Part shown: positions 1 through 64,000 of the stretch, in pieces | How the letters are laid out: every line of letters starts with the position of its first letter | Numbering within the stretch: position 1 is the first letter of the stretch | Source: Sporosarcina sp. HYO08 | GTDB lineage: Bacteria; Bacillota; Bacilli; Bacillales_A; Planococcaceae | Direction: 5' to 3' | DNA: 64,000 nt | Assembly (NCBI RefSeq): GCF_001563475.1 | Contig: NZ_LPUT01000027.1 | Span: 62,001 to 126,000 of the forward strand | Program-made: the position numbers and the translations under genes | Notes under the pieces: generated by a model | Seen by the model: only the letters and a program-made list of their open reading frames with translations | Database searches by the model: none | Told to the model about the DNA's origin: nothing

Positions 1-147
1 TCTTGGACTTTCTCTTCATTTTAGGGGAACTTCATTTGAGTTGTAAAATAAGGGGCTAGGCACTTCTAGGATCATCTCATTCTTTTTTCGTATATAATGG
101 AATTTTATATTCGATAAAACGGATGAAGCAGGGAGTTGAAATGAGAC

Positions 148-1341
148 ATGAACAAGAAAGACATTGCGGCGATTCGCAAACAATTTAAGTTAGACACGGA
201 TTTACTGACGATCACGGATATTTATAAAGTGTATATTAAGCAGGAAAGCAGCGACATCTATCATGAAGAGAGCCAGCCGTTTGCGCTGTTGGATCGGGAG
301 CAACAGGAGTTGTTTTTAAACAACTTTAAAAAAGTGTTAGGTGGAAAATTAGGGATTAAGCTATTTGAAGTGAAGTTCAAACGTCAAGAGGAGGAGCAGC
401 CGGATCATACGCAGACGCATTTGTACGAGGGACTCCATACGACAGACGTAGAGGAATGGAAGGCAGACATGCAGCGCATCGCCGAGAAGATGGTGGAAGA
501 TACTCAATATGAAAAGGATTTAGTCGTCACTTTCATTCGGGGGAACTATTTTAAACCGACGAAACGGCATTCTGAAGAGGAAGAAGCGGCGGAGCGGGAT
601 GAAGTGTATAAAAATCCTTTCATTCTCTGCAGCATGAACCAGACAGAGCTGCCGAAACAGTCACTTGTATTTGATTTCAACAAAAAAGAATTTAAATCCA
701 GTACGATGCTCGATCCAATTATTAACCTTACTTCTCCTATCGGTGGGTTTTTATTCCCATGTTTTACAGACAATGGGGCAGACGTTAATCATGTCCTGTA
801 CGCCGCTGGTAAAGCGAATAAGCCGAATGTTCATTTTATCGAGCAAGTGTTAAATGGGGAAGACATTATGACGGCCGCGGATGATAAAGCGGTCTTTGAG
901 GAAATTGTAAAAGATTTGGTGGGGGATGAAGTAAATACAAAAACCCTTGCCAGTGTTTATGATGAAATCAACAGTATGTTGATTGTCGAAGACGAGGGAG
1001 ACGGAGAAGAGGAAAGCCTGCCTACTTTGGATACGAAAGAAGTGGAGCGTGTCCTAAAGGCAAGCGGTGTGGAAAATGTGAGCACGGAAAAAGTGGAAAT
1101 GGCATTTCGGAAAGTCATCGATGATCAAACGTACGAAATGAAAGCAAGTCATGTCGTCCCAAGCTACACATCCAAATCCATCAAAATCGAGACAAAAGTC
1201 GCGAATATCGCAATCAGCCCACAGGATTTAAGATATGTGCGGCAAGTTACGGTCGATGGCAAACGCTGTATTTTGATTGAGGTAGAAGAAGACACAATGA
1301 TTGAAGGATTTACGCTTCTTTCCGAAGAATTATTGGATTAA
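148..1341 (+). CDS. DUF4317 family protein
   Basis: A 397-residue acidic soluble protein whose N-terminus (MNKKDIAAIRKQFK) and overall pattern match the DUF4317 family of Bacillota. No signal peptide or membrane segment is seen. No biochemical function is known to me, so none is assigned. The ATG at 148 lies 12 bases after a GGGAG at 131-135, a rather long spacing; the ATG at 141 is in another frame. A TATAAT at 93-98 could be a -10 box but has no clear -35. The gene is followed by a hairpin terminator and convergent to the next gene, so it is probably monocistronic. Confidence 0.8.
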   Translation: MNKKDIAAIRKQFKLDTDLLTITDIYKVYIKQESSDIYHEESQPFALLDREQQELFLNNFKKVLGGKLGIKLFEVKFKRQEEEQPDHTQTHLYEGLHTTDVEEWKADMQRIAEKMVEDTQYEKDLVVTFIRGNYFKPTKRHSEEEEAAERDEVYKNPFILCSMNQTELPKQSLVFDFNKKEFKSSTMLDPIINLTSPIGGFLFPCFTDNGADVNHVLYAAGKANKPNVHFIEQVLNGEDIMTAADDKAVFEEIVKDLVGDEVNTKTLASVYDEINSMLIVEDEGDGEEESLPTLDTKEVERVLKASGVENVSTEKVEMAFRKVIDDQTYEMKASHVVPSYTSKSIKIETKVANIAISPQDLRYVRQVTVDGKRCILIEVEEDTMIEGFTLLSEELLD

Positions 1342-1371
1342 AAAGGGCGTTTGAGAGATTGTCAAGAAAGT

Positions 1372-1420
1372 GCCAGGCGCCATGACACATTGTTTAGTGT
1401 CTAAAGGTGCCTGGCTTTTC
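1372..1420 (+). terminator. Hairpin terminator carrying a GCCAGGC-type repeat
   Basis: GCCAGGCGCC at 1372-1381 pairs with GGTGCCTGGC at 1406-1415, with an inner GACAC/GTGTC stem, and is followed by TTTTC. It sits between convergent genes. Its GCCAGGC/GCCTGGC core recurs in other intergenic gaps of this window. Confidence 0.7.
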
Positions 1421-1440
1421 ATTTTGGAATCCTCTTTACA

Positions 1441-2058
1441 TTAAGCGAGTCGGTAAATCAAAAACTTACCGTACTTACCGTGATCGCTATGCGCTTTTAT
1501 TTTATTGATCAGCTTGAAGGGGGTTTCTTTCTTGAGGAATTTTTTAAACTCGGGGAGCGGGTAATAGAGGATCATATCCACAGTTCGCTTTTCTTGTTCG
1601 ACAGAACGCAAAATGTTGCGGACCACTTGTTTGAATATCGTTACCGAAAAAGGATTGAAAAAGTAAAAGGTATTGTCTTCTGGCTCCACCTGATATTGTT
1701 CAGCGAGACCGAATTCAAATCGGATCGGTGCATGAAGATGTTTGTTTTTCTGTCTGTATACAGCTTTGTTATACAGCGCTTCCTCGTAAGTTTTATCATT
1801 CATTTCTACACCTGTTACAGGCACGTTAAAATGGTGATGAATATAAAAGGACACTCTGCCTCTTCCGCTGCCAAAATCTACGACACGATCAGTCGGTTTT
1901 ACTGTATAGGAACGAAATAACTTTTCAAGTGCAGCGTAAGGTGTCGCTTCATACCTATTATAATTATCGGTTTGCTGACGCCATTCTCTTAGACCCACTG
2001 TACGGATTTGCAACATTCGATCAAATTTTCTTTCACCCAATTGTTCATCTTTCTCCAT
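1441..2058 (-). CDS. SAM-dependent methyltransferase (class I), paralogue A
   Basis: A 205-residue cytosolic protein with the Rossmann SAM-binding motif VVDFGSGRGRVSFYIHHH near residues 59-76 and an acidic post-motif (VTGVEMN), typical of class I methyltransferases. A later FFNPFS segment resembles a substrate-side NPF/NPP-like motif. The target is unknown. It is clearly paralogous to the gene at 48261-48866: both share RTVG(L/V)[14 protein letters not shown] and GVEMN segments in the same order. It stands alone, convergent with the DUF4317 gene. Confidence 0.78.
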   Translation of the reverse strand: MEKDEQLGERKFDRMLQIRTVGLREWRQQTDNYNRYEATPYAALEKLFRSYTVKPTDRVVDFGSGRGRVSFYIHHHFNVPVTGVEMNDKTYEEALYNKAVYRQKNKHLHAPIRFEFGLAEQYQVEPEDNTFYFFNPFSVTIFKQVVRNILRSVEQEKRTVDMILYYPLPEFKKFLKKETPFKLINKIKAHSDHGKYGKFLIYRLA

Positions 2059-2231
2059 TTCAATTATATTAAACTTCTATAAAGTCCTGTTCTATCGTAT
2101 GAACACCTGCTGCTAAAGGCAAGACGATAGCGTATTTTGTCGAAAAGTTGTACCTAATCATAAATTCTAGTCAGAAGTTAATCCTATTAGGAATAAGTGA
2201 TATACACAGATAAGACAAGGAATGATGTAAA

Positions 2232-3014
2232 ATGAACGATCTCATCAAAGATCAATTAAAAGAAATAGAAGAAAATTTCCAAGTGAAGATCTTGTATGCT
2301 GTAGAATCTGGCAGTCGGGCATGGGGTTTCCCGTCAAAAGATAGTGATTTTGATGTCCGGTTTATATACATTCATCGACCGGAATGGTATCTTTCGATTG
2401 ATCCACAAGGGGTGGGCACAAAGAAAGATGTCATTGAATTGCCGATCAACGACTTATTGGACATAAGTGGTTGGGAAATCACGAAGGCTTTGCGGCTTTT
2501 TAGAAAGAGCAATCCTTCTTTATTGGAATGGATGGGGAGCCCGATATTGTATTACCAAACGTCCACATTGATCGATCAATTGCGCGGGTTAGAATCTGAA
2601 GTCTTTGATTCCAAAGCGAGTTTGCACCATTATTTAAATATGGCGAAAAACAATTTTGGAGAACTGCAAGGATCAGAAGTGAAAATGAAGCGTTATTTGT
2701 ATGCACTTCGGGCGGTATTTTCTTGTAAATGGATTGAGAGGAGCAACACAGCACCGCCAATTGATTTTCAGGAATTGTTGACGGAGATCGTACCCGATGG
2801 ACTGTTAAAGAATCGTATGAAGACTTTGTTGGAGCGGAAGATGGCTGGAGATGAATTAGATTATCAGCACAAAATTCAAGTCATTAACGATTACTTAGAC
2901 CATGAAATCATGTCTATTGAAGCTTACATTCAAACAATCAGGGTCAAAAATGAGAATCCGACCCCAAGGCTGGATGAATTATTTCGGGCTACATTGAAAG
3001 AAGTATGGGAATGA
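2232..3014 (+). CDS. Nucleotidyltransferase domain protein (COG3541-like)
   Basis: A 260-residue protein beginning with a minimal nucleotidyltransferase core: GSRAWGFPSKDSDFDVRF near residues 27-44 carries the GS motif and the metal-binding DxD pair of the pol-beta superfamily. The remainder is helical and fits the YcgL/COG3541 group of predicted nucleotidyltransferases, whose substrates are unknown. The start has an AAGGAATGATG ribosome site directly upstream. It is followed 35 bases later by the esterase gene on the same strand and may be co-transcribed with it. No toxin or antitoxin partner is obvious. Confidence 0.75.
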   Translation: MNDLIKDQLKEIEENFQVKILYAVESGSRAWGFPSKDSDFDVRFIYIHRPEWYLSIDPQGVGTKKDVIELPINDLLDISGWEITKALRLFRKSNPSLLEWMGSPILYYQTSTLIDQLRGLESEVFDSKASLHHYLNMAKNNFGELQGSEVKMKRYLYALRAVFSCKWIERSNTAPPIDFQELLTEIVPDGLLKNRMKTLLERKMAGDELDYQHKIQVINDYLDHEIMSIEAYIQTIRVKNENPTPRLDELFRATLKEVWE

Positions 3015-3049
3015 ATAACCCAAGTTGTAAACACGGATGGTGAATCAAA

Positions 3050-4021
3050 ATGAACAAATTAGATGCTTACAAAATGATGACCCCTAAAATGCGTGAAGTG
3101 TTAAAAAAGCAAGCTGAGCTTGTGGGCGATGCTTTTTCGACAGACGTAACGTATGAAGAAATGCGTGACAACTACACAAAGGAAAGAAAGTATTGGAATG
3201 CAGGCGGTCCAGAGCCGCAACGAACTGTTAATGTAGAAGTAGAAGGGCCTCACGGAACATTTGCGACCCGGATCCATTACCCGAAAAAAAGAACGGGAAA
3301 AGGTGCCATTGTTTTTATTCATGGCGGCGGGTTTACGGTTGGGAATCTCGACACGCATAGTAAGGTGATGCGTCTTTTGATGGAAGAAGCAGAATCAGTT
3401 GTCATTGGTATTGACTATCATTTAGCGCCCGAGTATCAATATCCTGTACAAGTAGAAGAATGTGCATTTTTAGTGGAATGGCTACGGAGTCGTGCGGAAC
3501 AATATGAGATTGATCCAAATGATATTGCCCTTGCAGGAGATTCAGCGGGAGCGAACTTATCTTTAGCGACAGTTCTATATTTGAGGGATCAACAGAAGGA
3601 TATTTCTTCTATACGTGCTTTGCTTCTGTATTATGGAACGTATGGGCTTACTGATTCCACGTCGTTCCGTTTACTAGGCGGGGATTATGACGGGTTGAGA
3701 CGCGAAGATTTAAATGCTTATTTAAAAATGTATATCGGAGGCGAAAACGGAGATTTACGTTATTTTGATTGTGTTTCAAATGATTTAACGGAAGGGATCC
3801 CTCCTTGTTATATTGCTTGCGGAGAGGTCGATCCGCTTCGAGACGACAGTAGATTGTTATATGAGATGTTAACGCATTATGAACAAAAAGCAGTGTTAGA
3901 AGAATTTAAAGGAATGATCCATGCGTTCTTGCATTATTCCTGTATGTTGCCGGAAGCGACAGAGGCTATACGAAACGGGGCGAATTTCTACAAGTCATTA
4001 TGTCATAAGGACCCATGCTAA
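3050..4021 (+). CDS. Alpha/beta hydrolase, HSL-type esterase/lipase
   Basis: A 323-residue cytosolic esterase of the hormone-sensitive-lipase family. The oxyanion-hole motif HGGGF is at residues 91-95, the nucleophile motif GDSAG at 163-167 with Ser165, an acid residue in GEVDPL near 262, and the catalytic His in MIHAFLH near 290. All catalytic elements are present, so it should be an active carboxylester hydrolase; the substrate cannot be told from sequence. It follows the nucleotidyltransferase gene closely and ends at a strong hairpin terminator. Confidence 0.85.
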   Translation: MNKLDAYKMMTPKMREVLKKQAELVGDAFSTDVTYEEMRDNYTKERKYWNAGGPEPQRTVNVEVEGPHGTFATRIHYPKKRTGKGAIVFIHGGGFTVGNLDTHSKVMRLLMEEAESVVIGIDYHLAPEYQYPVQVEECAFLVEWLRSRAEQYEIDPNDIALAGDSAGANLSLATVLYLRDQQKDISSIRALLLYYGTYGLTDSTSFRLLGGDYDGLRREDLNAYLKMYIGGENGDLRYFDCVSNDLTEGIPPCYIACGEVDPLRDDSRLLYEMLTHYEQKAVLEEFKGMIHAFLHYSCMLPEATEAIRNGANFYKSLCHKDPC

Positions 4022-4044
4022 TGTTACACGTGGAACGTCGTTAC

Positions 4045-4098
4045 AACAAACTCAAAAATATTCAGCTCTTCTACTGATTATTTTTGAGTTTGTTTTTT
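4045..4098. terminator. Bidirectional terminator
   Basis: A 16-base inverted repeat, AACAAACTCAAAAATA at 4045-4060 and its complement at 4079-4094, with T-runs in both directions. It separates the convergent esterase and YczE-like genes. Confidence 0.85.
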
Positions 4099-4100
4099 CT

Positions 4101-4772
4101 TCAATTCGCCAGATTTCCATCTTTGTGTACCCATTGCTGAAGAGGCTGCTGGAAATGTGCCATCATCCATCCTAAAACTTTTCCGATGAAATAGGCAGCA
4201 ACGATTGTTCCGACGCCGATCGATCCAAATGATTGAATGAAAATTAAACAAGTAACAGCAGCTACCAAAACATTTATCAAATCACTGCTAATTTTTGCTT
4301 TGCTAAATTCTAGTTTAAATCGTTCACTGACGACAAATGTTAACGTATCATAAGGCATTAACGGCAGTTTTGCTGTGAAGTAGTTGAGCAACCCAAACGA
4401 CACGACGAATAAGCTAATGATTAAATAGATCCAGCGGAGAATCATTGTTTCAGGCGTTGGGAGAAGTTGGACGATGAATAACGTAGCATCCATAAAAAAT
4501 CCAAAGAAAAAGGTAATGATTAATTGAAGTGCAAAGTTTTTGAGATCGATCCGTTTCCTTAAAACAGCCTGACAAATAATAAATAAGACATTTGCAATGA
4601 CGGTTGTGATCCCAATTGATAATCCAGACGTTAACGTGAACGCATATGCGAGGGAAGAAACAGGCGATACGCCAAGCCCTGCTTCAATTGAAAAACTAAC
4701 GCCAAGTGATAAGAAAAACAAACCGAGTAGATATACAATGACTTGCTTCGTTGTTACTTTTCTATGTGTCAT
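4101..4772 (-). CDS. YczE/YyaS/YitT family membrane protein
   Basis: A 223-residue integral membrane protein with five to six hydrophobic segments, for example YLLGLFFLSLGVSFSIEAGL and IITFFFGFFMDATLFIVQLL. The arrangement and the motif GLGVSPVSSLAYAF match the YczE/YitT group of predicted permease-like proteins. The transported substrate is unknown. An in-frame GTG exists at 4781, but the ATG at 4772 is preferred although its AAAGGA site is about 12 bases away. It is transcribed alone. Confidence 0.72.
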   Translation of the reverse strand: MTHRKVTTKQVIVYLLGLFFLSLGVSFSIEAGLGVSPVSSLAYAFTLTSGLSIGITTVIANVLFIICQAVLRKRIDLKNFALQLIITFFFGFFMDATLFIVQLLPTPETMILRWIYLIISLFVVSFGLLNYFTAKLPLMPYDTLTFVVSERFKLEFSKAKISSDLINVLVAAVTCLIFIQSFGSIGVGTIVAAYFIGKVLGWMMAHFQQPLQQWVHKDGNLAN

Positions 4773-4925
4773 GAATATCACACATCCTTTTATACTTCGG
4801 AGTTCATCATTATTATTATAAAATTAACACGTTTATAAAAGCCATAATTTTGTCCATTCTTTTCGTTGACGATTCGCCAACTATTGACTATCATTGTGAT
4901 GAAGTAATCCCCGTCCTTGAACGGG

Positions 4926-4960
4926 AGAGGTTCATAGCTGATACCCTCTATAAAAAACTA
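4926..4960 (+). promoter_or_regulatory. preQ1-I riboswitch aptamer upstream of queF
   Basis: The segment begins AGAGGTTC, continues to ACCCTCTAT and ends in an A-rich tail (AAAAAACTA). AGAGG pairs with CCTCT to form P1, and the A-rich tail can form the pseudoknot, which is the compact preQ1 class I pattern. A CTATGG...TAGC-TTTTTT stretch down to about 5011, containing a GTCC/GGAC hairpin at 4983-4996, may be the expression platform (attenuator). The location before queF, a preQ1-synthesis gene, supports the call. Confidence 0.88.
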
Positions 4961-5096
4961 TGGATTCATGACAATTCGCCATGTCCATATGCGGACGTAG
5001 CTTTTTTATAGGTTGATTCCTTTAGTTATAAGATAGATTGGCAGCATGAACCCTCTTGTAAAAGCGATGGGATCCATTGTACAGGAGGGTTTTTAC

Positions 5097-5597
5097 ATGT
5101 CTGGCAGAAGCCACGAAGAAGGATTAAAGGATTTAACATTATTGGGCAATCAAAATACCCAATACACTTTTAAGTATGCACCAGAAGTATTAGAATCAGT
5201 AGACAATCTGCATGTGAATCGGGATTATTTTGTGAAGTTTAATTGCCCGGAGTTCACAAGTTTGTGTCCACTTACGAATCAACCCGATTTTGCAACGATG
5301 TATATTTCGTATATTCCCGATCAGAAACTGGTAGAGAGTAAATCACTAAAGCTATATCTTTTCAGCTTTAGAAATCATGGAGATTTCCATGAGGACTGCG
5401 TCAATATTATTATGAATGATTTAATCGAGCTACTTGATCCAAGATATATTGAAGTGTGGGGTAAATTCACGCCGCGTGGTGGTCTTTCGATCGATCCATG
5501 GTGCAACTATGGAAAGCCGGGGACGAAGTATGAAGAGATGGCACATTTCCGTTTGATGAATCATGATCTTAATCCTGAAAAGATCGATAATCGATAA
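5097..5597 (+). CDS. queF: NADPH-dependent 7-cyano-7-deazaguanine reductase QueF
   Basis: A 166-residue unimodular QueF, which reduces preQ0 to preQ1 in queuosine biosynthesis. The catalytic Cys is in EFTSLCP (Cys57), followed by the conserved Asp of QPDF (residue 64), the NADPH-side motif ESKSLK at 80-85 and GDFHED at 95-100. The open frame extends 17 codons upstream to 5046, but the ATG at 5097 has AGGAGGG at 5083-5089 and gives the usual length. It is controlled by the preQ1 riboswitch. No queCDE genes adjoin it. A second, decayed copy of its last 13 codons lies after nadA. Confidence 0.95.
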
Positions 5598-5691
5598 GGG
5601 GAATTACGACGACACCAATCGTTTATGTGCTTGTCCATTTTATAAGAAAGCAAGAACTAGGCATCACAGTACAAAAAGAAGCATTTATCAA

Positions 5692-5846
5692 GTAACCGTT
5701 CACGTAATGTTGGAGTTATTTGCAAAATGCTTCCTGGAACATTTGAAAGAATGGGAACCGAAGGTCAAAAAATGATTCCATCTTACGGCATAAAGCTAGC
5801 CGAAAATCCAGACCTTTTAGAAGAAATCTCCACCTGGACGGAGTAG
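5692..5846 (+). pseudogene. mqo: Relic of malate:quinone oxidoreductase 3' end
   Basis: The translation matches the C-terminus of the intact Mqo at 9958-11457. VMLELFAKCFLEHLKEWEPK here corresponds to [20 protein letters not shown] there. After a frameshift near 5774 the match resumes with MIPSYGIKLAENPDLL, corresponding to [16 protein letters not shown]. It stops at TAG 5844-5846, about 10 residues earlier than the intact protein. No start or N-terminal part remains. The relic lies directly after queF, and a queF relic lies upstream of the intact mqo, as expected for a duplicated queF-mqo unit. Confidence 0.88.
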
Positions 5847-5897
5847 AAACTGGGATTAAATAAAAGAGAAATGACTTACAAATAATTTTGACTTTGT

Positions 5898-5947
5898 AAG
5901 GATCGATTGTTAGCGAAAAGATTAGCAGCTAACGATCGATCCTTTTT
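5898..5947 (+). terminator. Strong hairpin terminator after mqo relic
   Basis: GGATCGATTGTTAGC at 5900-5914 pairs with GCTAACGATCGATCC at 5928-5942 with a single G-U pair, followed by TTTTT. It insulates nadB from queF transcription. Confidence 0.85.
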
Positions 5948-5997
5948 AACGATCTGTTTGTTTAAATATGATTGGTCTCGGTGAGGGATTGTCATGG

Positions 5998-6028
5998 AAA
6001 GACGGGGGAAACGCCTCGTCTTTTTTTT
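5998..6028 (+). terminator. Second hairpin with T-run upstream of nadB
   Basis: AAAGACG at 5998-6004 pairs with CGTCTTT, with an inner GG/CC pair, and is followed by a run of eight T. It is either a second terminator or a remnant of the duplicated region. Confidence 0.6.
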
Positions 6029-6103
6029 AATGCCTGTCACTGGAAAATATTGAAACAGACCAATAATTTAGAAAGACCTTGTTTTTCCACCACTAATATG
6101 TAA

Positions 6104-6129
6104 ATATAGATGTCAAGACACATGTATAT
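6104..6129 (+). promoter_or_regulatory. Probable NiaR (YrxA) operator in front of nadBCA
   Basis: A 26-base imperfect palindrome centred on the AA at 6115-6116: ATATAGATGTC on the left and GACACATGTATAT on the right. The core TGTCAAGACA and the position immediately before nadB fit the niacin-responsive repressor NiaR, known to control nadBCA in Bacillales. The assignment rests on context and remembered consensus; the repressor gene is not in the window. Confidence 0.6.
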
Positions 6130-6143
6130 TGAGGGGATCCATT

Positions 6144-7730
6144 ATGGAAGTAAATGACGTTTTAATCATTGGAAGTGGCGTCGCGGCTTTACAACTTGCC
6201 ACATTGCTGCATCATGGTCAAACAGTCCGCATGTTAACGAAATCACATTGCACCCATACGAATTCTTATCTGGCACAAGGTGGCATTGCTGCTGCCGTTG
6301 GAATAGAAGATGATCCTTCAAAACATATTGTTGACACTTTGGAAGCCGGTCGATTTCATAATAATAATGAAGTCGTTTGTGAAATATTGAACAAGGCGCC
6401 AACTTTAATCCGTGATTTTTCAAATAGAAGTGAAATTTTTGATCAAGACCGAAATGGAAATTTACTGCTAGGACTTGAAGGGGCTCATTGTGAAAAAAGA
6501 ATTGTGCATAGCGGCGGTGATGCCACGGGGAAAAATGTCGTCGACTATTTACTCAGTAAATGCTCTGACAATATTACCGTGGAAGAAAATGTTATCGCAT
6601 ATGAATTAATCATCGATCCTGGGGAGAATCGGTGTGTAGGAGTAAAAGCTAAAAATCCAGACGGAAAGATACGCCACCTGTACGCAAACTACGTCATTTT
6701 AGCGACGGGCGGCTGCGGACAAGTGTATGCGTATACGTCCAGTGCCGAAACGATCACGGGGGATGGGATCGCAATGGCTTATTTAGCGGGTGTTGAAATC
6801 GTTGATATGGAATTCATTCAATTTCACCCGACGTTATTGATAAAAAACGGACAAACAAAAGGGTTAATATCTGAAGCAGTACGGGGAGAAGGGGCAGTTT
6901 TAGTTACAGAGGATGGCACGCCAATCATGGAAGGAGTTCATCTATTAAAGGATCTTGCCCCAAGGCATATTGTCGCACAGACGATTTTCGATGTGATGGA
7001 AAGTGGAAAAGACGTCTATTTGGACATTGGATGCGTTCAAGAATTTGAAAAAAGATTTCCGACGATTACAGCAATGTGTCGGGATCACGGCATCGATCTT
7101 TCAAAAAACAGAATTCCGGTAGCACCCGGCAGTCATTATGTCATGGGGGGCATTCAAACGGATGGAATGGGGCGGACTTCACTCAAAGGATTATTTGCCA
7201 TTGGAGAAGCATCTTGTACAGGTTTTCATGGAGCGAACCGGTTGGCAAGCAACTCCCTTTTGGAAGGGTTATATCAAGGAGAAAAGCTCGCGCACTGGAT
7301 CAATGAGCAGCCGGTGAGAACTGTGCATTCCAGCATGCCGATTTCTACTCCTACTCCATCTGTTCAATCGAAAAAAGCAAATCTTCCAGACGTTCATCTC
7401 TTAAGAAAGCTCATGATGAAGCGAGTTGGAATCGTCCGGATGAAAGAACAATTAGCCCAGCAAAAAAAGTGGCTGGAACAAGTTAGCATTCATGATTTTA
7501 CAACATTAGATCATTATTCCAACGAAGAGTTGACGTCTATTTTTTTATGGATCAATGCAGCCCTCATTACAGAGGCAGCATTCTATCGAACGGAAAGTCG
7601 CGGCGGCCATTATCGAAGCGATTTTCCATATGAAGACGATGATACGTGGGGCAAGAGAACGATCATTCAGACATACAAAGGGGAAAGGGCGATCTATGAT
7701 GAACAAGTTAAAGCTTCGCTCGTTACTTGA
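6144..7730 (+). CDS. nadB: L-aspartate oxidase NadB
   Basis: A 528-residue flavoprotein that oxidises L-aspartate to iminoaspartate, the first step of de novo NAD synthesis. The N-terminal FAD dinucleotide motif GSGVAALQLA is followed by the SYLAQGGIAAAVG segment of the succinate dehydrogenase/fumarate reductase family. EFIQFHPT and GSHYVMGGI carry substrate-side residues, and HGANRLASNSLLEGL is the family signature. The ATG at 6144 follows GAGGGG at 6131-6136; an upstream in-frame TTG at 6129 lies inside the presumed operator and is rejected. It overlaps nadC by 32 bases, so they are translationally coupled. Confidence 0.95.
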   Translation: MEVNDVLIIGSGVAALQLATLLHHGQTVRMLTKSHCTHTNSYLAQGGIAAAVGIEDDPSKHIVDTLEAGRFHNNNEVVCEILNKAPTLIRDFSNRSEIFDQDRNGNLLLGLEGAHCEKRIVHSGGDATGKNVVDYLLSKCSDNITVEENVIAYELIIDPGENRCVGVKAKNPDGKIRHLYANYVILATGGCGQVYAYTSSAETITGDGIAMAYLAGVEIVDMEFIQFHPTLLIKNGQTKGLISEAVRGEGAVLVTEDGTPIMEGVHLLKDLAPRHIVAQTIFDVMESGKDVYLDIGCVQEFEKRFPTITAMCRDHGIDLSKNRIPVAPGSHYVMGGIQTDGMGRTSLKGLFAIGEASCTGFHGANRLASNSLLEGLYQGEKLAHWINEQPVRTVHSSMPISTPTPSVQSKKANLPDVHLLRKLMMKRVGIVRMKEQLAQQKKWLEQVSIHDFTTLDHYSNEELTSIFLWINAALITEAAFYRTESRGGHYRSDFPYEDDDTWGKRTIIQTYKGERAIYDEQVKASLVT

Positions 7731-8538
7731 GCAATTTTTCCTGGAAGATATTGGGGAACAAGATGTCACGACAGACTTCATTTTCCCAAATGATGCAAAA
7801 GGGGAAGTTACGTTAATCGCTAAAGAGGATGGCATTTTTTGCGGGGAGGATGTCGTTCAGGTTGGCTTTCAACTGTTAAACGATAAAACGGACGTTCGTG
7901 TTTGTGTCAAAGATGGAGATTCCATTCAAAAAGGTCAAACATTAGCGATCATTTCTGGAGAGGTTTCCACACTTTTAACTGGTGAACGTGTTGTCCTCAA
8001 TGTCATTCAACGTATGAGTGGGATTGCTACGTTAACAAGGGAAGCCGTTGAGACATTGAATTGCGCCTTTACAAGAATTTGTGATACGAGAAAAACGACA
8101 CCAGGCCTTAGGATGCTTGAGAAATATGCCGTTCGCTGTGGGGGCGGTTATAACCATCGTTTTGGTTTGTATGATGGCATTATGATTAAAGACAATCATA
8201 TTGCGTTTGCTGGCTCCATTCAAAAAGCAGTTGAAATCGCTCGGAAGCAAGTTGGTCATATGGTGAAAATTGAAGTGGAAACGGAGTCGAAAGAACAAGT
8301 CATCGAGGCGGTTGAGGCTGGTTCCGATGTCATTATGTTTGATAACCGGACACCTGAAGAAATTAGAGATTTCATCCAATACGTGCCGAGTCATATTATT
8401 ACCGAAGCATCAGGTGGCATTACGATGGGAGATTTGGCAGCCTATCGCGACACAGGCGTGCACTATATTTCGCTTGGATTTTTAACGCATTCTTATCAAG
8501 CGCTAGATATTAGCGCAAAAGTATCTATTCATTCATAA
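7699..8538 (+). CDS. nadC: Nicotinate-nucleotide diphosphorylase (carboxylating) NadC
   Basis: A 279-residue quinolinate phosphoribosyltransferase, which makes nicotinate mononucleotide from quinolinate and PRPP. Visible motifs are TRKTTPGLR and EKYAVRCGGGYNHR (phosphate and quinolinate contacts), KDNHI, EVETES, DVIMFDN and EASGGI. The open frame begins far upstream inside nadB; the start is taken at the second of two tandem ATGs (7696, 7699) after AAAGGG at 7684-7689, which gives the normal N-terminus MNKLKLRSLLEQFFLEDIG. It lies between nadB and nadA in the same operon. A decayed duplicate of codons about 49-102 is found downstream of mqo. Confidence 0.94.
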   Translation: MNKLKLRSLLEQFFLEDIGEQDVTTDFIFPNDAKGEVTLIAKEDGIFCGEDVVQVGFQLLNDKTDVRVCVKDGDSIQKGQTLAIISGEVSTLLTGERVVLNVIQRMSGIATLTREAVETLNCAFTRICDTRKTTPGLRMLEKYAVRCGGGYNHRFGLYDGIMIKDNHIAFAGSIQKAVEIARKQVGHMVKIEVETESKEQVIEAVEAGSDVIMFDNRTPEEIRDFIQYVPSHIITEASGGITMGDLAAYRDTGVHYISLGFLTHSYQALDISAKVSIHS

Positions 8539-8559
8539 AATTGACGGGGGGATATTCAA

Positions 8560-9522
8560 ATGGTTCTTGCAACTGAAAACAGAACGCAATTGGTGGAAGA
8601 GATTCAAGAATGGAAGAAAAAACGAAATGCGATTATACTGGCGCACAATTATCAAATACCTGAAATTCAGGATATTGCGGACGTACTAGGTGATTCCCTT
8701 GCGCTTGCACGTGCTGCTGCGGAAACGGATGCAGATGTGATCGTGTTCTGTGGCGTTCACTTTATGGCTGAAACGGCAGCAATGCTAAGCCCAGAAAAAA
8801 CAGTTCTCTTACCAGATCTTGAAGCAGGCTGCTCGCTTGCCGATTCCATTACAGCAGATGAGCTGCGTGAATGGAAAGCACAGCATCCAAATGCAGTCGT
8901 CGTGTCATACGTCAACACATCGGCAGAAGTGAAGGCGTTAACAGATTATTGCTGTACGTCTTCTAATGCAGTAGATATTGTCAAATCGATTCCTGAAGAT
9001 CAAGAAGTTTTGTTCTTGCCTGATATGTTCCTTGGTCAGTTTGTAGAGCGAGAAACAGGCCGCAAAAACATGCATATTTGGATGGGAGAATGTCATGTGC
9101 ACGCTGGAATTAGACCTCACCAAGTGAAGGACGTCTTCAAGGCAAATCCAGATGCAGAGCTTCTCGTCCACCCTGAATGCGGCTGCTCCACGTCTAGCAT
9201 GTTTTTAAAGTCAGAAGGTCTACTACCAGAGGATAAAACACATATTCTTTCAACGGGCAATATGCTTAAGCAATCTAGAGAATCAGAAGCTAATTCGTTT
9301 ATCGTCGCAACAGAAGTTGGGATCATTCATCAGATGGAAAAACAAAATCCAGATAAGCAATTCATCCCAGCGAACCCAGATGCCGTTTGTCCTTTCATGA
9401 AAATGATTACACTGGAAAAAGTGTTGGCGGCATTAAAAGAAAACAAACATGTCATTACAGTGCCGGAAGAGATCGCAGAGAAAGCAAAACTGTCAATTGA
9501 CCGCATGATCGCGATCGGATAA
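8560..9522 (+). CDS. nadA: Quinolinate synthase NadA
   Basis: A 320-residue [4Fe-4S] enzyme condensing iminoaspartate with dihydroxyacetone phosphate to quinolinate. The probable cluster ligands are Cys91 (EAGCSLAD), Cys178 (GECHVH) and Cys277 (DAVCPFM), the spacing seen in the short NadA class. HNYQ near residue 29, [10 protein letters not shown] and HPECGCS are also conserved. The protein is shorter than the roughly 368-residue B. subtilis enzyme. It is the last gene of nadBCA, 21 bases after nadC, with the site GGGGGGA before its ATG. The segment just past its stop is duplicated downstream of mqo. Confidence 0.94.
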
Positions 9523-9569
9523 AAAGAAACGCCCGGGTATTTCCTTGTGTGCCAGGCATCCAAACAATT

Positions 9570-9610
9570 AACCATGATCTCAATCCTGAAAAGATCGATA
9601 ATGGATAAGG
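9570..9610 (+). pseudogene. queF: Relic of queF 3' end
   Basis: The bases read [12 protein letters not shown] followed by TAA, matching the last codons of QueF ([12 protein letters not shown], stop) at 5561-5597 with only a few nucleotide differences. Similarity continues weakly past the stop, for example GCTTGTACATTTC against GCTTGTCCATTTT. The rest of the gene is gone and is replaced upstream by the nadA 3' flank. Confidence 0.85.
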
Positions 9611-9715
9611 AAGCATTATTTAAATTTTTTGCCTGCTTGTACATTTCATTAGAAGGTAGGAACCAGGTGTTCCGATCCAAAAAAAAGCAATTCTAAAATA
9701 ATATTTTACTAAAGT

Positions 9716-9759
9716 AAAAGGTAGTATTCCTCTATCGTGTAAGGAATACTACCTTTTTT
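9716..9759 (+). terminator. Strong terminator of the nad region
   Basis: AAAAGGTAGTATTCC at 9716-9730 pairs perfectly with GGAATACTACCTTTT at 9743-9757, followed by further T residues. It separates nadBCA from the mqo promoter region. Confidence 0.9.
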
Positions 9760-9905
9760 GTCTGCGATCCTATCTTAAAAAATCCCTTCTCATCCTGTTG
9801 TTCGAAGTTTTATAATTGTACAAAAGGTTATTATAATAGAGTATAATATAGTTATAACTGTAAACTTTGTTCCTGGGCAGCGCCCTTGCTTTTATGACTC
9901 TCGGG

Positions 9906-9919
9906 TGAGAGCGCTTACA
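9906..9919 (+). promoter_or_regulatory. cre site (CcpA operator) upstream of mqo
   Basis: The 14 bases TGAGAGCGCTTACA match the cre consensus TGWNANCGNTNWCA at every defined position. It lies 39 bases before the mqo ATG and downstream of an AT-rich promoter-like stretch (TTGTAC 9816, TATAAT 9842, spacing not ideal), so a CcpA roadblock or repression of mqo on preferred sugars is likely. Confidence 0.78.
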
Positions 9920-9957
9920 ATTATTTGATCAAAATATTTCGGATAAGGAAGATCAGT

Positions 9958-11457
9958 ATGAGTAATATGCAAAAACAAACAGACGTTATCTTAATTGGTG
10001 CAGGTGTTATGAGTGCAACTTTGGGAACTTTACTAAAAGAGTTGGCACCTGAATGGAAAATTAAAGTTTTTGAGAAACTTGCAAGTGCTGGGGAAGAAAG
10101 CTCGAATGAATGGAATAATGCAGGAACGGGCCATGCAGCATTGTGCGAACTTAATTACACAGCTGTAAAACCCGATGGCTCTATAGACATCCATAAAGCC
10201 GTCAACATAAATGAGCAGTTTCAAGTTTCTATGCAGTTTTGGTCTTATCTTGTAAACAATAATTTAATCCAAAACCCACGAAATTTTATTATGCCATTGC
10301 CGCATATGAGTTTCGTACAAGGGGAAGAAAATGTATCTTTTTTAAAGAAACGATTTGAAGCGCTAGCCTCTAATCCATTGTTCCGAGGGATGGAGTTTTC
10401 TGATGACCCGGAAAGGTTAAAGGAATGGATCCCGTTAATGATGGAAGGCCGTACATCGAATGAACCAATTGCGGCGACTAATATTGAAACTGGTACGGAC
10501 GTCAACTTTGGTGCGTTAACACGTCTATTGTTCGATAATTTACAGGGCAAGGGTGCTGAACTCAATTACAAGCATACTGTTGAGGATATTAAACGGACAA
10601 GCAATGGTTTATGGGAAGTAAAAGTGCATAATATCGATGAAAATAAAATAGAATACCATACCGCAAAATTTGTATTTATCGGAGGAGGAGGGGCAAGTCT
10701 TCCATTACTCCAAAAAACTGGTATTCCGGAGTCCAAACATATTGGGGGATTCCCAGTGAGTGGACTATTTCTTGTCTGCAACAATCCAGAAGTCGTGGAA
10801 AAACATCATGCGAAAGTGTACGGAAAAGCAAAGGTCGGTGCGCCGCCAATGTCCGTTCCACATCTTGACACAAGATTTATTGACGGTAAAAAATCATTAC
10901 TCTTTGGCCCTTTCGCTGGCTTTTCACCAAAGTTCTTAAAAACGGGTTCGAATTTAGATTTAATCGGCTCTGTTAAATCGGATAACCTTGTGACGATGTT
11001 AGCTGCCGGCGTTAAGGAGATGTCCCTAACGAAATACCTCATTCAGCAAGTGATGCTATCCAATGATAAGCGTATGGAAGAATTACGTGAGTTCATTCCA
11101 AATGCAAAAAATGAAGATTGGGAAATTATCGTAGCGGGACAACGCGTGCAAGTAATTAAAGATACGAATACTGGGAAAGGCACACTTCAATTCGGTACGG
11201 AACTTGTGAGCGCGGCTGACGGTTCGATCGCGGCCTTGCTTGGTGCATCCCCGGGGGCATCCACCGCTGTTTATGTGATGTTGAATTTATTTGAAAAATG
11301 TTTCCCGGAGCATATGAAAGAATGGAAACCAAAACTAATAGAAATGATTCCATCATATGGCTTAAAATTAGCAGAAAACCCGGAGCTTTTAGATAAGGTC
11401 CTTGCTTCGACAGCGGAAGTGCTGGAACTATACAAAGAAGAGGTAGTCCTAAGTTAA
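9958..11457 (+). CDS. mqo: Malate:quinone oxidoreductase Mqo
   Basis: A 499-residue FAD-dependent peripheral membrane enzyme that oxidises L-malate to oxaloacetate and passes electrons to the quinone pool. The N-terminal FAD motif is [34 protein letters not shown] and the C-terminal [16 protein letters not shown] are family signatures. Length is normal. The frame opens at a TTG at 9925, but the ATG at 9958 with GATAAGGA just upstream gives the standard start [11 protein letters not shown] cre site precedes it. It is not in an operon; a relic of its own 3' end sits after queF. Confidence 0.94.
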
Positions 11458-11470
11458 GTACTATACAAAA

Positions 11471-11508
11471 AGAGGGGAAGTTCCATCCGGAAAAATTCTC
11501 TCTTTTTC
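11471..11508 (+). terminator. Possible mqo terminator
   Basis: AGAG...TTCC loop GGAA...CTCT followed by CTTTTT forms a modest hairpin 14 bases past the mqo stop. The stem has internal loops, so strength is uncertain. It partly abuts the nadC relic. Confidence 0.45.
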
Positions 11509-11674
11509 TGTGGGGGGGAGGTTGTTCGGGTGGGCTTTCAACTGTTAAATACTAAAACGAATGTCCAAGTCCTTATAAAAGATGGGGAATCCATTCAAAA
11601 AGAGCAAAAGTCAGCAATCATTTCCGGGGAAATTTCCACACTGTTAATGGATGGGCATATTGTCTTCAATTTAA
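11509..11674 (+). pseudogene. nadC: Relic of nadC (internal fragment)
   Basis: About 160 bases align without gaps to nadC 7841-8005. The reading CGGEVVRVGFQLLNTKTNVQ continues to SIQKEQKSAIISGEISTLL, against CGEDVVQVGFQLLNDKTDVR and SIQKGQTLAIISGEVSTLL in the intact enzyme. The gene start and the catalytic C-terminal two thirds are absent. At about 11675 the match jumps to the nadA 3' end, marking an internal deletion. An 81-codon open frame survives here but is not regarded as a gene. Confidence 0.88.
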
Positions 11675-11680
11675 AATGCC

Positions 11681-11740
11681 CAAGATCGACTAAAAAGAAA
11701 CACCCGGTTATTTTCTTGCATGCCAGGCACCCAAATAATT
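11681..11740 (+). pseudogene. nadA: Relic of nadA 3' end and its flank
   Basis: Bases 11681-11740 match the last codons and 3' flank of nadA at 9511-9570: GATCG, then TAAAAAGAAAC, CCCGG, TATTTTCTTG-like and GCCAGGCA segments keep the same order and spacing. Only about 3 codons of nadA plus the noncoding flank remain. It directly follows the nadC relic. Confidence 0.8.
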
Positions 11741-11778
11741 CTGAGACTTTTAAGGAAAACCAAACATATAAATAGATT

Positions 11779-11823
11779 AAAAGGCAGTTCCTGCGAATAG
11801 TGTAATAGGGGGCTGTCTTTTTT
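11779..11823 (+). terminator. Hairpin with T-run after the relics
   Basis: AAAAGGCAG at 11779-11787 pairs with CTGTCTTTT at 11813-11821, with a G-U pair. The T-run covers the TTG at 11822 that opens the next reading frame, an argument against that start codon. Confidence 0.6.
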
Positions 11824-11887
11824 GTATCGGTATTTGTTTCCGCCAAAGGACGTTAGTGAATGGATGGTTTTGGCAGGAAAGGAGGAG

Positions 11888-12364
11888 ATGGTTATCAAAA
11901 GTAAAAGTGAGATTATGAAGATCATTCAGCAGTTGGAGCACCATATAGCAGATGATTTTGAGGCGCAGGATTTAGATTTTAAGCAATGGAATTTTACTTC
12001 TAGGGAAGAAAATATTCAAAAAATGATTAAATATGCAGTATGCATGGCAAATGGCGGCGGTGGCAGTGTTGTGTTTGGGGTGGCTGACAACGTTCGGGGG
12101 ATTGATCAGGTGTTGGTAGGCATTCCCTTCGATATAGACATACAGGAACTGGAAAAGCGGGTTTATAGAGAGACGGACCCACCAATTCTTCCCACATTCG
12201 ATGAAATCTTTTATCAAAATCATTCCATCAGGCTGTTAGTCATGAATATTTTCCCAGGTGAACCGCCATACACAGTAAAGAATGGCATCGCGACGATTAG
12301 GACAGGAAAAGAGTGTCTGCCGATTGGATTTATAAAGACTGGCAAGGAGGATTTCAATGAATGA
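11888..12364 (+). CDS. AlbA_2 (Schlafen-type) domain putative DNA/ATP-binding protein
   Basis: A roughly 158-residue protein with DFEAQDLDFKQWN and CMANGGGGSVVFGVAD, the E-x-x-x-x-E/KxW and ANxxGGxxxxGV signatures of the AlbA_2/Schlafen N-terminal domain, also called divergent AAA-4. Such domains bind nucleic acids in regulators and some defence proteins. Here the domain stands alone. The start is uncertain: TTG 11822 lies in a terminator, ATG 11864 has a distant AAAGGA, and ATG 11888 has AAAGGAGG too close. It overlaps the next gene by 8 bases, so the two are coupled. Confidence 0.7.
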   Translation: MVIKSKSEIMKIIQQLEHHIADDFEAQDLDFKQWNFTSREENIQKMIKYAVCMANGGGGSVVFGVADNVRGIDQVLVGIPFDIDIQELEKRVYRETDPPILPTFDEIFYQNHSIRLLVMNIFPGEPPYTVKNGIATIRTGKECLPIGFIKTGKEDFNE

Positions 12365-12581
12365 ATGGCTCACCAGCTTACAAACAAATACCCCTCAACA
12401 AGGGTATGAATTGGCGATTCAGATGGCACAAATGGGTGTGAAGTATACGCAGCCATCAGATGAGGTCCGGAAGAAATTAAGGCACGTCTATTCAACGGAT
12501 CCGAATAGCTTGATAATGGTCTCTCATACGATTGCGGCCTATTTCCAAATCGTTGCTGCAGCGAATAACTATTGGAGATAA
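12357..12581 (+). CDS. Small protein of unknown function, coupled to AlbA_2 gene
   Basis: A 74-residue soluble protein (MNEWLTSLQTNTPQQGYELA...) with no domain I recognise. It has a good AAGGAGG site at 12343-12349 and overlaps the AlbA_2 gene by 8 bases, so it is very probably translated with it. The alanine/glutamine-rich helical character and the ending AAYFQIVAAANNYWR suggest a small helical protein; a role as partner of the AlbA_2 protein is inference only. Confidence 0.65.
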   Translation: MNEWLTSLQTNTPQQGYELAIQMAQMGVKYTQPSDEVRKKLRHVYSTDPNSLIMVSHTIAAYFQIVAAANNYWR

Positions 12582-12598
12582 AATATTGTTTTGCAGAA

Positions 12599-12638
12599 AT
12601 GCCAGATGCAAGTGCCGGATCGTTCTTGCATCAGGCAT
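12599..12638 (+). terminator. Hairpin after the AlbA_2 operon
   Basis: ATGCCAGATGCAAG at 12599-12612 pairs with CTTGCATCAGGCAT at 12625-12638 with one mismatch. The following GTTTATTT is a weak U tract. Confidence 0.6.
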
Positions 12639-12728
12639 GTTTATTTGATTGGTATAATAATCCACGTCGTATAAAAGCATTGCAACTTGGCAGCGCTTGA
12701 GACTTTTTAAAATTAAATAATTATTGAT

Positions 12729-12769
12729 AAAGAGGAAATCAACGAAATTCGTTTGAATTCCTCTTTTTT
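12729..12769. terminator. Second terminator in the 12582-12876 gap
   Basis: AAAGAGGAA with inner TCAA/TTGA pairing to TTCCTCTTT, followed by six T. The remainder of this gap, up to the ribosome site at 12864, shows no other structure. Confidence 0.75.
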
Positions 12770-12876
12770 ATTTGTATTCGCGGCGACCACATCGAAAATA
12801 AATTCCCGCAAAATGGGGTAATCGGCCAAGCCATAAACCGAAGGCAGAATAGATTGTAGTTATGGAGGTGTTAACT

Positions 12877-13332
12877 TTGCACAGGTACCAAAGCTGTAAA
12901 AAGAAAGTCGTCGAAATCATCCCAACCATCTCAAATAGAAGAAAGATCATTGCCGAGACAATCGACGAGGTAAGACGTAAAAATAGACCCCCAACACCAG
13001 ATCCAAGGCCGATCGATCCGGTTGATATTACCATTATTCCGACTGTCTATCGTTATTTTTATGTGCCGGCAGCCAATATTAATTTGCAGAGCGGGGCAAC
13101 ACTTCCTGCAACGTTATTTTATTCAGACAATGGAAGTGACATAGAAGAGTTTATCCTTTCCGATCCAAATGGGTACGTCAATTTATACATTAATGGTGTC
13201 ATGCAAGAAGGCGGTTTCTATTCGGTGGATGCCCAGTCTTTAACGCTTATCCCAACTGAAGGCAGGATCCTAGCAGGCACTCCGATCATTATTCAATCAA
13301 TAGGACACACAGCAATTCCCGTTCAACCTTGA
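12877..13332 (+). CDS. DUF4183 domain protein (probable spore-surface protein)
   Basis: A 151-residue protein with a charged N-terminal part, a proline-rich linker (RPPTPDPRPIDP) and a C-terminal DUF4183 domain recognised by YFYVPA, GYVNLYINGVMQEGGFYSVD and GTPIIIQ. DUF4183 proteins of Bacilli are associated with spore coat or exosporium layers. The frame has an ATG at 12862, but that ATG is part of the GGAGGTG site at 12864-12870, which points to the TTG at 12877 as the true start. It is followed by a second DUF4183 gene. Confidence 0.8.
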   Translation: MHRYQSCKKKVVEIIPTISNRRKIIAETIDEVRRKNRPPTPDPRPIDPVDITIIPTVYRYFYVPAANINLQSGATLPATLFYSDNGSDIEEFILSDPNGYVNLYINGVMQEGGFYSVDAQSLTLIPTEGRILAGTPIIIQSIGHTAIPVQP

Positions 13333-13396
13333 ACGAGCCGGTGAACAAAACAGACTGTCATAAAAAAAATGTGGTTAATGAAAGGAGGTGAATAAA

Positions 13397-13717
13397 ATGG
13401 CATTATCGCTTATGAACATTAATGTCAATGTTACAGGTGGTTCGGCAAGGTTTTTCAATGTATTATCGGCAGATTTGGCAGTTGCTAAGGACGTCGCGAT
13501 CTCTGCCGCTGATTTTGTAGATGATATGGGAAATGATATCACTGAATTTCCAGCCGCCACGAACGGTTATTACAACTTCTATATTAACGGTGTTTTGCAG
13601 GAAGATGGCTCGTATAATATTACTACGACCGAACTAACGTTTAACGATGTGACTGGTACATTGACAGCAGGTACACCATTAATTGTCCAGGTTGTATCTC
13701 ACGTTACTACAGTTTAA
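13397..13717 (+). CDS. DUF4183 domain protein, short form
   Basis: A 106-residue protein that is almost entirely a DUF4183 domain: FFNVLSADLAVAKDVAI, GYYNFYINGVLQEDGSYNI and GTPLIVQVVSH align with the preceding protein. It lacks the charged and proline-rich N-terminal part. The ATG at 13397 follows AAAGGAGGTG at 13381-13390; the in-frame GTG at 13388 is part of that site. Tandem copies of different length suggest structural subunits of one layer. A strong terminator follows. Confidence 0.82.
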   Translation: MALSLMNINVNVTGGSARFFNVLSADLAVAKDVAISAADFVDDMGNDITEFPAATNGYYNFYINGVLQEDGSYNITTTELTFNDVTGTLTAGTPLIVQVVSHVTTV

Positions 13718-13740
13718 TCAATGGACAGGCACCCAGGAGG

Positions 13741-13781
13741 AAAATCAGAAGTTCCGCTAGTTGTGGAACTTCTGATTTTTT
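13741..13781 (+). terminator. Terminator of the DUF4183 pair
   Basis: AAAATCAGAAGTTCC at 13741-13755 pairs with GGAACTTCTGATTTT from 13765, ending in a T-run. It lies 18 bases before the first iteron. Confidence 0.9.
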
Positions 13782-13798
13782 GATGAGAAATCCAATAT

Positions 13799-13877
13799 GT
13801 TTACAAAAATGTATACATGTGTACATTAATAGTTGCGTTGTAAACAATAATGTAAACATGCATACAAATACGTACAC
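13799..13877. repeat. Iteron array A (probable distal centromere element)
   Basis: Seven hexamers of the GTNTAC family start at 13799 (GTTTAC), 13811 (GTATAC), 13819 (GTGTAC), 13840 (GTAAAC), 13852 (GTAAAC), 13860 (GCATAC) and 13872 (GTACAC). The start-to-start spacings are 12, 8, 21, 12, 8 and 12 bases. Array B at 14497-14576 has the same spacings with a one-base difference. Regular phasing near 20-21 bases (two helical turns) fits cooperative binding by the RHH protein encoded at 15935-16474. Confidence 0.78.
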
Positions 13878-13892
13878 ATGCAATAGTAGATA

Positions 13893-13951
13893 AAAAAAAG
13901 CACCGGTTACAAAAACAACGCATGCATTATTTTGCTGTCCGGCGCTTTTTT
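13893..13951. terminator. Inverted repeat with T-run after array A
   Basis: AAAAAAAGCACCGG at 13893-13906 pairs with CCGGCGCTTTTTT at 13939-13951 with one mismatch and a loop of about 32 bases. T-runs occur on both strands; on the minus strand it could end transcription of the decayed gene at 14120-14455. Confidence 0.6.
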
Positions 13952-14119
13952 GTGCAGCAAGTTCTCTTAAGAATGTACTATGATCTAAAAGTATTTTTAT
14001 ATTGAATCTGCAAATTTTACAACGAATACATTCCATCTTTTCTTCTGCTGGAAAATGAAAACTATTGCTGTTAAACATAAAATGTTCATTCACTTTCGTT
14101 CATTCACATTTAAATAAAT

Positions 14120-14455
14120 CTACGTTTTTAAGCGTTTGCCACTTTTTCCTGAGAAATATAGATGCAGCTGATCCTGTTTAATTTTGTCATAAAATGGTTG
14201 GAGTCTATCATGTGATTTATGCAGTGGAAAATATTTATTCATTCCAAGAATCGACAATTCTACCAAAACCTCCAAAGTATGTTCGATATCGTCATCGGTA
14301 ACGACGTTTTGCTTTAAAATGACAGGATCATACCAATCCGCGTCATTTCGATTAATATGGACAAATAGTTTGTGCTATTTGACGAAGCGTTTCATTTATT
14401 GAATAATGCTCAACCTGTTTTTGATCGTCCGCGAATCGCCTAACCATTTACCCAT
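14120..14455 (-). pseudogene. Decayed gene between the two iteron arrays
   Basis: On the minus strand an ATG at 14455 opens MGKWLG; after frameshifts the reading continues as DDQKQVEHYSINETLRQIAQ and then, shifted again, as DPVILKQNVVTDDDIEHTLE and onward to SGKSGKRLKT with a TAG at 14122-14120. The last frame is open for more than 80 codons with protein-like composition. I do not recognise the family. At least two frame changes argue for a broken gene rather than a functional one. Its position inside the putative centromere suggests an old member of the same cassette. Confidence 0.55.
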
Positions 14456-14496
14456 TTCCAGCTATATTCCCCAAAGAAACCTTACTGCAAATCCAT

Positions 14497-14576
14497 GTGT
14501 ACAAAAAAGTATACTTGTTTACATCCAAAGAAGAGGTGTACACAAAACCTGTATACAAGTAAACAAAAACGTAAAC
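14497..14576. repeat. Iteron array B (probable proximal centromere element)
   Basis: Hexamers begin at 14497 (GTGTAC), 14509 (GTATAC), 14517 (GTTTAC), 14538 (GTACAC, overlapping GTGTAC at 14536), 14551 (GTATAC), 14559 (GTAAAC) and 14571 (GTAAAC). Spacings are 12, 8, 21, 13, 8 and 12, nearly identical to array A. An additional pair, GTTTAC at 14614 and GTATAC at 14626, is again 12 apart. The array ends about 90 bases before the -35 box of the actin-like gene, the usual place of a parC centromere. Confidence 0.8.
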
Positions 14577-14613
14577 GACCAGTAGTAATCGGCATTTCCG
14601 AAAGAAAGAATAA

Positions 14614-14656
14614 GTTTACGAAAATGTATACTTCATTAAGCTTATGTAACAGTTAC
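14614..14656. promoter_or_regulatory. Extra iteron pair and palindrome next to the parM promoter
   Basis: GTTTAC 14614-14619 and GTATAC 14626-14631 are spaced by 12 like the arrays. GTAACAGTTAC at 14646-14656 is an 11-base palindrome ending 11 bases before the -35 box. These are good candidates for an autoregulatory operator of the cassette. Confidence 0.55.
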
Positions 14657-14666
14657 CTCCGAACGA

Positions 14667-14695
14667 TTGACCTCCAAGGTATATTCCGTTACTAT
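14667..14695 (+). promoter_or_regulatory. Sigma-A promoter of the parM-parR operon
   Basis: TTGACC at 14667-14672 and TACTAT at 14690-14695 with exactly 17 bases between. The predicted start is about 35 bases before the parM ATG. It lies immediately downstream of the iterons. Confidence 0.75.
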
Positions 14696-14735
14696 TTTGA
14701 ATAGACAGAAAAATAATTAAGGGAGGATGAGATTA

Positions 14736-15923
14736 ATGACACAATCACGCATTGCTGCAATTGACGTAGGAAATGATTCATTGAAAGCTATATTTGGAAA
14801 ACTAGAGGCGGAGATCAACATCCCCAACGTAATTGCGTCCGATACAGCAGATCGCCCAATTATCGGCGTAGAAGATTTAGACGATCAAAACCCGCTGGAA
14901 GGGATTCATATTCGTGTCCATTCACCCGCTTTAAAGGATAATAATGCAATTTACCGTGTCGGTCACTTGGCTACAAAAAGTAATAATGCAACAGAACTTG
15001 ACCCAGGCAGTAATAAATCAGAAGAAGATCAAACACTTGTTATGCTATTCGCGTCATTGGCGTTAGATGCGGCTAGGGATGGGAATAAAAAAATCTTTAA
15101 ACGAGCAGGTAATGTGATTGAAGCGAATTACACAGTTGGAACAGGTCTACCGCTTAGGGAAGTAAAGGAAGGTAAAGATGTAGGCTATCGTTCCCGTTTG
15201 CTAGGATCTGTCCATCAAGTGGAATTTTTAGTTACGCCAAAGTACCAAGGCATCAAAGTAAATCTGAAATTTGATGAAGTGAAAGTCTATCCAGAAGGCT
15301 TTGCGGCGTTTATTAACCTTGTGATGGATAATGATTTGAATATCGTTAACAAAGAATTGATCGATAAGCGAATTTTAATCCATGATATTGGTGGACTATC
15401 GACGGATGTGGCGGTCATTAAAAATCGTAAAGTCGATGATGACAAAGCGCAAGGATTCAATTTGGGGGTATCGGAATCACTTGATGAAATTCGCAATGAA
15501 ATTTACTCGCGTTACGGTGTAGAATTGGACAGCCGTAAAGATGTTGTGGAAATTATCACGAAGAAAAATGACCGCAATCATATTATGGTAAAAGGAAGTC
15601 GGACAAGCGTTCACGATATTGTTGATCGAATTTTACTAGATTTGGCCAAAAAGCAGTACCGTCATTTGCGGAATATTTGGCAGCGCAACTCTCAATCGGA
15701 AATTTGCTATTTCATTGGCGGTGGATCGATTGTGCTTAAAGACTATTTAAAGACGTTGAATAATAGCTTGGATGGCTTTAATATCGACTTCTTTGAGGAT
15801 GAAAAAGAGAGTGTCTGGATGATGGCCAATGCTTATTACAAATTAATTTCAGATTTTGCACGAAAAAATGAAAAGCCAAAAGAAGAAAAGCCAAGACAAG
15901 ACAAGCTCGTAAAATCAAAGTAA
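14736..15923 (+). CDS. ParM/StbA family actin-like segregation ATPase
   Basis: A 395-residue actin-fold protein. The phosphate-1 motif AIDVGNDSLKAIFG is at residues 8-21, phosphate-2 HDIGGLSTDVAVI near 215-227 and the adenosine motif YFIGGGSIVL near 324-333. The C-terminal tail (KPKEEKPRQDK) is lysine-rich. Such proteins polymerise with ATP or GTP into filaments that push plasmid copies apart. The ATG at 14736 follows GGGAGG at 14721-14726; an in-frame ATG at 14727 abuts that site. An RHH-like gene follows after 11 bases and iterons precede, giving a complete parC-parM-parR layout. Nothing else plasmid-like, such as rep, is visible. Confidence 0.88.
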   Translation: MTQSRIAAIDVGNDSLKAIFGKLEAEINIPNVIASDTADRPIIGVEDLDDQNPLEGIHIRVHSPALKDNNAIYRVGHLATKSNNATELDPGSNKSEEDQTLVMLFASLALDAARDGNKKIFKRAGNVIEANYTVGTGLPLREVKEGKDVGYRSRLLGSVHQVEFLVTPKYQGIKVNLKFDEVKVYPEGFAAFINLVMDNDLNIVNKELIDKRILIHDIGGLSTDVAVIKNRKVDDDKAQGFNLGVSESLDEIRNEIYSRYGVELDSRKDVVEIITKKNDRNHIMVKGSRTSVHDIVDRILLDLAKKQYRHLRNIWQRNSQSEICYFIGGGSIVLKDYLKTLNNSLDGFNIDFFEDEKESVWMMANAYYKLISDFARKNEKPKEEKPRQDKLVKSK

Positions 15924-15934
15924 GGTGATGCATC

Positions 15935-16474
15935 ATGCGAGAAACGGGATTGAAAAGGGGCCAGCCGATTACGTTTCGTCTACCAGCCGATACGTCTGAC
16001 CATACACTAAGACTGCTCCAAAATTTAAAAGACGTCGAAAGAAGAAACTTTTCCAGTAAAATTGCCGAGTTTGTTATTGATGGGGTCAATGAATCTTCCG
16101 TGAGGTCCAATGAAGTCGTCATGATCCCTCTGCCGAAAGGATTGACGAAGGCACAGCGGGATTGGTTAAAGCATGAGCATTCCGAAGCACTGTTAGGCAG
16201 TATCTTGTATCAGTTACTGGCAGATCCAATGCGCGCAGCCGCTCTTTTCACATCTTTGAATGGTGATACAGTCGATTCAGATCTATACTTTTCGCAGGAA
16301 GTGGCGTCAACTGTCGAGGAAGACCCTAAGCCAAACATTCAGACACCGGTCTCTGATATTGACGATGCATTGGATCACTTCGATTGGAAACAGGTGCAAG
16401 TAGAGCATATGCCAACAGAAGATGAAGAGGAAGAGGATCCGCTCGCAGACTTTTTGGCGCAGATGAATCAGTGA
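15935..16474 (+). CDS. ParR-like DNA-binding adaptor of the actin cassette
   Basis: A 179-residue protein starting with QPITFRLPADTSDHTLRLLQ, a beta strand plus helix pattern like the ribbon-helix-helix fold of ParR adaptors. The middle is helical and the C-terminus very acidic (EDEEEEDPLADFLAQMNQ), as expected for the filament-binding tail. Family membership is inferred from gene order, size and charge pattern rather than from a clear motif match. The start has AAGGTGATG overlapping the parM stop codon. It should bind the upstream iterons and repress the promoter. Confidence 0.72.
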   Translation: MRETGLKRGQPITFRLPADTSDHTLRLLQNLKDVERRNFSSKIAEFVIDGVNESSVRSNEVVMIPLPKGLTKAQRDWLKHEHSEALLGSILYQLLADPMRAAALFTSLNGDTVDSDLYFSQEVASTVEEDPKPNIQTPVSDIDDALDHFDWKQVQVEHMPTEDEEEEDPLADFLAQMNQ

Positions 16475-16480
16475 AATGCG

Positions 16481-16520
16481 AAAGGCACGTGTTCAAGGAA
16501 CATAAACACGTGCCTTTTTT
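16481..16520 (+). terminator. Terminator of the parM-parR operon
   Basis: AAAGGCACGTGTT at 16481-16493 pairs with AACACGTGCCTTT, followed by further T residues. Confidence 0.9.
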
Positions 16521-16571
16521 CGGCGTTGCGCTTATTTGGAATTGGTAGTCAAATAACTTTCTGTACGCCTT

Positions 16572-17411
16572 TTAGTGTTCCAGTTTGAAGTGATTCCTAA
16601 GTAAGTAAGCGGCCCATTTACAATGCGGATGTTTGCGAATATTTTCCAACAGCCCATTCACAAGAGGGGGGCTTAATGTCGGCTCAAGCAATTGTTGCTT
16701 AAGTAATACTAAAGATTCTTTTTCAATAGACGCTTCCATTTCCGCAATATTTTGCTCCAGAATGTCCAAGATTTGTTCCTGCGACGGTTTTTCATTTAAC
16801 GGGTGGTTAAACGATTCACGCATCTCATTTGAAATGAAAGGGATTGTCATATTTTCCGCAAGAATCATTGTTTTTTCAGAAAGGGATCGGGCCAGCAAAT
16901 CCAAATCCAAGGGCAGTTCATAAAAGATAAACAGCTCCGAATACGTTTTCATCAAGCCTTTAATACAATACATCAAATCATATTTTGTCTGTTCAATCTG
17001 ATCTTCGTAAAGCCGTTCCACCATCGAAGAAATTACTTTTTCCATCATCCCGTTGTAATCGTGGAATTTAAGAAAAAGCTCTTCATCGAACGATTGCATC
17101 ATTTCTTTCATAAGAATTTTGGCAAAATCGGAATGCTCATGAAAGGAATGAAATACAGCGTAATAAAAGTTGTATAACAAATCATTCACATTTTTTGTAC
17201 TTTTGACCTCGTAGTCAATGTTCTCTGTAAACTGAATCATAAAATGATCAATCAATGCTACGATCAACGCATCTTTCGACTTAAAGGAGAGGTAGAATGC
17301 ACCTTTGGAAATGCCGCAATGATCTGTGATTTGTTGAATAGACGTCGCCTCAAACCCTTGTTTTGCAAAAAGTTCTACAGCCTTATCCATAATGAGCTGT
17401 TTTTTTTCCAT
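16572..17411 (-). CDS. TetR family repressor next to the RND exporter (YerO-like)
   Basis: A 279-residue regulator with an N-terminal TetR helix-turn-helix: AVELFAKQGFEATSIQQITD, then GISKGAFYLSFKSKD near residues 32-46. The C-terminal half is a helical ligand domain longer than in most TetR proteins. It diverges from the swrC-like exporter, exactly as yerO and swrC (yerP) are arranged in B. subtilis. A perfect TGACC-N4-GGTCA palindrome in the intergenic region is the probable operator for both genes. The inducing ligand is unknown. Confidence 0.85.
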   Translation of the reverse strand: MEKKQLIMDKAVELFAKQGFEATSIQQITDHCGISKGAFYLSFKSKDALIVALIDHFMIQFTENIDYEVKSTKNVNDLLYNFYYAVFHSFHEHSDFAKILMKEMMQSFDEELFLKFHDYNGMMEKVISSMVERLYEDQIEQTKYDLMYCIKGLMKTYSELFIFYELPLDLDLLARSLSEKTMILAENMTIPFISNEMRESFNHPLNEKPSQEQILDILEQNIAEMEASIEKESLVLLKQQLLEPTLSPPLVNGLLENIRKHPHCKWAAYLLRNHFKLEH

Positions 17412-17441
17412 AATTTATGTGATCGCTCCTATGTAATTTCA

Positions 17442-17470
17442 TTGACAATTGACCAGTCGGTCATTAGTAT
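17442..17470 (+). promoter_or_regulatory. swrC promoter with TetR operator in the spacer
   Basis: TTGACA at 17442-17447 and TAGTAT at 17465-17470 have a 17-base spacer. The spacer contains TGACCAGTCGGTCA (17450-17463), a TetR-type palindrome, so repressor binding would exclude RNA polymerase directly. Confidence 0.82.
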
Positions 17471-17512
17471 AAATAACTGAATCTAGTTCGTCAAATAGGG
17501 GAGCGTGTAAGA

Positions 17513-20500
17513 GTGAAAGGTTTAGTCAACTTTGTCCTTGGCAATAAATTAGCCGTTTGGCTACTGACCATTATTATAACTGCATCGGGTATTTATTCCG
17601 GGACACAAATGAAAACGGAAACGCTGCCGGATATTTCGATTCCATATTTAATGGTGATGGACGTTTATCCTGGCGCGACGCCTGAACAAGTAATGAATGA
17701 AGTTTCCATTCCAATTGAAAGAGCGGTAGACAATTTAGAACATGTCAAATCTGTTTACTCCAATTCTTTTTCCAATATGTCTAGTATTCAGGTGGAGTAT
17801 GATTATGGCATTGATATGGATGAAGCGAAGCGGGCACTGGCATCCGCGTTAGATGATTTAACGTTGCCTGAGGGCGCTCAGGAGCCGATCATCACGGCGA
17901 TTAGTATGAATATGATGCCAGTCGTTGCGTTAAGTGTTAGCAGCACAACGGAAGATATTGTGGAATTAACGTCGACAGTAGAAGAAATCATTCTTCCGAA
18001 AATCGAAAAAATCGATGGTGTTGCGTCTGCAACGATCTCAGGCCAGCATATTGAAGAAGTGGCGCTTACGTATAACGAAGCAAAAATGGCTGCACTCGAT
18101 CTAACGGAAGATACTGTGAAGCAAATGATTCAGGCGAGCAATATGGCCGTTTCACTCGGTCTCTATGAGTTTGAAGCAGGTGAGCAAGCCGTCGCGGTCG
18201 ATGGGAAGTTCATGACCATTGAGGAATTAAAAGGTATGCTCATCCCTGTAACACCGACAGCGTCTCATCCGGCACCATTTGTAAAGTTAGGCGATATTGC
18301 AAAGATTGACGTCATTGGAAAAGTGCAATCCGTCTCCCGAACAAACGGTGAAAATGCGATTGCGATTCAAATCGTCAAAGGCCAGCGTGCGAATACAGTA
18401 GACGTTGTGAATGACGTGAAAAAGTTGATCAAAGCAGAAGAAAAAGCGATTGACGGGTTAGTCATTGATGTATCGCTTGACCAGGGTGAACCGATTGAAC
18501 AGTCGGTATCGACAATGGTTGAGAAAGCGTTATTTGGTGGACTCATCGCGATTTTTATCATTCTATTATTTTTGCGTGATATTAAATCAACAATTATTTC
18601 GATCGTTTCCATTCCAGTATCGATCTTCATGGCGCTTTTGCTCCTGCACTGGTTGGATATTACGCTCAATATTATGACACTCGGGGCGATTACGGTTGCG
18701 ATCGGACGTGTCATTGATGATTCCATCGTTGTTGTAGAAAACATCTATCGACGATTACATTTGAAATCTGAACCATTAAAAGGCCGTGCGTTAATTCGTG
18801 AGGCAACGATTGAAATGTTTAAGCCGATTATGTCGTCTACGCTTGTTACGGTAGCGGTATTTGCGCCGCTCATCTTTGTTGGCGGGATGGTTGGCGAAAT
18901 GTTCATGCCATTTGCGTTAACGATGACATTTGCACTCGGCGCATCATTAATCGTCGCGATTACGATTGTACCAGCGCTTTCACACTTCCTCTTTAGGAAA
19001 AAGCTATACCGTGAGAGGTCAAAAAGCCGCCATAAAGAAACAGGTGCACTCGCCAATTGGTATAAAGGCGTTTTAGGCTGGACATTGAACCATAAAGTCA
19101 TTACATCAATCCTTTCGATCGCATTATTAGCCGGAAGCTTGGCGTTGACGCCGCTCATCGGGTTCAGCTTTATGGGCAGCGATGAAGAAAAGGTGATGTA
19201 CATCACGTACACACCAGGAACGGGCGAGCTGCTGGATGAGACGTTAGCGAACGTTGAAGTTGTCGAAAAAGAAATGTTAAAGCGCAATGATATTAATATT
19301 GTACAAGTTTCTGTGACAGACGAAGCAGATCCGATGACCGCAATGATGGGCGGCGGAACGAATGGTGCGCTCATGTATCTCATTTTCGATAAAGACATGA
19401 AAGACTTCCCAGAAGTGAAAAAAGAGATTCAAGACTATGTACTCAATATCGATCAATCCGGCGAATGGAAAAGCCAAGACTTCGGCGGAATGTCTATGTC
19501 GACCAATGAAATTAGCTATACGCTTTACAGTGAGGATTTAAATAAGCTGAGTGAAGCTGTCGCGATGGTGGAAGACATCATGAAGGACAATAAAGGGATC
19601 GAAGATGTTTCCTCCAGCGCAGAAGATGCGTACGTACAATACACATTCAAAACAACGCAAGACGAGTTGTTAAAATATGGATTAACGACAGGGCAAATTG
19701 TCATGGCACTTCATCCATCCAGAACAAAAGAAGTGTTAACGACGATTGAGAAAGACAGTCACACATTAGAAGTCATTGTGACACAAGAACAAGCGAAAAC
19801 ACCGAAATCAATCGATGATGTATTGGCAACGGAAATTCCAACAGCGTTTGGTACACCGATGAAACTTTCGGAGCTTGTAAAAGTCGAAAAAGGGTCCACA
19901 TACAACACGCTAAGCCGCAGTAAAGGGGAATATTACGCATCCGTTTCAGGGAAGCTGATTGATGCGGATATTTCAAAAGCGACGGCAGAAGTGGATAAAG
20001 AAATCGACAAATTGAAGTTGCCAAAAGGTGTGGCAGTTGATACAGCGGGTGTTGCTGCGGATATGGAAGAGACGTTTACGCAGCTTGGTATTGCGATGAT
20101 TGCAGCGATTGCGATCGTTTACTTCATTCTCGTTGTGACATTCCGTGAAGGGGTTGCGCCATTTGCGATTCTCTTCTCCTTACCGTTTGCAGTCATCGGT
20201 TCGTTTGTTGGATTACTCATTGCAGGGGAAACGATTTCGGTATCGGTCATGATGGGGCTACTCATGTTAATCGGAATTGTCGTCACGAACGCGATTGTCC
20301 TTGTAGACCGCATTGTCCGCATGGAACGAAGCGGTATGGCGATGCGTGAAGCGGTACTAGAAGCAGGTGCAACACGTCTCCGTCCGATTCTCATGACCGC
20401 TATTGCGACAATTGGTGCACTCGTGCCGCTTGCGATCGGTACAGGGCATGGCGGCGGTTTAATCTCGAAAGGCCTCGGGATTACCGTAATGGGCGGATTG

Positions 20501-20599
20501 GTCAGTTCGACATTGCTCACATTGATCGTCGTACCGATCGTGTATGAGATTTTGTCGAAGATGTTTAAGAAAAACCGAAAAGATATTGTAGAAGATTAG
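17513..20599 (+). CDS. swrC: RND efflux transporter, SwrC (YerP) type
   Basis: A 1028-residue RND superfamily proton antiporter. It has an N-terminal membrane anchor, two large periplasm-facing loops and 12 predicted membrane segments. RVIDDSIVVVENIYRR near residue 400 carries the paired Asp of proton-translocating segment 4, and a matching VTNAIVLVDRIVR occurs in the second half. The Gram-positive SwrC acts without an outer-membrane channel and exports surfactin and other amphiphiles in B. subtilis; the substrate here is inferred only. It starts with GTG after AGGGGAG. It is controlled by the divergent TetR protein and ends at a perfect terminator. Confidence 0.88.
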   Translation: MKGLVNFVLGNKLAVWLLTIIITASGIYSGTQMKTETLPDISIPYLMVMDVYPGATPEQVMNEVSIPIERAVDNLEHVKSVYSNSFSNMSSIQVEYDYGIDMDEAKRALASALDDLTLPEGAQEPIITAISMNMMPVVALSVSSTTEDIVELTSTVEEIILPKIEKIDGVASATISGQHIEEVALTYNEAKMAALDLTEDTVKQMIQASNMAVSLGLYEFEAGEQAVAVDGKFMTIEELKGMLIPVTPTASHPAPFVKLGDIAKIDVIGKVQSVSRTNGENAIAIQIVKGQRANTVDVVNDVKKLIKAEEKAIDGLVIDVSLDQGEPIEQSVSTMVEKALFGGLIAIFIILLFLRDIKSTIISIVSIPVSIFMALLLLHWLDITLNIMTLGAITVAIGRVIDDSIVVVENIYRRLHLKSEPLKGRALIREATIEMFKPIMSSTLVTVAVFAPLIFVGGMVGEMFMPFALTMTFALGASLIVAITIVPALSHFLFRKKLYRERSKSRHKETGALANWYKGVLGWTLNHKVITSILSIALLAGSLALTPLIGFSFMGSDEEKVMYITYTPGTGELLDETLANVEVVEKEMLKRNDINIVQVSVTDEADPMTAMMGGGTNGALMYLIFDKDMKDFPEVKKEIQDYVLNIDQSGEWKSQDFGGMSMSTNEISYTLYSEDLNKLSEAVAMVEDIMKDNKGIEDVSSSAEDAYVQYTFKTTQDELLKYGLTTGQIVMALHPSRTKEVLTTIEKDSHTLEVIVTQEQAKTPKSIDDVLATEIPTAFGTPMKLSELVKVEKGSTYNTLSRSKGEYYASVSGKLIDADISKATAEVDKEIDKLKLPKGVAVDTAGVAADMEETFTQLGIAMIAAIAIVYFILVVTFREGVAPFAILFSLPFAVIGSFVGLLIAGETISVSVMMGLLMLIGIVVTNAIVLVDRIVRMERSGMAMREAVLEAGATRLRPILMTAIATIGALVPLAIGTGHGGGLISKGLGITVMGGLVSSTLLTLIVVPIVYEILSKMFKKNRKDIVED

Positions 20600-20600
20600 G

Positions 20601-20640
20601 AAAAAGCCTTGCAAGACAAGTTCGTCTTGCAAGGCTTTTT
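20601..20640. terminator. Terminator of the RND exporter gene
   Basis: AAAAAGCCTTGCAAGAC and its exact complement, with a 6-base loop and T-run, start 2 bases after the stop. Confidence 0.95.
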
Positions 20641-20793
20641 GGGAATGTGAGCGTTTTTAACATGAAAATTGAATTCCGTTGACGAACTAATGTTCCACGC
20701 TGTAAAGTATATTTACGGCAATAATAGTTGGTGATTAATGCCAGTTGGTGTTAGCTAAGTAACATAAATAAATTTGAACGAGGGAGCTGTTGA

Positions 20794-21219
20794 ATGATGT
20801 CAATTAGTTTGAACCCGTATTTAATTTTTAACGGTAATGCGAGAGAAGCGGTCGGTTTTTACGAGAAAGCGCTTGGCGGGAAAGTAATAGGGATCATGAC
20901 GTTCGGAGATATGCCGGCGAACCCGGATTATCCATTGTCGGATGACATGAAGGCTCGTGTGATGCATGCGCACTTAAAGGTCGGAGAAACAGATCTGATG
21001 TTTAGCGATACATTTGAAGGCATGCCTTATGAGCCAGGCAATACGATTACGATGGCCATTCACCCGAAAGAAGAGGCGAGAGCCAGAGAAATCTTCGCCG
21101 CTTTGGAAGACGGCGGACAAGTCATCATGCCTCTTCAGAAGACGGACTGGAGCCCTTTGTATGGGCAAGTAAAGGACAAGTTCGGCATTACGTTCCAAGT
21201 GAACGTCGCAGCAGAATAA
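20794..21219 (+). CDS. VOC family protein, PhnB/YjdN-like glyoxalase-fold
   Basis: A 141-residue protein of the vicinal-oxygen-chelate superfamily. LNPYLIFNGNAREAVGFYEK opens the fold; VMHAHLKVGETDLMFSD and the end DKFGITFQVN are typical of the PhnB/3-demethylubiquinone methyltransferase-like group. The metal-binding residues of this group are variable, so a catalytic activity cannot be stated. Two tandem ATGs occur at 20794 and 20797, after GGGAG at 20782-20786. It is monocistronic with its own hairpin terminator. Confidence 0.85.
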   Translation: MMSISLNPYLIFNGNAREAVGFYEKALGGKVIGIMTFGDMPANPDYPLSDDMKARVMHAHLKVGETDLMFSDTFEGMPYEPGNTITMAIHPKEEARAREIFAALEDGGQVIMPLQKTDWSPLYGQVKDKFGITFQVNVAAE

Positions 21220-21235
21220 CCGCAGAATTCCAATA

Positions 21236-21290
21236 AAAAGAAGTAAGCCCCTTCGCTAACTGGTCGTAAGCAAGGGGTTTACTTCTTTTA
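21236..21290. terminator. Terminator between VOC and TrmB genes
   Basis: AAAAGAAGTAA...CCCTT pairs with AAGGG...TTACTTCTTTT. The symmetric sequence serves both convergent genes. Confidence 0.8.
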
Positions 21291-21301
21291 GGTTATGAAC
21301 C

Positions 21302-22144
21302 TCATCCTTTATTCACCAATCCCAACTTCGCCGCAAAGCTATAACCCGAAGGACCAAAGTTGAATCGCTTCCGCAGGTCGACCAAGTTTGGTCCAAAACT
21401 TGCTTCCAGTGTTTCACGATGGGCGACTAACATTTCATGGATATACAAATCGTGGACAATGACTTCCGTGATCGGCATGACGAGGCTCGGGTGCATCGTC
21501 CATGCAGCGCGGCTATCATCGCCGAGCGAGACGATTCCTGCCACGACTTCATGGTCATCGACGCTCAATATGATCCACCGGCCGCCGTACTCTTCCGTAA
21601 TTTCTTCGCTCGCATCATGCGGGTAAATTTGTCCGAAGTCAAAAGTAATTTCTCCGTAAGAGACAACAAGCACTTCAACGCCGCTGTTTGCCGCTTGGCG
21701 TAATTCTTCTTCTATTTCCTCCGCGTCTTCTCTCCAAATTTCAATAAGAATCCGTTCTTTGGCACTTTTAATCACTTCCTTGACGCGGCTCATAATGGCG
21801 TCTCTTCCAGAGATATTCCAAATGTTTTCGCGGTTTAAAGACAAGTAGGAGTAATTTTCTAATGCCTTTTCGGCCATTTCAAACGAAATTTTCGCCCTTT
21901 GTTTTTTCATGTTAATTAATTCTTTCGGCGGCACTGGGGAATAAAGCGCCGTATTTTCATGGCTCATCATCACTTCACCGCGCTCTACTAAGCCGGCCAA
22001 CACTTCGTAAATTTTGGAACGGGGTACCCCTGAACTAAGTGAAATGGCATAACCGGAAAGCGGAGATTTTTCTAATAAAGCAAGATAAGCCTTTGCCTCA
22101 TACTCCGTAAAATTAAGCTCTTTTAAAATTTTTATTGTATCCAT
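21302..22144 (-). CDS. TrmB family transcriptional regulator
   Basis: A 280-residue regulator. The N-terminal winged helix (LKELNFTEYEAKAYLALLEK, GVPRSKIYEVLAGLVERGEV) is the TrmB signature. A central PLD-like/TrmB_2 domain follows, recognised by ERILIEIWREDAEEIEEELR. TrmB proteins often bind sugars, but the ligand is unknown here. It diverges from an EamA-type exporter, with two palindromes sharing TGTAG/CTACA in the gap, which are the likely binding sites for controlling both genes. Confidence 0.85.
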   Translation of the reverse strand: MDTIKILKELNFTEYEAKAYLALLEKSPLSGYAISLSSGVPRSKIYEVLAGLVERGEVMMSHENTALYSPVPPKELINMKKQRAKISFEMAEKALENYSYLSLNRENIWNISGRDAIMSRVKEVIKSAKERILIEIWREDAEEIEEELRQAANSGVEVLVVSYGEITFDFGQIYPHDASEEITEEYGGRWIILSVDDHEVVAGIVSLGDDSRAAWTMHPSLVMPITEVIVHDLYIHEMLVAHRETLEASFGPNLVDLRKRFNFGPSGYSFAAKLGLVNKG

Positions 22145-22242
22145 TATCGGAATCCTCCTGCGTTCTAGCCTCTAACCCTAACCTCTTTTATTATAACAAT
22201 AATTGCTATTGACAGAAAATAGTGTGGCGTTGTAAGGTAGTA

Positions 22243-22285
22243 GCTACACATGTAGCCCCTTTTTGATTTTTATGTAGTCGCTACA
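22243..22285. promoter_or_regulatory. Two palindromic operators between TrmB and EamA genes
   Basis: GCTACACATGTAGC (22243-22256) and TGTAGTCGCTACA (22273-22285) are both inverted repeats of TGTAG/CTACA, 29-30 bases centre to centre. A TTGACA at 22209-22214 is a possible -35 for the exporter gene, with a poor -10 (TGTAAG), so the sites would lie just downstream of it. Confidence 0.65.
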
Positions 22286-22328
22286 GGGGTAACTACTAAA
22301 TTATTTAAATATTCAGGAGGTGCGAAGA

Positions 22329-23261
22329 GTGAATACAGTCGTTGAAAAAGGTATTCGAAGCGCGCAAGCAAAATCAACCGTTAGCAAAATTAATTATTAT
22401 TTATGTGGCGCCATTATTGCTGTGCTCATTTGGAGCACCTCTTTTGTCGGCACGAAAATGGCCTACGCTTCCTTTCCGCCGCTGACGCTCGGTGCGGTGC
22501 GTTTTCTCATCGCAGCTGCTGTTTTGGGGATCGTAAGAATGGTCATCAAAGAGCAAGTTGTCAAACCAACGCGTAAAGACTTAGGCTTGATCGCTTTAAG
22601 CGGTTTATTAGGCACGACAATTTATTTTGCCTTGGAAAATATCGGATTGGATTTAACGTCCGCATCGAATGCGGCGCTCATTATTGCATCTTACCCTGCC
22701 ATTACGGCATTGCTTGAATTTATCTTTTATCGCACGAGAATTTCTTGGGTGAAAGGTCTCGGAATTGCGGTGGCTATTTTCGGTATTTACCTCATTTCGG
22801 GCGGTACACAAGGTGGGCAAGGTGAACAGGAATTATTCGGAAACTCCTTATTAATCGCAGCTGGCGTCGTCTTTGCCCTTTATACATTCACAACACGAAA
22901 AGTCGTTTCGAAGTACTCGATGCTGACGATTTCCTACTACCAAATGTTAATTGGTTCCATTGCTTTCATTCCGCTTGCATTTTTTGAAGTAGATCGCTGG
23001 CAAATCCCGACGAGTGGGTCTATGCTAATGGTCGTCTATTTGGGTATATTTTGTTCCGTTATTGCTTTTTTCCTTTATAACTTGGCGCTGCGCAATTTGT
23101 CTTCCAGCACAGCCGTCGCGCTCATGAACCTCGTACCGGTATTCGGTGTATTGTTGTCGGTGGTCGTACTGAACGAAGTATTGAGAGGCGGACAATACAT
23201 AGGGGGAATTATTGTTCTTATTGGGGTTGTGTTAAGTGTGAGGGAAACGAAGACAAGTTAA
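22329..23261 (+). CDS. EamA/DMT family transporter
   Basis: A 310-residue drug/metabolite transporter with ten predicted membrane segments and two EamA repeats. The first repeat begins AIIAVLIWSTSFVGTKMAYA and the second begins around FGNSLLIAAGVVFALYTFTT. Substrates in this family are usually amino acids or other metabolites exported by exchange. Two GTG starts are in frame; 22329 is preferred because AGGAGG at 22315-22320 lies 8 bases upstream, while the GTG at 22320 overlaps that site. Control by the divergent TrmB regulator is likely. Confidence 0.86.
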   Translation: MNTVVEKGIRSAQAKSTVSKINYYLCGAIIAVLIWSTSFVGTKMAYASFPPLTLGAVRFLIAAAVLGIVRMVIKEQVVKPTRKDLGLIALSGLLGTTIYFALENIGLDLTSASNAALIIASYPAITALLEFIFYRTRISWVKGLGIAVAIFGIYLISGGTQGGQGEQELFGNSLLIAAGVVFALYTFTTRKVVSKYSMLTISYYQMLIGSIAFIPLAFFEVDRWQIPTSGSMLMVVYLGIFCSVIAFFLYNLALRNLSSSTAVALMNLVPVFGVLLSVVVLNEVLRGGQYIGGIIVLIGVVLSVRETKTS

Positions 23262-23268
23262 ATAAATA

Positions 23269-23301
23269 GGGTGCCGGACATTGGGTTCTTGTCTGGCGCC
23301 C
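23269..23301 (+). terminator. Hairpin after the EamA gene, GCCAGGC-type repeat
   Basis: GGGTGCCGGACA at 23269-23280 pairs with TGTCTGGCGCCC at 23290-23301. It has no T-run, so it may be a mobile palindrome doing duty as a terminator. Confidence 0.6.
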
Positions 23302-23310
23302 GCTATGCAT

Positions 23311-23763
23311 TTAAAACGGTTTTGTAACCATTAAAATAATCATGACAATTGCAATTCCATTGGCATAGAGCAATGCGGCATCGGCTTTTTTATTCAACAA
23401 TAAGACTTCCTCGGGAATGGAAGTGCCTTCTGATTGCTCCAAAAGTGTTGCGGCCATTTGAGCGTTCTTCCCGGCTATGCCAATGACCAGCACTTGGGCG
23501 AGGACATAGAGTGCGATCGAGGCAATATACCATCCAGTAGAAAACAAATACGGATGCAGCATGCCCATGAATAGCCCAGTGGCGAGCAATGTCAGACTTC
23601 CCACTATCACTACTTTTTCAATAGCAGCCATTAATGCATTGATCCACAACATCTGTTCTTTCGTTTTCGAGAATCTAAAGAGGATCGGAAAGATAAAAGC
23701 CGGCCCCAGCCCCACAACAGCCGCCATAACATGAACCAAAACAACCGCCCCGTACAATGTCAC
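23311..23763 (-). CDS. DUF2269 family membrane protein
   Basis: A 150-residue protein with four hydrophobic segments, such as AVVLVHVMAAVVGLGPAFIF and VVIVGSLTLLATGLFMG. The N-terminal H-V-x-x-A pattern and four-helix layout fit DUF2269, predicted integral membrane proteins distantly like CopD-type helices. Function is unknown. It starts with GTG behind a GGGGGAA site. It is monocistronic and convergent with the EamA gene. Confidence 0.72.
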   Translation of the reverse strand: MTLYGAVVLVHVMAAVVGLGPAFIFPILFRFSKTKEQMLWINALMAAIEKVVIVGSLTLLATGLFMGMLHPYLFSTGWYIASIALYVLAQVLVIGIAGKNAQMAATLLEQSEGTSIPEEVLLLNKKADAALLYANGIAIVMIILMVTKPF

Positions 23764-23978
23764 ATAAATTCCCCCTGTTTTTTCGAACTTACTGTATCAT
23801 ATCGTTAATCATTCGATTCGATTGGGTGAACAACGGCTTTTTTCGCCTGGAAACAGTTGAAACGATGCAAACTGAGATTGCCTAAAATAGGCTTTCACAC
23901 GTCCATCGTCACCCAAGGCTATTTATCAGTGAAAAAGCATATGAATGATTAAGAAACCCATATAAGGGGGGAATCGCA

Positions 23979-24095
23979 TTGCGTTATTTGCTCGGTTTAG
24001 CTACGGCAGTTCTCTTTACATATATTCATATCGTTTTGAAAGTTTTTTTCAAAACGATCGTGAAGTCATATAGAAAATCTGCACAGCGCCGCTAA
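23979..24095 (+). CDS. Small basic hydrophobic protein (38 residues)
   Basis: A TTG at 23979 follows AAGGGGGG at 23964-23971 with 7-base spacing and opens MRYLLGLATAVLFTYIHIVL, then a basic tail KSYRKSAQRR and TAA at 24093-24095. One membrane-spanning helix followed by a positively charged end is typical of small membrane peptides of Bacilli. It is too short for strong coding statistics, but the ribosome site and composition support it. No homologue is recalled. The stop lies 2 bases before the end of the opposing gene. Confidence 0.5.
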   Translation: MRYLLGLATAVLFTYIHIVLKVFFKTIVKSYRKSAQRR

Positions 24096-24097
24096 TG

Positions 24098-24496
24098 TTA
24101 AGCGCGGGATGAAGTTGGAGTCCAATGGATGACTTTGGATTTTAAGTCTTCAAATGCCAATAAATGATGGTAAATCTCCGCAGAAAAAACACCATCTGCA
24201 CCTTCTAGCCGATCATAATCGTAAAATTCATCGATCAAAAAATCAATGCTTTCCGTGATCACCTGCTTTTTGCATATTCCCTCAAGCCGGCCTTCGTATA
24301 AATCATTTTCATAGTGTTTCATCCATTCGATATACTCAAAACGTATGGCTTCGTAATCATCGATGTATGGATGATCATAATCGTTTGATGAACCTTCATA
24401 TTCCTCATAACAATCATCCGAACAAAACAAGACACCTTCACAATTCACGCGCTTTTCGAAGCCCGGCTTTCTTTTACAATTTTTACAACGTTTCAT
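24098..24496 (-). CDS. Small zinc-finger-like acidic protein, unknown function
   Basis: A 132-residue protein beginning MKRCKNCKRKPGF, with a second pair CSDDC near residues 25-29; the C-x2-C...C-x3-C arrangement suggests a treble-clef or FCS-like zinc finger. The rest is acidic and tyrosine-rich (NDYDHPYIDDYEAIRFEYIE) and helical. I do not recognise the family. It stands alone, reads toward the small 38-residue gene, and diverges from the MazG-like gene. Confidence 0.65.
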   Translation of the reverse strand: MKRCKNCKRKPGFEKRVNCEGVLFCSDDCYEEYEGSSNDYDHPYIDDYEAIRFEYIEWMKHYENDLYEGRLEGICKKQVITESIDFLIDEFYDYDRLEGADGVFSAEIYHHLLAFEDLKSKVIHWTPTSSRA

Positions 24497-24661
24497 GAGA
24501 AACTACCTCTCTCCTTGTTTTTTCTCTTTCATACGGACAACATACATACGTGTATTTTATTTTTCTACGCACTAGGATGTCTGGTCACTGACACCCGGTG
24601 TTAAAGGAACATTTATGTTAAAGTGAAAGAAGCATTACTTTCTACGAAGGAGGAAATTCAC

Positions 24662-24988
24662 ATGCCGATTTATAATAAACTCGTACGGGATCGCATCCCT
24701 GAAATTATTGAAAAAGCTGGGAAAGAATTGACTACTCGCATATTAGCTGAAGAAGAGTACCTCTCTGAAGTTCGTAAAAAAATGCACGAAGAATTGGCTG
24801 AATATGAAGAAGCTCAAACAAATGAAGAATCAATTGAGGAATTGGCTGATTTACTAGAACTCATTTATGCTGCTACTAAGTGCCACGGTTCAACAATTGA
24901 ACAACTAGAAGCGATTCGTGCGAAAAAAGCCGAAAAGCGTGGGGGATTCAATGAACGAATTTACTTACTGGAAGTAAAAGATGACTGA
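24662..24988 (+). CDS. MazG-like / phosphoribosyl-ATP pyrophosphohydrolase-like protein
   Basis: A 108-residue all-alpha NTP pyrophosphatase-fold protein. YNKLVRDRIPEIIEK is the characteristic start of this subgroup, and EELAEYEEA plus EELADLLELIYA supply the E-x2-E and E-x2-D metal-binding residues of MazG/HisE folds. It probably hydrolyses a nucleoside triphosphate or related pyrophosphate. The frame begins at a GTG at 24623, but AAGGAGG places the start at the ATG 24662. It overlaps the helicase gene by 8 bases, so the two are made together. Confidence 0.82.
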   Translation: MPIYNKLVRDRIPEIIEKAGKELTTRILAEEEYLSEVRKKMHEELAEYEEAQTNEESIEELADLLELIYAATKCHGSTIEQLEAIRAKKAEKRGGFNERIYLLEVKDD

Positions 24989-27401
24989 GTTACGGCTCAT
25001 TACGTCACAATTGGTCAATGAACTGAGAAAGCTGACAGAGACAGCCGATACGATCTATTGGATCATTGCATTTGCGATGAAGTCCGGTGTGCAACTTGTT
25101 TTGCCAGAATTAAAAAAAGCTGCAGAACGCGGGGCGGACATTAAGATCTTGACGGGGGATTACTTGTCTATTACGGATCCAGATGCGCTTGAATTATTAT
25201 ACAAGGAACTGCCAGAAGCGGAAATCCGTCTTTTTGAAAGCGGCGGTACAGCCTTTCATCCAAAAGCTTACCTATTTAAATCATTGGAGGATGCATTTGT
25301 CATTGTTGGTTCTTCCAACTTGTCAAAATCAGCTTTATCGACAGGAGTGGAATGGAATCTATACGCCCCTTCAAAAGTAGATGCATCATTATTTGAAACA
25401 GCAGTTTCGGAGTTTATGAAATACTATTTAGCGCCGAATACGAGACAGGTGAATAGCGAGCAAATTCAACAATACCGGGAAAAATATGAGGAAACGAATA
25501 CGCAGTTTCCATTAAGTGTGAAATGGGATGCCCAAAATGAAGCGGATATGATGTTTGGTCATCAAGATTCACAAATGGTCATTGAAGAAAGCAAGGCATC
25601 CTATATAACAAAGTTGACGCCTCGTCCTGTCCAACAACTGGCGCTAGAGGCGCTATATGAAACAATGGCAGAAGACTACGATAAAGCATTGGTCGTACTG
25701 GCAACGGGGCTTGGAAAAACCTATTTGGCGGCATTTTTTGCCGGAAAGTTTAAACGCGTCTTATTTGTCGCGCACCGGGAAGAACTGTTACATCAAGCGA
25801 AAGAGTCATTTCAACATGTGTATCCGAATAGAACAACGGGTATATACAACGGATTCGCAAAAGAAAGCGATACAGATTTTGTCTTCGCGTCTGTCTACAC
25901 TTTGGCGGCTGATTACCACTTACAGCGTTTTCAGCCGGACGAGTTTGATCTGATCGTTATTGACGAATTTCACCACGGGACAGCTTCGACATATGCCCGT
26001 ATTTTAGCTCATTTTCACCCGAAGTTTTTATTGGGAATTACCGCTACGCCTGATCGGCTTGATAATAAAGACGTTTACAGCTTATGTGATGGAAACGTCG
26101 CCATTTCCATTCACTTCATGGAAGCGATTCGGCAAAACTGGCTGTCGCCTTTTGTTTATTACGGTGTCTTTGATGAAACGGATTACAGCCAGCTGCGTTG
26201 GCGAAACAATCGCTATGATGAAGAACAGCTTCTGCAATTACAAATTCGCGAAGAATATGCCGAAGCAGTATTAAATGCTTGGTTAACGCATCGCCAAAGC
26301 CGGACGATTGGATTTTGTTCTTCTGTTAAACAAGCGATATTTTTAAGTGAAACTTTCAATCGAAAAGGCTATCGTACGATTCCTTTGCATGGGGATTCTG
26401 ATCGGAACATTAGGAATGCTGCGAGAGAAAGGCTTGAAAATGGGGAACTCGATATCATCTTTACAGTTGATCTATTTAATGAGGGTGTTGACATTCCATC
26501 CGTCGATACATTGCTATTTGCACGGCCAACAGAATCATTGACAGTATTCACGCAACAAATTGGCCGGGGTTTACGTGTAGCTGACGGGAAAACGCATTGT
26601 GTCATCATTGATCTGGTCGGAAATTATCGAAACGCGAACAATAAATATCGTGTCTTCACGGAAGATGGAGAATTGCCAAGAAACATCAATGCAACAGCAT
26701 TTACTTTGCCGGAGAACTGTGCGTTTCATTTTGATATAGCGGTCGTCAATATGCTAGAAGAAATGAAGCGAAAACGTTTCCCGCGAAAAGAACAATTACT
26801 TGAAGCGTATGAGCAGCTGAAAATAGAGATCGGAAGGCGCCCGACATTATTGGCATTTCATTTAAATGCCAATGCAGATTCAAAAGCGATCCGGCAAGAA
26901 TTTAAATCGTATCCTGCATTTCTCGATTTTGCAGGTGAGTTAAATGAAGTGGAGCAAGAGGTGCTTCGTGCGTACGAAGATTGGCTAATTGATGTAAGCG
27001 GGACAAACATGGCAAAAAGCTATAAAATGGTTGTTTTGTTGTACATGCTTTCCAAAGGCCCGGCAAGATGGTTTGAACCTGTTTCACCCAAGGAAGTCGC
27101 ACCGTTTTTCCATTCGTATCTAACATCGAAAGCTTATCGAATGAACATCGACTTCTCGGATAAACAAAGTAAAGAGCTCCATGAATATAATGAAACAAAA
27201 ATTGCCAACCTCATCGCTCAAATGCCCATGACAAAGTGGAGCGGAGCGTCGAAAGGGCTCATTCAATTCGACGATGATGTATTCGATATTCAAATCGAAC
27301 CGCGCTTTGAGCATCAAAAGATATTGTTCAATTGGACGAAGGAAATTTGTGAGTATCGATTGCATGAGCATTTTGAGAGGAAAGGTTGGAAAAATAAATA
27401 A
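24981..27401 (+). CDS. PLD-nuclease/SF2 helicase fusion protein
   Basis: An 806-residue fusion. Residues 1-150 form a phospholipase-D-like domain (HPK at 93-95, GSSN at 110-113, one HKD-type active half). Residues about 210-560 are a superfamily 2 helicase: ATGLGKT 241-247 (Walker A), DEFH 328-331 (motif II), TATPDR (motif III) and, near 530, QQIGRGLR (motif VI). The C-terminal 250 residues are an uncharacterised helical domain. Such fusions resemble type III restriction helicase subunits and are common in accessory or defence contexts. Coupling to a MazG-like protein is unusual. DNA repair is an alternative role. Confidence 0.85.
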   Translation: MTELRLITSQLVNELRKLTETADTIYWIIAFAMKSGVQLVLPELKKAAERGADIKILTGDYLSITDPDALELLYKELPEAEIRLFESGGTAFHPKAYLFKSLEDAFVIVGSSNLSKSALSTGVEWNLYAPSKVDASLFETAVSEFMKYYLAPNTRQVNSEQIQQYREKYEETNTQFPLSVKWDAQNEADMMFGHQDSQMVIEESKASYITKLTPRPVQQLALEALYETMAEDYDKALVVLATGLGKTYLAAFFAGKFKRVLFVAHREELLHQAKESFQHVYPNRTTGIYNGFAKESDTDFVFASVYTLAADYHLQRFQPDEFDLIVIDEFHHGTASTYARILAHFHPKFLLGITATPDRLDNKDVYSLCDGNVAISIHFMEAIRQNWLSPFVYYGVFDETDYSQLRWRNNRYDEEQLLQLQIREEYAEAVLNAWLTHRQSRTIGFCSSVKQAIFLSETFNRKGYRTIPLHGDSDRNIRNAARERLENGELDIIFTVDLFNEGVDIPSVDTLLFARPTESLTVFTQQIGRGLRVADGKTHCVIIDLVGNYRNANNKYRVFTEDGELPRNINATAFTLPENCAFHFDIAVVNMLEEMKRKRFPRKEQLLEAYEQLKIEIGRRPTLLAFHLNANADSKAIRQEFKSYPAFLDFAGELNEVEQEVLRAYEDWLIDVSGTNMAKSYKMVVLLYMLSKGPARWFEPVSPKEVAPFFHSYLTSKAYRMNIDFSDKQSKELHEYNETKIANLIAQMPMTKWSGASKGLIQFDDDVFDIQIEPRFEHQKILFNWTKEICEYRLHEHFERKGWKNK

Positions 27402-27421
27402 TCTAAAACACTACATTAACT

Positions 27422-27466
27422 GAGCAGATGGCAAACAAATCTTTTCTCTTTTCCCATCTGCTTTTA
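27422..27466 (+). terminator. Terminator of the MazG-helicase operon
   Basis: GCAGATGG at 27424-27431 pairs with CCATCTGC at 27454-27461 and is followed by TTTT. The loop is long (22 bases). Confidence 0.6.
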
Positions 27467-27494
27467 ATCATGTCGTAAAAAGGAGAAATTTCAT

Positions 27495-28025
27495 ATGAAC
27501 ATCCAACAAGAACAACCCGAACATTACACAGAAACAGAAAAAATAGTCAAAGTAGCATTCTTAAATGCGGAGCATAGTGATGGCAAAGAGCATTTACTTG
27601 TAAAACGCCTCCGAAGTGCAGATGCCTTTATTCCTGAACTTTCTTTAGTGGCAATCGACAAAGCGACAGAACGGCTGGTGGGACATGTTCTGTTAACCAA
27701 AATCGAAATAAATGACGGTGACCGACGTACACCTTCGCTTGCATTGGCGCCTGTGTCGGTTTTACCTGACTTTCAAAACCAAGGCATTGGCAGTTCGTTG
27801 ATCAAGACAGCGCTTGTAAAGGCGGCAGGGCTCGGCTATGAATCGGTTGTCGTATTGGGATATCCGGCATACTATCCGAAGTTTGGCTTTAAACAAGCGG
27901 CTGCATGGGGTGTTCGAGCACCATTTGACGTGCCGATTGAAGCATTTATGGCTTTGGAGCTTGTGGACGGTGCTTTACAGGATGCAGCCGGCGTTGTTGC
28001 CTATCATCCTGCATTTTTCGAGTAA
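27495..28025 (+). CDS. GNAT family N-acetyltransferase (YhbS-like)
   Basis: A 176-residue acetyltransferase. VSVLPDFQNQGIGSSLIKTA near residues 92-111 contains the acetyl-CoA pyrophosphate-binding Q-x-x-G-x-G/S loop, and YPAYYPKFGFKQA is typical of the YhbS subgroup. The acceptor substrate is unknown. It has a good AAGGAG site 9 bases before ATG. No operon partner: the sensor kinase gene follows after 69 bases, possibly from its own promoter. Confidence 0.85.
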   Translation: MNIQQEQPEHYTETEKIVKVAFLNAEHSDGKEHLLVKRLRSADAFIPELSLVAIDKATERLVGHVLLTKIEINDGDRRTPSLALAPVSVLPDFQNQGIGSSLIKTALVKAAGLGYESVVVLGYPAYYPKFGFKQAAAWGVRAPFDVPIEAFMALELVDGALQDAAGVVAYHPAFFE

Positions 28026-28094
28026 TACATGTTAATCGATCAAGCCGTGCTATACTTTTAATAGTAGGTTGTTAAGAACAATAGGAGAAGTGCT

Positions 28095-29369
28095 ATGTTA
28101 AGTAAGCGTTTACTATCAAAAGACCATAAAGTGGATATAGTAGCTTTGCTGTTAACCGCTTTGTTAACAGCGGTTGCAGGGGAATTTAAATTCATTCCGT
28201 TTTATGGGGAGTCGTTTCGTTTTAGTCTTGGCAGTATTACGTTTTTTCTGTTGCTGCTTATCCGTCCATCCGGCTCCCTTCCGTTGACAGGGTTTGTGAC
28301 GGGCCTGACCGTCTTTTTATTTCGGACGGCTGTTGATCTGGCGACAATATCTACTTCATTTGTAGAAAGTTATTTGCATCATTTGCCTACTTTTCTTTAT
28401 TACATCATATTTACGTTCGGTTTTCACATCGTTCGGCTGGACAAGTATCGGGCAGCGCCGCTTTTGTTAGGCGTATGGGGTGCGCTTTTTGAATTTGCCG
28501 GGAACATCGTAGAAAACTTAACGCGTATTTGGATGCTTCACAATCATAGCCTTGTGTGGAGTGAATGGGCACTCATTGCTGGGGTTGCGATGATGCGCAG
28601 TTTCTTCGTTGTTGGGTTGTACAGTTCAATCATGCTGTCAGAACAGAAAAAACGTGTGCAAGAAATGCTTGGGATCGGTTCCGACCTGTATGCTGAGTCG
28701 CTTTATTTACAAAAGTCGATGAATCATATTGAACAAGTGACGGCTGCGAGCCATGATTTGTACCGAAAGTTAAAGCAAAACAATTTGCATGCATTGAGTG
28801 TGCAAGCGCTTGCGATTGCGCAGGAAATTCACGAAGTGAAAAAGGATTCGCAACGGATTCTGTCGGGCTTGTCTAAAATTACACAAGACAATAGTAAAGA
28901 TCTATTTCTACTATCGGATTTGCTTCACTTTGTTGTTTCATCTAACGAAAAGTACAGTGAGCTGTTGAAGCGGAAAATAGAATTTCGATTGGAAATGTCG
29001 GCCGATTTTGAGACGAATCAGCATATTCCACTCTTAGCTTTACTAAACAATGTAACGGCGAATGCAGTGGAGTCAATTCAAGAGGCTGGGCGCATCGATT
29101 TGAAAGTGTCTGAAGCAGCGGATCATCTCTGTATAACGATTCGAGATACCGGAAAAGGGATTCCAGTGGAAGATGTACCGATTATTTTTGAAGTCGGGTA
29201 TACAACGAAATTTAACGAACAAGGCGTAGCGGCTACAGGCATTGGCCTTTCCCATGTCCGGCAAATCCTTCAGATGCTGGAAGGGGACATTCGAATTGAA
29301 ACGCCAGAAAAAGGAACCGTTTTCCATATTCGGATTCCAATCCATATGATCCAAAAAAGGGGGGATTGA
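28095..29369 (+). CDS. glnK: Membrane sensor histidine kinase, GlnK (YcbA)-like
   Basis: A 424-residue kinase. The first 200 residues contain about six membrane helices, for example FSLGSITFFLLLLIRPSGS and TFLYYIIFTFGFHIV. A dimerisation region with a possible phospho-acceptor His (AASHDLYRKLKQ) follows, then an ATPase domain with N box NVTANAVESI, G1 DTGKGIP and G2 GIGLSHV. The partner regulator starts 3 bases after its stop. The regulator's YcbB-type output domain and the downstream symporter suggest a glutamine/glutamate-sensing system like B. subtilis GlnK-GlnL; the ligand is inferred. Confidence 0.8.
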   Translation: MLSKRLLSKDHKVDIVALLLTALLTAVAGEFKFIPFYGESFRFSLGSITFFLLLLIRPSGSLPLTGFVTGLTVFLFRTAVDLATISTSFVESYLHHLPTFLYYIIFTFGFHIVRLDKYRAAPLLLGVWGALFEFAGNIVENLTRIWMLHNHSLVWSEWALIAGVAMMRSFFVVGLYSSIMLSEQKKRVQEMLGIGSDLYAESLYLQKSMNHIEQVTAASHDLYRKLKQNNLHALSVQALAIAQEIHEVKKDSQRILSGLSKITQDNSKDLFLLSDLLHFVVSSNEKYSELLKRKIEFRLEMSADFETNQHIPLLALLNNVTANAVESIQEAGRIDLKVSEAADHLCITIRDTGKGIPVEDVPIIFEVGYTTKFNEQGVAATGIGLSHVRQILQMLEGDIRIETPEKGTVFHIRIPIHMIQKRGD

Positions 29370-29371
29370 GC

Positions 29372-30256
29372 ATGCGTTATTTTATCGTGGATGATGATTT
29401 GGTATGCAGGCGCATGCTTGCACAAGTCATTACAGAGGAAAATCTTGGTTTTGTTGTTGGGGAGGCAGAGAACGGTGTCAAAGCAATTTCTTTGGTTTTG
29501 TCTACACAGCCGGACGTCGTACTTATCGATTTTTTAATGCCGGCACTTGATGGGATTGAAACGATGGAACGGCTGAAAGGTCAAGGTTATAAAGGGCAGT
29601 TCATCATGATTTCCCAAATTGTCAATAAGGAAATGGTTGGGGAGGCGTATGAAAAAGGCGTAGAGTTTTTTATCCATAAGCCGATCAACCGTATGGAAGT
29701 GCGCAGTATTTTGGCAAAAACGGGAGAAAATCATCGGCTGCAACAGTCACTTCAAACGATTCGTGATTCACTTGCGCAAATAGGTACAGGAACTGACGTG
29801 CCAAAGCGGCGTACCGTAGGTGAAATTGTTCGCTCGATTTTGGGTGATATGGGGATCGTTGGGGAAGCGGGCAGCGATGATATTGTGATGATGATTGAGT
29901 ATTTAATGAGTCGGCCCAAGCGATCGATGCAATTACCGCCTTTAAAAGATTTGTATGAGGCGATCGCTGGGAAGATCGAAAGCGCTGATGTTGTGAAAGA
30001 AAGTAAAGCGATTGAGCAGCGAATCCGCCGCACGATCGTAGCAGCCGTCAACAATCTCGCTTCGATGGGCATTATCGATTATACATCGTCCGAATTCGAG
30101 TATTATGCACCGCGTTATTTTGATTTCCAAGATATTCGTACACGGATGAAACAAATTGAGGACGATCTTCCAACACCGGCACGCGTTAAAATTAATATTC
30201 GGAAATTCCTTCAAGTGCTTTATATTGAGACGGAAGAGAAGTTGAGACGGAATTGA
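29372..30256 (+). CDS. glnL: Response regulator GlnL (YcbB)-like
   Basis: A 294-residue regulator. The receiver domain has the acidic pocket DDD at residues 7-9, phospho-acceptor Asp53 in LIDFLMP and Lys in HKPINR. The C-terminal half is the YcbB-type DNA-binding domain (RRTVGEIVRSILGDMGIVGE, then KINIRKFLQVLYIE), not a standard OmpR or LuxR output. The frame opens at a TTG at 29366, but the ATG at 29372 has AAGGGGGG at a better distance. Likely activates the downstream symporter gene. Confidence 0.84.
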   Translation: MRYFIVDDDLVCRRMLAQVITEENLGFVVGEAENGVKAISLVLSTQPDVVLIDFLMPALDGIETMERLKGQGYKGQFIMISQIVNKEMVGEAYEKGVEFFIHKPINRMEVRSILAKTGENHRLQQSLQTIRDSLAQIGTGTDVPKRRTVGEIVRSILGDMGIVGEAGSDDIVMMIEYLMSRPKRSMQLPPLKDLYEAIAGKIESADVVKESKAIEQRIRRTIVAAVNNLASMGIIDYTSSEFEYYAPRYFDFQDIRTRMKQIEDDLPTPARVKINIRKFLQVLYIETEEKLRRN

Positions 30257-30377
30257 AATAGGATTCAAATTATTCTGTGTGCCACTTTTGAGATGAAACA
30301 ACTTTCAAACGAACTTGTCGGATTACATCGGATTCGGTAACTCCCTCTTATACTAGTGGAAAGAATCAAAACGAAAA

Positions 30378-30391
30378 GAAAACGCTTTCAA
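30378..30391 (+). promoter_or_regulatory. Candidate cre site upstream of the GltP-type symporter
   Basis: AGAAAACGCTTTCA differs from the cre consensus TGWNANCGNTNWCA only in its first base. It lies 25 bases before the ATG. TATACT at 30349-30354 may be the -10, which would place cre downstream of the transcription start. Confidence 0.6.
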
Positions 30392-30415
30392 AAGTGAAGA
30401 GAGGGAGGCAGTTCT

Positions 30416-31690
30416 ATGAAAAAGAAATTTAAATTTCCTTTAGCGTATCAAATACTTGTTGGTTTAATATTAGGTATTATCGTCGGGGCAGTATTTTACG
30501 GTAATCCCGCAGTGGAAACGTATTTACAGCCGCTAGGTACAATCTTTATCAATATGATTAAAATGATCGTCGTACCGATTATTGTTTCAACACTCATCGT
30601 TGGTGTTGCAGGTACTGGCGACTTGAAGCAATTAGGGAAACTTGGCGGAAAAACAATGCTTTACTTCCAAATCATCTCATTAATTGCGATCATTGTTGGG
30701 CTATCGGCGGCAAACATTTTCAAACCGGGTGAAGGCATCGACATGTCGACATTGGCGAAAGGCGATATCGATTCTTATGTCCAAACGACTGAAAGTGTAC
30801 AAAACGAAGGGTTCATGGACGTGCTTGTCGGTATCGTGCCAAGCAATATTATTCAGTCAATGGCATCAGCGGACATGCTGGCGGTTATTTTCTTCTCCGT
30901 TTTATTCGGATTAGGGGTTGCGTCGATTGGTGAGCGTGGCAAGCCGGTTTTGGCATTTTTCCAAGGTGTTGCGGATGCGATGTTCTGGGTCACAAACCTA
31001 ATTATGAAATTTGCGCCAATTGGTGTATTTGGTTTAATCGGTGTAACAGTATCGAAATTTGGTTTAGAATCACTCGTACCACTTGGTAAATTAATGATTC
31101 TTGTCTATGCGACGATGATTTTCTTCGTTATCGTCATCCTTGGCGGTATTGCGAAATTCGTTGGTACAAGTATCTTTGCGATTATTAAAGTGTTGAAAGA
31201 TGAACTCATTTTGGCCTATTCCACGTCAAGTTCTGAAACAGTATTGCCAAAGTTGATGGAAAAAATGGAGAAGTTTGGTTCTCCAAGAGACATTGTGTCG
31301 TTTGTTGTGCCGACAGGTTATTCCTTTAACTTGGATGGTTCGACTTTATACCAAGCATTGGCAGCGATTTTCATAGCCCAAATGTACGGTATCGATCTAA
31401 GTATTACGGAACAAGTAACACTTGTATTAGTCTTGATGGTTACATCTAATGGGATTGCGGGTGTACCAGGCGTTTCCTTCGTTGTATTACTTGCAACGCT
31501 TGGAACAGTCGGTATTCCACTGGAAGGACTTGCGTTCATCGCGGGTGTTGACCGCCTGCTCGATATGGGACGCACGGTTGTTAACGTGCTCGGAAATGCT
31601 TTGGCTACAGTTGTGATGGCGAAATGGGAAGGTCGCTTCCAAACGGAAAGTACAAGTGAAAGCGAACATGATCCAGTTACGGTTAGCTAA
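30416..31690 (+). CDS. Dicarboxylate/amino acid:cation symporter (GltP/GltT type)
   Basis: A 424-residue DAACS family transporter. The serine-rich re-entrant motif STSSSETVLP near residue 267, VPTGYSFNLDGSTLYQ near 300 and NGIAGVPG near 347 are the substrate and cation-binding signatures; the C-terminal helix contains DRLLDMGRTVVNVLGN. Glutamate/aspartate or C4-dicarboxylate uptake with H+ or Na+ is expected. It follows the GlnK/GlnL-like genes by 159 bases and has an AGGGAGG site. A cre site suggests catabolite repression as well. Confidence 0.9.
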   Translation: MKKKFKFPLAYQILVGLILGIIVGAVFYGNPAVETYLQPLGTIFINMIKMIVVPIIVSTLIVGVAGTGDLKQLGKLGGKTMLYFQIISLIAIIVGLSAANIFKPGEGIDMSTLAKGDIDSYVQTTESVQNEGFMDVLVGIVPSNIIQSMASADMLAVIFFSVLFGLGVASIGERGKPVLAFFQGVADAMFWVTNLIMKFAPIGVFGLIGVTVSKFGLESLVPLGKLMILVYATMIFFVIVILGGIAKFVGTSIFAIIKVLKDELILAYSTSSSETVLPKLMEKMEKFGSPRDIVSFVVPTGYSFNLDGSTLYQALAAIFIAQMYGIDLSITEQVTLVLVLMVTSNGIAGVPGVSFVVLLATLGTVGIPLEGLAFIAGVDRLLDMGRTVVNVLGNALATVVMAKWEGRFQTESTSESEHDPVTVS

Positions 31691-31758
31691 ATCAGATCAT
31701 TGGACAGATAAATTGAATCAATTATTCTTCTAACGAGTAGATAAAATGAAAGACAATA

Positions 31759-31860
31759 AAAATAGCGCCCTTGCCCTGAAAGTGCCTTAACTTCTGCAAA
31801 ATACGCAGAAATACGGCAAATCGAACCCTTTGCTGTTCGATTGGCAATGGGCGCTATTTG
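31759..31860. repeat. Branched palindromic element between convergent genes
   Basis: AAATAGCGCCC plus TTGCC at 31760-31775 pairs with GGCAA plus GGGCGCTATTT at 31843-31859. Inside are two hairpins, TTCTGC/GCAGAA (with flanking TGCC/GGCA) and TCGAAC/GTTCGA. The fold would be a multi-branched junction of about 100 nt. It may serve as a terminator, a structured RNA or a palindromic repeat; it overlaps the last 2 codons of the DUF1648 gene. Confidence 0.6.
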
Positions 31861-32357
31861 TGCTTAAACGATCGTACGATGAAAAAGACTATGGAAGCAA
31901 ATAGTGTAAAAAGGAAAAATGGCATAAGCAATTTACCAGGCGAATCCGCATTGCCAAGTGCTATTTGTACGATTTGATAACTTAAGCTGACGAACAACAA
32001 TACACATTGATTTTTAACAACATTGATCAACAGAATGGAGTTTTTATATTGAAATTCGACGTTGTTTTTGTTGAGATTCATATAATTATGCCATTCCGGA
32101 TGCTTTTCTAAAAAAGATAAAAATAGGGCAAGAAATCCTGAAATGATAGGGAGCAGAATGAGTTCCCATTTAGAGCCCCAGCGGTCGACTTCTCCTAGTG
32201 CATTAAAATGGGCAGGTACTTGATCAGGCAGTTTGCTCCAAACGACAATTATATATGCGATGCTGCCTAAATAAGCAATGAGTGCCACGAGATCAAAGAC
32301 TTTTGCAAAAGCATTTTTAGGGATGGATAGGATCGGTTTGTTTTGCAAATTACTCAT
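31854..32357 (-). CDS. DUF1648 membrane protein
   Basis: A 167-residue protein with a DUF1648 domain: VWSKLPDQVPAHFNALGEVD and RWGSKWELILLP are the P-x-H-x-N/G-D-x-W signature found in SdpI-like and related membrane proteins. Three or four hydrophobic segments are visible. The frame runs upstream through a terminator, so the start is either ATG 32357 or, better spaced behind AAAGG, TTG 32348. Function unknown; SdpI immunity proteins share this domain but no toxin gene is adjacent. Confidence 0.72.
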   Translation of the reverse strand: MSNLQNKPILSIPKNAFAKVFDLVALIAYLGSIAYIIVVWSKLPDQVPAHFNALGEVDRWGSKWELILLPIISGFLALFLSFLEKHPEWHNYMNLNKNNVEFQYKNSILLINVVKNQCVLLFVSLSYQIVQIALGNADSPGKLLMPFFLFTLFASIVFFIVRSFKHK

Positions 32358-32442
32358 CCTTTCTTTTATGTACTTTACGAACAGGAGGTACGAAAGTTTC
32401 AACGGAGCACAATGTGGAGTTGTACAAAAAGAAGGTGAAAAC

Positions 32443-32488
32443 CATGAGTAAAACCGCATCTGCCTCATGCGATGCGGTTTTACTCATG
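32443..32488 (-). terminator. Terminator of the siderophore transport operon
   Basis: CATGAGTAAAACCGCAT and its perfect complement form a 17-bp stem that begins in the stop codon of the last permease gene. The U-tract on the minus strand is modest (GGTTTTC). Confidence 0.7.
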
Positions 32489-33494
32489 ATTTTTTCATCA
32501 ACAAATACATAAAATACGGAGCGCCAATTAACGCTGCCATAATACCAGCCGGAATGCCATCAGGTTCGACAATATTTCGCCCGACAGTGTCCGCAAGTAA
32601 CAAAAGCCAGCCACCAATGAGGATTGCAAGCGGCAAATAAAGTTGATTGCGCGGGCCGACAAGGGCTTTTGCTAAATGAGGAGCCATCAAGCCAATGAAT
32701 GCAATGCCGCCTGTTACTGAAACGGCAGATGCGGCTAAAGCGACGGCTGTTAGCAGTAACACGATGCGTTCGCGCTGAAGGGAAATACCAAGACCGATTG
32801 CTGCCGGTTCGCTTAAGCTTAGCAAATTCAAGCGATTGGCTCTATAAAGCGTAAATGGAATGAGAACGACAAGCCAAGGAAGAATTGCCCATATGAAAGG
32901 CCAATCGGCTCCCCAAATGTTGCCGGCGAGCCACTTTACGACAAAATCGACTTTGGCACGCTCCGCAGAAGAAATTAACACAATCATTAAGCCAGATAAC
33001 GCCATGGCGAAACCAATCCCGACGAGGATAAGTTGTATAGGTTGAAGCCCTGTTTGGCGGTTATAGGAAAACGCATAGATGAGACAGACAGTTACAAAAG
33101 CGCCCAGAAACGCAACGACTGGCAGCATATAAGCGAAATTCTCAGCCTGGATCGGGGCAAATAAGAAGAACAACGCAACGGCGGCACCAGCACCGGCATT
33201 GATGCCGATAATGCCGGGATCTGCCAAGTCATTCCGTGTAATCCCTTGTAAAATAGCCCCCGATAAGGCGAGTGCCATGCCGGCTAAAATGGTAATAATA
33301 ATTCTTGGCAAACGTATTGAAAATAACACAAATTCTTCTTTAAACGTCCCTTGTCCGACTAAAGTCGGTAATAGTCTGTCATAGGAAAGTGATGCATAGC
33401 CCATTCCCATTCCGATTAAAGCCGTTATGACGATCAGGAAAATGAGCAACCAAAAAAGGAGGCGTTGTTTTTTCACTAAAGTTGGTTGTATCAT
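32484..33494 (-). CDS. Iron-siderophore ABC permease (YfhA-like)
   Basis: A 336-residue FecCD-family permease with about ten membrane segments. LRSGAILQGITRN-like (here LALSGAILQGITRNDLADPG) and FIGLMAPHLAKALVG are the family's conserved loops; GLMAPH is the ATPase-contact region. It overlaps the preceding permease by 4 bases, so the two probably form a heterodimer as YfiZ and YfhA do in B. subtilis, where they import schizokinen-type hydroxamates. The exact siderophore is inferred from similarity in arrangement. Confidence 0.86.
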   Translation of the reverse strand: MIQPTLVKKQRLLFWLLIFLIVITALIGMGMGYASLSYDRLLPTLVGQGTFKEEFVLFSIRLPRIIITILAGMALALSGAILQGITRNDLADPGIIGINAGAGAAVALFFLFAPIQAENFAYMLPVVAFLGAFVTVCLIYAFSYNRQTGLQPIQLILVGIGFAMALSGLMIVLISSAERAKVDFVVKWLAGNIWGADWPFIWAILPWLVVLIPFTLYRANRLNLLSLSEPAAIGLGISLQRERIVLLLTAVALAASAVSVTGGIAFIGLMAPHLAKALVGPRNQLYLPLAILIGGWLLLLADTVGRNIVEPDGIPAGIMAALIGAPYFMYLLMKKS

Positions 33495-34501
33495 GTAAAT
33501 GCTTTGCCCCCTTTTCGGACGATAAATAGGAAAAAGGGCAATCCTAAAACAGCCACGATTGCAGCAACAGGTGTCTCGTACGGCGCATTAATTGTCCGTC
33601 CGACTGTATCGGCGGCGAGTAAAAAAGTAGCGCCGACAATGGCCGACATTGGAATGATGAAACGGTAATCTGTGCCAACGATCGCTCGGACGATATGCGG
33701 CACCATTAGTCCGACGAAAGCCATATTGCCGGCAAGTGCGACTGCAGCGCCTGCTAGCAAGGTAATGATGATAAATAAGACTATTTTAATGCGGATCGTA
33801 TTTTGCCCTAAGCCAACAGCGGTTTCTTCACTTAAGCTCAAAATGGTAAGCTGTCGTGCTAACAAAAGTGCAATGATCATGCCAATACTAGTAAATGGTA
33901 CGATGATTTGAAGTTGTCCCCATGTTGTACCAATTAGCCCGCCGGCTGTCCACATCGAGACATCTTTGGACACTTTGAAATAAATACCGATTCCATCTGC
34001 GATCGCATATAAAAAAGCTGATACAGCTGCACCAGCAAGTACGATTCGGAATGGGGAAAAACCGCCTTTTCTCATCGCGCCTAAGCCGAAAACCATCCCG
34101 GCACTAATCATCGCGCCAATCATACAAGCAATCATAATGCCGAAATAATTTGTCGCTGGAAAAAGTGCAACTGTAAAAGCCAATGCCATGTTCGCGCCGG
34201 CTGTTAGACCAAGTAATCCAGGGTCCGCCAGCGGATTTCGCGTCATCCCTTGCATAATAGCACCGGAAACGGCAAGTGCCGATCCGACGAAAATGGCCGC
34301 AATTTCGCGCGGCAAACGAATTTCACGGATCAATAAAACGTTATTGCTGCTCGCATTTGAATTAAGTGCGAGTGTAATATCCCTGATCGAAATATCTGCT
34401 GCTCCAAAGATCAGCGAAGAGATAAATATCGCTGCAAAAACGACAAGGGCAGCAATCAGCTTCAAGTAAAATGGGATTGAACGATTATTGTTATGTGACA
34501 T
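33491..34501 (-). CDS. Iron-siderophore ABC permease (YfiZ-like)
   Basis: A 336-residue FecCD-family permease. ALAVSGAIMQGMTRNPLADP and FVGLMVPHIVRAIVG are the conserved segments. It precedes its partner permease with a 4-base overlap and follows the binding-protein gene after an 88-base gap containing hairpins. Belongs to the four-gene Fur-controlled unit ATPase-binding protein-permease-permease. Confidence 0.86.
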   Translation of the reverse strand: MSHNNNRSIPFYLKLIAALVVFAAIFISSLIFGAADISIRDITLALNSNASSNNVLLIREIRLPREIAAIFVGSALAVSGAIMQGMTRNPLADPGLLGLTAGANMALAFTVALFPATNYFGIMIACMIGAMISAGMVFGLGAMRKGGFSPFRIVLAGAAVSAFLYAIADGIGIYFKVSKDVSMWTAGGLIGTTWGQLQIIVPFTSIGMIIALLLARQLTILSLSEETAVGLGQNTIRIKIVLFIIITLLAGAAVALAGNMAFVGLMVPHIVRAIVGTDYRFIIPMSAIVGATFLLAADTVGRTINAPYETPVAAIVAVLGLPFFLFIVRKGGKAFT

Positions 34502-34536
34502 TTATTTTCCTCTCTAATCGTCTTCCTAATTTAAAG

Positions 34537-34610
34537 TGTACGGCGAAATCCTTGCTTTAGGGATTCCTCCGTACAGGTCATTCGGGAAATTATTTCCCGA
34601 GAAATTTTTC
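34537..34610 (-). promoter_or_regulatory. Hairpins between binding-protein and permease genes
   Basis: TGTACGG (34537-34543) pairs with CCGTACA (34569-34575), with inner GGAATCC-type pairing, and a smaller GGGAAA/TTTCCC hairpin overlaps the stop codon of the lipoprotein gene. No T-run follows, so these probably stabilise the upstream mRNA and give more binding protein than permease. Confidence 0.55.
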
Positions 34611-35516
34611 CTTAAAGAAATCTAATTGAAGATCTAGTGTAACTGGGTCATTAAAGTAAAATTCTTTCGCATTCACTTCAAAAACTTGATCATTTTGAAC
34701 GGCTGGAATGTTTTGGTATGTTTCGGTTTCGGTGAAGGAGTTATCTGTATCCGGGTTTTTACTGAAAATAACATAATCGCCGGCAAACTGCGGCAGCACT
34801 TCGAGTGAAAGGGCATAATAGCCATCTTTTAACGCCATTTCTTGTACTTTTTCAGGCATTTTCAAGTTCATTTCTTGATATAAAATTTCTGTTCCTCGTC
34901 CCCAATTATCCCCAAAGACGTAGAGCTGCTTATCAAAGTTTTCAATTACAGAAACTGTTGCGTTTTCTCCGATTTTTGCACGGATTTCATCGCCTGCTTT
35001 TTTCGTGCGTTTTTTAAAATCATCCACCCAAGCTTGTGCTTCTTTTTCTTTGTTTAATAGTTTGCCAATTTCAATATGCTGTGTGAGGTAATCGACTTTT
35101 CCGTATGTATACGTTACAGTCGGCGCAATTTCTTTTAACTTATCAATATTATTAATCGTTGAAAGGCCGATAATGAGATCGGGTTCCAGTTCAAGGATTT
35201 TTTCCAAACTTTCATCAGACACTTCTTCAACGTCTTTCAATTTGTCATCGAAGCGAGGGTTCATTTTTGACCAAGCATCTACACCCACGAGATTGACGTC
35301 TAACGCCATAACGTTACCAGCGAAAGTAGAAAGTACGACAACACGTTGTGGATTTGCTGGTACTTCAACAGGACCATTTTCTGATTCATATGTAATGGTA
35401 TTGGATGAAGTTTCATCCGTTGCTGTTTTACTGTCCTGCTTGGAGGCGCTATTCCCGCTGCAAGCGCCCAGAACGAGCACAAAGAGCAGTAGAAATGGGA
35501 TTATAAGTTTTTTCAT
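34590..35516 (-). CDS. Iron-siderophore substrate-binding lipoprotein (YfiY-like)
   Basis: A 308-residue extracellular lipoprotein. The signal peptide ends in a lipobox VLGAC with Cys19. ESENGPVEVPANPQRVVVLS and PDLIIGLSTINNIDKLKEIA are typical of class III (TroA/FhuD-like) iron-complex binding proteins. It should capture ferric siderophore for the two downstream permeases. It starts 4 bases after the ATPase gene ends, an order (ATPase first) that differs from the separated yusV of B. subtilis. Confidence 0.88.
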   Translation of the reverse strand: MKKLIIPFLLLFVLVLGACSGNSASKQDSKTATDETSSNTITYESENGPVEVPANPQRVVVLSTFAGNVMALDVNLVGVDAWSKMNPRFDDKLKDVEEVSDESLEKILELEPDLIIGLSTINNIDKLKEIAPTVTYTYGKVDYLTQHIEIGKLLNKEKEAQAWVDDFKKRTKKAGDEIRAKIGENATVSVIENFDKQLYVFGDNWGRGTEILYQEMNLKMPEKVQEMALKDGYYALSLEVLPQFAGDYVIFSKNPDTDNSFTETETYQNIPAVQNDQVFEVNAKEFYFNDPVTLDLQLDFFKEKFLGK

Positions 35517-35520
35517 CGGT

Positions 35521-36312
35521 TCAATCTCCTTTTATGAGGTTATATGTCATACACATCGGTTTTTCCGTACGAGGGTCACGTCCAATGACCGCGTCAATTT
35601 GAAATACTTCTTTTAGTACTTCGGGAACGATCACTTCTTCACAGTTGCCAGCCTTGACGATTTTACCGTCTTTTAAGGCAATGATATGGTCTGCGAATCG
35701 CGCCGCTTGATTTAAATCATGGAGCACCATGACGATTGTTCGCTGTTGTTCTACATTGAGTCGCTGCAATAGCTCTAATACCTCTAGCTGGTGTGCCAAA
35801 TCTAAATAAGTTGTGGGTTCATCCAAAAAGATCATTTCTGTTTCTTGCGCTAACGCCATCGCAATCCAAGCGCGTTGACGTTGTCCGCCTGATAATGCGT
35901 CGACAGGCGTAAATTTAAAAGCCTTTGTTCCTGTCACTTCAAGTGCCCAGTCAATGACTTCGTAATCCTTTTTCGTTAAACGTCCAAACCCTTTTTGGTA
36001 TGGGAAGCGCCCATAGGAGACGAGTTCCCCGACGGTTAAGCCGCTTGCGCTTTCTGGTGTTTGTGGAAGAATAGCCATTTTTTTGGCAAGTTGCTTCGTA
36101 TTTTCTTTTGCAATATCTTCACCATCTAAAACGACCGCACCTGATTGCTGTGAAATAATGCGCGTAATCGTTTTTAAAAGCGTAGATTTCCCACAGCCAT
36201 TCGCACCGATGATCGTTGTCACTTGGTGATCTGGAATTTCCACACTTAAATTTTCCACAATTAGGCGCTCTCCGTAGCTAATACTCAACGAATCGGTATA
36301 AAGGCGAACCAT
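35521..36312 (-). CDS. Iron-siderophore ABC transporter ATPase (YusV/FhuC-like)
   Basis: A 263-residue ATPase. Walker A is GANGCGKSTLLK at residues 36-47, signature ALSGGQRQRAWIAMALAQ near 138 and Walker B EMIFLDEPTTYLD near 160, with the switch His in VLHDLNQAARF. It is the first gene of the operon after the Fur box, with AAGGAGG before ATG. It energises the FecCD permeases downstream. YusV does this for several siderophore systems in B. subtilis, whereas here it is linked to one. Confidence 0.9.
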   Translation of the reverse strand: MVRLYTDSLSISYGERLIVENLSVEIPDHQVTTIIGANGCGKSTLLKTITRIISQQSGAVVLDGEDIAKENTKQLAKKMAILPQTPESASGLTVGELVSYGRFPYQKGFGRLTKKDYEVIDWALEVTGTKAFKFTPVDALSGGQRQRAWIAMALAQETEMIFLDEPTTYLDLAHQLEVLELLQRLNVEQQRTIVMVLHDLNQAARFADHIIALKDGKIVKAGNCEEVIVPEVLKEVFQIDAVIGRDPRTEKPMCMTYNLIKGD

Positions 36313-36349
36313 TGAAAGACCTCCTTTTTGTAAATAAAATCATTACCAT

Positions 36350-36364
36350 TGATAATGATTATCA
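36350..36364. promoter_or_regulatory. Perfect Fur box between divergent iron genes
   Basis: TGATAATGATTATCA matches the Bacillus 7-1-7 Fur consensus TGATAATNATTATCA at all defined positions. It lies 38 bases before the ATPase gene and 88 before the reductase gene and probably represses both when iron is sufficient. Confidence 0.92.
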
Positions 36365-36370
36365 ATATCA

Positions 36371-36385
36371 GTACAATAATTATCA
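36371..36385 (+). promoter_or_regulatory. Second Fur-like box on the reductase side
   Basis: GTACAATAATTATCA matches 12 of 14 defined positions of the same consensus, 21 bases from the first box. Confidence 0.6.
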
Positions 36386-36451
36386 TAAGTTGTGTTTTCA
36401 ATCCTGTCAACAATATTTAGGAATTTTTTGGCAAAGAGGGGGAGCAAGGAA

Positions 36452-37501
36452 ATGTTGGAACAAGAATTGTTTGACGTTACGATCATTGGCGGAGGGCCAG
36501 CAGGTTTATACTCGGCCTTTTACAGCGGCTTACGGGAGATGAAGACGAAAATTATTGAATATCAGCCGCAATTGGGTGGAAAAGTTCATGTTTATCCTGA
36601 AAAAATGATTTGGGATGTTGGAGGGTTAACGCCTGTACCTGGCTCTGTGCTTATTGAGCAGCTTGTTGCACAAGGACTGACATTCGATCCGACAGTTGTG
36701 CTCAATGAGAAAGTTGCATCTATTAATCGCAAGGAAGATGGCATTTTTGTCCTCGAAAGTGATTCGGGTCATAAACATTATTCGAAGACGGTCATCTTAG
36801 CGGTTGGAGGCGGTATTTTAAATCCTCAGAAGTTAGATATCGAAGGTGCGGAAAGATTTGAAGTTACGAATCTAAATTATACAGTGAAGTCATTGCAACA
36901 CTTTAAGGACAAGACAGTTATCATTTCAGGTGGCGGCAATTCGGCGGTCGATTGGGCAAATGAATTGGAGCCGATTGCAAAAAAAGTCTATGTCACCTAC
37001 CGGAAAGAGGCATTGGTAGGACACGAAGCACAAGTTGCCCAGTTGCTCAATAGCTCCGCAACTTGCTATTTCCATACAACGATTTCCAAGCTCATCGCAG
37101 GTGAAAATCATGATGTGATCGAGTTTGTTGAACTAACGAACCGCCAAACTGGGGAAGTCTTCCAATTGGGGATTGATGAAGTAATTATTAATCATGGGTA
37201 TGAGCGGGATAAGACATTAATTGACAATAGCGTGCTACCAATTGAACGAGTAGATGAGTATTTCATTGCAGGCAACTCGAGCAGTGAATCATCGATTGAA
37301 GGGCTGTACGCGGCAGGAGATATTTTAAAGCATGAAGGGAAGCTACACCTAATTGCAGGCGCATTCCAAGACGCTGCAAATGCTGTCAACAAAGCGAAAC
37401 AATACATCCAGCCAAATGCTGCATCCGGTGGCATGGTCTCATCACATAACGAAATATTTAGAACCCGAAACAAAGCGTTAATGAAACAATATGTAAAGTG
37501 A
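36452..37501 (+). CDS. Ferredoxin-NADP(+) reductase, type 2 (YcgT/YumC family)
   Basis: A 349-residue thioredoxin-reductase-like flavoprotein without the redox-active CxxC. FAD motif IIGGGPAGLYSAFYSGLRE is near residues 11-29, the NADPH motif VIISGGGNSAVDWA near 157-170 and the C-terminal FAD contact GLYAAGDILKHEG near 289-301. It reduces ferredoxin or flavodoxin, or releases iron reductively. The ATG at 36452 has GGGGGAG upstream; the frame begins earlier at 36392. Position next to the siderophore operon with shared Fur boxes points to the iron-regulated YcgT branch. Confidence 0.88.
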   Translation: MLEQELFDVTIIGGGPAGLYSAFYSGLREMKTKIIEYQPQLGGKVHVYPEKMIWDVGGLTPVPGSVLIEQLVAQGLTFDPTVVLNEKVASINRKEDGIFVLESDSGHKHYSKTVILAVGGGILNPQKLDIEGAERFEVTNLNYTVKSLQHFKDKTVIISGGGNSAVDWANELEPIAKKVYVTYRKEALVGHEAQVAQLLNSSATCYFHTTISKLIAGENHDVIEFVELTNRQTGEVFQLGIDEVIINHGYERDKTLIDNSVLPIERVDEYFIAGNSSSESSIEGLYAAGDILKHEGKLHLIAGAFQDAANAVNKAKQYIQPNAASGGMVSSHNEIFRTRNKALMKQYVK

Positions 37502-37572
37502 TGCTTGTATCATAAAATTCGTGTCTGGCATCAAAAGGGAAAAAAATAGAAATTGGACGAATGATCAGTACC

Positions 37573-37611
37573 AAAAAAACGGCTTTCCCCAAAAATGGAA
37601 AAGCCGTTTTT
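37573..37611. terminator. Bidirectional terminator
   Basis: AAAAACGGCTTTCC pairs with GGAAAAGCCGTTTTT between the convergent reductase and F420-ligase-like genes. Confidence 0.85.
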
Positions 37612-37613
37612 GA

Positions 37614-38804
37614 TTAATGCGTATAGTTATCAAAATACCCTTGAATATAAACGATTGGTGTTCCTTTGTCACCGCTGCCGGATGTTAAATCTGACAAGGA
37701 GCCGATAAGGTCAGTCAGTTTACGTGGGGTTGTCCCTTGTGCTGATGCTGAGTCTCCGAGATCTTCTTCTTTTTCGGTGATATACTGGGAAATGGCTTTT
37801 TTCAACTCTTCCCCGCGCAGATCTGAGAAGTTGTTGTCTGCCAAATACTTCAGTTTGACTTCGTTCGGCGTTCCCTTTAGTCCGGCTGTGTATGCCGGGG
37901 AAACGACAGGGTCTGCAAGTTCCCAAATCTTGCCGACCGGATCTTTAAATGCGCCATCGCCGTATACCATGACTTCAATGGTCTTGCCTGTCTTTTCTAA
38001 CAGCATTTGCTGGATTCGGTCAACGGTTGGCTGGCAGTCGCGTGGAAATAGTTTGACGCCTGTATCCGTCGATTTGTTGGAGCCAAGCAGACCGTATGTT
38101 TCATTGTGACCGCTGCCATCAATGGACGTTGTAAGAATATCGTCTAAACCGAAAATCTTTTCTCCGCCGTTTGCTTTCAAAATGCGCTTCGTGCGGGCGC
38201 GTGTGTGGACATCGCACACTAAGACGTTTTTCGTATAGTCTAAAATAGTTTTCGCGTTGTTGGAGAAAATTACTTCGCATTCAATGCCATATCCCTCAAC
38301 AAGTGATTTGTAAAACTCGATATAGTCGACGCCTGTAAACGTATGTTTAATATAGCCAAAATGATCGCGGAATTGCTGCTCAGTCAACACATCTGTCCAT
38401 GGATTGACATTTTTTTCGTCGAGAAGTTCAATATCGACCAAATGGTTACCGACTTCGTCAGCCGGGTAGCTTAGCATTAATACGATTTTTTTGACGCCTT
38501 TCGCGATACCGCGCAGGCAGTTTTCAAAACGATTTCGGCTTAAAATAGGGAAGATCACCCCAACTGTTTCGTCTCCGAATTTAGCATGTACATCTTTTGC
38601 GATGTCGTCAATTTCTGCATAGTTCCCTTGCGCGCGTGCAACGATCGATTCCGTCAGTGTAACGATGTCGCGGTCACGAATCGCAAAACCTTCAACTTCG
38701 GATGCTTTCAGGACACTATCCACAACAATTTCTTCAATGTTATCTCCTTCATTGATAATTGGGCAACGGAGGCCTCTGACAACTGTTCCAACTACTCTTT
38801 CCAA
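37614..38804 (-). CDS. Coenzyme F420-0:L-glutamate ligase family protein
   Basis: A 396-residue protein resembling the CofE/FbiB glutamate ligase fold in the Bacillota branch: VGTVVRGLRCPIINEGDNI at the start, then ALKASEVEG-like (VLKASEVEGFAIRDRDIVTL) and MVYGDGAFKDPVGKIWELAD. Bacilli of this kind are not known to make F420, and no other F420 gene is nearby, so the real substrate is unclear. The start is the TTG at 38804, 8 bases after AAGGAG; the longer frame upstream has no site. It diverges from a LysR regulator, which may control it. Confidence 0.75.
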   Translation of the reverse strand: MERVVGTVVRGLRCPIINEGDNIEEIVVDSVLKASEVEGFAIRDRDIVTLTESIVARAQGNYAEIDDIAKDVHAKFGDETVGVIFPILSRNRFENCLRGIAKGVKKIVLMLSYPADEVGNHLVDIELLDEKNVNPWTDVLTEQQFRDHFGYIKHTFTGVDYIEFYKSLVEGYGIECEVIFSNNAKTILDYTKNVLVCDVHTRARTKRILKANGGEKIFGLDDILTTSIDGSGHNETYGLLGSNKSTDTGVKLFPRDCQPTVDRIQQMLLEKTGKTIEVMVYGDGAFKDPVGKIWELADPVVSPAYTAGLKGTPNEVKLKYLADNNFSDLRGEELKKAISQYITEKEEDLGDSASAQGTTPRKLTDLIGSLSDLTSGSGDKGTPIVYIQGYFDNYTH

Positions 38805-38892
38805 TCGAATCGCTCCTTGATGGTCATTTGAAATATAGTTTTTTTTTATTGTTATATAGAAAATACATTTAATTACATCCATACGTACCTAC

Positions 38893-38922
38893 TTGTACTA
38901 TACACTCAAAACATGATATAAG
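38893..38922 (+). promoter_or_regulatory. Probable promoter of the LysR gene
   Basis: TTGTAC at 38893-38898 and TATAAG at 38917-38922 with an 18-base spacer, 41 bases before the ATG. Confidence 0.5.
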
Positions 38923-38963
38923 TAAAATTAATCGTTTGAATGATAGGTATAAGGGGTGCTTAT

Positions 38964-39854
38964 ATGGTTAGTAAGTTAGATTTGTATAAAGTCTTTTGTA
39001 AAGTTGCGGTTAGCAATAGTTTTTCCGAAGCGGCGAAAGATTTATACATGACACAGCCAGCTGTCAGTCAAGCGATTCGGCAATTGGAAAAAGAGCTGGA
39101 CACACGCCTATTCAAACGGTCACCGAAAGGCGTCACGCTGACCAATGAAGGACAGTTACTTTTTGAGTATGCCAATTCCGCGTTGAATTTATTAGCTGCG
39201 GGGGAAGAAAAATTACTGGAGTTTAAAAATTTGACGGCGGGCGAATTGAAAATTGGTGTGGGAGATACGATTTCGAGGCATTTTTTGCTTCCTTATTTGG
39301 AGTCATTCCACAATCGTTACCCGAATATCAAATTTACAGTTGCAAACGGGACGACTGCTGAACTGCTTTCGATCGTCAAGTCCGGTGAGATCGACATTGC
39401 GGTATGTAACTTGCCGGTGGATGATCCATCATTAGAAGTAAGACCTTGTTTCATCATTCATGACACTTTCGTTTACGGAGATAAATTCAAAAGAATTTTG
39501 TCGAGGCCGCTAGGTGTAAAAGAGTTAGTTAAATTTCCTTTAATATTTCTTGAAAAGAGTTCAAATTCCAGGCAGTACGTTGAGGAATTTCTACAATCAA
39601 AAGGGATTCAGCTGTCCCCCGAATTTGAATTAGGCTCCCATGACTTGGTGCTGGAATTTGCCAAAAGTAATTTAGGGATCGCCTCCGTGACACGGGAGTT
39701 TTCGCAAGACTATATTGCGAAAGGCCTTGTCAATGAAGTGCAGCTGATCGAAGAAATTCCCGGGCGCCATATTGGAATCTGCTATTTGAAAACAGTGCCG
39801 TTGTCGCCTGCATCGACAAAATTTGTCGAGATGGTTGAAAAGAAATACTTATAA
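38964..39854 (+). CDS. LysR family transcriptional regulator
   Basis: A 296-residue regulator with an N-terminal winged helix (FCKVAVSNSFSEAAKDLYMT, QPAVSQAIRQLEKEL) and a periplasmic-binding-like effector domain beginning around GELKIGVGDTISRHFLLPYL. The ATG at 38964 follows AAGGGG; the earlier ATG at 38940 lacks a site. It diverges from the F420-ligase-like gene and probably regulates it and itself; the effector is unknown. No T-N11-A box was clear enough to annotate. Confidence 0.86.
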   Translation: MVSKLDLYKVFCKVAVSNSFSEAAKDLYMTQPAVSQAIRQLEKELDTRLFKRSPKGVTLTNEGQLLFEYANSALNLLAAGEEKLLEFKNLTAGELKIGVGDTISRHFLLPYLESFHNRYPNIKFTVANGTTAELLSIVKSGEIDIAVCNLPVDDPSLEVRPCFIIHDTFVYGDKFKRILSRPLGVKELVKFPLIFLEKSSNSRQYVEEFLQSKGIQLSPEFELGSHDLVLEFAKSNLGIASVTREFSQDYIAKGLVNEVQLIEEIPGRHIGICYLKTVPLSPASTKFVEMVEKKYL

Positions 39855-39938
39855 CAAGTGTGATGATTATATATCATGTGCAACCAACATCCGCATCGGT
39901 CGACAGGAATTCAAAAACTTTTGTTGAATGAATCAGTG

Positions 39939-41519
39939 TCATTCATTTTTGGGGGAGGGAATCGGATATAGATCGGAAAATCGTTCGACATTCCCAATGG
40001 CATCCGTAACGACGATGTGGTCTCGCGTAAATTTCCGAGGCGAATCAATTTCGCTTGCAGCCGCCAACGCAAAGAGCCCCTGTCGAATCGTTAAAATATA
40101 ATTCATGACGCGCCATTGTTTTTCCTCGGGCACAAGTGCCGCTTGGTAGGTCGGATCGGTCGTTGCAATGCCGGTTGGACATTTACCGGTATGACATTGA
40201 AGCGCCATAATACAGCCATTTGCGATCATAAATCCGCGTGCAGAGTTAACGGCATCTGCCCCAATTGCAAGGGCAATTGCAATTTTATCTGCAGAAGTTA
40301 ACTTTCCGGATGCAAAAATGGAAAACTTATGACGGATCCCATGTACATACGCTAGATCGACGACTGTGAGCAGTGCAGGGTAAAGTGGCAGTCCCATCGT
40401 GTCGGCCATGGATTTGAACGTTGCGCCCGATCCTCCTTCTGCCCCATCCACTGTGATGAAATCTGGATAAATGTCTAATTGCTTCATCATCCCAAAAAGC
40501 TCGTCGATCTTTGAAGCGGCGCCTACAACAATTTTAATGCCCACAGGTTTGCCGCCGACCTCTTGAAGTTTTTGGATGAATTCAAGTAACTCTACGGTGT
40601 TATGTAAAAATGGAAAGCGGTTTGGGGAGCTAAGCGTTTGACCCATTGCCACATTTCGCATGTCTGCAATTTTCTTTGTCACTTTTCCCCCTTCTAGGTG
40701 ACCACCCCTAATTTTTGCCCCTTGTGCAAGTTTAATTTCGAAAGCTTTCACGGCGTCCAGTTCTGCTTTTTCTTGAAATATTCGCATGGAAAAATCGCCA
40801 TTCTCATCCCTGTATCCATAAAGTGCTGGTCCGATTTGTGCCACTAAATCAGCCTTTGTTGTAAGATGCTCGGGGGCGATTCCACCTTCACCTGTGTTGA
40901 TCCACGATCCACCGGCCATTCGACTGCCATTTCCAGTCGATAAAATATAGTGCTCCCCAACAGAACCATAAGATGTTGCAGAGGCACCGAAAGGACCTTC
41001 TAAATACCAGGGCGTCTGCCGCTCTCTTCCAACAACAATGACATCCTCATTTCGATATAACCAACGCGATGTTTGGTCATCAATGAATCGTTCACGGCGT
41101 GTAACAATACCTTCGTTTTCAATTTTGTACTTTTTGGCAGGAGTCGTTTCTCGTAAATCGACATTTAATTCTTCGTTGATAAGGGGGAATAAGCCATTTG
41201 CTAAATAGGCACCGGGTTTTTCAAAGTCTTTTTTAGAGCCGAAGCTTAGTAAATCGCTGCGATATTTGGATGAAAATACAATCCCTAGAAATTCTGCACG
41301 TGAAAAAGGCTTGCCGTTGTTGTCATCATCAAACCAATACTGTCTAAATTCGGGTCCAAGTTTTTCTAGCACGTAGCGAACCCAGCCCAAATAAGGGTGT
41401 GCGCGTATAATGGAATGCTGAGGCATTTTAGCTTTTTGCCTTAACCATAAAAGCAGGGAGAAAGGCACAATGACAAAGATGATAAAGAGAAAGAATAAAA
41501 CTAAAACTGTTGGCGGCAT
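39939..41519 (-). CDS. yerD: FMN-binding glutamate synthase family protein YerD
   Basis: A 526-residue protein with an N-terminal membrane anchor (VLVLFFLFIIFVIVPFSLLLWL), unusual for the glutamate synthase fold, followed by the FMN-binding TIM barrel of GltB: GLPLYPALLTVVDLAYVHGI, GADAVNSARGFMIANGCIMA and CHTGKCPTGIAT, the last containing the Cys residues of the Fe-S loop. It lacks the glutaminase domain. Length equals B. subtilis YerD. The donor of ammonia and electrons is not known. Monocistronic. Confidence 0.85.
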   Translation of the reverse strand: MPPTVLVLFFLFIIFVIVPFSLLLWLRQKAKMPQHSIIRAHPYLGWVRYVLEKLGPEFRQYWFDDDNNGKPFSRAEFLGIVFSSKYRSDLLSFGSKKDFEKPGAYLANGLFPLINEELNVDLRETTPAKKYKIENEGIVTRRERFIDDQTSRWLYRNEDVIVVGRERQTPWYLEGPFGASATSYGSVGEHYILSTGNGSRMAGGSWINTGEGGIAPEHLTTKADLVAQIGPALYGYRDENGDFSMRIFQEKAELDAVKAFEIKLAQGAKIRGGHLEGGKVTKKIADMRNVAMGQTLSSPNRFPFLHNTVELLEFIQKLQEVGGKPVGIKIVVGAASKIDELFGMMKQLDIYPDFITVDGAEGGSGATFKSMADTMGLPLYPALLTVVDLAYVHGIRHKFSIFASGKLTSADKIAIALAIGADAVNSARGFMIANGCIMALQCHTGKCPTGIATTDPTYQAALVPEEKQWRVMNYILTIRQGLFALAAASEIDSPRKFTRDHIVVTDAIGNVERFSDLYPIPSPKNE

Positions 41520-41687
41520 TGTATTCCCTCCAAAAAAGTAATACGCTTAATAGTTAGTAATGAAAGAATGACAGAATGACAGAATGGTACTTTCCTATAC
41601 GGTATGTTACTGAAAATGAAATTATTTCTCCGAGATGGATTTCAGTTCATTATCGACCAACATGATTTAAGGGAGGGCAAAAAAGTG

Positions 41688-44477
41688 ATGGGAGAACAAC
41701 AGAGCAGGTATTCCCGCCTTGCCAATTTAACAAAGCTAATTAATACAAATCTTGAATTACGTGAAATGCTTAGCCACGTAACGACTGCTATTTCAGAAGA
41801 AATTGTTCAATGCGACTCTGTCGGCATCTATTTGCCACAAGAAGATGGTACATTTAGGGGTTTTGTTGGGAAACCCGAGTTTATTAATGGTATGACGCTC
41901 GATATGCACGTCGTTGACACAAATTACGACTTGCTCGCAAAGGAAGTCATTGAAACGCAGAAAACAATTTATATACCCGATACAGCTAAAGATGACCGCC
42001 CCGATCCGAGAGCGGTCGCGGCTTTTAAGATTAAATCATTGCTCGCACTTCCTGTTTCTTATGAAAACGAATTATACGGACTCGTTTTTTTATTCGACTA
42101 CGGAATTCCGATGAATTTAACAGAAATAGAAATTCAAACGGTCGAAGCCTATGTCAATATGGCAGCTGTCGCGATTCAGAATGCGGACAATTTAAAGCGG
42201 AAAGAAAATTTGTTGGCAGAAAAGCAATTGTTGCTAGATATTACGCGTGAATTATCATTATGTTCAACGATGCAGGAAGGGTTGGACAAATGTTTTTACT
42301 ATCTCGGGAAAGTATTAAACAATGTCAATATCGGTGTTCATTTACTGGATCCTATCGCGGAGAATCGGATAAAACCGGCGAAGTTGAGCGAAAAGAGTGA
42401 GTGGACAGAAAAGGATTGGATGAAAGTCCATAAAGAAAACCCGGTCGATGAAAGAAATGATGAAGTCTTAAAAGAGGCTATTCAAACCAAAAAAATGGTC
42501 GTCATACCGGACGTTTTTGTAGATGATCGACCAAATCATGAGCTATGCAAACAGTTTGGCATTAAAGGATTGCTCATTTTTCCGCTCGTTTCGATGGGGG
42601 AAGCGCTTGGTGTTATGTCACTAGTAGATTTTGAAGAAGGACGTTTATATAGAGATGCAGATCTGCAATTGGCACAATCGATTGTCGATGCCACCGCTTC
42701 TACACTATCTAATTTGCTATACATGGAAAAACAAGAACTCATTATTCAAGATCGTACATTGGAAATTACAATTAAAAAGGATGAGCTGGAAAAAGTTGTT
42801 GCCGAACTTAAGCAATTGAGCCGCGAAAAAGAACTTATCTTAAATTCTGCAGGTGAAGGGATTTTCGGTTTAGATTTAGCAGGAAATATTACATTTTGTA
42901 ACCCGGCTGGGGAAGTAATGTTAGGGTATGACAGTGCAGAACTGATCGGCAAGCATTCCGACATCATTTTCCAAGGACAGAAATCTGACGGAGAAAAGTG
43001 GAATCCGTATGTGTCGGATGAAATTTTTTATCGAAAAGATCATTCCTTTTTCCCAGTAGAGTACGTCATCTCTGCTATTCGGGAAGATGAAAATGTCGTT
43101 GGAGAAGTCGTTACTTTTAAAGATATTACCCAACGCAAACAAATGGAGGAAGAAATCCGTTACCATGCCTATTATGATAGTTTGACGAATTTACCGAATC
43201 GCGTACTTTTAATGGATCGGCTAAACCAATGTATTCATTATGCAAAAGTAAATGATGAGAAAATCGCTATTTTATATTTAGATTTGGATCGTTTTAAAAT
43301 GATTAATGATACGCTTGGACATAGTTATGGTGATTTGTTACTAAGAGATGTTGCCAGTCGTTTGGAAAATTGCATGCCAGAAAGTGCTACTGTATCGCGT
43401 CAAGGCGGTGATGAATTCACCATTATTTTACCGAATATCCGAGAAAAGGAAGAGGTTATGGTAGCGATTCATGCGCTCATTCATGCTTTTTCGGAGCCGT
43501 TCTATTTAGTGGGTCATGAAATCTATGTCAAAACAAGCATTGGCATTAGCTTATTTCCAGAAGACGGGGACACAATTGAAACGCTTATTAAAAAAGCGGA
43601 TACTGCAATGTATAAATCAAAGGAAATAACAGGCAACAGCTATCATTTTTTCCGAAAAGCAATGGAAACACGAAGTTTCGAAAGTGTGAAATTTGAAAAT
43701 GCATTGTACAAAGCGTTGGATTACGGGGAACTTGAAATTTATTATCAACCGCAAGTGAATTACCGTACAAAAGCCGTTGTTGGTGTAGAGGCATTGCTAA
43801 GATGGAATCATCCGGAGGAAGGGTTAGTTTCACCAGATCAGTTTATCCCGATTGCGGAGGAAACGGGCCTAATCGTGCCGATTGGTGAATGGGTGCTGCG
43901 GAATGCTTGTATACAAATAAAAAAATGGCATGAAGCAGGGTATCCAGGAATTAGTATGTCTGTTAACTTGTCAGTTCGTCAGTTTGAACAAAACGATATT
44001 TTCTCCTTTATCCAAAACATGTTGAAGGAAGTCGGTTTGGCGCCGGAATTTTTACGTTTGGAGCTAACGGAAAATCAAATTATCAAAAACACCGAAATCA
44101 CTTTGAAAACAATGGAGCAATTGCAGAAATTAGGTGTCAATATTTCTATTGACGATTTTGGGACTGGCTATTCTTCGCTTGGGTATTTGAAAAACTTCCC
44201 TATCCATACGCTGAAAATTGATCGGTCTTTCGTACAAGATGTGACGAATGACGACGACAATGCAGCGATCACGAATACGATTATCACATTGGCACAAAAC
44301 CTGAAGCTGAGCGTTATTGCAGAAGGTGTGGAAACAAAAGAGCAAGCGGAGTTTTTGGCTTCAAGGAACTGTAATCTTATGCAAGGGTATTATTTTGGTC
44401 GTCCTGTCGATGCTAAAACATTTGCCGAAACTTTTTTAGGAGTGAAAGAAAATGAAAGCTATTCGCGGCGTTCTTAA
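41688..44477 (+). CDS. GAF-GAF-PAS-GGDEF-EAL cyclic-di-GMP turnover protein
   Basis: A soluble protein of about 929 residues. Two GAF domains (roughly residues 10-170 and 190-370), a short coiled coil, a PAS domain (405-520), GGDEF (535-680) and EAL (685-920). RQGGDEF is intact near residue 573 but the RxxD inhibitory site is absent (PESA). The EAL domain keeps EALLRW, LTEN, DDFGTG, KIDRSF, AEGVET and QGYYFG, so phosphodiesterase activity is likely and both activities are possible. No membrane segment: GAF/PAS sense internal signals. GTG 41685 or ATG 41688 follows GGGAGGG. It overlaps the next gene by 26 bases. Confidence 0.9.
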
Positions 44478-46089
44478 TTATTTGAAAGAAATGGGTGTCC
44501 GTAAAATTTTTGGGATTCCCGCTGGATCTGTCAATGCACTATTTGATGAGCTATATGAAATGTCTGAAATCACCCCAATCGTTACAAAACATGAAGGAGC
44601 GGCAGCTTATATGGCTGCATCTTATGCAAAATACAGCCGCCAGCTCAGTGTTTGTGTCGGTTGCAGCGGGCCGGGCAGTACGAATCTCGTTACAGGTGCA
44701 GCCAATGCAATGCGTGAGCATTTACCTGTGCTTTTTTTAACAGGTGCGGTGCCCGTGAACACGATGGGGTTAAATGCTTCCCAGGAGTTAGATGCTGCGC
44801 CAATTTTTGCGCCGGTGACGAAATATAGTGTGAGGGTTGAGCGGGCGAAAGATCTATTGCCAGAAGTTGTGAAGGCGGTGAGAATTGCACTTGATGGTGT
44901 GCCAGGACCCGTACATATTGCGATACCAATTGATCTTCAGCATGAGACCGTTGAGCCAATGGATTGTCCAGTGCCTTTAATTAGAAAGCCTATTTTACCG
45001 GAGGTAACCGTACTAAAAGAAGCCGTGCAAAAACTTGCGGAAGAGAAAAATGGCTATATTTTGGCCGGCCAAGGGGTAAGAAATTCAGTAGATCAGCTTA
45101 TTGAACTAGCGGAAACATTGCAGTGGCCGATCATGACCACGCCTCAAGCGAAAGGTCTTATCCCAGATGCCCACCCATTACATGCAGGTGTATTTGGTTT
45201 TGCGGGGCATGAAAGGGCCTCCGAGCTAATCAATGAGGGAGACGGAAAAACAATTTTCATTGTGGGATCAAGTTTAGGGGAAACGGCGACCAATAATTAT
45301 AACCAAAACCTTACGAAACACCGTTACACTATTCAAATGGACTTCGATGAAACGGTGTTTAACCGAAAGTACAGGGTCGATCTTCCGATATTGAGTGATA
45401 TACAAATTGGCCTATTGTATTTAAATGATGAACTAAAACAACTGGGGGTTTCAAGACCAGGACGATTGAAGCAGAAAGAAGTTATTGTTGACGGGGGCAT
45501 GGATGAATACAACACACAAAATGTGCTGTTAAGACTGCAAAAGTATTTACCGCCCTCGACCCGTTATACCGTCGATATCGGGGAATTTATGTCGTACGTC
45601 ATTCACCATATGCCTGTACTTGATCATGATACATTTGACATTAACGTTCATTTTGGAGCGATGGGCAGTGGAATTGGGGCCGCAATCGGTTCGAAGTTAG
45701 CAGAGCCAGAGCGACCGGTTGTCTGTATTACCGGTGACGGATGCTTTTTCATGCATGGCATGGAAATTTTGACCGCGAAAGAATATAACATTCCGTTTAT
45801 ACTTGTTGTCATGAATAACGCTAGACTTGGCATGGTTTATCATGGCCATACGTTACAGTTTCAGCGTTCCCATGCTTCGTTTGAACAATCGCCAATTGAT
45901 ATTTCTGCGCTTGTCTCAGCGATGGATATTCCAAGCGTTCGAGTAGAAGCATTGGATGATTTGGGCGAAGAATTAATGCAAGAGCTGCTCAAGCATAAGG
46001 GGCCTGTCGTTGTAGAAGTCGCACTTGTCGACAATAACGTACCGCCAATGGGTGACCGCGTAAAGTTTTTATCTTCTTTCGGAAAATGA
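44452..46089 (+). CDS. Thiamine diphosphate-dependent enzyme, acetolactate-synthase-like
   Basis: A 545-residue ThDP enzyme of the acetohydroxyacid synthase/decarboxylase superfamily. The catalytic Glu48 is in [10 protein letters not shown], the pyrophosphate domain has [13 protein letters not shown] with NN about 27 residues after GDG, and the middle domain is Rossmann-like. Whether it makes acetolactate, decarboxylates a keto acid or acts as an oxidase is not decidable. It is not next to ilv or als genes. It starts within the end of the GGDEF-EAL gene behind TAGGAGTG, so its translation is probably coupled. Confidence 0.86.
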
Positions 46090-46177
46090 AAAAGAAAGTG
46101 TCGGATAGAGGAGGGGGGTGACCTAGAAGTGCCTGGCTCTTCGTTTTTGGACAACCCCCGACCGTGTCTGACACACG

Positions 46178-46777
46178 TCACGCGAATTGCGTTTGAACTG
46201 TATACACGACTGCACCTATTATGCGGTGTTTAAAATCATCTGGAACTGCTTGCTCCGATTTCATCTCAAAGTAGCACTTACCTTTTTCCTTGTCACAAGT
46301 AAAACCGAGTGACACTAATTCTTCTTGAAGTTCCAAAGGTAAGGCGGTCGAACCGGTCAGCTTTTCGTAATAAGGTGTCGGATAAATTTTCACATTATGA
46401 TCGCCGGGACTTGTATAAACAACGATCAAATCATCCTCCTGTTGAACGATCCACTGACCTTTCGAGTACAACGAAATTTGCAGCTGCCTGAGTCCTGCGA
46501 TTCCTTCCAAGTTGATGCCGAACAACTCATTGATCAGTTGCCGAACATCCTGCCCCGTTATTTTATGATCAAATTGTTGAACATGAGTCTCCAAAATGTC
46601 GAGCGGTTTACGACCGGACATAGTTCTTTCGACAGGGCGTACTTCCTCCCGAGTGATATCAATATTAAATACTTCTTGAAGGATATGAAAAATCTCAAGG
46701 GCAGTTGGCCGCTTCGGAAGTCGGTCGATTGCCCGATCCATTTTTTCGATTTGCATGAGTGGTTTATTTTCTTCCAT
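46178..46777 (-). CDS. Conserved protein of unknown function coupled to a permease
   Basis: A 199-residue soluble protein, MEENKPLMQIEKMDRAIDRL..., with no membrane segment or cofactor motif that I recognise. The central part (VQQEDDLIVVYTSPGDHNVK) looks like beta strands and the ends are helical; a Cys pair is near the C-terminus (TCDKEKGKCYFE). Its ATG directly follows the TAA of the NCS2 permease gene, so the pair is an operon. A regulatory or accessory role to the permease is speculation. Confidence 0.65.
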   Translation of the reverse strand: MEENKPLMQIEKMDRAIDRLPKRPTALEIFHILQEVFNIDITREEVRPVERTMSGRKPLDILETHVQQFDHKITGQDVRQLINELFGINLEGIAGLRQLQISLYSKGQWIVQQEDDLIVVYTSPGDHNVKIYPTPYYEKLTGSTALPLELQEELVSLGFTCDKEKGKCYFEMKSEQAVPDDFKHRIIGAVVYTVQTQFA

Positions 46778-48106
46778 TTAAGTGGTATCCTTTCCGATTG
46801 CTTCAAAATTCGTTCTTTTCCTCAAGTGATTTAGATAATGCAATAACTCCATCACAAGTGCCGCTAAAATACCGACAAGCAGGCCGTTTGAGATGAGCGG
46901 CTGTACAAGATTTGGCAGTGTCGCAAAAACTTCTTTCGGCAGTCCCATAATCGACAATCCTAAAAGTGCCGGCAGCGCAATCCTATACACTGTTTTCGGA
47001 TCGAACGTTAGTCCTTCGATATTACGGAGTGCTGAACGGAATAATTGTAAATAAGCGACGAATAACACCGTATTTCCGACGCTATGTGGAATCGTCGAGA
47101 AAAAGGCACTTAGTTCAGGGATCATTCCAAGTAGAATAAAGAGCAGTGACCCGACAAAAAACGGTGCCCGCTCGCGAATACCGGTCGCTTGTAAAAAACC
47201 TAATGATGAAGCATACGGTGCATAAGGGACAAGACCGATTACACCGGCAACGGTATTCAATGCGCCTGTGATAAAAAAGGAGTTGCGATACTGTTTGCTT
47301 GTTGGTTTTTCATGGAAAATATCTTCTGAACCTTTTAAAGTTGCGATTGTATTCGTTGTATTTAACAATCCAGTGATGACGATGGTTAAAATAATACCCC
47401 ATTCTAAAGCAGGTTGTCCCCAGGGGAACCACGTTAAAAATGGTGTTGTTCGAATTGTCTCACCCGACTCCGCAGGGAAAAGTAAAACAGCGAAGATCCA
47501 TCCGACAACCATGCCAATGAGTAAATTTAAGCTGCTAACCATTCCTTTACCTTTACTATGGACGAGAATGGTGAATGCCGCTAGAATAAAAGAAAATAGG
47601 GCGACTTTCGGCTGTACGGCATCATATGTATTCAGCCCGACCATTCCCTTTAAGAAAATCGTAATGAGCTGATTAGCAAGCAATAGCAGAAAAACAAACA
47701 TAACGATGGGGGTAAACCACTTTTGTAAAAGGTTTCCCATTCCGAACAAACCGAACACAGCAATGAGAATACCGGAAATGATAACGCCAACGGCAATGCT
47801 TCCGCCGACTGTCGAAAGTTCGATATTCAATGTACTAGCGGTGGCTGCTAAACTTAAAATAACACCCCACCAGAGCCCAGATTGTCCTTCCATCAGTGCT
47901 TTCCGATGTCCAAGAAAACCTTGTAATAAGCAAGCAGTCCCAGTGAAAATGAAAGACCGCTGAATGGCGGATACAATTTCAATCGGCTCTAATTGAAAAG
48001 CGGCACCAACGGAGATCGGAATGACGATTGTGTTAGCAAACATAAAAAATAACCATTGAAATCCGGCTAATAGTGTGACGGATGCTATGGGTCGTTTCGT
48101 TTCCAT
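46778..48106 (-). CDS. NCS2-type nucleobase permease-like protein (YwdJ-like)
   Basis: A 442-residue membrane protein with 12-14 hydrophobic segments, of the uracil/xanthine permease superfamily. FANTIVIPISVGAAFQ opens segment 1, and GLVPYAPYASSLGFLQATGI is the conserved QNxG/PxxxS-like region in altered form, resembling the YwdJ branch. Loss of the usual substrate residues makes the nucleobase uncertain. The frame starts at a GTG at 48124, but the ATG at 48106 follows GGGGGAGGAG. It is the first gene of a two-gene operon. Confidence 0.78.
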   Translation of the reverse strand: METKRPIASVTLLAGFQWLFFMFANTIVIPISVGAAFQLEPIEIVSAIQRSFIFTGTACLLQGFLGHRKALMEGQSGLWWGVILSLAATASTLNIELSTVGGSIAVGVIISGILIAVFGLFGMGNLLQKWFTPIVMFVFLLLLANQLITIFLKGMVGLNTYDAVQPKVALFSFILAAFTILVHSKGKGMVSSLNLLIGMVVGWIFAVLLFPAESGETIRTTPFLTWFPWGQPALEWGIILTIVITGLLNTTNTIATLKGSEDIFHEKPTSKQYRNSFFITGALNTVAGVIGLVPYAPYASSLGFLQATGIRERAPFFVGSLLFILLGMIPELSAFFSTIPHSVGNTVLFVAYLQLFRSALRNIEGLTFDPKTVYRIALPALLGLSIMGLPKEVFATLPNLVQPLISNGLLVGILAALVMELLHYLNHLRKRTNFEAIGKDTT

Positions 48107-48260
48107 TCTTTTCTCCTCCCCCACTTTTTAACGTTAATTTACAAAAAATGTTACCTATCCGCCATTTTAACATAATTGTTTGTTCCGCTTGGTAGTTTTC
48201 AGGAAAAGTATTTGAAACATTTCAAATAGAAGTAAAGTCATAGAGCAAGGAGTATTTTTT

Positions 48261-48866
48261 ATGGATGAAAAATCAGTTGACCGCATGCTGCGTATTCAAA
48301 CGGTAGGCGTGCGGGAATGGCATCACCAATCAAGTCATTATAATCGTTATGAAGCAACACCTTATGTGGCATTAGAGGCTCTTTTTGACGCATATCCTTT
48401 AAAGAAGACTGGTCAGATCGTTGATTTTGGATGTGGGAAAGGGCGCTTGGCCTTTTATGTGCATCATCGATTAGATGGATCTATCACAGGTGTTGAAATG
48501 AACGGGCAACTTTTCCGACAGGCGATGGAAAACCTTGTAAGTTATACCGCAAAGAAAAAAAGTTCAAAAGGCGTCATTCGTTTTGAACAGTTGCTAGCAG
48601 AAAACTACAATGTTGAACGATCAGATCAGTGCTTTTATTTTTTTAATCCGTTTTCCATTCAAATCTTCAGGAAAGTGGTTTACAATATTTTACATTCCGT
48701 CGAGACAGACAATCGAACAGTAGATATCATTCTTTATTACCCGACGGATGAATATATTGAATTCCTTGAAGACGAATCGCCTTTTGAACGGCTAATGGAA
48801 GTGCAAGTGCCGGGCTTGTATGAGATGAATGCAAATGAACGATTTCTTCTGTTTCGGCTAAAATGA
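48261..48866 (+). CDS. SAM-dependent methyltransferase (class I), paralogue B
   Basis: A 201-residue protein with SAM motif [18 protein letters not shown] near residues 54-71 and post-motif [11 protein letters not shown]. It is paralogous to the gene at 1441-2058: both begin with DRMLxIxTVGxREW and share [16 protein letters not shown] and DIILYYP segments. The substrate is unknown. An AAGGAG site precedes ATG. It lies 17 bases before the MFS gene and is probably co-transcribed with it. Confidence 0.78.
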
Positions 48867-48883
48867 CTCTGGGGGTGAGTGAG

Positions 48884-50140
48884 ATGGGGATGTTCACGAA
48901 GGAAGAGAATAGCTGGATGCTTTATGATTGGGCAAACTCTGCGTATTCGATTATTATTACAACGGCTGTATTTCCGCTTTATTATAAATCGGTTGCGTCG
49001 AACGCGGGTGTTAGTTTGTCGCATTCAACCGCCTATTTGGGATATACAGTGGCGATTGCAACGTTCATATTGGCGATGATTGGGCCTATACTAGGGACCA
49101 TCGCGGATTACCAAGGGTTAAAAAAGAAGTTTTTTCTATTTTTCTTCGTCATGGGATCGGCGGCGACGGCATCATTAGCTTTTGTGCCGGGTGATAACTG
49201 GTTATGGTTGTTAATGATTTATACGATTACAGCAATTGGTTTTCATGGCGCCAATATTTTTTACGATGCCTTTTTAGTTGATGTTACGCGTGAGGAACGG
49301 ATGAATACGATTTCGGCTCGCGGCTTTGGGTTGGGCTATATTGGAAGCACCATTCCGTTTATCTTGAGCATTGCAATTATTTTATTGGCGGACAAGGGAA
49401 TTTTGCCCCTAGCGACATCTAATGCGAGCCGTCTCGCGTTTATCATTACGGCCATTTGGTGGTTTTCCTTTACCATTCCAATGTTGAAAAACGTTGTACA
49501 GCTGCATGGTATAGAACGCGAACCGAAGCTTCTTTCAGGCAGTTTTCGGCGGCTCGGTCAAACGTTCAAGGAAATTCGCAAATACCGTACCGTTTTTCTC
49601 TTTTTACTTGCTTATTTCTTTTATATTGACGGTGTTGGTACGATTATATCGATGTCAACCGCTTACGGAACGGATTTAGGAATTAGTGCTACTTCGCTCT
49701 TAATCATTTTGTTTGTGACGCAAGTTGTCGCAGCTCCGTTTGCAATTTTGTATGGTCGGCTAGCGCAAAAGTTTACAGGGAAAAAGATGTTATATGTTGG
49801 GATTGGCGTCTATATTATCGTTTGTATTTATGCGTTTTTCTTGAAAACAACGATGGACTTTTGGGTTTTGGCGATGCTCGTCGCGACTTCCCAAGGCGGT
49901 ATACAAGCGCTGAGCCGTTCGTATTTTGCACAGCTTGTTCCGAAAGAAAAATCAAATGAGTTTTTCGGATTTTATAATATCTTCGGGAAATTTGCATCGG
50001 TGATGGGGCCGTTATTGTTGGGGGTTACTGCCCAGTTAACGGGAAGCTCCGCTTATGGCGTGTTCAGTCTTGTCATTTTATTCATCATCGGTGGAACTTT
50101 ACTTGCTTTTGTCCCAGAGTCACGGGAAAGGGCGGTTTAG
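48884..50140 (+). CDS. MFS transporter, UMF1/YxiO family
   Basis: A 418-residue protein with 12 predicted membrane segments. The start [20 protein letters not shown] is the signature of the UMF1/Atg22-like branch, to which B. subtilis YxiO belongs. Substrate unknown. Of several starts, ATG 48884 behind GGGGGTGAG is preferred over ATG 48863, which overlaps the stop of the methyltransferase gene. A hairpin terminator follows. Confidence 0.85.
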
Positions 50141-50148
50141 ATTGGATG

Positions 50149-50180
50149 GAACTAGTAGCTCGGCTGCTAGTTCTTTTTTT
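50149..50180 (+). terminator. Terminator of the methyltransferase-MFS operon
   Basis: GAACTAGTAGC and GCTGCTAGTTC form a short-loop hairpin followed by seven T. Confidence 0.8.
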
Positions 50181-50185
50181 GTGTA

Positions 50186-50247
50186 TTGACAAATATTTTA
50201 ATTAGAAATAAGATTGAGATAATTACAATTGAAGTAATACTTCAATT
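50186..50247 (+). promoter_or_regulatory. Promoter and palindrome of the cyclodeaminase-like gene
   Basis: TTGACA at 50186-50191 and TAAGAT at 50209-50214 with a 17-base spacer. Downstream, AATTGAAG-TAATA-CTTCAATT (50227-50247) is a perfect inverted repeat that starts about 6 bases past the expected transcription start, suitable as an operator. Confidence 0.72.
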
Positions 50248-50277
50248 CGGAGATAAATGAAAGGATGACTAAAATCA

Positions 50278-51267
50278 TTGTTACTTTTAAACGAACGCCA
50301 AATTCAAACGAATTACAGAATGAAAGAAGCATTAGTTGATGTTGAAAAAGTATTGCGATCAAAAGCGAACGGGAAAATTGAAAATCCGCAGCGCACGGTC
50401 ATAGAGTTTCCGGAACATCATGCATCTGCCTTGTATATGCCAAGTGCAGATCTCGTAGGAGAAGTCGCGACGATGAAGGCGGTCACGATCTTTCCAAATA
50501 ACCCAAAAGAAGGCAAGCCGACGACGCAGGGCGTTGTTCTTGTTACGGACGCACAAAATGGCGATCACCTTGCGCTCATGAATGCTTCCTATTTAACGAG
50601 ACTACGTACGGGGGCACTGACTGGATTAGCAACTGACAAGTTAGCAAGGGAAGAGTCCACTGTTCTAACGGTGATCGGAACAGGCGGCATGGCATTTGAA
50701 CAAGTGCTGGGTGTACTTGAAGTCCGTCCGATCAAAGAAATTTTGCTTGTCAATCCAACTGAGGCGAAAGCGGTCAAGTTCAGGGAGCAGTTACGGGCGT
50801 TTGGCATTGATGAAGCAATTGAAATTGAAGTAGTGCGTGATGTCGGAGCTGCTGTCCACCGTGCGCATATTATTTGCTGTAGCACGCGGTCGAATACACC
50901 AGTATTTGACGGGAATGACGTTCAACCAGGTACACATGTGAATGGTGTTGGCTCTTATTTGCCACATATGCAGGAAGTCGATTTCGAATTTATTCAGCGA
51001 ACGAGTAAAATTGTTGTCGATGATCTAGAAGGTGTGAAAGATGAAGCGGGGGAGCTCATTCATGCTGCCGAACAGCCAAATTGGTCATTTGATAAAATTC
51101 ACGGTGAGCTTATGGATGTTGTCGTAGGTAAAGTGGATGCACGAACGGATGATGAAGAAATAACGTTTTTCAAATCTGTCGGCGCAGCATACTTTGACTT
51201 GGCTGTCGCAAAAGGTGTTTATGAGATTGCGAAGGAAAAAGAGATTGGAACGGAGATAGAGATTTGA
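50278..51267 (+). CDS. Ornithine cyclodeaminase/mu-crystallin family protein
   Basis: A 329-residue NAD(P)-dependent enzyme. YLTRLRTGALTGLATDKLAR carries the substrate and phosphate contacts and TVIGTGGMAFEQVLGV is the Rossmann motif near residues 125-140. NGVGSYLPHMQEVD is also conserved. Members act as ornithine cyclodeaminase, alanine dehydrogenase, ketimine reductase or opine-type enzymes; the specific reaction is undecided. It starts with TTG at 50278, with AAAGGA 12 bases upstream, a long spacing that may lower expression. Confidence 0.85.
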   Translation: MLLLNERQIQTNYRMKEALVDVEKVLRSKANGKIENPQRTVIEFPEHHASALYMPSADLVGEVATMKAVTIFPNNPKEGKPTTQGVVLVTDAQNGDHLALMNASYLTRLRTGALTGLATDKLAREESTVLTVIGTGGMAFEQVLGVLEVRPIKEILLVNPTEAKAVKFREQLRAFGIDEAIEIEVVRDVGAAVHRAHIICCSTRSNTPVFDGNDVQPGTHVNGVGSYLPHMQEVDFEFIQRTSKIVVDDLEGVKDEAGELIHAAEQPNWSFDKIHGELMDVVVGKVDARTDDEEITFFKSVGAAYFDLAVAKGVYEIAKEKEIGTEIEI

Positions 51268-51271
51268 TGAG

Positions 51272-51308
51272 AACTGGGTGGGATGCAGGAAATCCCACCC
51301 AGTTTTTT
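51272..51308 (+). terminator. Terminator of the cyclodeaminase-like gene
   Basis: AACTGGGTGGGAT pairs with ATCCCACCCAGTT, followed by six T. Confidence 0.92.
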
Positions 51309-51424
51309 CATTCTAAAAATAGGGATTTTGATACAACGAAACTAGTACAAAATTCCAGTGCAAAAGGATTCTCGCTACTATATAATTCAATTTGACAATA
51401 GAATACGAGGAAGGAAGACTATGT

Positions 51425-53008
51425 GTGTACAAGTTCATAGTAAAATGTTTGGTCGTTTTGCTCGCTGTTAGCAGCATCGGCATTCAATCTGCACAAGCAG
51501 CGACACCATCGGCATTCAAAGATGTATCGGGTTTTAAAAAGGAAATAGAGTTTTTAACAGGTAAGGAAATTATTTACGGTTTTAACGACGGTACATTCCG
51601 CCCGAATTTACCGATTACACGTGTGCAAGCTGTACAAATGATTATGCGTGAAATGAAGCCGGAAGGACTTGGGGATGCACCGAACCCGAACTTTAAAGAC
51701 ATCAAACCCGGCAACCGCGGCTACGCTGAAATTGCAAAAGCTGTCGAACTGGGCATTATTTCAGGGAAGTCAAAAGATCGTTTTGATCCGACAGGGAATT
51801 TAACGCGTGCTGAAATGGCAAAAATTCTTGCCAATGCTTACGGGTTAGGCGGAATTTATCCGAAAGGGTTTACGGATGTGTCAACAAGCTATTGGGCGTA
51901 TCCTTTTATTTCTGCTTTAGCAGCCAATAACATTACAGTTGGTTACAAAGATGGTACATACCTGCCTTCAAAAACAATTGACCGTGCGCAATTCTCTGCA
52001 TTTATGGCGCGTATTATCGAGCCATCATTCCGGCCATACAATGTAGACATTGCGGATTCGTATTTGGTCGGCGTGATGGATGCGCATATCATCGATTCGG
52101 TGATGGATCCAGTTGAACCGATTATCTACTTTTTAGATGGCAGTACGAACGAAGTCGCATGGATGAATCTTGAAACATTAGAAGGTGAATCTGTTGAACT
52201 GCCACTTCCGGCAGAGCGAATTGCCTACGCGAACGGAAAGATCTATGTTACACAGCTAAAAGGAAAACATAATTCCAATTGGTGGGATGAAGATCAGCAA
52301 GGCGCATTTGCGGTTGTAGATGTAACGAATATGGAAGTCGAAAACGTTATTCATATAGATCTTGATCCATATGATATTGCAGCCGATGACAATGGCATTG
52401 TGTATATTTCTCCAGGATCTGGACAGCATTCGAGAATCGAAAGCTTCGATAGTAAAACTGGAAAATTAGTTAGCTCTAAAGGGATGTATCAGTCAACATT
52501 AATCGAAATGCATCCATCCCAAAGCAGAATTTATGCAGTGACCACGACGGGATCGCCAAGAAGAATAGGGGAATACACGATTGAAAATGGTGTGTTAAGC
52601 TCGGAACAACGCTCGCCATACCACGGGACATATGGTCTGTCTCCTGATTTAACGATCACACCGGATGGCAAATATCTATTCAACGGTACCGGGCATATTT
52701 TCCGTTCGTCTGCAACGGCAAGTTCTGATATGCTTTTCTTTGGAAAACTAGATCGTCCGTATAGTTCTATTGTATTTGATCTTCAATACGGCGAGTTTTA
52801 CACAGCAAACAAGAAAAATATTATTCAGGCATATGACTACACGACAATGGAACCGATCGGCCAACTAAAAACATATGGCACGATCGACAAAATGTTCTAT
52901 GATGAATCAGCTCATATGTTGCTCGCGTTCACTTCGGTGAAACTAGGCAACTCTACTGTTCCATTTACAGGCATTGAGTATATTTACTTTGATGTGGACG
53001 AGGAATAA
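51425..53008 (+). CDS. SLH-domain surface protein with beta-propeller-like C-terminus
   Basis: A 527-residue secreted protein. The signal peptide is YKFIVKCLVVLLAVSSIGIQ, with cleavage near AQAA. Three S-layer homology repeats follow (about residues 30-210), each with a GxxDGTFxP or D-R-F-D-P-like core and ITRVQAV/LTRAEMA/IDRAQFS, anchoring the protein to pyruvylated cell-wall polymer. Residues 230-527 contain repeated strands such as GIVYISPGSGQ and KYLFNGTGHIF, suggesting a propeller fold of unknown ligand. The GTG at 51425, 7 bases after AGGAAGGAAG, is preferred to the upstream frame opening at 51392. Confidence 0.85.
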   Translation: MYKFIVKCLVVLLAVSSIGIQSAQAATPSAFKDVSGFKKEIEFLTGKEIIYGFNDGTFRPNLPITRVQAVQMIMREMKPEGLGDAPNPNFKDIKPGNRGYAEIAKAVELGIISGKSKDRFDPTGNLTRAEMAKILANAYGLGGIYPKGFTDVSTSYWAYPFISALAANNITVGYKDGTYLPSKTIDRAQFSAFMARIIEPSFRPYNVDIADSYLVGVMDAHIIDSVMDPVEPIIYFLDGSTNEVAWMNLETLEGESVELPLPAERIAYANGKIYVTQLKGKHNSNWWDEDQQGAFAVVDVTNMEVENVIHIDLDPYDIAADDNGIVYISPGSGQHSRIESFDSKTGKLVSSKGMYQSTLIEMHPSQSRIYAVTTTGSPRRIGEYTIENGVLSSEQRSPYHGTYGLSPDLTITPDGKYLFNGTGHIFRSSATASSDMLFFGKLDRPYSSIVFDLQYGEFYTANKKNIIQAYDYTTMEPIGQLKTYGTIDKMFYDESAHMLLAFTSVKLGNSTVPFTGIEYIYFDVDEE

Positions 53009-53020
53009 GCTTGAAAGGGG

Positions 53021-53048
53021 AGAAGCGGTCAGCGCTTCTCTTTTTTTG
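53021..53048 (+). terminator. Terminator of the SLH gene
   Basis: GAGAAGCG and CGCTTCTC with a short loop, followed by seven T. Confidence 0.9.
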
Positions 53049-53065
53049 ATTTGTTGGTGCGATGT

Positions 53066-53133
53066 GCAATTATTTGATTCTAAGTGCAGTTATTCAGTTT
53101 TAAGTGCAACTTTTCGATTCTAAGTGCAACTTC
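53066..53133. repeat. Tandem 20-bp repeat, 3.4 copies
   Basis: Units start at 53066, 53086, 53106 and 53126 (partial), each beginning TGCA and, in full units, ending CTAAG or TTAAG: TGCAATTATTTGATTCTAAG is unit 1 and TGCAACTTTTCGATTCTAAG is unit 3. Intergenic, noncoding. Confidence 0.85.
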
Positions 53134-53148
53134 AAATTCCACAACCCA

Positions 53149-53196
53149 AAAACGCCGATCACCGACACAAAATTCGTGTCGACCACCGGCGTTTTA
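53149..53196. terminator. Terminator of the CBS-domain gene
   Basis: AAAACGCCG and inner CGACAC pair with GTGTCG and CGGCGTTTT. It serves the minus-strand gene and possibly the plus strand. Confidence 0.75.
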
Positions 53197-53202
53197 ACTG
53201 TT

Positions 53203-53841
53203 TTACTTGCTTTTTTCAATACGGTCAATATGTAAAATACGGAAACCGTTTCGCTCTAGTTTCTCTTCAATTTTCTCAATTTCCTCATCGGTTTTATCGC
53301 CTTCAAGCGTGATCACAACACGTCTTGCAACGACGGAGCCGTTATCGAGTGTAAACATTCCTTCGATATTTTCACCGCGCAGCGTTCTCGTCAGTTTTTC
53401 AATCATTCCTTTTGCTTCTGCGGAAGAAAGGGTAATATTAATGCCGCCCGTTTTTAGCCCGAATGCATCTTCCAAGACGCTTTCCACCCGGTTATGCGTC
53501 AAAATACCAATGAGTTTCTCGTTCTCCACAACGGAAATAAAAGGAAGTGATTTAATGTCGATGAGTGCATTTAAAAATGACGAACGTTCAGAAATAAATT
53601 TGTCTTTGTGTTTTAATAAAGAGTTGATCGATGCCTCACGATCTCCGTTTTCCTCAAACAAATACTCAACAAGGTGAATTTTATAAATCATTCCTTGATA
53701 GACATCTTCATTATCAATAACTGGAATGCAACGATAACCGCTTTTCGTAATCTGATCAAGTACTTCCCCAACAGTTTGACCAACATTGGCTGTAACTACT
53801 TCATGTTTTGGTAAATATAAATCACGTACGAGCATATTCAT
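53203..53841 (-). CDS. CBS-pair/ACT-like regulatory protein (CbpA-like)
   Basis: A 212-residue cytosolic protein with two CBS motifs (residues about 8-60 and 75-130) and a C-terminal ACT-like segment (VARRVVITLEGDKTDEEIEK). The start, with GYRCIPVIDNEDVYQGMIYK, resembles the cyclic-di-AMP-binding CbpA proteins of Listeria and Bacilli; this is a resemblance, and nucleotide binding is not shown. AcuB is an alternative of similar size but poorer match. Monocistronic, with AGGAGG before the ATG. Confidence 0.72.
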   Translation of the reverse strand: MNMLVRDLYLPKHEVVTANVGQTVGEVLDQITKSGYRCIPVIDNEDVYQGMIYKIHLVEYLFEENGDREASINSLLKHKDKFISERSSFLNALIDIKSLPFISVVENEKLIGILTHNRVESVLEDAFGLKTGGINITLSSAEAKGMIEKLTRTLRGENIEGMFTLDNGSVVARRVVITLEGDKTDEEIEKIEEKLERNGFRILHIDRIEKSK

Positions 53842-53971
53842 TCCTCCTAGTTGTCTAGTAATTTTGTCTATATAATTTGAGTATAAGTGAGTACCAAAGG
53901 TTGGACAAGCATCTATATCTTATGAGTAACAAAAAAGCTGCCCAATTGGACAGCCTTGTTCTACTTTTGCA

Positions 53972-55177
53972 TTAAATATTTTCTTTTGTCGCAAGTGCTT
54001 GTTCAAATGCTTTTCGCACATCATGCAGCAACTTTGCATCCGTTAACAATCGGTATCCAGTCGCGGCCAATGCCTTCGCACCAATAATCAGTGCCTCATT
54101 CCCGCGCTCGGATTTGGCACATTCTCGAAACTCGATTGTATGGCCGATGAGATCGTCTGGACCAATTTTAATGTACGGGTGGGCGGTTGGGACTTCGTAG
54201 CTAATGTTACCCGCGTCCGTAGAGCCTTTCCCTTTCCGCGCTTCAGTGTGGACAACTTCCCCAAGAGCTGTCAATTCTTCCGCTAAAACTTCATCCAGCG
54301 CGGAGTTCAGCACCAAATCTTTCACTTCATTTTGGAAACGTTCAATTTTCACAGTCGCACCCGTTGCAAGCGCCGCACCTTCAGCGATCTTCCGTACTTT
54401 ATCGGATACTTCAACCGTTTTCTTCCAAGATTCTGCACGAATGTAGAAACGGGCAGAAGCGTAGTCTGGAATAATATTCGGTGCGTCGCCGCCGTGCGTA
54501 ATGATGCCATGAACGCGAACGTCAGACGGCAGCTGTTGGCGTAGTGCATTAATGCCTACGAACAATTGAATGACCGCATCTAACGCATTGATGCCTTGTT
54601 CAGGTGATCCTGAAGCATGTGCAGGCTTTCCGAAAAAGTGAAAATCGAGCGGATCAACAGCAAGCGATTCCCCAGTCGTTGCTGTTTTTCCAGAAGGGTG
54701 GATCATTAGTGCGGCGTCCACGTCTTCCAAATAGCCATGCCTTACAAAGCTGCCTTTTGCACTGCCATTCGGTCCGCCTTCTTCGGCAGGAGTACCGAGT
54801 ACGACAACACGTCCGCCTGTTTCTGGCAAGGTTTCCGCTAGTGCAATGCCAGCGGCAACGCTCGTTGTACCAATAATGTTATGCCCACATGCATGCCCAA
54901 TACCTGGCAGCGCGTCGTATTCTGCTAAATAAGCGATCGTTGGTCCTTCTTGTCCGCTGTCTTTTACAGCATAAAAGGATGTCTCGTGCCCGGCAACTGC
55001 TGTTTCAACGCAGAAACCTGCTTCTTCCAGTAAGGCTACATGTTTTCCGTTGGCATACACTTCTTCATTCCCAATTTCAGGGTTTGCGTGGATGTCTTGG
55101 CTTGTTTGAATATATTTCTCCCGATTTTGTTCGATCTGTTGAAACAACGCTTCTTTTTTGTCTTGTACAATGCTCAT
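53972..55177 (-). CDS. M20 family amidohydrolase (AbgB-like)
   Basis: A 401-residue metal-dependent peptidase/aminoacylase. Metal ligands are seen in GHACGHN near residue 95 and GTPAEEGG near 128, with HPSGKT and a dimerisation domain containing HASGSPEQGINALD. This subgroup includes aminobenzoyl-glutamate and N-acyl-amino-acid hydrolases. It follows metQ by 21 bases on the same strand and is probably the last gene of the metNIQ operon, suggesting release of methionine or cysteine from an imported N-acyl or related derivative; that link is inference. Confidence 0.85.
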   Translation of the reverse strand: MSIVQDKKEALFQQIEQNREKYIQTSQDIHANPEIGNEEVYANGKHVALLEEAGFCVETAVAGHETSFYAVKDSGQEGPTIAYLAEYDALPGIGHACGHNIIGTTSVAAGIALAETLPETGGRVVVLGTPAEEGGPNGSAKGSFVRHGYLEDVDAALMIHPSGKTATTGESLAVDPLDFHFFGKPAHASGSPEQGINALDAVIQLFVGINALRQQLPSDVRVHGIITHGGDAPNIIPDYASARFYIRAESWKKTVEVSDKVRKIAEGAALATGATVKIERFQNEVKDLVLNSALDEVLAEELTALGEVVHTEARKGKGSTDAGNISYEVPTAHPYIKIGPDDLIGHTIEFRECAKSERGNEALIIGAKALAATGYRLLTDAKLLHDVRKAFEQALATKENI

Positions 55178-55198
55178 TTCCCATTCCCCCTAGCGTGA

Positions 55199-56071
55199 TT
55201 ATTTACGAAGGTTTTCAAACGCCGCGTCTAATTGCTCTTGCGACAACTTCACTAAGAATGAACCGCCATTTGTATCTTCTTGAACCGCTTTTTCAATATC
55301 TTCTTCTTGGTACAGTTCTACAATACGTTTATATGTTTCATTGTCTTTATCTTCCGCACGTGCCGCGATAATGTTGATGTATGGGTGGATGCTTTCGTCA
55401 TCGCCGTCTTCTTTAAGAATTGGATCGTTTGCGGGAGAGAATCCTGCTTGGCCTGCCACCCCGTTGTTAATGACAGATGCTGCAACGTCCGGCAATACGC
55501 GTGGTGTTTGCTGTGCAGTCATCGGTACAATATCCAACTTCAACGGATTATCAACGATTTTAGATGGGTCACCGAATAGTCCAAAGTCATCAGACAGTTC
55601 AATAAGTCCCGCGCTTGCAAGTAAACGCAGCGCACGTGCTTGGTTCGATGGATCGTCAGGAATCGCAATTTTGTCGCCTTCTTTAATCTCAGAAACATCT
55701 TTAATCTTTTCAGAATAAATCCCCATTGGCGCTAGCATCGTTGAACCGATTGGAATTAAATCTTCTCCGCTTTCGTTTGCATATTGTGCAAGGAATGCAA
55801 TGTGTTGGAATGCGTTAATATCAATATCTTTATTGGCAAGTGCATTGTTCGGCAATGTGTAATCTGCAAATTCCATCAACTCAATTTCAATACCTTCTTT
55901 TGCCGCTTTTTCTTTTAAGATCGGCCATTGCACACCATCTGAACCGTTTACACCAATGATAACTTTCACTGTCTCTCCGTCTTTACCGGTGCCCGTATCT
56001 TTTCCACCGCATGCCGCTAACAATGCTGCTGTGACAATTGCTAAGCATAAAATCCATAATTTCTTCATCAT
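55199..56071 (-). CDS. metQ: Methionine ABC transporter substrate-binding lipoprotein MetQ
   Basis: A 290-residue NlpA-family lipoprotein. The signal peptide ends with the lipobox LLAAC (Cys21 counted from the first Met). VKVIIGVNGSDGVQWPILKE and FADYTLPNNALANKDIDINA are family-typical, and DPSNQARALRLLASAGLIEL is the conserved ligand region. It binds methionine outside the membrane. Two tandem ATGs at 56071 and 56068 follow AGAGGA. Third gene of the S-box-controlled operon. Confidence 0.92.
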   Translation of the reverse strand: MMKKLWILCLAIVTAALLAACGGKDTGTGKDGETVKVIIGVNGSDGVQWPILKEKAAKEGIEIELMEFADYTLPNNALANKDIDINAFQHIAFLAQYANESGEDLIPIGSTMLAPMGIYSEKIKDVSEIKEGDKIAIPDDPSNQARALRLLASAGLIELSDDFGLFGDPSKIVDNPLKLDIVPMTAQQTPRVLPDVAASVINNGVAGQAGFSPANDPILKEDGDDESIHPYINIIAARAEDKDNETYKRIVELYQEEDIEKAVQEDTNGGSFLVKLSQEQLDAAFENLRK

Positions 56072-56115
56072 GTTTTCCTCTTTTCTTAGTGTTTATTTAT
56101 ATTGTGAATAAAAAG

Positions 56116-56778
56116 TTAACGCCTCATAATTTTCCGTGACAGTGTATTTCCAATCCATTGCGCTAGCTGTACCATGATGATCAGAATAACAACTGTGACG
56201 AGCATAACGCTGCCGTCAAATCGCTGGTATCCATAGGTCATCGCAACATGGCCGAGACCGCCGCCGCCGACTGTTCCGGCAACCGCCGAGAAATCGATTA
56301 AACTGACGGAAACGAATGTTAATCCTAAAATTAAAGGGCCGAGCGCTTCTGGAATTAAAACTGTAAAGATAATGCGCATCGGGCTTGCACCCATCGCTTG
56401 CGCCGCTTCAATCACGCCTGGGTCAATGCTCACTAAGTTGTTTTCCACGACACGTGCAATAACAAAACTTGCAACGATCGTCATCGGGAAAATAGCCGCT
56501 GCCGTCCCGATTGTTGTTCCAACCACTAATCTTGTTAACTGTGAAATTGCTACCAGGAAGATAATGAACGGTATCGGTCGAATAATATTAATGATGACGT
56601 TTAGCACTTGAAAGACGACTTTGTTTTCCAAAATATTATTTTCTCTTGTAATAAACAAGAGGATCCCCATTGCAATGCCTAGAATAGAACCGAAAATAAG
56701 TGTTGCGACAACCATCGTAATCGTCTCGCCCGTTGCTTCTACGATGCGGGGCCAAAATGTAGTCCAATCAACGTTCAT
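56116..56778 (-). CDS. metP: Methionine ABC transporter permease MetI (MetP)
   Basis: A 220-residue permease with five membrane helices. The EAA loop reads VIEAAQAMGASPMRIIFTVL near residues 125-144, and the end SVSLIDFSAVAGTVGGGGLG is conserved. Its ATG lies within the end of metN (11-base overlap), so translation is coupled. It forms the channel with MetN and MetQ. Confidence 0.92.
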   Translation of the reverse strand: MNVDWTTFWPRIVEATGETITMVVATLIFGSILGIAMGILLFITRENNILENKVVFQVLNVIINIIRPIPFIIFLVAISQLTRLVVGTTIGTAAAIFPMTIVASFVIARVVENNLVSIDPGVIEAAQAMGASPMRIIFTVLIPEALGPLILGLTFVSVSLIDFSAVAGTVGGGGLGHVAMTYGYQRFDGSVMLVTVVILIIMVQLAQWIGNTLSRKIMRR

Positions 56779-57793
56779 TCCCTGAAACCTCCCTTACTTC
56801 GACTAATGCTTGCAGCTCATCCAGCACTTGTTTAACCGCCTGTTCTTCGCCTTCAAAAGAGACAAGTAAATTTCCGAAAAACCGTTCTTGCAGTTCGCTG
56901 ACGGAACCGTATACGATGTTAAAATCGACGCCGTATTTTCGAGTTGTTCTTGATAAAATAGGATCGCTTGCGATATACCCTTTAAAAATGACCCGATACA
57001 GTTTCGTTCCGCCTTTTGCACGCCATTCCTCCAATAATTTAGGAGACGGCAAATCTTGTTCAGTCGAACTGATGAAGCGCCGTGTCGTCTCATGCTGCGG
57101 ATTCGTAAACGTATCGAATACTTCCCCTGTTTCAATGACTTCGCCGTTTTCCATGACAGCAACTTTATCGCAAATCGATTGGATAACGCCCATTTCGTGG
57201 GTGATGAGTAAAATCGTAATGCCCAAATCACGGTTTACTTTTTTCAACAGCCTCAAAATGTCTGCGGTTGTTTCCGGGTCTAACGCGGAAGTAGCTTCGT
57301 CACAAATAAGAATTTCCGGTGATGAGGCAAGCGCTCTTGCAATGCCGACACGCTGTTTTTGACCGCCTGATAATTGATCGGGAAAATCTTTTGCTTTGTC
57401 CGCTAAACCTACGAATTGCAACAGCTCATCTACGCGCTGTTGAATGTCTTTTTTCGCCATGCCGGCAAGCTTCATCGGGTAGGCAACATTGCCAGCGACA
57501 GTCCGCGAATTAAATAAATTAAAGTTTTGGAAAATCATCCCGATATTGCGGCGCTGCGCCCGTAAGTCTTTTGGCGATAATGTGCTGACATCTATGTTTT
57601 GGATAGAGACAGAGCCAGAAGTGGGGCGTTCCAACATATTGACAAGGCGAAGCAATGTACTTTTGCCGGCACCACTAAATCCGATGATGCCAAAAATTTC
57701 GCCTTTCTCGATTGTCAATGAAACGTTTTTCACGGCATGCACTTCTCGCTTGCCAAGTGTAAACGTCTTAGACACTTGCTTAAATTCAATCAT
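56768..57793 (-). CDS. metN: Methionine ABC transporter ATPase MetN
   Basis: A 341-residue ATPase. Walker A GFSGAGKSTLLR is near residues 38-49, signature LSGGQKQRVGIARALASS near 141 and Walker B EILICDEATSALDPET near 160. The C-terminal 75 residues form the NIL (ACT-like) domain that senses methionine and inhibits transport. It is the first gene after the S-box leader, with TAGGGGG before the ATG. Confidence 0.93.
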   Translation of the reverse strand: MIEFKQVSKTFTLGKREVHAVKNVSLTIEKGEIFGIIGFSGAGKSTLLRLVNMLERPTSGSVSIQNIDVSTLSPKDLRAQRRNIGMIFQNFNLFNSRTVAGNVAYPMKLAGMAKKDIQQRVDELLQFVGLADKAKDFPDQLSGGQKQRVGIARALASSPEILICDEATSALDPETTADILRLLKKVNRDLGITILLITHEMGVIQSICDKVAVMENGEVIETGEVFDTFTNPQHETTRRFISSTEQDLPSPKLLEEWRAKGGTKLYRVIFKGYIASDPILSRTTRKYGVDFNIVYGSVSELQERFFGNLLVSFEGEEQAVKQVLDELQALVEVREVSGNER

Positions 57794-57812
57794 GATATGA
57801 CCCCCTAGAAAT

Positions 57813-57991
57813 AAAAAAACCTTTCGTTTCTAAAGAAAGATTAGAAACGAAAGGGCTATTGTTATGAAACAAACGACCTCGTTCTCATCTTTCAAATGCA
57901 CGCTGCATTTGCAGGAATTAGCACAGTATCCAATCGCTTGAACCTGTTGCCGAGATGTCTTAGGGCCTGTCCCTCAATCTCTCTTGATAAG
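57813..57991 (-). promoter_or_regulatory. S-box (SAM-I) riboswitch with terminator before metNIQ
   Basis: On the minus strand P1 CTTATC (57991-57986) pairs with GATGAG (57889-57884). Between them are AAGAGAGATTGAGGGA, GGCCC, CGGCAACAGG and GTGCTAATTCCTGC, the S-box consensus elements. A hairpin CCTTTCGTTTCTAA/TTAGAAACGAAAGG with seven U follows at 57855-57813. SAM binding should favour this terminator and switch the operon off. Confidence 0.95.
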
Positions 57992-58041
57992 AAGTGATGC
58001 AATGCTATTTAATTTTTGAAGTGTTGTAATAATGTAAACTA

Positions 58042-58070
58042 ACTTTATCTTAGAAAAATAAAGTTGTCAA
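58042..58070 (-). promoter_or_regulatory. Promoter of the S-box metNIQ operon
   Basis: On the minus strand TTGACA (58070-58065) and TAAAGT (58047-58042) with a 17-base spacer, about 50 bases before the aptamer. Confidence 0.8.
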
Positions 58071-58106
58071 CATCGTTATTAAAATTAAACTATTCAGATA
58101 TAAGTT

Positions 58107-58120
58107 TGAAAGCGTTCACA
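58107..58120 (+). promoter_or_regulatory. Candidate cre site in the metN-carboxypeptidase gap
   Basis: TGAAAGCGTTCACA matches TGWNANCGNTNWCA at every defined position. It is 78 bases before the carboxypeptidase gene and 37 bases upstream of the metNIQ -35, so the target is not settled. Confidence 0.6.
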
Positions 58121-58197
58121 AATATAACATGAATAGTTTTATACATACAGTTGTAAAATGAAAAGAGAGGTAAATTCTCGGGAATAGGAGGGTGGTC

Positions 58198-59715
58198 ATG
58201 AGGAGAAAAGCCGTCGTGCTTTTTGCGGCACTATTGTCCATTACAGTATTATTATTCGTATTCAACAGTAGAAAACAAGATCCACCCGTTGTGGAAAAAG
58301 CGGATCAACAATCTATACCGGTTGCAGCGGTGGAACAGCCGAAAGGGATTCCAGCATTGGACAAGCTATTGGAAGATCCAAGGCTAGGAGGTGCTACGAC
58401 TGCGATTAGCGTTCGTCACGCGGAGACGGGAGAGCTTTTGTACACACATCAAGGAAATGTGCGCGTTCATCCGGCTTCTGTTATGAAGCTGTTGACGGGA
58501 GCAGCGGCGTTGGATGTACTTGGGGAGGAGTATCGATTTCAAACGGAAGTGTATGCGTATGGGGAAGTTGAAAAGAATGTGTTGAAAGGCGATCTCTATG
58601 TAAAAGGAAAAGGTGATCCTACACTCGTTTACAGTGATTTGGAGGCGTTTGCTTTAAAGCTGAAGCAGCAAGGCATTCAATCCATTACAGGTAATATTTA
58701 CGGGGACGATACGTGGTATGATACCGTTCGGCTTTCGCAAGATTTGAATTGGTCGGACGAGCCGTTTTATACAGGTGCACAAGTGTCTGCATTGACGCTT
58801 TCCCCAAATGGCGATTACGATGCCGGAACGGTAATTGTGGACGTTCAAGCCGGTAAAAAGGCTGGACAGGCCGGGAGGGTCACAATGCTTCCGCAGAATG
58901 ATTATTTAACCATTGTCAATGAGACAAAGACGGTCGCAAAAGGCGGCGTAAAAAGTATTACAGTAGAGCGAAAGCATGGTACCAATACTTTGGTCGTCAC
59001 AGGAACCATCCCGATCGGCAAAAAGTCTCGGTTTTGGTCATCAGTTTGGGAGCCGACAGACTACGTATTGCATATGTTTCAAAGGGCTGTGGAAAGTCAA
59101 GGCATTCATTTTGGTGCTCCACCAGCTGTCAAACGGGGTGCTGTCCCTAAAAATGCTGTCTTGGTATCGGCTAAACAATCGATTCCGCTAAAAGAGCTTT
59201 TCGTGCCATTTATGAAATTGAGCAACAATGGTCATGCGGAAGTGTTGGTGAAGGATATGGGCCGAGGGGCAGGCCTTTCGGGCAGTTGGGATCATGGGCT
59301 TAAAGTGATGTCCGAGCGATTGGCTGCGATGGGAATTGATACGAAGAACATGCTGTTAAGGGACGGTTCCGGCATGTCCCATAAAAATTTAGTGACGGCA
59401 GATGAAGTGACAAAACTTTTATTCGAAGTCCAAAGTCAAGCATGGTTCAAGACGTTTTACAATTCGCTGCCCGTCGCTGGACAAGAAGAGCGTTTGGTCG
59501 GCGGAACGCTTCGTCATCGTATGAAAGGAACGGCTGCCGCAGGAAAGGTTCACGCAAAAACGGGTGCATTAAAAGGCGTCACCGCCCTATCCGGATATGT
59601 GGATACGAAAGGCGGCGACACATTGATTTTTTCAATCATGCTTAATAATTATTTGGATGAAACGATCAATGAAGTCGTAGACCAAATGGCTATTGCATTG
59701 GCAAATGTCGACTAA
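58198..59715 (+). CDS. D-alanyl-D-alanine carboxypeptidase, S13 (PBP4a/DacC) type
   Basis: A 505-residue penicillin-binding protein. An N-terminal uncleaved-anchor or signal helix (VVLFAALLSITVLLFVF) is followed by the active-site Ser94 in SVMK (94-97), SNN near 336 and KTG near 446, the three catalytic motifs of S13 enzymes. It trims peptide cross-links or stems of peptidoglycan outside the membrane. The start is ATG 58198 after GGAGG at 58187-58191; the in-frame GTG at 58192 is too near that site. Its stop touches the end of the convergent rluF gene without space for a terminator. Confidence 0.88.
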   Translation: MRRKAVVLFAALLSITVLLFVFNSRKQDPPVVEKADQQSIPVAAVEQPKGIPALDKLLEDPRLGGATTAISVRHAETGELLYTHQGNVRVHPASVMKLLTGAAALDVLGEEYRFQTEVYAYGEVEKNVLKGDLYVKGKGDPTLVYSDLEAFALKLKQQGIQSITGNIYGDDTWYDTVRLSQDLNWSDEPFYTGAQVSALTLSPNGDYDAGTVIVDVQAGKKAGQAGRVTMLPQNDYLTIVNETKTVAKGGVKSITVERKHGTNTLVVTGTIPIGKKSRFWSSVWEPTDYVLHMFQRAVESQGIHFGAPPAVKRGAVPKNAVLVSAKQSIPLKELFVPFMKLSNNGHAEVLVKDMGRGAGLSGSWDHGLKVMSERLAAMGIDTKNMLLRDGSGMSHKNLVTADEVTKLLFEVQSQAWFKTFYNSLPVAGQEERLVGGTLRHRMKGTAAAGKVHAKTGALKGVTALSGYVDTKGGDTLIFSIMLNNYLDETINEVVDQMAIALANVD

Positions 59716-60420
59716 TTAGCGCTTTGGCTTATAGTCGAGGATGTGGAATAGCTCTGTTAATTCTTGATCCGTCAAATCACGCCATTGTCCAAGTGGCAAA
59801 TTGCCCAGATGTATATTTAAAATACGTGTTCGCTGGAGTTTCCGGACATGGTATCCGAGTGCTGCGCACATGCGGCGAATTTGACGGTTTAGTCCTTGGG
59901 TTAACGTAATATTGAATGTACGGGGACCTAGTTTTTTCACTTTACACGACTTTGTCACAGTCCCTAAAATCGGCACACCAGATTCCATTTTGTTGATAAA
60001 GTCTTGCGTAATTGGATGATCGACCGTAACAATATATTCTTTTTCATGGCCGTGCTCTTCTCGTAAAATTTCATTCACAATATCGCCGTCATTCGTTAAC
60101 AGGAGCAGTCCATCTGAATCTTTATCGAGTCGGCCGATATGGAAAATGCGCAGTGGATGATTGATAAAGTCAACGACATTACCTTCGATGTGACGTTCAG
60201 TCGTACTCGTAATGCCAACGGGTTTGTTCAGCGCAATATAAACGAGCTGTTCTTCTGTTTGTACAGGCTTGCCATCCACTCGAACGTCGTCGCCAGTTTC
60301 GACTCTACTGCCAAGTTCAGCAAGCGCACCGTTAATCGTCACACGACCGTCTTCAATCCATTTATCTGCGCCGCGGCGGGAAACGATGCCTGCTTCTGCT
60401 AAAAATTTATTAATCCGCAT
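59716..60420 (-). CDS. rluF: 23S rRNA pseudouridine synthase, RluF type
   Basis: A 234-residue enzyme with an N-terminal S4 RNA-binding domain ([20 protein letters not shown]) and the RsuA/RluB/RluF catalytic motif [17 protein letters not shown] containing the catalytic Asp. The DKDSDG variant and [20 protein letters not shown] point to RluF, which modifies the peptidyl-transferase region of 23S rRNA; RluB or RsuA are less likely. The frame reaches back to 60480, but the S4 start at 60420 is standard. Confidence 0.86.
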
Positions 60421-60525
60421 AGGGTTCACCACATTTCGAAAATAGTTCCTGTTAAGTATACCCGATTCGGAATGAAACAACGAAATGGAACATATGATAA
60501 AATCATGAAAAATTAACAGAAGAGG

Positions 60526-60554
60526 TTGACAACTCTATTTTTACGTACTAGAAT
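60526..60554 (+). promoter_or_regulatory. Sigma-A promoter of the trp operon
   Basis: TTGACA at 60526-60531, 17-base spacer, TAGAAT at 60549-60554. It lies nearly 400 bases before trpE, leaving room for the leader RNA. Confidence 0.88.
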
Positions 60555-60579
60555 TGGAAACAACTTTTCGTTCGGAGAT

Positions 60580-60611
60580 GGGCAGAAGATATCGGAGAGC
60601 CGATATCGCCC
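60580..60611 (+). other. Extra hairpin in the trp leader upstream of the T-box
   Basis: GGGC...GATATCGG pairs with CCGATATC...GCCC, with a 4-base AGAG loop and an AGAA bulge. It precedes the usual T-box stem I and is not part of the standard T-box architecture. Confidence 0.6.
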
Positions 60612-60654
60612 GAGAACAGATGAGTTGAGCAGAGAAGAGCATAGCTGAGAAATT

Positions 60655-60907
60655 ATTGAATAAGAAAAGTAGCATAGGATGCGCGTTTTTTAGAGAGTCA
60701 GTGGCGGGTGAAAACTGACACGCGGCCGATGTGAATGGACTTATGAGAGCTGCCTTTCAGTAGGAAGGTGGACGTATCCCTCGTTACGGGAAGTGCTTTT
60801 TTAAGCACGCCAAGTGGAAGCCATAATTGCTTCAAACAGAGGTGGCAACGCGGTAAATAATCGCCCTCTGCAAACGGATTTTCCTGTCCGTTTGCAGAGG
60901 GCTTTTT
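60655..60907 (+). promoter_or_regulatory. tRNA-Trp-sensing T-box leader with terminator
   Basis: Stem I carries AGAGAGTCAGTGG and a specifier loop GTGAATGGAC whose codon TGG (60736-60738) reads Trp. The T-box AGAGGTGGCAACGCGG is at 60838-60853; TGGC there can pair with the GCCA end expected of tRNA-Trp. The terminator GCCCTCTGCAAACGGA with its complement and T-run occupies 60863-60907. Uncharged tRNA-Trp should allow read-through into trpE. Confidence 0.93.
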
Positions 60908-60949
60908 GATTTCTAATAAAAAACGTTGACGAGATGAGGAGAGATGAGT

Positions 60950-62317
60950 ATGAAGACAGAACAGACGAGTTTACGAACAACAATGAAAACATTCAATGGC
61001 GACGCATTGACGCCAATTTTAATATTTAAGCGCCTACAAGGGAAACGGAAGTTTTTATTGGAGAGTTCCTCAAAGCATGAAGGATCCGGGCGGTATTCAT
61101 TCATCGGGATGGACCCATTAAAATGCTACCGCGGTCGGGACGGAAAGATTGAAGAGCTGATTTATGCAAACGGTAAAACGTATGTACACGAAGGCGACCT
61201 ATTCATCTTGTTGAAACGCTTAATGCCACGGGTAACCGACCATAAAGACTTTCCATTTACAGGCGGGGCGGTTGGTTATATCGGCTACGGCGTTGGGAAA
61301 GAAACGAAACATGCACAAACGCTCGGCCTGCCGGATGTGAACTTTAATATTTACGAAACGATAATCGTTTTTGATCATGTGGAAAACGAAGTGACACTTC
61401 TTCATACGGAAATTAATCCTGAGAAAGGGACACCTGATTTGGATCGGCTGGCCGACGCTATTTTACACGGCGCGGAGCAACAAGATACGTCGTTTGAGAT
61501 CTCGGACTATACTTGTTCCCTGACGCAAGAACAATTTGAAGAAACTGTTCGAGAGGCGAAGCGATCCATCGCGGATGGTGTTGTCGATCAAGTCGTGCTA
61601 TCCAGAAAACTTGTCGCGGACTTTCAAGGGGATCCATTTGCGGTGTACCGGAAATTGCGTAAGCGCAATCCGTCCCCCTATATGTATTACATGGAGTTTG
61701 ACGATCACACAGTTGTCGGCACATCGCCAGAAAGTCTCGTGCGCGTAACGAACGGCAAAGTTATGACCAATCCGATTGCAGGGACGCGCCGCCGCGGTGC
61801 AACGATGGCGGAGGACCAAGCGCTTGAAAAAGAGTTATTAGCGGATCCAAAGGAGCTTTCAGAGCATGAAATGCTTGTCGAACTCGGCAGAAACGATATG
61901 GAAAAGGTCTGTACGCCAGATTCTATTCAAGTGACGCAACATATGGAAGTCATACGCTATGAACATGTTATGCATCTTGTGTCGGAGCTGGAAGGAACTT
62001 TATCGCCGGTGTTGCACCCATTAGATGCAGTGACTGCCTGCATTCCAGCGGGAACTGTAACGGGTACCCCAAAATCTGTCGCAATGGATCTCATCGATGA
62101 GTTAGAACAGGAGCACCGCGGCATTTACGGCGGCGCGATCGGCTATATCGGCTTTAATGGCAATACCGATTTTGCCCTAACGATTCGAACGATGCTTGTG
62201 AAAGATCATAAAGCATACGTCCAGGCAGGCGCCGGCATTGTTTCGGGTTCCGATCCGACGAGTGAATATGATGAAACGGTCAATAAGGCCCGTTCCTTAT
62301 TAGAAGTTGTCCAGTGA
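60950..62317 (+). CDS. trpE: Anthranilate synthase component I TrpE
   Basis: A 455-residue chorismate-binding enzyme. The feedback-inhibition segment LLESSSKHEGSGRYSFIGMD near residues 36-55 holds the tryptophan-binding LLES...S elements, and the catalytic domain has PIAGTRRRG, LGRNDMEKVC and IPAGTVTGTPKSVAM. It makes anthranilate from chorismate with ammonia from a glutaminase subunit. Two ATGs (60944, 60950) are possible; 60950 has AGGAGAG 6 bases upstream. No trpG lies between trpE and trpD, so the glutaminase is presumably the folate-operon PabA. Confidence 0.93.
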   Translation: MKTEQTSLRTTMKTFNGDALTPILIFKRLQGKRKFLLESSSKHEGSGRYSFIGMDPLKCYRGRDGKIEELIYANGKTYVHEGDLFILLKRLMPRVTDHKDFPFTGGAVGYIGYGVGKETKHAQTLGLPDVNFNIYETIIVFDHVENEVTLLHTEINPEKGTPDLDRLADAILHGAEQQDTSFEISDYTCSLTQEQFEETVREAKRSIADGVVDQVVLSRKLVADFQGDPFAVYRKLRKRNPSPYMYYMEFDDHTVVGTSPESLVRVTNGKVMTNPIAGTRRRGATMAEDQALEKELLADPKELSEHEMLVELGRNDMEKVCTPDSIQVTQHMEVIRYEHVMHLVSELEGTLSPVLHPLDAVTACIPAGTVTGTPKSVAMDLIDELEQEHRGIYGGAIGYIGFNGNTDFALTIRTMLVKDHKAYVQAGAGIVSGSDPTSEYDETVNKARSLLEVVQ

Positions 62318-62343
62318 AAGACGAAAAGCGGAGGAGAGTTGAG

Positions 62344-63375
62344 ATGAGAAAGTTTATCGAGAAAGTAGAGAACAACGAGCATTTATTATTCGACGAAATG
62401 GAAACGGTATCCAAAGATCTTTTTAATGAACAAACGGAAAGTGGTCACATTGCCGATTTTCTCGTCGCTTTGTCAAAAAAAGGGGAAACGGCACATGAAG
62501 TGGCGGCACTTGCCTCTGTCATGAAGTCGTACGCTGTTCCGATGAATGCACCAAAAGGTGTTTACATGGACAATTGTGGTACCGGCGGTGATGGGGTCAA
62601 CACGTTCAATATTAGTACAACGACGGCATTCGTCCTTGCTGGCGCGGGCGTTTCCATTGCGAAGCACGGCAACCGGAAAGTTTCGAGCGCTGCGGGAAGT
62701 TCGGATGTGTTGGAGGAGCTTGGCATTCCGCTAGATTACAGTCCGGAAGAGGCTTTGGATCTTTTAGGAAGAGAAGGGATTGCCTTCTTGTTTGCGCCGA
62801 GCGTGCATCCAAGGTTAAAAAGAATCGGTGTCATTCGCAAGCAAATCGGCAAGCCCACCATCTTTAATCTCGTAGGTCCGTTGACGAATCCAGTTCCATT
62901 GAACTCACAGTTTACGGGCATTAACCGTCCAGATTTTATCATGGAATACGCGGCAGTTTTACGGATGCTTGGGCGCAAACGTGCCATTGTCGTATCTGGC
63001 GCCGGCGGGATGGATGAAGCATCGTTAGCGGGGCAAAATTCTTTCGTACTGTTGGATAAAGGCGATTTGATCCCGTTTGCGTTGACAGCAGAAGATGTCG
63101 GTCTAGACTATGCGCCGCTCAGTGCCATTCGGGGAGGAAGTGTGAAGGAAAATGCCGTTATTTTAAAAGCGATCCTTCGGGGGCAGCGTGGTCCGCATTT
63201 CGATACGGTTGTATTTAATGCGGGAATTGGACTTTTTGCGAGTGGGCATGCCGTGACGATCCAAGAAGGTGTAGAAATGGCGAAGGACAGTATTTTATCG
63301 GGCAGAGCGATGCAAAAACTAGAAGCAGTTGTGGAAAGCGGTCAACAGATGAGACAGAAAGCGGTGGCGAAATGA
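62344..63375 (+). CDS. trpD: Anthranilate phosphoribosyltransferase TrpD
   Basis: A 343-residue enzyme that attaches phosphoribosyl from PRPP to anthranilate. DNCGTGGDGVNTFNIST near residues 78-94 is the PRPP loop, KHGNRKVSSAAGSSDVLEEL the second conserved segment, and FNLVGPLTNP the anthranilate side. The start at ATG 62344 follows GGAGGAGAG; an earlier GTG at 62314 would overlap trpE. Overlaps trpC by 4 bases (ATGA). Confidence 0.94.
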   Translation: MRKFIEKVENNEHLLFDEMETVSKDLFNEQTESGHIADFLVALSKKGETAHEVAALASVMKSYAVPMNAPKGVYMDNCGTGGDGVNTFNISTTTAFVLAGAGVSIAKHGNRKVSSAAGSSDVLEELGIPLDYSPEEALDLLGREGIAFLFAPSVHPRLKRIGVIRKQIGKPTIFNLVGPLTNPVPLNSQFTGINRPDFIMEYAAVLRMLGRKRAIVVSGAGGMDEASLAGQNSFVLLDKGDLIPFALTAEDVGLDYAPLSAIRGGSVKENAVILKAILRGQRGPHFDTVVFNAGIGLFASGHAVTIQEGVEMAKDSILSGRAMQKLEAVVESGQQMRQKAVAK

Positions 63376-64000
63376 CGATATTGGATAAAATCTTACAAGA
63401 AAAGCGGCGTGAAGTAGAAAAAATGCTGCAAGAACAAATCGCAGTTCACGAGCAGTCTGCACGGCCTTCCTTATTCGATCGGCTCTATCAAACAGAGAAA
63501 CTGCAAATTATTTCGGAAATTAAACGTGCTTCGCCTTCTAAAGGATTGATCAATGAAGGCGTCAACCCTGTGGAACAGGCACTGCAGTATGAACAGGCTG
63601 GTGCAGCATGTATTTCCGTATTAACAGACACACCGTTTTTTAAAGGTTCATTTGACGACTTAGCGGCAGTGGCGGACAATGTCCAGCTGCCGATTCTTTG
63701 CAAAGATTTTATCATTCATACGGTGCAAATTGATCGGGCAAAAAATGCGGGTGCTTCGGTCATTCTCCTTATTGTTGCGGCCCTCGGGGATGAAGAATTG
63801 GCGAAATTGTTTAGCTATGCAACGGCGCAAGGTCTTGAAGTGCTGGTTGAAGTCAACAGCGTGGAAGAACTGCAAAGAGCGCTTACAGTCGATGCCAAAC
63901 TGATCGGCGTCAACAACCGTGACTTAAGAACGTTTGACGTTGACTTGAAGAAAACAGCGCAAATTGCTGCGCGTTTCCCGTTTGATGAACAGCGAGTCCT
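63372..64000 (+). CDS. trpC: Indole-3-glycerol phosphate synthase TrpC (truncated by window end)
   Basis: The first 209 codons are present and remain open to the window edge; the full enzyme is about 255-260 residues. ISEIKRASPSKG near residues 48-59 is the phosphate and catalytic Lys motif, PILCKDFII near 107 carries the second catalytic Lys, and IGVNNRDLRTF near 178 is the conserved late loop. It converts CdRP to indole-3-glycerol phosphate. Start ATG overlaps the trpD stop. trpF, trpB and trpA presumably follow outside the window. Confidence 0.95.
   Translation, partial: MTILDKILQEKRREVEKMLQEQIAVHEQSARPSLFDRLYQTEKLQIISEIKRASPSKGLINEGVNPVEQALQYEQAGAACISVLTDTPFFKGSFDDLAAVADNVQLPILCKDFIIHTVQIDRAKNAGASVILLIVAALGDEELAKLFSYATAQGLEVLVEVNSVEELQRALTVDAKLIGVNNRDLRTFDVDLKKTAQIAARFPFDEQRV

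Follow-up and report, generated by a model that had tools for sequence, protein, structure and literature searches.

The window analysed here is a stretch of 64,000 nucleotides from Sporosarcina sp. HYO08 (contig NZ_LPUT01000027.1, positions 62,001 to 126,000), in which two arrays of short hexamers precede a gene for an actin-like ATPase and a small adaptor-like gene. The features of this locus, with the analyses by which they were recognised, are the following:

13739 to 13781, plus strand: T-run hairpin, a probable terminator, between a DUF4183 gene and array 1 (z -7.55)
13799 to 13877, no strand assigned: array 1, a lineage-specific second parC-like array (direct reading; genome-wide triple search)
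14497 to 14576, no strand assigned: array 2, the main, conserved parC-like array (direct reading; triple search; relatives)
14614 to 14631, no strand assigned: third hexamer pair, GTTTAC N6 GTATAC, taken as the downstream end of array 2
14667 to 14695, plus strand: sigma-A-like promoter, TTGACC-17-TACTAT (promoter scan)
14736 to 15923, plus strand: parM-like gene for an actin ATPase of 395 aa (Pfam, PHROG, Foldseek)
15935 to 16474, plus strand: parR-like adaptor gene, 179 aa (alignment of 43 sequences; homologue after parM in 80/80 loci)
16481 to 16517, plus strand: probable parMR terminator (100% complementary inverted repeat; fold z -4.89)

The ParM-like protein contains the Pfam domains Alp7A_like_C (1.2e-30), MreB-like_C and ALP_N and matched a partition protein in PHROG (3.4e-40). 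Its structural model was of low confidence (mean pLDDT 49.7), and the six best Foldseek matches were all ParM/Alp structures, namely B. thuringiensis ParM twice, Alp7A, D. hafniense cParM1, R1 ParM and Alp12; the match to Dh-cParM1 (8x1i) was made with this low-confidence model at 13% identity. Pfam, PHROG and Foldseek all identified the actin-like ParM ATPase that is expected of a type II partition system.

The ParR-like protein matched no family in the Pfam and PHROG searches, its alignment gave no credible match to Pfam and PDB profiles, and its AlphaFold2 model (mean pLDDT 62) gave no useful structural match in Foldseek/VIA. Ribbon-helix-helix (RHH) proteins fold as dimers, so that a weak monomer model says little about the fold. 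A protein search found 1689 relatives, the best 120 of which were listed, and in an alignment of 43 sequences the N-terminal RHH-like segment consists of a strand-like stretch, RGQxITFRxPSD, that precedes two helices, an order also seen in the model. Beyond it are a middle domain that is conserved, an acidic linker that varies, and a strongly conserved C-terminal tail ending in DFLAQMNK. Invariant residues were found in the RHH-like segment and in the C-terminal tail, the sequence of which in the window protein is ...DDLLGDFLAQMNK. The predicted layout is that of known ParR proteins, which are described as binding DNA through an N-terminal RHH domain and ParM through the C-terminal tail (PMC5016525).

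Direct reading of the sequence placed the hexamers of array 1 at 13799, 13811, 13819, 13840, 13852, 13860 and 13872 and those of array 2 at 14497, 14509, 14517, 14538, 14551, 14559 and 14571. All 14 starts given in the original prediction were correct, but its assignment of every site to the GTNTAC family holds except at 13860, where the sequence is GCATAC, one base off; the list also passed over an overlap of GTACAC at 14538 with GTGTAC at 14536, as well as the third pair, GTTTAC at 14614 and GTATAC at 14626 (spacing 12; repeat family D1). Further hexamers past a gap are common in the upstream regions of relatives. The orientation of the hexamers switches within each array, from GTNTAC early to GTANAC late, so that an array is more aptly described as a pair of palindromic blocks, each of four hexamers at offsets of 0, 12, 20 and 32, with the fourth hexamer missing from the first block. 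A relaxed search for such quads recovered the second block alone in both arrays (13840 and 14538).

Both arrays are real and not chance clusters. The region 13718-14735 contains 16 exact sites, whereas 5000 dinucleotide shuffles of it averaged 1.6 and never exceeded 7; none of the shuffles contained the 12-8 triple or more than four sites per 80 bp. With at most one mismatch, the 3.05 Mb genome has four occurrences of the triple GTNTAC-N6-GTNTAC-N2-GTNTAC, one forward and one reverse in each of the two arrays and none elsewhere; with at most two mismatches there were six genome matches, two of them outside the arrays, and 12 for the reversed-pattern control.

In order to place these features among relatives, a scan of GTDB species genomes identified 434 loci coding for a relative, the best 80 of which were kept. 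Nearly all of the 80 are from Bacillales (one is labelled Pseudomonas), and the close chromosomal ParM matches are 77-88% identical to the window protein. In 80/80 of these loci, the best of the 434, parM is directly followed by a ParR homologue and preceded by a cluster of at least three exact hexamers, which indicates that array 2 is a conserved parC-like site. Absence of the spacing pattern at homologous loci had been named as grounds for giving up the proposal of a centromere-like (parC) array with a ParR-like partner; the hexamer cluster was there at every kept locus, and the relatives thus support the proposal, including the conserved spacing. Both the repeat array upstream of parM and the adjoining adaptor gene that characterise such systems were found.

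The spacing was examined in 66 of 81 upstream regions that were kept after removal of near-duplicates, with sites no more than 2 bp apart counted once. These regions contain a mean of 10.7 hexamers, and the commonest spacings between neighbours are 12 (185 occurrences), 8 (136) and 13 (55); a frequent arrangement is 12-8-12-10-12-8-12-24, followed by more sites. Relaxed 12-8-12 quads occurred at a mean of 2.05 per region, in comparison with 0.0 in mononucleotide shuffles, and 3 of the 81 loci had none. Mean phase coherence in the 66 regions peaked at 0.66 at a period of 10.75 bp and was 0.16-0.24 at periods of at most 9.5 and at least 11.5 bp, the other periods being the sole control. The suggestion that selection acts on helical phasing is marginal in the window alone, where random placements reached the phase score in 1082 of 20000 trials for array 1 and 524 of 20000 for array 2, but the spacing classes are strongly conserved across the family. 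In several of the 80 loci, the 18 bp that separate the second hexamer block from the third often carry, by eye, a similar sequence around TTGATATAAAGG, to which another protein may bind.

The array also follows parM from genome to genome. A close ParM (at least 77% identity) is present in 37 of the 261 genomes of the window's family, and the exact triple in 24, comprising 23 of the 37 genomes with a close ParM and one of the 224 without (Fisher p 2.5e-22); 14 of the 37 ParM-positive genomes lacked the exact triple, and the reversed-pattern control gave 0 matches over the same 261 genomes. Thirty of the 31 places with the exact triple are upstream of parM, at a distance of 114-311 bp except for array 1 of the window, at 937 bp. 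Since the triple tracks parM in this manner, its binding partner is most likely encoded in the module, although the 14 ParM-positive genomes that lack the exact triple speak against this. The sole exact triple in a genome without a close ParM (G049:C31:12073-12098) may be due to chance or belong to an unrelated element.

The two arrays in the window had been proposed to form a bipartite centromere. Two arrays are indeed present, but the proposal does not extend to a general feature, as one array beside parM is the common state. Of 17 same-genus loci with 1.5 kb flanks, one, that of the window, has a second cluster, and of the 80 wider loci 8 have one (L054, L059, L061, L067, L080, L082, L098 and L107), some of them probably by shared descent. 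The occurrence of second clusters in several lineages indicates that a bipartite centromere is an optional state. In L080 and L082 the second cluster arose by duplication of parC together with the 5' portion of parM, in which the parM copies are truncated and frameshifted and the hexamers largely retained. No parM remnant was found between the arrays of the window (best E 9.0).

Arrays 1 and 2 are identical at 35 of 42 hexamer positions, 20 of 31 spacer positions, and 15 and 19 of 60 positions in the flanks, and six of the seven hexamer differences are at the two central, freely varying positions of the motif. As the differences are confined mostly to free positions, array 1 appears to be still under selection, in a comparison that is biased by the choice of sites by their motif. 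The ORFs over and after array 1 are only short mechanical ones, and these, together with the strong terminator-like hairpin before the array, make a role as an operator for a neighbouring gene unlikely. Array 1 is probably an extra ParR-loading site, made by duplication and kept by selection, and not an obligatory half of the centromere.

An Rfam search over 13000-17500 gave no match. Directly upstream of array 1 are two adjoining DUF4183 genes (12862-13332 and 13388-13717; Pfam 2.3e-15 and 1.8e-16), for which no counterpart was found in the fetched extent of the other 80 loci. The interval 13960-14490 between the arrays has no long ORF, and its minus strand resembles, by eye, a decayed gene with broken frames. 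Farther upstream, an ORF at 11822-12364 has a Schlafen AlbA_2 domain (Pfam 4.5e-17), and a gene at 9925-11457, by eye a malate:quinone oxidoreductase, is 74-75% identical to a gene located 0.4-2.5 kb upstream of parM in the Pseudalkalibacillus-type loci L094, L095, L099 and L101; it may already have adjoined the module in an ancestor.

In the window genome, dnaA (C27:8919), two ParB-family genes (17676 and 19382) and parM (76736) are located on the same contig, with parM 67 kb from dnaA and both ParB-family genes between them. The module genes parM and parR are thus on the chromosome, and carriage on a low-copy plasmid is at odds with a contig that bears dnaA and ParB-family genes. ParB-type proteins were found in 12 of 12 genomes tested, which indicates that the module is not the sole partition system.

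The position of DnaA (TIGR00362) was determined in 134 genomes that carry parM, of which 37 gave no distance, with dnaA and parM on different contigs. Among the complete or chromosome-scale assemblies, 17 of 17 have parM within 9.5% of the genome from dnaA, about 35-417 kb, and co-directional with replication, to the left of dnaA in 15 and to the right in two. The probability of this outcome under uniform placement is approximately 5e-13 for the 17 chromosomes and 1.7e-6 when these are collapsed to eight groups. In G246, where a ParB match is near the end of the replicon, parM is 53-72 kb from dnaA. Drafts with both genes on one contig (11 of 26, and 29 of a further 50, the latter set being 50 of 66 loci) had the genes 38-263 kb apart, with parM on the left and co-directional, while the other 36 of the 76 drafts gave no distance. 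Drafts with both genes on one contig are biased towards short distances, and further genomes were therefore chosen only by a parM coordinate above 400 kb, a second set consisting of 41 unused genomes among the order-search matches listed. A distance was obtained for 40 of the 41, and all were at most 8.2% of the genome, left of dnaA and co-directional; the wrapped distances in this set are upper bounds, and some replicon lengths, in this set and among the 17 chromosomes, were genome sizes rounded to 0.1 Mb. A small contrast is offered by three matches, ParM-like but distant, in G187 and G205, which were 41%, 7% and 21% of the genome from dnaA.

The 81 loci were grouped into 30 immediate neighbourhoods, defined by at least two shared genes with at least 50% identity on the same side and strand; single-linkage grouping chained 70 of the 81 loci together and was set aside for this stricter two-gene rule. 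Eighteen of the 30 neighbourhoods (20 if two more loci are counted) include a genome with a measured distance, and the neighbours of the module turn over while its origin-proximal place stays. Old synteny of the left arm with local rearrangement may account for part of the origin proximity, and the genomes are not independent. In the Rossellomorea-type loci L033, L036, L037, L039 and L042, and in others, conserved genes that by eye resemble gas-vesicle genes follow the module, about 2.4-5.8 kb from the start of parM.

In a search at the level of the order of a Cytobacillus relative, the module parM was found in 201 of 397 genomes, with one match at E<=1e-100 in each positive genome. The patchy distribution of the module, including its presence in 37 of 261 genomes in the window's family, indicates that it is dispensable in many species.

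Considering these results together, we regard the locus in the window as probably a chromosomal, origin-proximal ParMRC (type II, actin-type) partition module. By the mechanism that we propose, ParR dimers would each bind one hexamer through the ribbon-helix-helix domain, approximately one dimer per helical turn on one face of the DNA, so that the array would be wrapped as a ring or superhelix. ParR would engage the end of a ParM filament through its conserved C-terminal tail, and ParM filaments could push apart or position sister origin regions, alongside the ParABS/Noc-type proteins; ParR probably represses its own promoter as well. Its place close to the replication origin suggests that the module may help to move or hold the chromosome origin and not a plasmid. 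A broader and more tentative proposal, in which we have somewhat less than even confidence, is that many Bacillales chromosomes carry a second, actin-based origin centromere, a phased array served by ParM and ParR that acts beside ParABS/SMC. If this is correct, it would be the first case of a ParMRC whose dedicated task is to segregate chromosomes or to position origins, and the extra arrays in some lineages would strengthen loading. The module has one strong match per genome, extends over many genera that have its DNA site in common, and is near dnaA in every genome measured; it is thus a concrete, testable candidate for a role of ParM in chromosome segregation, and the grammar of its array allows parC sites to be found and mutated.

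The strongest competing possibility, although an unlikely one, is that the arrays are only operators, at which ParR acts as an autorepressor while the actin is unrelated to DNA movement. This would predict an array before parM, as is seen in 80 of 80 kept loci, and in some of eight plasmid relatives, judged by eye, short arrays surround a promoter-like sequence. In the chromosomal loci, however, a promoter-like pair follows the array, which ends a median of 35 bp before the -35 box and does not cover it (63 of 81 loci; no such pair was found in 18). The -35 box in the window is approximately 36 bp past the last hexamer, in a region where ATTGAC columns are conserved in the alignment of the relatives' upstream regions; the promoter scan found 11 promoter-like sites in comparison with 8.9 in shuffles, and a match alone proves nothing. 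Furthermore, the array, with its mean of 10.7 hexamers over the 66 regions, is longer than repression needs, the extra arrays of L080 and L082 persist with no intact parM after them, and an operator has no obvious reason to be near the origin.

It is less probable still that a captured plasmid partition system has been retained as a device against plasmids, by incompatibility or as a decoy, or as a helper of co-resident plasmids. Relatives outside the clade are indeed found on plasmids, with 62 records in the plasmid collection, but all are below 60% identity, the best at 44.7%, as opposed to 77-88% for the close chromosomal matches. In the eight plasmid relatives examined, a small gene directly follows parM, so that the parM-parR order is common to all; seven of the eight gene products match the ParR profile at 1.7e-16 or better, and the eighth only at 9e-5. 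The upstream hexamers differ in several of these plasmids: the sets range from GTATAC-type hexamers at 12-21-12 in one of the eight (L123) to variants, or to none that could be recognised. A decoy, moreover, needs no origin-proximal place.

We consider it very improbable that the module is part of an integrated mobile element (ICE or prophage) that uses ParMRC when excised, a use for which AlpC of prophage CGP3 is a reported precedent (PMC4446434). The patchy distribution and lineage-specific neighbourhoods would fit such an element, but they are accompanied by one strong match per genome in a constant chromosomal region and orientation, and the phage matches are three records, two of them from the same phage, all partial and at most 25% identical; neither close phage relatives nor a variable genomic place was found. 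Finally, that the arrays are chance clusters or the sites of an unrelated regulator is scarcely credible, for although the hexamers are short, AT-rich spacers are common and one exact triple occurs in G049 without a close ParM, the reading as chance is contradicted by the shuffles, the exclusivity within the genome at no more than one mismatch and the co-occurrence with parM across the 261 genomes.

ParMRC systems are textbook plasmid machines. Chromosome-encoded cParCMR cassettes, the role of which was left open, were described by Ali et al. in 2025 (PMC12270681), and the module in the window is accordingly regarded as the chromosomal form of a known system. In that report, palindromic repeats adjoining the cparMR genes of C. 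botulinum are described as bound by ParR, B. tropicus is described as having two cassettes that are said to be conserved in several Bacillus species, no conserved cparC is identified in the Clostridium strains compared, and chromosomal ParMs are stated to be yet to be implicated in chromosome segregation; a search of the main text under the terms oriC, origin and dnaA showed no treatment of where cParM is located relative to oriC (PMC12270681). No published report of an origin-proximal actin-type partition system was found in searches of an open-access library, and as far as these searches show, three things are new: the array grammar common to the loci, the wide occurrence in Bacillales and the location near the origin.

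In comparison with the cParCMR cassettes, the module is alike in having ParM and ParR on the chromosome and palindromic repeats, and differs in an array grammar common to many genera and in its place near the origin. It shares with the plasmid ParMRC systems of R1, pB171 and pSK41 an actin ParM, an adaptor ParR and a repeated parC upstream of parM; the parC sites of these plasmids are described as direct repeats of 11, 10 and 20 bp (PMC9426499), whereas the chromosomal module in the window has quasi-palindromic hexamers in inverted 12-8-12 blocks. The parC of R1 is reported to be split into two blocks around the promoter (PMC5016525), in contrast to the array in the window, which is upstream of the promoter-like sequence and not around it. 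With Alp7A and BtParM of Bacillus plasmids the ParM-like protein shares the Alp7A_like_C domain, and the best Foldseek matches were BtParM (4xhn/4xho) and Alp7A (5ec0), but its identity to those structures is 16-22%, and it belongs to a conserved chromosomal clade with one strong match per genome. The ParABS/parS and Noc systems at the Bacillus origin are similar to the module in being origin-proximal chromosomal binding proteins. ParABS is described as having a ParA-type motor and dispersed parS palindromes (PMC5016525), whereas the module in the window combines an actin motor with one or two clustered arrays.
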